In this document: positions 1 through 15,045 of the stretch, piece after piece
How positions within the stretch are numbered: the stretch's first letter is position 1
Layout of the letters: each line of letters opens with the position of its first letter
Source: a bacterium
Lineage (GTDB): Bacteria > UBA9089 > JASEIO01
Reading direction: 5' to 3'
Assembly (NCBI GenBank): GCA_030017475.1
Contig: JASEIO010000037.1
Coordinates: forward strand, 1-15,045
Length of the DNA stretch: 15,045 nucleotides
Position numbers and translations under genes: made by a program
The notes under the pieces: generated by a model
Told to the model about the DNA's origin: nothing
The model's database searches: none
What the model saw: only the letters and a program-made list of their open reading frames with translations

Positions 1-8
1 AAATTATC

Positions 9-37
9 TTGACATTACATAATCGATTTGTTAAAAT
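9..37 (+). promoter_or_regulatory. Sigma-70 type promoter of the phosphofructokinase-aldolase operon
   Basis: A perfect -35 hexamer TTGACA (9-14) is followed after 17 bases by TAAAAT (32-37), a five-of-six match to the -10 consensus. Transcription would start near position 44, leaving a leader of about 36 bases. A strong ribosome binding site, AAAGGAGG (63-70), precedes the first gene. No other promoter is evident before the second gene, so both genes are probably transcribed from here. Confidence 0.75.
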
Positions 38-79
38 GGGATTGAAAGGCCAAATTTTATAGAAAGGAGGTATAAAATC

Positions 80-1108
80 TTGAAAAGGGTTGGTGTATTA
101 ACTGGTGGAGGAGATGCTCCTGGTTTAAATGCTGCAATTAAAGGGGTGGTATTAAAAGGAAGAGAATATGGTTATGAGACAATCGGGATTAAGAAAGGAT
201 GGGCAGGATTGTTGAATAAAGAGACAGGGGCATTGCGAGATGATGAGGTTCAGGATATACAGGCCTTAGGTGGAACTATTTTAGGTACATCCCGCACAAA
301 TCCATATAAGATCGAAGATGGGATAAGGAAGATTAGAGAGAATTTCGAGGAATTAATGTTAGACGCATTGATTGCTATGGGAGGAGAGGATACCTTATCT
401 GTAGCCTATAAGCTTAATCGAGATGAAAACATTCCAATAGTAGGGGTAGCAAAGACTATTGATAATGATTTATCTTGTACTGACTGTACAATTGGTTCTT
501 ATACCGCAGTGGATATAGCTACCTCAGCCATTGATAAGTTACATACTACAGCCTGTTCCCATTCCCGTGTTATGGTGGTAGAAGTGATGGGAAGACATGC
601 TGGATGGATGACCTTACATGCAGGATTAGCTGGTGGGGCCCATTTTATCCTTATCCCTGAGGTCCCGTTTGATCTCCATTTGTTATATGAAAGGATAAAA
701 GAGAGGCACAAAAGAAAAAATTACACTATCATTGCAGTAGCAGAGGGAGCAATGCCTATAGGAGGTGGAGAGGTTTTGCAGACAGAAGAACGGGATGCAT
801 TTGGGCATGTAAGGCTTGGTGGAATTGGAAAGAGTTTAGAAAAACTTATTCAAAAACACACTGGCATCGAAACAAGATCAGTGGTTTTGGGACATCTACA
901 AAGAGGGGGAACACCTGCACCATCTGATAGGATTTTAGGATTAAGGCTTGGGGTAAAGGCTATGGAGTTGGTTAAGGAAGAGAGATTTGGTCAAATGGCC
1001 ACTTATTATAAAGGAGAGATTGACTCGGTTAATTTGAAGGATGCAGTTTCAGAATTAAAGACTATTCCAGAAGGTCTATCCAAACTCATCCAGATCTTTG
1101 AAGGCTAA
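80..1108 (+). CDS. pfp: Pyrophosphate-dependent 6-phosphofructokinase (PfkA superfamily)
   Basis: This enzyme phosphorylates fructose 6-phosphate to fructose 1,6-bisphosphate in the cytoplasm. The 342-residue length is that of a short single-domain PFK. The N-terminal loop GGGDAPGLNAAI (9-20), the catalytic TIDND (126-130), the sugar-phosphate motif MGRHAGW (170-176) and GHLQRGG near the C terminus identify the family. Two positions argue for pyrophosphate rather than ATP as donor: GGEDT places Asp at 104, where ATP enzymes have Gly, and Lys125 precedes TIDND, where ATP enzymes have Gly. This pairing resembles the PPi-PFK of Amycolatopsis. The reaction would be reversible and save ATP. Start: TTG at 80, nine bases after AAAGGAGG; no better start is visible. 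The aldolase gene follows 45 bases later and uses the product. Donor specificity is inferred from these residues. Confidence 0.88.
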   Translation: MKRVGVLTGGGDAPGLNAAIKGVVLKGREYGYETIGIKKGWAGLLNKETGALRDDEVQDIQALGGTILGTSRTNPYKIEDGIRKIRENFEELMLDALIAMGGEDTLSVAYKLNRDENIPIVGVAKTIDNDLSCTDCTIGSYTAVDIATSAIDKLHTTACSHSRVMVVEVMGRHAGWMTLHAGLAGGAHFILIPEVPFDLHLLYERIKERHKRKNYTIIAVAEGAMPIGGGEVLQTEERDAFGHVRLGGIGKSLEKLIQKHTGIETRSVVLGHLQRGGTPAPSDRILGLRLGVKAMELVKEERFGQMATYYKGEIDSVNLKDAVSELKTIPEGLSKLIQIFEG

Positions 1109-1153
1109 TAATAAATAGATAAGAGGGAATAATAAAAAGGAGGAAGATTCCTT

Positions 1154-2554
1154 ATGATGGATGATTTAGTTAGTTCTTTAAGGGGTAAATTAGAGATTGC
1201 AGAAGATGGTAGACTTAAAATTATAGATGAACAAAGATTCAAGGAAGAACTATTGGGCGATTTGGTTTACAATTCAAACTTTAGTAAGGATCAGGATGTA
1301 GTTATGGCCTCTCGCTGGATAATCTATGAGGCAGCCCGAGAATCAGGGATTATCCCATCCTCTATCCAGTCATTGTATGAATATAAAGGAAAGGGCGGAT
1401 TTTCTAATAGAACTGTCCCAGCAATTAATGTCCGGGGATTAACCTATGATGTAAGTCGGGCTGTTATTCGAACTGCTATAAAGAATAATTCTTCAGCATT
1501 TATCTTTGAACTTGCTCCAACAGAAATGAAGTATACAGATCAGTCTCCATCGGAATATGCTACTTCGGTTATTGCTGCGTCCCTCAGGGAAGGTTACAGT
1601 GGGCCACTTTTTCTCCAGGTAGATCATCTTAGGGTTTCCGAAAAGAGGTACGAGGAAGATAAAGAAGAGGAATTAGAAAATATCAAACGTGTGATTAGAG
1701 AGGCAATATTGGCAGGGTTCTATAACATAGATTTAGATACATCTACTCTTGTTACACTCTCTAAACCCACGGTAAGAGAACAACAGCGGAGGAATTTTGA
1801 AGTAGCAGCGGAATTGGCAGTCTATATTAGGGAACTTGAACCTGAAGGAATAACCATCTCATTAGGAGGGGAAATTGGAGAGATTGGAGGGAAGAATAGT
1901 ACCGAAGAGGAATTAAGAGAGTATCTAAATGGATTTGCGGAGGAGATTGGGAAGGTTTCACTTAATATTAAAGGATTGCGTAAAGTTGCTATTCAAACAG
2001 GAACAACCCATGGAGGCGTCCCGCTACCTGACGGAACTATTGCCAAGGTAAAACTCGATTTTGAGACACTTGAGAGGTTATCTACAGTGGCTCGGGAAGA
2101 ATATGGATTAGCAGGTTGTGTTCAGCATGGTGCGTCGACCCTACCTGCGGAAGCCTTCCATCGTTTTCCAGAAACTGGTACAGCTGAGGTACATTTAGCT
2201 ACCGAGTTTCAGAATATGATCTATGACTCAGAGTTTTTCCCAAGCGATCTCCGCTCAAGAATCTATAACTATCTTCGCCGGGAACATAAATCGGAACGAA
2301 AGGAAGGCCAAACCGATGAACAGTTTATTTATAAAACAAGGAAGGAAGGCTTTGGTCCTTTTAAAAAAGAGATCTGGGATATACCAGAGGAATCCAGGGT
2401 TGAAATCGGACGGAGATTAGAAGATAAATTTGACTTCCTTTTCAAAAAGCTAAATGTATGTAATACCTATGACATAGTTAAAAAAGAGATAAGACTTGTA
2501 CCTATCTCAAGACCAATTCCAGAAGCATTAAAGAAGAGAATTAGTAATGATTAA
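1154..2554 (+). CDS. fba: Class II fructose-1,6-bisphosphate aldolase, long form
   Basis: The protein should cleave fructose 1,6-bisphosphate to dihydroxyacetone phosphate and glyceraldehyde 3-phosphate, with a divalent metal as cofactor. Class II landmarks occur in order: QVDHLR with catalytic Asp157 and metal ligand His158; LGGEIGEIGG with Glu240; GTTHGG with His286; VQHGAS with His325; and a phosphate-binding stretch near 347-355. At 466 residues it is well above the usual 285-360. The extra length lies in an N-terminal segment of about 90 residues and a charged C-terminal tail of about 100 residues. Start: ATG 1154, ten bases after AAAAAGGAGG; ATG 1157 is also possible. It follows the phosphofructokinase in one operon. 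The tail is of unknown function, and a related ketose-bisphosphate substrate such as tagatose bisphosphate cannot be excluded. Confidence 0.85.
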   Translation: MMDDLVSSLRGKLEIAEDGRLKIIDEQRFKEELLGDLVYNSNFSKDQDVVMASRWIIYEAARESGIIPSSIQSLYEYKGKGGFSNRTVPAINVRGLTYDVSRAVIRTAIKNNSSAFIFELAPTEMKYTDQSPSEYATSVIAASLREGYSGPLFLQVDHLRVSEKRYEEDKEEELENIKRVIREAILAGFYNIDLDTSTLVTLSKPTVREQQRRNFEVAAELAVYIRELEPEGITISLGGEIGEIGGKNSTEEELREYLNGFAEEIGKVSLNIKGLRKVAIQTGTTHGGVPLPDGTIAKVKLDFETLERLSTVAREEYGLAGCVQHGASTLPAEAFHRFPETGTAEVHLATEFQNMIYDSEFFPSDLRSRIYNYLRREHKSERKEGQTDEQFIYKTRKEGFGPFKKEIWDIPEESRVEIGRRLEDKFDFLFKKLNVCNTYDIVKKEIRLVPISRPIPEALKKRISND

Positions 2555-2565
2555 ACGAGACGCTA

Positions 2566-2652
2566 GGCGGGGTGGCAGAGTGGACTATTGCGGCGGTCTT
2601 GAAAACCGTTGATGGGGTAACTCATCCGTGGGTTCGAATCCTACCCCCGCCG
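2566..2652 (+). tRNA. tRNA-Ser (anticodon UGA)
   Basis: The acceptor stem GGCGGGG (2566-2572) pairs perfectly with CCCCGCC (2645-2651), with discriminator G at 2652. The anticodon loop CTTGAAA holds TGA. A long variable arm follows, as class II serine tRNAs have, then a T arm with loop TTCGAAT. CCA is not encoded. The gene starts 11 bases after the aldolase stop codon, so it may be processed from the glycolytic operon transcript. Confidence 0.95.
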
Positions 2653-2710
2653 CTAACTAAAGGGTCAATAGTCGGTCAACGGTTTTAGTTTTGTGGATAG
2701 TGGACTATTT
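2653..2710 (+). repeat. Spacer between the tRNAs containing pieces of the first tRNA in both orientations
   Basis: The spacer holds a direct copy of AGTGGACTATT (2699-2709; also 2579-2589 in the D-loop region of the first tRNA). It also holds inverted matches: CAATAGTC (2666-2673) to GACTATTG (2583-2590), and TCAACGGTTTT (2676-2686) to AAAACCGTTGA (2602-2612). Within the spacer AATAGTC (2667-2673) and GACTATT (2703-2709) can pair. Precursor-tRNA folding or past rearrangement are both possible. Confidence 0.45.
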
Positions 2711-2801
2711 GGAGAGGTGCCAGAGTGGTTAAATGGGGCTGCCTGCTAAGCAGTTGTAGGGTATAAAAACTCTACCGAGGGTTCGAATCCCTCCCTCTCC
2801 G
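2711..2801 (+). tRNA. tRNA-Ser (anticodon GCU)
   Basis: The acceptor stem GGAGAGG (2711-2717) pairs with CCTCTCC (2794-2800), with discriminator G at 2801. The anticodon stem GCTGC/GCAGT encloses CTGCTAA with anticodon GCT. The variable arm is long, and the T arm is GAGGG-TTCGAAT-CCCTC. CCA is not encoded. It is the second serine isoacceptor in tandem and marks the left edge of the degraded accessory region. Confidence 0.95.
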
Positions 2802-2855
2802 CTACTACTGTCCGTAAAAAAATAAACAGATAATCTTTTAAGGTACTTGTGAATA

Positions 2856-2872
2856 GATATAAAGGAATGAGG
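2856..2872 (+). repeat. 17-base leader repeat, copy A
   Basis: GATATAAAGGAATGAGG occurs here and identically at 4963-4979. Each copy lies just upstream of a putative transposase fragment, so the repeat may be the translation leader of one insertion-sequence family. A shorter partial match, GATATAAGAATGG, occurs at 5294. Confidence 0.6.
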
Positions 2873-3032
2873 TGATAAAAAAGAAAAAGAGAATAGACCC
2901 CTCTCTTCTAATCATGTAGAGGCTGATGAGATGTATATTACAGCAGGGTTTAAAGGTAATAAAGAAACAGTCAATGAACAGAAGATTATTGATAGACAAA
3001 GAGCCCCAAACAGAGGAGTTTCACATCTCTAA
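2871..3032 (+). pseudogene. Fragment of an IS1595/ISXO2-like transposase
   Basis: An open frame between a TGA at 2868 and a TAA at 3030 has no good start codon and encodes about 53 residues. It contains VEADEMYITAGFKGNK followed by a basic stretch ending RAPNRG. This resembles the region around the first catalytic Asp of IS1595-type DDE transposases, typically V-E-A-D-E-x-Y with a later basic RRRG-like stretch. The N-terminal zinc ribbon and the rest of the catalytic domain are absent, so it is a remnant. A possible continuation lies about 2 kb away in 4987-5274, beyond the glycosyltransferase-TPR locus. Identification rests on motif memory only. Confidence 0.5.
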
Positions 3033-3064
3033 GATTGCAGCTTAGGCACAATCTTTGAGAGATG
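3024..3064 (+). other. Long imperfect stem-loop before the glycosyltransferase gene
   Basis: Arms CATCTCTAAGATTG (3024-3037) and CAATCTTTGAGAGATG (3049-3064) pair over 14 base pairs with a two-base bulge and an 11-base loop. No T tract follows, so it does not look like an intrinsic terminator. The right arm overlaps the -35 element of the promoter at 3055-3082. It could be a regulator site or a relic of a mobile-element end. Confidence 0.55.
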
Positions 3065-3082
3065 AGCCAATATCTTTATAAT
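3055..3082 (+). promoter_or_regulatory. Sigma-70 type promoter for the glycosyltransferase-TPR locus
   Basis: TTGAGA (3055-3060, five of six) is followed after 16 bases by a perfect TATAAT (3077-3082). Transcription would begin near 3089, about 40 bases before the ATG at 3130. The -35 box lies in the right arm of the stem-loop at 3024-3064. Confidence 0.6.
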
Positions 3083-3129
3083 ATAGTAGTCAGGTTATCC
3101 GGGGAGGAACAAGGTATACCAGAAGAAAA

Positions 3130-3408
3130 ATGTTAACATTAAGCGTGATTATCCCAACATATAATCGGAAAGAGGTCTTAGAGAGATCTCTCTCTGCTCT
3201 TTTCGATCAAACATATCCAAAGGCTGATTATGAGATTATTATAATTAATGATGGTTCAACTGACGGAACTGAAAAGTTGATAGAAAAGATTCAACTCGAC
3301 TCACCGGTTGCTTTAAAGTGTTTTAAACAAAAAAAACAAAGGACCAGCAGCAGCAAGGAATGTAGGAATAAGGAATGCAAAAGGAAAAATACTTCTATTT
3401 ATTGGTGA
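3130..3408 (+). pseudogene. Family 2 glycosyltransferase, N-terminal fragment (frameshifted)
   Basis: This fragment opens with the GT-A fold start LSVIIPTYNRKEVLERSL (4-21) and the nucleotide-binding NDGSTDG (40-46), typical of family 2 enzymes that transfer sugars from nucleotide donors. The homologous frame breaks at an A8 tract (3329-3336). After it this frame gives meaningless residues to the stop at 3408, while the next frame continues GPAAARNVGIRNAKGKILLF, the expected family 2 continuation. Seven A residues instead of eight would restore the protein. The ATG at 3130 fits the domain start, but its Shine-Dalgarno site is poor; GGGGAGG is about 22 bases upstream. The break could be a real mutation, a sequencing error, or be rescued by slippage. 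Confidence 0.8.
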
Positions 3409-3430
3409 TGATATTATTGCCACTTCCAAT

Positions 3431-4156
3431 TTGATAGAAGAGCATATAAACTATCATAATCGTTATCCAGAGGAAAATAAGGCGGTTTTAGGATATGTAA
3501 CCTGGCATCCAGATTTAGATGTAACGCCTTTTATGTGGTGGCTTGAGAATGGAGGACCTCAATTTTCTTTTAATACCATAATTGAGGAAAAGAAGGAAGA
3601 TTGTGAAATTTTCTACACATCTAATATTTCTTTAAAACACCAATTTTTATTATCAAACAGGCTACTATTTGATGAAGATTTTTTATACGCGAGTCATGAG
3701 GATACAGAGTTTTGGTATAGGCTTAAAGAACTGAATCTAAAAGTCATATATAATCCGAATGCAGTAGGATATCATATGCATCAAGTAGTGATGAGTGAGT
3801 ATTGCAGAAATAGACAGATTAAAGAAGGGATTTCAAGGATACTCTTGTATACAAAAAACTTTAGATTTAGACAATATTTTGAGGTAGATATTGGGTATCA
3901 TGAAGGGGTTTTCTGTTCAGAGTATCTTTTACAAGATATGGAAAACTTACTCGAATTTGTTGAAAAAGCAGAGTTGTTTCTATACATGGACTCTTTTAAA
4001 CGTTATTTTTTCTATGAACTTCTTGTAAATTTTTACTCCCAAAAAGGCGCCCTTATTAAACTTAAAGAAATAATTCCAAGTTTTGATTTCATAAAAGAAA
4101 AATGTTTTAAGGCTATTAAGGCAAAAAAAAGAGAAAGATTACGAAGGCACGATTAG
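3431..4156 (+). pseudogene. Family 2 glycosyltransferase, central and C-terminal fragment (frameshifted)
   Basis: This reading frame is open back to the A8 tract at 3329-3336. There it reads KGPAAARNVGIRNAKGKILL and then GDDI, the acidic metal-binding equivalent of DXD. Downstream come a conserved acidic segment (SHEDTEFWYRLKE) and YNPNAVGYHMHQ, as in the acceptor-side half of GT2 enzymes. The first possible start in frame is a TTG at 3431, which is too late to make an active enzyme alone. The frame ends at 4156 shortly after a second A8 tract (4123-4130). Removing one A there joins it to the downstream TPR frame. The original gene was therefore probably a single GT2-TPR protein of about 590 residues spanning 3130-4904. 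Confidence 0.78.
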
Positions 4157-4208
4157 AAATTACAAGGAGGCAATCTCTATCTGTCCCAAATATCTTCCTG
4201 TTAGGTTT

Positions 4209-4904
4209 ATGTTAGCAAAATTTCTTGAAGATATTGGAAGATTCAATAAAGCATCCTTGGAATATAAAGAGATTTTAAAAGAAGAACCAAAACATACTTT
4301 TGCTATATTATTTTTGGCAAATACATTATTTAGGGAAGGTAAATTCAAAGAAGCAGAAAAAGAACTAAAGAGGACCTTCTCCTTAGAACCACCAAACAAA
4401 AACACAAAGGCAAACATCCTTCTTGCCCTTGGAAATCTTTACTTGCAACAACAGAGATACAAAGAGGCAGAAGCCAAACTCAGCGAGGCCTTCTCCTTAG
4501 AACCACCAAACAAAAACACAAAGGCAAACATCCTGATTAGCCTTGGCAATCTTTACTTGCAACAACAGAAGCACAAAGAGGCAGAAGAGAGACTCAACGA
4601 GGCCCTCTCCATAGAACCACAAGATAAAAACATAATAATATCAATCCATTATGCTTTGGGTTCGCTCTACCGAAGAAAAGGTGATTTAGAAAAAACAAAA
4701 GAAAGGTTTGAAGAAGTAGTGAAATCTGCCGGGGTGATTAAGTCTTTAGTGAATAAAAATAGATTTGCTGGTGGTGCTCATTTTCATTTGGGAACCATTT
4801 ATCAAAGGATGGGAGAGAATAAAAAGGCAAATTATCATTTTAAAGAATGTCTTAGGCTTATACCAGATCATAGAAAAGCAAAAGAGAACCTTGGAGAAAC
4901 TTAA
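4209..4904 (+). pseudogene. TPR-repeat C-terminal part of the broken glycosyltransferase gene
   Basis: The 231-residue frame is almost wholly tetratricopeptide repeats: helix pairs with the pattern ALGNLYLQQQRYKEAEAKL and prolines at repeat ends, about six repeats. The frame is open upstream to the A8 tract at 4123-4130 and encodes another TPR-like unit there (YEGTIRNYKEAISICPKYLP), so ATG 4209 is not the natural start and has no convincing ribosome site. Two central repeats are nearly identical at DNA level. TPR arrays mediate protein contacts; fused to a glycosyltransferase they may bind the acceptor. It could be translated alone, but a broken fusion fits better. Confidence 0.75.
4375..4602 (+). 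repeat. Tandem 114-base repeat encoding 38-residue TPR units
   Basis: Two units with a period of 114 bases begin at 4375 and 4489, and a diverged third begins at 4603. The first 46 bases of units one and two (4375-4420 and 4489-4534) are identical, and much of the remainder matches. The 38-residue period equals a 34-residue TPR plus a four-residue insertion. Such DNA-level identity suggests recent duplication or gene conversion. Confidence 0.85.
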
Positions 4905-4962
4905 TGTTTAATTCTAACGCTCATGTTTTAACTTTGTGCTTTAGAAATCTTGATATTTTGCC

Positions 4963-4979
4963 GATATAAAGGAATGAGG
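4963..4979 (+). repeat. 17-base leader repeat, copy B
   Basis: This is an exact copy of the GATATAAAGGAATGAGG sequence at 2856-2872, here 7 bases before an ATG at 4987. It lies after the TPR frame, so the two copies bracket the glycosyltransferase-TPR locus in direct orientation. Confidence 0.6.
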
Positions 4980-4986
4980 GGTAAAG

Positions 4987-5274
4987 ATGAAAAGACTCAT
5001 TTCTTATCTGGCAGATGAGGCTGAAGCCTCACGCAAGGGACCATATCAAGAATACCTCAGTCGATATCACAGCTTTCTATGTCTCAATGGGCTCAAAGGA
5101 AGCGAAGGAGGTTCAAAAAAGGGACAAGGAACCTATGAGACCGACAAACCAGAAGGAGCAAGAATCGAGATTTGCCACTTGGGTTGCTTTTTGAGTATGG
5201 CTGGTTTAGCTAATAGCGATTATCTAAGATCCATCTTTTGCATTATAGCTTATAGAAATGATTGCGTCAAGTGA
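4987..5274 (+). pseudogene. Short open frame with a possible IS1595-like transposase remnant
   Basis: The 95-residue frame matches no intact protein I know. Its middle, GLKG then KKGQGTYETDKP (residues about 36-56), resembles the segment of IS1595/ISXO2 transposases that follows the basic RRRG stretch, which is just where the fragment at 2871-3032 stops. The order is consistent with one transposase split by the glycosyltransferase-TPR locus. The last 13 codons lie inside the 54-base promoter repeat, so the C terminus is not native. Residues before and after the GTYETDKP core do not look like the family, and other frames here are also open. Treat this as a likely non-functional relic. Confidence 0.3.
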
Positions 5275-5289
5275 AAAGTTAAGGAGTTA
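5236..5289. repeat. 54-base dispersed repeat carrying a promoter, copy 1
   Basis: This segment is identical over 54 bases to 14895-14948 in the same orientation, 9.66 kb apart. Flanks diverge immediately on the left and within a few bases on the right. It holds a strong minus-strand promoter. Its right end coincides with the point where the MTH1175-like gene relic loses homology, so it probably marks a recombination or insertion boundary. Confidence 0.9.
5242..5270 (-). promoter_or_regulatory. Near-consensus promoter inside repeat copy 1
   Basis: On the minus strand TTGACG (5270-5265) is followed after exactly 17 bases by TATAAT (5247-5242). Transcription would run leftward, antisense to the frame at 4987-5274 and towards the TPR locus. 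No minus-strand gene lies downstream here, so the promoter may be orphaned or make antisense RNA. Confidence 0.6.
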
Positions 5290-5406
5290 CTCCGATATAA
5301 GAATGGCATAGACAGGATCAACAATGACGAAATATTGACAGCGACCGAATCAAGGATCAACCTCAGCATCAAGACTTGGCTGATTTGCCGAAACTGCTAT
5401 CCTCAT
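5287..5406 (-). pseudogene. Truncated MTH1175/NifX-type iron-molybdenum cluster-binding protein
   Basis: The minus strand from ATG 5406 encodes MRIAVSANQPSLDAEVDP, then TGA (5352-5350), then FGRCQYFVIVDP in the same frame. This is the N terminus of small proteins of the Nitro_FeMo-Co (PF02579) family, where an Arg normally sits at the TGA position (VDPRFGRC), so one CGA-to-TGA change explains the stop. Homology ends after VDP near 5314 and the frame stops at the edge of the 54-base repeat; the remaining two-thirds of the usual roughly 110 residues are missing. It starts 13 bases after the stop of the DUF5320-like relic, and these families are often neighbours. Clearly broken. Confidence 0.7.
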
Positions 5407-5419
5407 AGCGTTCTCCTAT

Positions 5420-5680
5420 CTACTCTTCCAGTTCCCGGATGCGGCTTTCGATTTGTTCGAGTTGCGCCTTTATTGTATCGGCTTGACCTTTGAGGAAATC
5501 AAGCTCCTGCTCTCGTGTCATTTGGGGAGCAAAGGGAGCGGTCGGGGGTACTCCTGTTGTAGCTCCCATGGGCGGACCGTATAATTAATACCATCCATAT
5601 GGCGGGAAGGGTTGGATATAGGGATTGTTGCAATTGGGACAAGCCAGAGGCAGACCAGCAATCATCGCTTCAAAAGGCAC
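5420..5680 (-). pseudogene. Relic of a DUF5320-like protein with Cys motif and coiled-coil tail
   Basis: On the minus strand an intact 49-codon stretch from ATG 5569 to TAG 5420 encodes a proline-rich start (GVPPTAPFAPQ) and a charged coiled coil (LKGQADTIKAQLEQIESRI), as at the C terminus of DUF5320-type proteins. The same frame continues upstream through a stop TAA (5587-5585) into LACPNCNNPYIQPFPPYGWY with a CPNC knuckle, then closes at 5698. Another frame further up (LEQEALINGKAMRC) suggests an additional frameshift near 5680-5690. The gene is thus damaged in at least two places. A protein from ATG 5569 alone remains possible. The stretch looks richer in G and C than its surroundings. Confidence 0.5.
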
Positions 5681-5796
5681 CTCATCGCCTTGCCGTTAAT
5701 CAGAGCCTCCTGCTCCAGTTTAAAAGATGGGGAGGAACCCCCACTGGTGTGAACAAGGTTATCTTTAGTGTACACACAATCCCAAAACGCAAAATC

Positions 5797-6894
5797 TTAC
5801 CTCACTCTTTCGTCAAGCAAGTGGCCTAAGTGGGTGTTTGACATAGGACTCCAGCCAAATACTCTTTCCCATACTTCCCGGGTTTCCATACACAAATAGA
5901 CAAAGATCCCGGGGTTGTAACTTCTAATAAATTTGAGTAATTTCCGATACATCTCTACTCTAATTGGTTTGAAATATCGTAACTTAGAATCAAGTCCAGG
6001 GAATAACTCTTCGTATATCAATTTGCAATGAGGGAATCTCTCTTTGATAATCGGCTTTAAGTTCGGCATAAAACGCAAGGCACCTAAGCTTATCCAAACT
6101 ATCCTTCCTGGGTCAATCCTTTCGGAAAGGGCTTTGACAGTTTCATAGTATCCTTCCTCCCACCCGTGATAGTAAATCAGTGGATCAAAGTGAAAACCTA
6201 ACCTATAACCCAATTCTTGACAAATCCTTGCTGCCTCTATTCTATCTTTGAGGGTAGAGGTATTTGGCTCCTCATTTTGAATTATTCTTTGAGGATTTAG
6301 GGAGAAAGAGACAACTGTCCTTTCTTTGTGATCCAATCTGTATAGGTTTGAGATAGAATCGGTCTTTGTCTTTAGTTCTAAGATTGTGTTATTCCACTTT
6401 GCAAAGAATGGAACTAAAATCTTACTAAAATTGGTTATACCATCAAGTGCTAGGCTATCAGTCAACTCTCCTGTTCCGATGCGATAGAACTTACCATTTT
6501 TCCTTGAGAATACCTCTTCTAATCCCTTGAGAAACTTTTCTATATTTGCAAAGACCACAAGGAGTGGATTATTTAGTAGATAGCTCTGGAGGACGCAATA
6601 TGTACAATCAAGGTAGCAATTTGTGGCTATATTTAGCACATAATAATTGCAGCAAATGTGATACTTAGTACCTGGGCACTTCTTAAGAACCTTTCCTTTA
6701 TATTTGGTGACAAAGATCCTTCTTTTACCTTTGGAAATTGCATCCTTAGCTAAAGCGGCTTTCTTAATTAATATCTTTGGGTTTTCAACATATTCAATAG
6801 GAACGGATGAGAATTTGCATAATATATTGGCTGTGATTGATTCGTCTTTTACAGATCTTTCAACATAAATTCTCTCTGGACAGAAGTTTAACAT
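5797..6894 (-). CDS. Spore photoproduct lyase-like (SplB family) radical SAM protein
   Basis: This is a 365-residue radical SAM enzyme. Cys93, Cys97 and Cys100 (NCYLDCTYC) form the CX3CX2C motif of the SPL family, which binds a 4Fe-4S cluster and cleaves S-adenosylmethionine. Family hallmarks follow: YRIGTGELTDSLALD (137-151), FSLNPQRI, and a C-terminal FGWSPMSNTHLGHLLDE typical of the broader SPL-like clade. In true spore photoproduct lyase the hydrogen-donor Cys (Cys141 in Bacillus subtilis) lies in a segment aligning with residues 137-151; no cysteine is there, and none occurs between 101 and about 225. The substrate may therefore differ. The ATG is five bases after the stop of the ParB-like gene, so translation is probably coupled. 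Thymine-dimer repair would be speculative. Confidence 0.85.
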   Translation of the reverse strand: MLNFCPERIYVERSVKDESITANILCKFSSVPIEYVENPKILIKKAALAKDAISKGKRRIFVTKYKGKVLKKCPGTKYHICCNYYVLNIATNCYLDCTYCVLQSYLLNNPLLVVFANIEKFLKGLEEVFSRKNGKFYRIGTGELTDSLALDGITNFSKILVPFFAKWNNTILELKTKTDSISNLYRLDHKERTVVSFSLNPQRIIQNEEPNTSTLKDRIEAARICQELGYRLGFHFDPLIYYHGWEEGYYETVKALSERIDPGRIVWISLGALRFMPNLKPIIKERFPHCKLIYEELFPGLDSKLRYFKPIRVEMYRKLLKFIRSYNPGIFVYLCMETREVWERVFGWSPMSNTHLGHLLDERVR

Positions 6895-6898
6895 AATT

Positions 6899-7864
6899 TC
6901 AAATATCTAACCCACTGAGAGAATTTAAAAGCGAAGCTAGCTCTTTACTCTCACTGACCTCTTTTAAGTTCGATAGGATCTTCTTCAGTTCAAAAGTATC
7001 TTTGAAACTAAATTCAACCCGGATCCCTTCTCCCTCAAAATTAGCTGGAGGAAGAAGATGTATCCGAGGAAGCAATCCCAATTTCATCTTTCTATTCTGG
7101 AAATTAGATTCAGCCTGGGATAATAGAGGGTACCTCCTCTTTCTTAAGTGAGTCCTCAATTTCTCTGTCTTTTCTCTTGGAGTTAAAACCTTCGAGTTAA
7201 GCAATTCTTTGATCTCTACACCCTTTGTTATTTTAAAAATGGGGATTTCTTCTCTCTTTGCTATCTCTTCTAAGTAAGTTATAAACTCAAGTTGTAAATT
7301 ACTACTCAGGGCGAGCTTAGAAACCAATTGAAATATTTCGCTTCTATCCCGCAAAGAAAATTCTAATAATTTATTAGCGATTGAAATGGACGTTTTTCCA
7401 TTAACTATAGATTTTTTAATACAATCATCAAGCTTTACTATCTTTCTATATTTATCAAAAACCTTCCTGTGGGAGGGGAGATCAATCAGGGGAAGATACC
7501 TCTCTATTATCTCCTCCTCTTTCACCCCAAAATCAAGTAGTTTATTTATAACAAGGGATTTCTCAACCTCATTAAACTTACGGGTACAAACATTTTCATA
7601 GAGATTCAAAAAGAATGCATCTATGTCTTCTCCATAAAATATATAGACACAAACTTCTTTCTTCTTTAACCTCTTTAAGGCAGAAACTCTCTTATAACCA
7701 CTTATAATCTGAAAACTCTCTTTATCCTCCCTTAAAATAGGTGGATTGATGCATCCAATCATCTTGATAGAACTAATCAATCTGCTGAGGTCTTCTCCAA
7801 AAGTAACCACAAAACGCTTATCAAGAAGATCTATCCTATCAATTGAAATCTTCTTAAGTATCAT
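6899..7864 (-). CDS. ParB-like N-terminal domain protein
   Basis: The protein has 321 residues from ATG 7864. Residues 1-75 match the ParB/sulfiredoxin-type fold: MILKKISIDRIDL, IKMIGCINPPILRED (33-47) and SGYKRVSALKRL (55-66), the place of the GERRxRA box of ParB CTPases but with diverged residues. A helical, basic region (100-200) follows, as in the ParB DNA-binding domain, then an unassigned C terminus. There is no ParA partner, so chromosome partition is unlikely; it may guide the SPL-like enzyme or regulate the cluster. Start: ATG 7864 lies one base after the glycosyltransferase stop and fits the family N terminus. ATG 7909 has a better ribosome site (GAGGG) and ATG 7960 is also in frame, but both overlap the upstream gene. 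Confidence 0.75.
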   Translation of the reverse strand: MILKKISIDRIDLLDKRFVVTFGEDLSRLISSIKMIGCINPPILREDKESFQIISGYKRVSALKRLKKKEVCVYIFYGEDIDAFFLNLYENVCTRKFNEVEKSLVINKLLDFGVKEEEIIERYLPLIDLPSHRKVFDKYRKIVKLDDCIKKSIVNGKTSISIANKLLEFSLRDRSEIFQLVSKLALSSNLQLEFITYLEEIAKREEIPIFKITKGVEIKELLNSKVLTPREKTEKLRTHLRKRRYPLLSQAESNFQNRKMKLGLLPRIHLLPPANFEGEGIRVEFSFKDTFELKKILSNLKEVSESKELASLLNSLSGLDI

Positions 7865-7865
7865 C

Positions 7866-8687
7866 CTACTCGTATCTTTGAGGTATTTGCTCGTATCTTT
7901 TTGCCTCATCGATCTTCCCTCTTTTAAGACACCCTTTAGCCAAAATTTGACATTTTTCACGCATGTGCTTTAAGACCAACCTTTTTTCTTCTTTAGTTAA
8001 GTTACAATTATCCATAATCTTCTCTAATGCCTTAACCCTGAATCTGTCCATTCCCCAGAACTTCTTGCTCAGTTGATCAGGATGTCCACCACGTTTAATT
8101 ATAAGTTGCTTCTCAATTAGAAAGATTGGATATCTCTTAGCCAATCGAATCCCAAAGTCATAGTCCTCACAAGCAGGTAGACTCTCATCAAATACACCAA
8201 TCTGTCTGAAGACCTCTCTTTTTATCATTACTGAAGATGGACTGATGAGGCAAAGAGGTAAGACATGCTCAAATATCCAGCCAGAATACTTTTTATGTCG
8301 TTCGCGCCTGTTAACTCTTATCCCTCTTCTTATCCAAATCTCTTCAGTATAGGTAACCTTAGCTCGAGGATTATTTTCCATAAAATCAACTTGAATCCCT
8401 AACTTATCTTTCATCCACAAATCGTCTGAGTCCAAAAAAGCTATGTACTCTCCCCGGGATTTACTTATGCCTAAGTTTCTAGCCGCACTTACGCCTTTGT
8501 TAGGTTGAAAAAGATACTTTACTTTATCCAGGAAAGGTTTGAGGGTCTCTCTTGTCTCGTCAGTTGAACCATCATCGACTATAATTAGCTCGAAATCAGA
8601 ATAGGTTTGAGAGAGGACTGAGCGAACAGCTTCTACTATATATTTGGCTCGGTTAAAAGTAGGAATGATGACACTTATCTTACACAT
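7866..8687 (-). CDS. Family 2 glycosyltransferase
   Basis: This 273-residue cytoplasmic enzyme of the GT-A fold probably transfers a sugar from a nucleotide donor to a surface glycan or other acceptor. It shows ISVIIPTFNRAKYIVEAV (4-21), the donor-binding VDDGSTDET (37-45), NKGVSAARNLGI (63-74), the metal-binding DSDD (86-89), and the acidic ACEDYDFGIRLAKR (172-185). No membrane segments are seen, and the C-terminal 60 residues are charged and helical. It is the first gene of the minus-strand cluster with the ParB-like and SPL-like genes; a 142-base gap precedes it, with only weak promoter-like sequence. A direct repeat of 11 bases (7869-7879 and 7890-7900) duplicates seven residues at the C terminus (RYEQIPQRYE). 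Acceptor and sugar cannot be told. Confidence 0.85.
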   Translation of the reverse strand: MCKISVIIPTFNRAKYIVEAVRSVLSQTYSDFELIIVDDGSTDETRETLKPFLDKVKYLFQPNKGVSAARNLGISKSRGEYIAFLDSDDLWMKDKLGIQVDFMENNPRAKVTYTEEIWIRRGIRVNRRERHKKYSGWIFEHVLPLCLISPSSVMIKREVFRQIGVFDESLPACEDYDFGIRLAKRYPIFLIEKQLIIKRGGHPDQLSKKFWGMDRFRVKALEKIMDNCNLTKEEKRLVLKHMREKCQILAKGCLKRGKIDEAKRYEQIPQRYE

Positions 8688-8829
8688 CCTTTATTCTTCA
8701 GCTTAAAGTAAGAGGTTTTCAAAGGAATGTTTCCAAGGTATTACAATAAGAAGAAAAAGTTTTTTCATCAAAGGGTACAAATCGTAATTTATGCCTCGAG
8801 ATTTTCTTCTTTCCTCAACTCTTCCTTTA

Positions 8830-9900
8830 TTAGATTATGCCTTGCAGTCTCTTTATAGCATCGATCTTTTCACGATTTCCAATCTTTGAAGATGATATAG
8901 CGGTTCTCAAGATTTCAATTGATTGATCATAACCCTCTCTATTCACTGGGTATGGATGCCCATCTTTCCCACCATGGGCAAAACTGAATCTTACAGGGTC
9001 TCTGAAACTCGGGCTAGCTCCATAAATTATCTCTGAGATCAAACTAATAGCCCGGATTGTCTTTGGACCAACGCCTGGTATTCCTAAAAGTTCCTCAAAA
9101 TTATTTGGTTGTTCTTCATATGTCTTCAAGAAAATTTTATTTAATCTATCTGGATGTAAATCCCTGATCAATACCTGATGATATGAAGGCAATTCTAAAT
9201 TCTTTAATTTTTTCAATTCTATCAACAACTTGTCAGGTTTTTCTTTAGAAAGGTGAGTACTTATAGATCTTGCTTCAAAGGCTTCATCTGCTACCATATT
9301 TAGGACTCTTTCCTCAATACTGTCCGAACAGATACCAAAGTGAGGCTCGCAAACAAAATCTTTTAATTCAGAACTCAACCAGTGATACCTTCTGGCATAA
9401 CGGTTTCTCTCATTCATTCCTTGTTGGATCACACCCCAAGAACCAGATTTGGTGAAGATAAATGTATGATGATAGAGTTGGTAACCGTCTTGTAAGGCAG
9501 CAGAATCGACTTTAGCACTCATTTTACTAGCATAGATGAGATGTTGTGGATCAAAGGATGCGATATCTGCAAATTTTTCAATTTCATTTGGTGTACACCT
9601 TGAAACCTTACCCTTACCACCCGCTACAAATAATCCTAAATCTCTTTCTAATCCTTTTATTCCTTCCTTTAATGCCCCACAGACTGTGGTAGTAAGACCT
9701 GATGAATGCCAATCGAATCCCAAGACACAACCAAAGGCTTGAAACCAGAAGGGATCAGAAAGCCTCTTTAACATCTCCTCATTTGAAAACTCACTCACGA
9801 TGAATATGGTAATCTCCCTGGCTAACCTCTGCATCCTTTGAAAGAGCCATAGAGGAGTTTTCCCATAATGTAAAGGCAGATTAGCTACTCCTGTTTTCAC
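8830..9900 (-). CDS. DUF763 domain protein with helix-hairpin-helix motif
   Basis: This 356-residue protein matches the DUF763 family, found in archaea and many anaerobic or thermophilic bacteria. Characteristic segments are the N-terminal KTGVANLPLHYGKTPLWLF (2-20), GFDWHSSGLTTTVCGALKEG (61-80), the YHHTFIFTKSGSWGVIQQG stretch (143-161) and FSFAHGGKDGHPYPV near 306-319. Residues 271-289 (LLGIPGVGPKTIRAISLIS) form a helix-hairpin-helix that usually binds DNA backbone, and His, Asp and Cys residues are conserved-looking. The biochemical role is unknown; DNA binding or repair is a reasonable inference. Start: GTG 9900, four bases after GAGGTGA. It lies 69 bases downstream of phoU on the same strand and may be read through from the pst operon, though a small hairpin sits between them. 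Confidence 0.85.
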   Translation of the reverse strand: MKTGVANLPLHYGKTPLWLFQRMQRLAREITIFIVSEFSNEEMLKRLSDPFWFQAFGCVLGFDWHSSGLTTTVCGALKEGIKGLERDLGLFVAGGKGKVSRCTPNEIEKFADIASFDPQHLIYASKMSAKVDSAALQDGYQLYHHTFIFTKSGSWGVIQQGMNERNRYARRYHWLSSELKDFVCEPHFGICSDSIEERVLNMVADEAFEARSISTHLSKEKPDKLLIELKKLKNLELPSYHQVLIRDLHPDRLNKIFLKTYEEQPNNFEELLGIPGVGPKTIRAISLISEIIYGASPSFRDPVRFSFAHGGKDGHPYPVNREGYDQSIEILRTAISSSKIGNREKIDAIKRLQGII

Positions 9901-9921
9901 AGCTCACCTCGGGCCTGGAAG

Positions 9922-9942
9922 CACCACGATATAGAGGTGGTG
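9922..9942 (-). other. Small hairpin between phoU and the DUF763 gene
   Basis: CACCAC (9922-9927) and GTGGTG (9937-9942) can pair with a nine-base loop. There is no T tract, so it is not a clear terminator. It could tune read-through or mRNA stability between the two genes, or be chance. Confidence 0.3.
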
Positions 9943-9969
9943 AATAAGGTCGGCAAATTCGTAATCTAT

Positions 9970-10635
9970 CTACTTCTTTCTCTCAATATGGTGTCTTATA
10001 TCCTTTCCTAAAACCATATATATGACATCTTCACATATATTAGTGGCGTGATCTGCAATTCGCTCAATATTTCGAGAAATAAGGACTAAACAAAGTGCTT
10101 GCCGAGTAGTAGTTGGGTCTGACACCACATAGGTTAAAAGCTCACGAAATATTTGGTCCCTTAATCCATCTACCTCATCATCTCGCTTGAGTACTGAGCG
10201 AGCCAATTCTGCATCCTTTTTGACAAATGCCTCAAGACTATCTCTAACCATCTGTTTTGCTATTTCTGCCATTCGAGGAGTATCAATCAAGGGTTTTACC
10301 TCTGGATAGCTTAAGTATATCTCGGTATTTTCTGAGATATTGACAGATTGATCTCCTATTCGTTCTAACTCACTATTTATCTTCATTGCTCCGGTGATAA
10401 ATCTTAAGTCTTTAGCTGTTGGTTGTCGTAAAGCAATCAGCTTTATGCACAATTCATCTACATCAATATGGAGCATATTTATCTCATCCTCATACTTAAA
10501 TACCTCTTGTGCTAATCTCTTATTCCTTTTGATTAATGCATGAATAGCCAAATCTATCATCTTCTCTACTATCCCACTCATATGAAGTAATCTTTCCTTT
10601 AATCTCTTTAACTCCTCATCAAATAATCTTCCCAT
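9970..10635 (-). CDS. phoU: Phosphate transport regulator PhoU
   Basis: PhoU is a cytoplasmic metal-binding helical-bundle protein that restrains the Pst transporter and phosphate signalling when phosphate is plentiful. The 221-residue sequence has two homologous three-helix halves, each with the hallmark E-R-I-x-D metal motif: ERIGDQSVNISE (91-102) and ERIADHATNICED (191-203). The start ATG at 10635 follows GAAAGGAAA closely, 36 bases after the stop of the second pstB. It is the last gene of the canonical pst order. No PhoR or PhoB kinase-regulator pair is in the window. Confidence 0.95.
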   Translation of the reverse strand: MGRLFDEELKRLKERLLHMSGIVEKMIDLAIHALIKRNKRLAQEVFKYEDEINMLHIDVDELCIKLIALRQPTAKDLRFITGAMKINSELERIGDQSVNISENTEIYLSYPEVKPLIDTPRMAEIAKQMVRDSLEAFVKKDAELARSVLKRDDEVDGLRDQIFRELLTYVVSDPTTTRQALCLVLISRNIERIADHATNICEDVIYMVLGKDIRHHIERKK

Positions 10636-10671
10636 TTTCCTTTCTCTTCTTTGTGATTGGTGACTACCAAT

Positions 10672-11427
10672 TCACCCGAATCTCCCAGTGATATAGTCTT
10701 CGGTTCTTTTATCTTTAGGACTGGTAAATATCTTGGATGTTTGGTTAAACTCAACAAGCTCCCCTAATAACATATAACCAGAATAATCTGATACACGTGC
10801 TGCTTGCTGCATATTATGTGTGACAATAACAATAGTATAATTCTCTTTTAATGAAACCAACAACTCCTCAATCCGTAAAGTAGTAATTGGGTCAAGTGCA
10901 GAGCAAGGTTCATCCAGTAAGATAATTTCTGAGCCTATTGCAAGTACCCGTGCAATGCAAAGTCGTTGTTGATAATCCAAAGATAGGCTTAATGCAGATC
11001 TTTTCAACTTATCCTTTAAATCATCCCAGAGCCATGTTGCAATTAGGCTCTCCTCTACTATTTTGTCTAATTCAGCCTTCTTTTTAGTTCCATGGACCAC
11101 CGGTCCATAAGCTACATTATCATAGACTGATAATGGGAAACAATTTGGACGCTGAAAGACCATACCAACCTTTTTCCGTAGTTCAATTATATCGATTTGA
11201 GCATCATAGATATCTTTCCCATCAATTAAAACCTTGCCTTCTAACCTGGTTCCATCAATCAATTCATTTGTTCGATTAATAGTCCGTAATAAAGTCGATT
11301 TACCACATCCTGAAGGTCCAATTAAGGCAGTAATTGCATTTCCCACAATATTCATATTTACATCCTTTAATGCCATAAAATTACCATAATAAAATGTTAA
11401 ATTATTCAATTCAATCTTAGATGCCAT
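10672..11427 (-). CDS. pstB: Phosphate ABC transporter ATP-binding protein PstB, second copy, degenerate signature
   Basis: This is one of two tandem ATPase subunits driving phosphate import through PstCA. From ATG 11427 it has 251 residues. The Walker A GPSGCGKS (37-44), Q-loop Gln92, Walker B LLDE (Asp172, Glu173) and switch His204 (VTHN) are all canonical. The ABC signature is not: where PstB has LSGGQ this protein has LSLDY (148-152), followed by QQRL. Three neighbouring codons differ, so a sequencing error is unlikely. A TTG at 11436 would add three residues and overlap the upstream gene; the ATG leaves one base after its stop and aligns without gaps to the other PstB. It most probably works as a heterodimer with that copy. 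Confidence 0.93.
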
Positions 11428-11428
11428 A

Positions 11429-12184
11429 TTAACCAAATCTTCCTGAGATATAGTCTTCAGTTCTTTTATCTTTAGGCACAGTAAAGATCTGCTCTACTTG
11501 ACCATACTCTACCAATTCCCCCATTAAAAAGAATGCAACCCTATCTGCTACCCTGGCTGCTTGTTTTGTATTATTAGTAACAAGTACAATGGTATATTCT
11601 TTCTTTAATTCATGAAGTGCCTCCTCTATCTTGGCAGTAGAAATCGGGTCAAGTCCAGAGCAGGGTTCATCTAATAGGATAACTTCAGGCTCTAAAGCCA
11701 ATGTTCTTGCAATACAAAGTCGCTGTTGTTGTCCACCAGAGAGTTTAAGAGCAGATTCATTGAGTCTATCCTTTACTTCATCCCATAAAAATGCTGCCCT
11801 CAAGCTCTTCTCCACCAATTCTGTAAGTTCAGCCTTAGATGTAATACCGTATAATTTAGGTCCGTACGCTATATTTTCAAATATAGTTCTTGGAAGTGGT
11901 ACTGGGAGCGCAAATACCATTCCTACCTTTCGCCGAAGCCATGGAAGTGAAATATCCTCTTTGTAGATATCTTTACCATCCAGATACACTTCACCTTTTA
12001 GCTTTGCATAAGGGATTAACTCATTTAATCTATTTAAGGTTCGTAAAAAAGTAGTCTTACCCGAATTTGCAGGACCAATGATCGATAAGATCTCCTTAGT
12101 TTTAATCCTTAGATTGATAGACTTTAAAGCCTGAAGTGTATCAAAAAAAAGGTCAAGATTTTTAACTATGATTTTATCCCCCAA
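11429..12184 (-). CDS. pstB: Phosphate ABC transporter ATP-binding protein PstB, first copy, altered Q- and H-loops
   Basis: The second ATPase subunit has 251 residues from TTG 12184, the start that best suits the GAGGAG site eight bases upstream; TTG 12190 would be only two bases away. The ABC signature LSGGQQQR (148-155) and Walker B LLDE (Asp172, Glu173) are canonical. Other positions are not: Walker A is GPANSGKT (37-44) instead of GPSGCGKS, the Q-loop position is Ala92 (MVFALP for MVFQxP), and the switch histidine is Asn204 (VTNN for VTHN). These losses complement those in the other PstB. It lies between pstA and the second pstB, 18 bases after pstA, and the context leaves little doubt about its substrate. 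Asymmetric heterodimerisation is inferred. Confidence 0.93.
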
Positions 12185-12202
12185 TGTCAACTCTCCTCAA
12201 TT

Positions 12203-13039
12203 TTAAGAAAATTTAGCCATAAACCGATGCATAAGCCAGTAGGAAACTAAATTAATAAATAAAATAGCAATTATAAGGATAGCGGCAGTGCCGTATGCGT
12301 TTTCCATCGATATACCTTCGCGTGCTAAGATATAGAAATGTACTGCCATAGTTCTACAGGAATCAAATAAAGAGGCTGGAACTCGCAAGGATGAACCAGC
12401 AGTAAATATCACGGCTGCGGTCTCTCCTACACTTCTACCTATCCCTAATATTACCCCAGTGACTATGCCTGGTAATGCACTAGGAAGCACAACCCTTGTA
12501 ATGGTTTGCCATTTAGTTCCTCCAAGCGAAAGACTTACCTCACGATATGAATAAGGTATAGCTCTAATTGCCTCCTCAGAAGTACGGATGATGGTAGGTA
12601 GAATCATAAAGGCCAATGTAAGTCCTCCAGAAAGAATCGACCAGCCAAATCCAAGATAAATAACAAAGAGTACAAATCCAAACAGACCAAATATGATAGA
12701 AGGGACTCCTGCTAAACACTCGGTGCCAAATCTAATTATTCTTGTCAATCTCCCTTCTCTTTTATACTCGGTTAGATAGATTGCAGTCCCTACACCAAGA
12801 GGGGTAGCTATTATGATTGCTATTAATGGAAGAAGTATTGTTCCAATGATGCATGGGAATATTCCACCTGCTCGACCAAGTTCTTTAGGTGAAGTGAGGA
12901 GAAATTCTAAATCTATTACTGAAAGTCCATTCTTTAGGATATAGAAGATAATGAATAATAGAATCAATACAGTAAAGGCTGTACTTATAAATAATATCTT
13001 CTTTACAATCTGTTCAGTAAAGGCAGGCTTGATCTTCAC
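12203..13039 (-). CDS. pstA: Phosphate ABC transporter permease PstA
   Basis: This 278-residue inner-membrane permease has about six hydrophobic segments, beginning with residues 14-35. The cytoplasmic coupling loop YREVSLSLGGTKWQTITRVV (165-184), followed by LPSALPGIVTGVILGIGRSV and GETAAVIFTAG, is the EAA-type loop that contacts PstB. CLAGVPSIIFGLFGFV (108-123) is also typical of phosphate permeases. The GTG start at 13039 is one base after the pstC stop (TAG-G-GTG), so translation is probably coupled. With PstC it forms the phosphate channel. Assignment as PstA rather than PstC rests on order and overall sequence. Confidence 0.93.
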   Translation of the reverse strand: MKIKPAFTEQIVKKILFISTAFTVLILLFIIFYILKNGLSVIDLEFLLTSPKELGRAGGIFPCIIGTILLPLIAIIIATPLGVGTAIYLTEYKREGRLTRIIRFGTECLAGVPSIIFGLFGFVLFVIYLGFGWSILSGGLTLAFMILPTIIRTSEEAIRAIPYSYREVSLSLGGTKWQTITRVVLPSALPGIVTGVILGIGRSVGETAAVIFTAGSSLRVPASLFDSCRTMAVHFYILAREGISMENAYGTAAILIIAILFINLVSYWLMHRFMAKFS

Positions 13040-13040
13040 C

Positions 13041-13895
13041 CTACTTGGTTATTACCTTACGCTTTGCAATAAGATTTGCAATTATGTTTAATAGCATAAT
13101 TACTATAAATAATACAATACCTGTAGCAAATAACGCCTGACGATGTTCTCCAGTAGCAAAATTCATCTCTAATGCTATATTTGTAGTAAGAGTCCTTACA
13201 GGGTCGAGTATAGAATCAGGGATTATAACCGCATTTCCTGCTATCATAATCACTGCCATAGTTTCTCCTACTGCCCTTCCTACACCAAGGATAATCCCTG
13301 CAATGATCCCAGAGCGTGCAGCGGGTAGTACTACCATCTTTACAGTCTGCCATCGAGTAGCCCCTAATGCCAATGATCCCTCTCGATATGAATAAGGTAC
13401 TGCTTGAAGTGAATCGATCGATATGCTTGTAATGGTAGGAAGAATCATTATCCCAAGAATGATTGAGGCAGCTAATATGCAAGGGCCAGGGCCACCTAAA
13501 TAATTACGAATCAATGGAAATAGTATCACCATACCCATAAATCCATAAACAACAGATGGTATCCCAGCTAATAATTCAATTGTGGGTTTGAGAATTTTAC
13601 CTATTTTAGGGGTGGAAAATTCAGCCAAGTATATAGCGCATGCAAGACTTAATGGAAGGCTAAACAGAAGAGCACCAGCGGTTATCCATATCGAGCCCAT
13701 AATCATAGGAAATATCCCAAACTGCTCTTCTATGGGTGACCAATTGACGCCACAAATAAAATCCTTTATTCCTACTTTTAAGATAACAGGTAGGCCTTCT
13801 TTTAAGATAAATACCCCTATTAGAATAAGAATAGCAATTGTAGAAAAGGCAGTAATTAATAATCCAGATTGGATAAGTCGTTCATTATATTTCAT
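13041..13895 (-). CDS. pstC: Phosphate ABC transporter permease PstC
   Basis: This 284-residue membrane protein has about six hydrophobic segments. Its features are the N-terminal helix at 11-31, ELLAGIPSVVYGFMGMVILF (107-126), the coupling loop YREGSLALGATRWQTVKMVV (170-189), and GRAVGETMAVIMIAGN (206-221), whose Arg and Glu are conserved in phosphate permeases. ATG 13895 starts it; the nearest purine-rich site, GAGGGA, is rather far upstream. It lies 26 bases after pstS and one base before pstA. Partner of PstA in the phosphate-specific channel. Confidence 0.93.
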   Translation of the reverse strand: MKYNERLIQSGLLITAFSTIAILILIGVFILKEGLPVILKVGIKDFICGVNWSPIEEQFGIFPMIMGSIWITAGALLFSLPLSLACAIYLAEFSTPKIGKILKPTIELLAGIPSVVYGFMGMVILFPLIRNYLGGPGPCILAASIILGIMILPTITSISIDSLQAVPYSYREGSLALGATRWQTVKMVVLPAARSGIIAGIILGVGRAVGETMAVIMIAGNAVIIPDSILDPVRTLTTNIALEMNFATGEHRQALFATGIVLFIVIMLLNIIANLIAKRKVITK

Positions 13896-13921
13896 ATATT
13901 ATTTCTATATCTGTATCCCTC

Positions 13922-14713
13922 TTATCTAATCGCAACCAATCCATAGTCTGATATTAATTGTTGAGCCTGATTGGAAAGAATAAATTCTATAAATTCTTTT
14001 ATCCCTCCAACAGGTTCCCCTTTAGTAAGTAAGAAAATAGGTCTTGTGAGTTTATACTTACCTTCTCTAATATTTTGTAAGGTAGGAGCAACACCATCTA
14101 TTTTTAAGGTCTTTACCTTTGGTGTTACAAACCCATAGGAGATATAACCAATAGAATTCAGGTCATTTTCTACCATTATTCTTACAGCACCAGTTGAATC
14201 TTGTATAAGCGCTTCTGGACTGACTTTAGTATCCTTTAGGACTAATTCTTCAAAAGATGCCCGTGTACCTGATCCTTCCTCACGAGAGATAACAGTAATA
14301 GGTCCATCCTCACCATCTAATTCGCTCCAATTTTTTAACCTACCACTAAATATCTGTTGTATTTGTTTGGTAGAAAGCCCATCAATTTTATTATCAGGAT
14401 GAACAATCAATACTACCCCATCCTTAGCTACTACTACACTATTTAACCCTTCAGCCTCTTTTGGCAATGAGACCATATCTGCCATACCAATTTGAGCTAC
14501 ACCACTTTGTACAGACTGAATTCCTACCGCAGAGCCACCTCCTTGAACATTAATTCGGATATCTTTATTCTTTGCCATGTATTCTTCAGCAAGTTTCTCT
14601 GCAAATGGTTGAAAAGCAGTAGAACCAGCCATATTTATAGTCTCAACTTTAGTCCTCGTACAACCTATCATCATATAGGAAATTAGTGTAAGAGTAATTA
14701 TAAATCTATACAC
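13922..14713 (-). CDS. pstS: Phosphate-binding lipoprotein PstS
   Basis: PstS binds phosphate outside the membrane and delivers it to PstCA. From GTG 14713 it has 263 residues. A short signal peptide with hydrophobic core FIITLTLISYMM ends in the lipobox MIGC, so Cys18 should be lipidated. The mature protein shows family motifs: INMAGSTAFQPFAEKLAEEY, the glycine-rich NVQGGGSAVGIQSV, GVAQIGMAD, and SREEGSGTRASFEELV, which carries phosphate-contacting Ser, Gly and Arg residues. The GTG is nine bases from AGGGGG; a TTG at 14719 would be only about three away. First gene of the pst operon. The 180-base leader upstream contains a terminator-like hairpin, and no clear Pho box was found. Confidence 0.93.
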   Translation of the reverse strand: MYRFIITLTLISYMMIGCTRTKVETINMAGSTAFQPFAEKLAEEYMAKNKDIRINVQGGGSAVGIQSVQSGVAQIGMADMVSLPKEAEGLNSVVVAKDGVVLIVHPDNKIDGLSTKQIQQIFSGRLKNWSELDGEDGPITVISREEGSGTRASFEELVLKDTKVSPEALIQDSTGAVRIMVENDLNSIGYISYGFVTPKVKTLKIDGVAPTLQNIREGKYKLTRPIFLLTKGEPVGGIKEFIEFILSNQAQQLISDYGLVAIR

Positions 14714-14846
14714 CAGCAAATACCCCCTTTACCCAGTTACCCGCAGAATTCCTCTGCTTGCCCATGACTGAGTAAATCCAGACTTGCATAGTAAAAAATT
14801 TTCTGGTAAGGGATTTTGATTTTCAGGTTATTATCGATTGATAAAC

Positions 14847-14879
14847 AAAAAAGTCTCCCTACATGTTTTTAGGGAGCTT
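14847..14879 (-). terminator. Intrinsic terminator or attenuator in the pst leader
   Basis: On the minus strand AAGCTCCCTA, an eight-base loop, and TAGGGAGACTT form a stem of about ten pairs with one bulged base, followed directly by a run of six T (14852-14847). It begins about 15 bases after the start site predicted from the promoter at 14901-14929 and lies 133 bases before the pstS GTG. It could end a roughly 48-base RNA, attenuate pst, or terminate transcription entering from the right. On the plus strand the T tract is weak. Confidence 0.65.
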
Positions 14880-14894
14880 TGTTCCACTAATTTA

Positions 14895-14948
14895 TTTTGC
14901 ATTATAGCTTATAGAAATGATTGCGTCAAGTGAAAAGTTAAGGAGTTA
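14895..14948. repeat. 54-base dispersed repeat carrying a promoter, copy 2
   Basis: The sequence is identical to 5236-5289 over 54 bases in the same orientation, and similarity stops abruptly on the left. Both copies hold the same minus-strand promoter. Here it points at the pst operon, 182 bases upstream of the pstS start. The remainder of 14714-15029 holds the leader, the hairpin and no other gene that I can see. Confidence 0.9.
14901..14929 (-). promoter_or_regulatory. Near-consensus promoter inside repeat copy 2, facing pstS
   Basis: On the minus strand TTGACG (14929-14924) and TATAAT (14906-14901) are separated by exactly 17 bases, so transcription should start near 14894 and run towards pstS. 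It is the best promoter seen upstream of pst. A T-tailed hairpin at 14847-14879 lies immediately downstream, so only read-through would reach pstS. Confidence 0.65.
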
Positions 14949-15029
14949 TTGGCTGGCATAGGTACATGGTATCCAGTCTTGTAATAATTATCAAACAATA
15001 TTTCAAGTCTTATAGGAGGTAGATTGAGT

Positions 15030-15045
15030 ATGTTGGGATCTATCG
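15030..15045 (+). CDS. Start of a plus-strand gene cut by the window end
   Basis: ATG 15030 follows AGGAGGT (15014-15020) with nine bases between, an excellent ribosome site. Only five codons (MLGSI) are visible, so no identity can be given. It would be divergent from the pst operon, with the 54-base repeat between them. Confidence 0.45.

Follow-up and report, generated by a model that had tools for sequence, protein, structure and literature searches.

The window (the whole stretch of DNA analysed, 15,045 nucleotides in length) contains a complete pst operon on the minus strand, in the order pstS-pstC-pstA-pstB(A)-pstB(B)-phoU, which is common to most relatives. The genes, with the profile matched and the score obtained, are as follows:

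13922..14719 (-), pstS, phosphate-binding protein (TIGR02136, 236 bits)
13041..13895 (-), pstC, permease (TIGR02138, 294 bits)
12203..13039 (-), pstA, permease (TIGR00974, 293 bits)
11429..12190 (-), pstB-A, with Ala at the Q-loop position, Asn in place of the switch His, and LSGGQ and the catalytic Glu intact (TIGR00972, 355 bits)
10672..11436 (-), pstB-B, with Walker A, Q-loop, His and the catalytic Glu intact and LSLDY replacing LSGGQ (TIGR00972, 375 bits)
9970..10635 (-), phoU (TIGR02135, 215 bits)

The two pstB genes are separate ORFs. They share 8 nucleotides where pstB-A ends and the pstB-B ORF starts; the latter begins with TTG, with an ATG three codons inside. The whole-protein scores of both PstB-A and PstB-B lie over the curated PstB cut-off of 343 bits (343.2) for TIGR00972.

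Several other features of the window were recorded. At 80-1108 there is a phosphofructokinase gene, and beside it, at 1154-2554 (+), an ORF whose 466-amino-acid product is distantly related to class II fructose-bisphosphate aldolases (45 bits, a long way under the cut-offs) and may be an unusual aldolase. At 3130-4156 (+), a family 2 glycosyltransferase match is confined to the first ORF (3130-3408); the ORF at 3431-4156, in another frame, has no match, which points to a frameshift in a single gene or to a misassembly. At 5797-7960 (-), a radical SAM protein similar to spore photoproduct lyase (Pfam SPL, 130 bits) adjoins a second protein, for which a ParB N-terminal match (24 bits) falls below threshold and whose reading frame overlaps that of a glycosyltransferase.

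The ATPase motifs are distributed unevenly between the two PstB proteins:

12053..12076 (-), PstB-A Walker A, GPANSGKT, with Lys and Thr kept
11909..11911 (-), PstB-A Q-loop position, Ala94 (Gln in all B and canonical PstB proteins)
11729..11743 (-), PstB-A signature, LSGGQ (invariant, 146 of 146 A proteins)
11573..11575 (-), PstB-A switch position, Asn206 (His in canonical PstB)
11296..11319 (-), PstB-B Walker A, GPSGCGKS, canonical
11152..11154 (-), PstB-B Q-loop Gln95, kept
10972..10986 (-), PstB-B degenerate signature, LSLDY (second Gly changed to Asp or Glu in 89% of B proteins)
10816..10818 (-), PstB-B switch His207, kept

As can be seen, each protein departs from the canonical motifs where the other retains them. 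PstB-A reads LLDEP at Walker B and VTNNT (His to Asn) at the switch, and the Walker B Asp-Glu is kept in both copies. Given the kept Lys and Thr, the Walker A of PstB-A is expected to bind ATP. An extra change specific to A adjoins Walker B: Gly179 (11654-11656, minus strand) lies in a D-loop that reads SGLDP in 97% of A proteins versus SALDP in 94% of canonical PstB proteins. An earlier sequence-only reading of this DNA had reported the same division of motifs (GPANSGKT, Ala, LSGGQ and Asn in the first copy; a normal Walker A, Gln, His and LSLDY in the second), and re-reading of the ORFs confirmed it. The numbering used there (92, 148-152, 173 and 204) is consistent with starts placed a few codons downstream of those of both ORFs. 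The catalytic Glu, which it placed in both copies, is indeed kept in every A and B protein surveyed below.

PstB-A and PstB-B share family, fold and partners (PstS, PstC, PstA and PhoU) with canonical E. coli PstB, as seen in PstSCAB (cryo-EM structures 9k3x and 9k3s). However, the E. coli transporter uses one PstB with complete motifs twice, whereas the window encodes two, whose losses complement each other. As far as the motifs tell, neither copy is expected to furnish both sites of a canonical homodimer, each being without motifs that the other keeps. Tandem pstB genes are in themselves known, as the earlier reading had said: two adjacent pstB genes lie in the pst operon of Firmicutes (PstB1/PstB2 of E. 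faecalis, PMC12096839; PstBA/PstBB of B. subtilis, PMC11466899). In contrast to the pair in the window, the motifs are normal in both E. faecalis copies, and the pairs of Fictibacillus are canonical too. Likewise, both copies carry all ATPase motifs in control pairs L113/L114, and not in the window pair.

We surveyed species-representative genomes together with whole-genome searches of the source phylum and five other phyla (about 1,020 genomes and 348 loci), assigning PstB proteins to classes by their Q-loop, signature and switch residue. Type A was defined by loss of the Q-loop Gln and switch His with LSGGQ kept, and type B by retention of Gln and His with the signature lost. The distinct proteins comprised 146 of type A, about 150 of type B, about 124 canonical, 10 A-variants that keep the His and one other, at locus L128. 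LSGGQ and the switch Asn occur together in all 146 A proteins, and Ala occupies the Q-loop position in 97% of them, with Ser or Pro in the rest. The roughly 150 B proteins all keep Gln and His and lack the consensus signature; the Glu or Asp substitution of the second Gly is found in forms of which LSLEQ, LPLDQ, LSGEQ and LSEEM are the commonest.

A/B pairs turned up in over a dozen bacterial phyla, most of the genomes being metagenome assemblies. Twelve of the 19 genomes searched in the small source phylum have an A gene, and pairs were found in 10 of the 12 A-bearing loci; for Omnitrophota the figure is 55 of 56 A-bearing loci (56 of 145 genomes sampled). Pairs were also found at 14 loci in the phylum holding Syntrophus, at eight each in Planctomycetota and Verrucomicrobiota, and at four in Spirochaetota. 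By public record labels, which may be wrong, they occur further in Desantisbacteria, Hydrogenedentota, Kiritimatiellota, Lentisphaerota, Elusimicrobia, Armatimonadota, WOR-3 and Acidobacteria, and, with the same caution about metagenome labels, in single Bacteroidota- and Ignavibacteria-labelled genomes. For PstB-A, the nearest relative (L039, G011:C14) carries the label Marinifilum sp.; since its genome groups with the source phylum, this label is probably wrong.

The sequence-only reading had proposed to see whether losses in homologous pairs are complementary or random. Among 148 non-redundant adjacent pstB pairs they were complementary, never random: 137 consist of A followed by B, and there was no A-A, B-B or A-canonical pair. 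The other 11 are two of an A-variant followed by B, two with a truncated or broken B, six canonical-canonical (from Fictibacillus and Chloroflexota) and one canonical-B, the last (L347) being the end of a canonical operon that abuts an A/B operon. If 140 A and 140 B genes were dealt at random, the probability of obtaining only mixed pairs would be about 1e-41, a figure that ignores common descent.

The A-variants at L221 and L231, orphans at their own loci, each have a B partner at another place in their genome, and most other orphans lie at contig ends. In a metagenome-assembled genome of the source phylum (L120:1371-2126, genome G005), pstC-pstA-pstB-A is followed by neither pstB-B nor phoU, and no B was found elsewhere in that assembly, which reflects either a real loss or an assembly gap. 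In a Spirochaetaceae metagenome genome (L352:2616-2957, the same as L090:6780-7860), the pstB-B frame is broken past the Q-loop while pstB-A is intact; another, canonical-scoring PstB is present there. At L128:2331-4757 (genome G057), an A/B pair is accompanied 0.9 kb downstream by a third, odd degenerate PstB with GPSNSGKT, a kept Q-loop Gln, LSNGQ and VTNKR. We also looked for A-B fusions, which would be natural proof of pairing, and no ORF with two PstB domains was present among the loci tested.

Chloroflexota and the phylum of genome G093 contain A-variants (INTERMEDIATES) in which the Q-loop Gln is lost (Ala or Asp) and the His is kept (VPHSV, VPHNI). Their B partners read LSLGQ, LTLGQ, LALGQ or LSPGQ, that is, the first signature Gly is lost and the second is kept. 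The states of the two proteins match throughout: in 138 of 138 pairs an A with Asn goes with a B without the second Gly, and in 8 of 8 pairs, with two more genomes on follow-up, an A with His goes with a B that retains it. The two positions belong to different proteins and to the same predicted composite site. Since a single deep branch separates the two states, the match probably represents one or two events rather than 146; it agrees with what a shared site predicts, though largely as one evolutionary transition. In these lineages the operon often runs pstB-B - pstS - pstC - pstA - pstB-A - phoU, or B is divergent; thus, the pairing of A with B is independent of adjacency.

In a tree built without the motif columns, 38 sampled A proteins including the variants fell on one side of a branch with SH-aLRT 96, from a quick search in which support was mostly moderate. 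The His-keeping variants were sister to the Asn forms. The B proteins formed two or a few groups beside or around some canonical PstB proteins and were less clearly one clade. Pairwise distances among A and among B proteins covary (Mantel r 0.71; the largest of 999 permutations gave 0.09), and in 11 close genome pairs dN/dS was 0.03-0.16 for A and 0.04-0.22 for B. It thus follows from the single A clade, the covarying distances and the low dN/dS that the pair is old and co-inherited and that both members are constrained. The intermediates and the matched A and B trees lend further support to the complementary-loss interpretation from which we started. Decay to a pseudogene, or drift, is ruled out by dN/dS values of 0.03-0.22 together with cross-phylum invariance.

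The source genome (1.64 Mb, a draft in 111 contigs) is 98.5% complete with 0.18% contamination. No third PstB was found in it, the next ABC ATPase scoring 171 bits, about 180 bits lower. An additional complete pstB elsewhere, which the sequence-only reading had named as a finding that would speak against it, is thus absent from this assembly, and with it the candidate explanation that an extra canonical PstB covers for the A/B pair. Profile searches of the same genome gave no match to the PHO4/Pit and Na/Pi-cotransporter families. Since neither these nor another PstB were matched, the pst operon is the only recognisable phosphate uptake system, and, to the extent that the assembly is complete, it presumably has to function for cell growth. 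The A/B pair is likewise the sole PstB set in about 19 other genomes; many relatives have a third, canonical PstB.

In ABC dimers, each ATP site is made of the Walker A and B motifs, Q-loop and H-loop of one subunit and the signature of the partner (PMC7756269). When the surveyed motifs are placed according to this general composition, all deviations are predicted to fall in one composite site and the other site to be fully consensus, in agreement with the layout first proposed. PstB-A and PstB-B thus very probably constitute an anciently duplicated obligate heterodimeric ATPase of the Pst importer, with one consensus and one degenerate site. Site 1, combining the core of B with the LSGGQ of A, would have consensus elements throughout, hydrolyse ATP and drive the PstC/PstA channel. 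Site 2, combining the core of A (without Gln and His) with the LSLDY of B, would bind ATP with little or no hydrolysis, perhaps serving as a sensor or clamp. For site 2, ATP binding with inefficient turnover is most likely, since the Walker Lys and the Glu are kept and the Gln, His and signature are lost. Dimer formation, the choice of hydrolysing site and any energetic or regulatory benefit are deduced here from motifs; lower ATP cost, slower release or signalling to PhoU are speculations as to what a degenerate site might bring.

The pair was modelled as a single A-linker-B chain derived from L038, with the stop read through (TAA as Ser), purely as a modelling device. Both halves folded (mean pLDDT 85) and their relative placement was not fixed (pTM 0.57). 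The A half lay within 1.1 Å of E. coli PstB; the whole chain differed by 8-9 Å rmsd from the fused M. tuberculosis DppD/OppD, a comparison in which the mutual placement of the halves in the model is not confident.

Could a homodimer of a single PstB drive transport, the other copy being a regulatory or decaying paralogue? B, whose catalytic core is intact, would be the likeliest candidate. Signatures vary in some ABC proteins, and the tandem PstBs of E. faecalis are unequal, pstB2 being required and pstB1 accessory (PMC12096839). However, the motifs of both those proteins are normal, whereas in the pairs described here the LSGGQ of A and the Gln and His of B are invariant exactly where the partner has lost them, and both genes are under purifying selection. 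A homodimer of either A or B is predicted to contain two impaired sites, and since the single signature mutation Q160K abolishes phosphate uptake by E. coli PstB (PMC5775613), a B homodimer should fail. We therefore regard transport by one copy alone as quite unlikely. That the pattern arises from errors of annotation, assembly or alignment, or from chance drift in one lineage, is scarcely credible: the source genome is a draft in many contigs, but the pattern is found in independent assemblies from more than a dozen phyla, with intact frames and low dN/dS, and this recurrence already refutes such an explanation.

A heterodimer may also form in which both sites hydrolyse ATP, with Asn standing in for His and the altered signature being a tuned variant. 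The catalytic Glu and the Walker Lys are kept in both proteins, and replacement of the switch His by Asn or Gln is tolerated in MRP1 (PMC7756269), so that the change from His to Asn alone need not abolish function and our claim rests on the combined loss of the Q-loop Gln, the His and the signature. The losses of Gln, His and both signature glycines coincide at one and the same predicted site, and the acidic exchange in LSLEQ and LSLDY of PstB-B resembles the degenerate signature LNVEQ of Pdr5 (PMC7756269). Two active sites are accordingly an unlikely arrangement, and a heterodimer with one consensus and one degenerate site remains the preferred reading.

Such asymmetry is known from heterodimeric systems (TM287/288, BmrCD, TAP, MRP1, CFTR and Pdr5; PMC7756269), in which one site is consensus and one degenerate and the elements are split between two NBDs. 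The window pair is similar in that two different NBDs are encoded together and, judged by their motifs, all losses fall in one composite site. Unlike PstB-A/B, these systems are exporters (CFTR a channel), their NBDs are usually fused to membrane domains and their catalytic Glu is often replaced; PstB-A and PstB-B belong to an importer, are separate NBDs and keep the Glu while Gln and His are lost. Fused importer ATPases of the RbsA/NupO type (PMC11466899) also have one degenerate ATP site, but there the NBDs lie in one chain, the second Walker A lysine is lost and the system is not Pst, whereas PstB-A and PstB-B are separate chains with both lysines kept. Tandem pstB genes of Firmicutes, degenerate-site exporter heterodimers and fused RbsA-type importers are thus already known. 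We found no description of a degenerate or heterodimeric PstB, that is, of a complementary pair of this kind, in a literature search that was thin on subscription papers and is hence weak evidence; the authors of the E. faecalis work stated that no other study of the contributions of tandem pstB genes existed (PMC12096839).

Asymmetry through a degenerate site is a classic problem in ABC exporters, whose ATP sites and membrane domains co-evolved. PstB-A/B brings the problem to an importer that is small, well understood and built with its ATPase subunits on separate chains, for which more than 100 natural pairs, intermediates and canonical controls are at hand, and makes two questions testable: why one broken ATP site is repeatedly kept, and in what order the losses occurred. 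It is conceivable, though somewhat short of probable, that the pair marks a widespread, vertically maintained class of Pst transporter in mostly uncultured, often anaerobic bacteria. One ATP would be hydrolysed per cycle at the single consensus site and the second would be structural or sensory, so that each dimer cycle would nominally consume half the ATP, or PhoU/PhoR would receive an asymmetric ATP-occupancy signal. In many uncultured phyla, pstB counts and annotations as "PstB" would conceal another stoichiometry, and phosphate uptake may come at another ATP cost.
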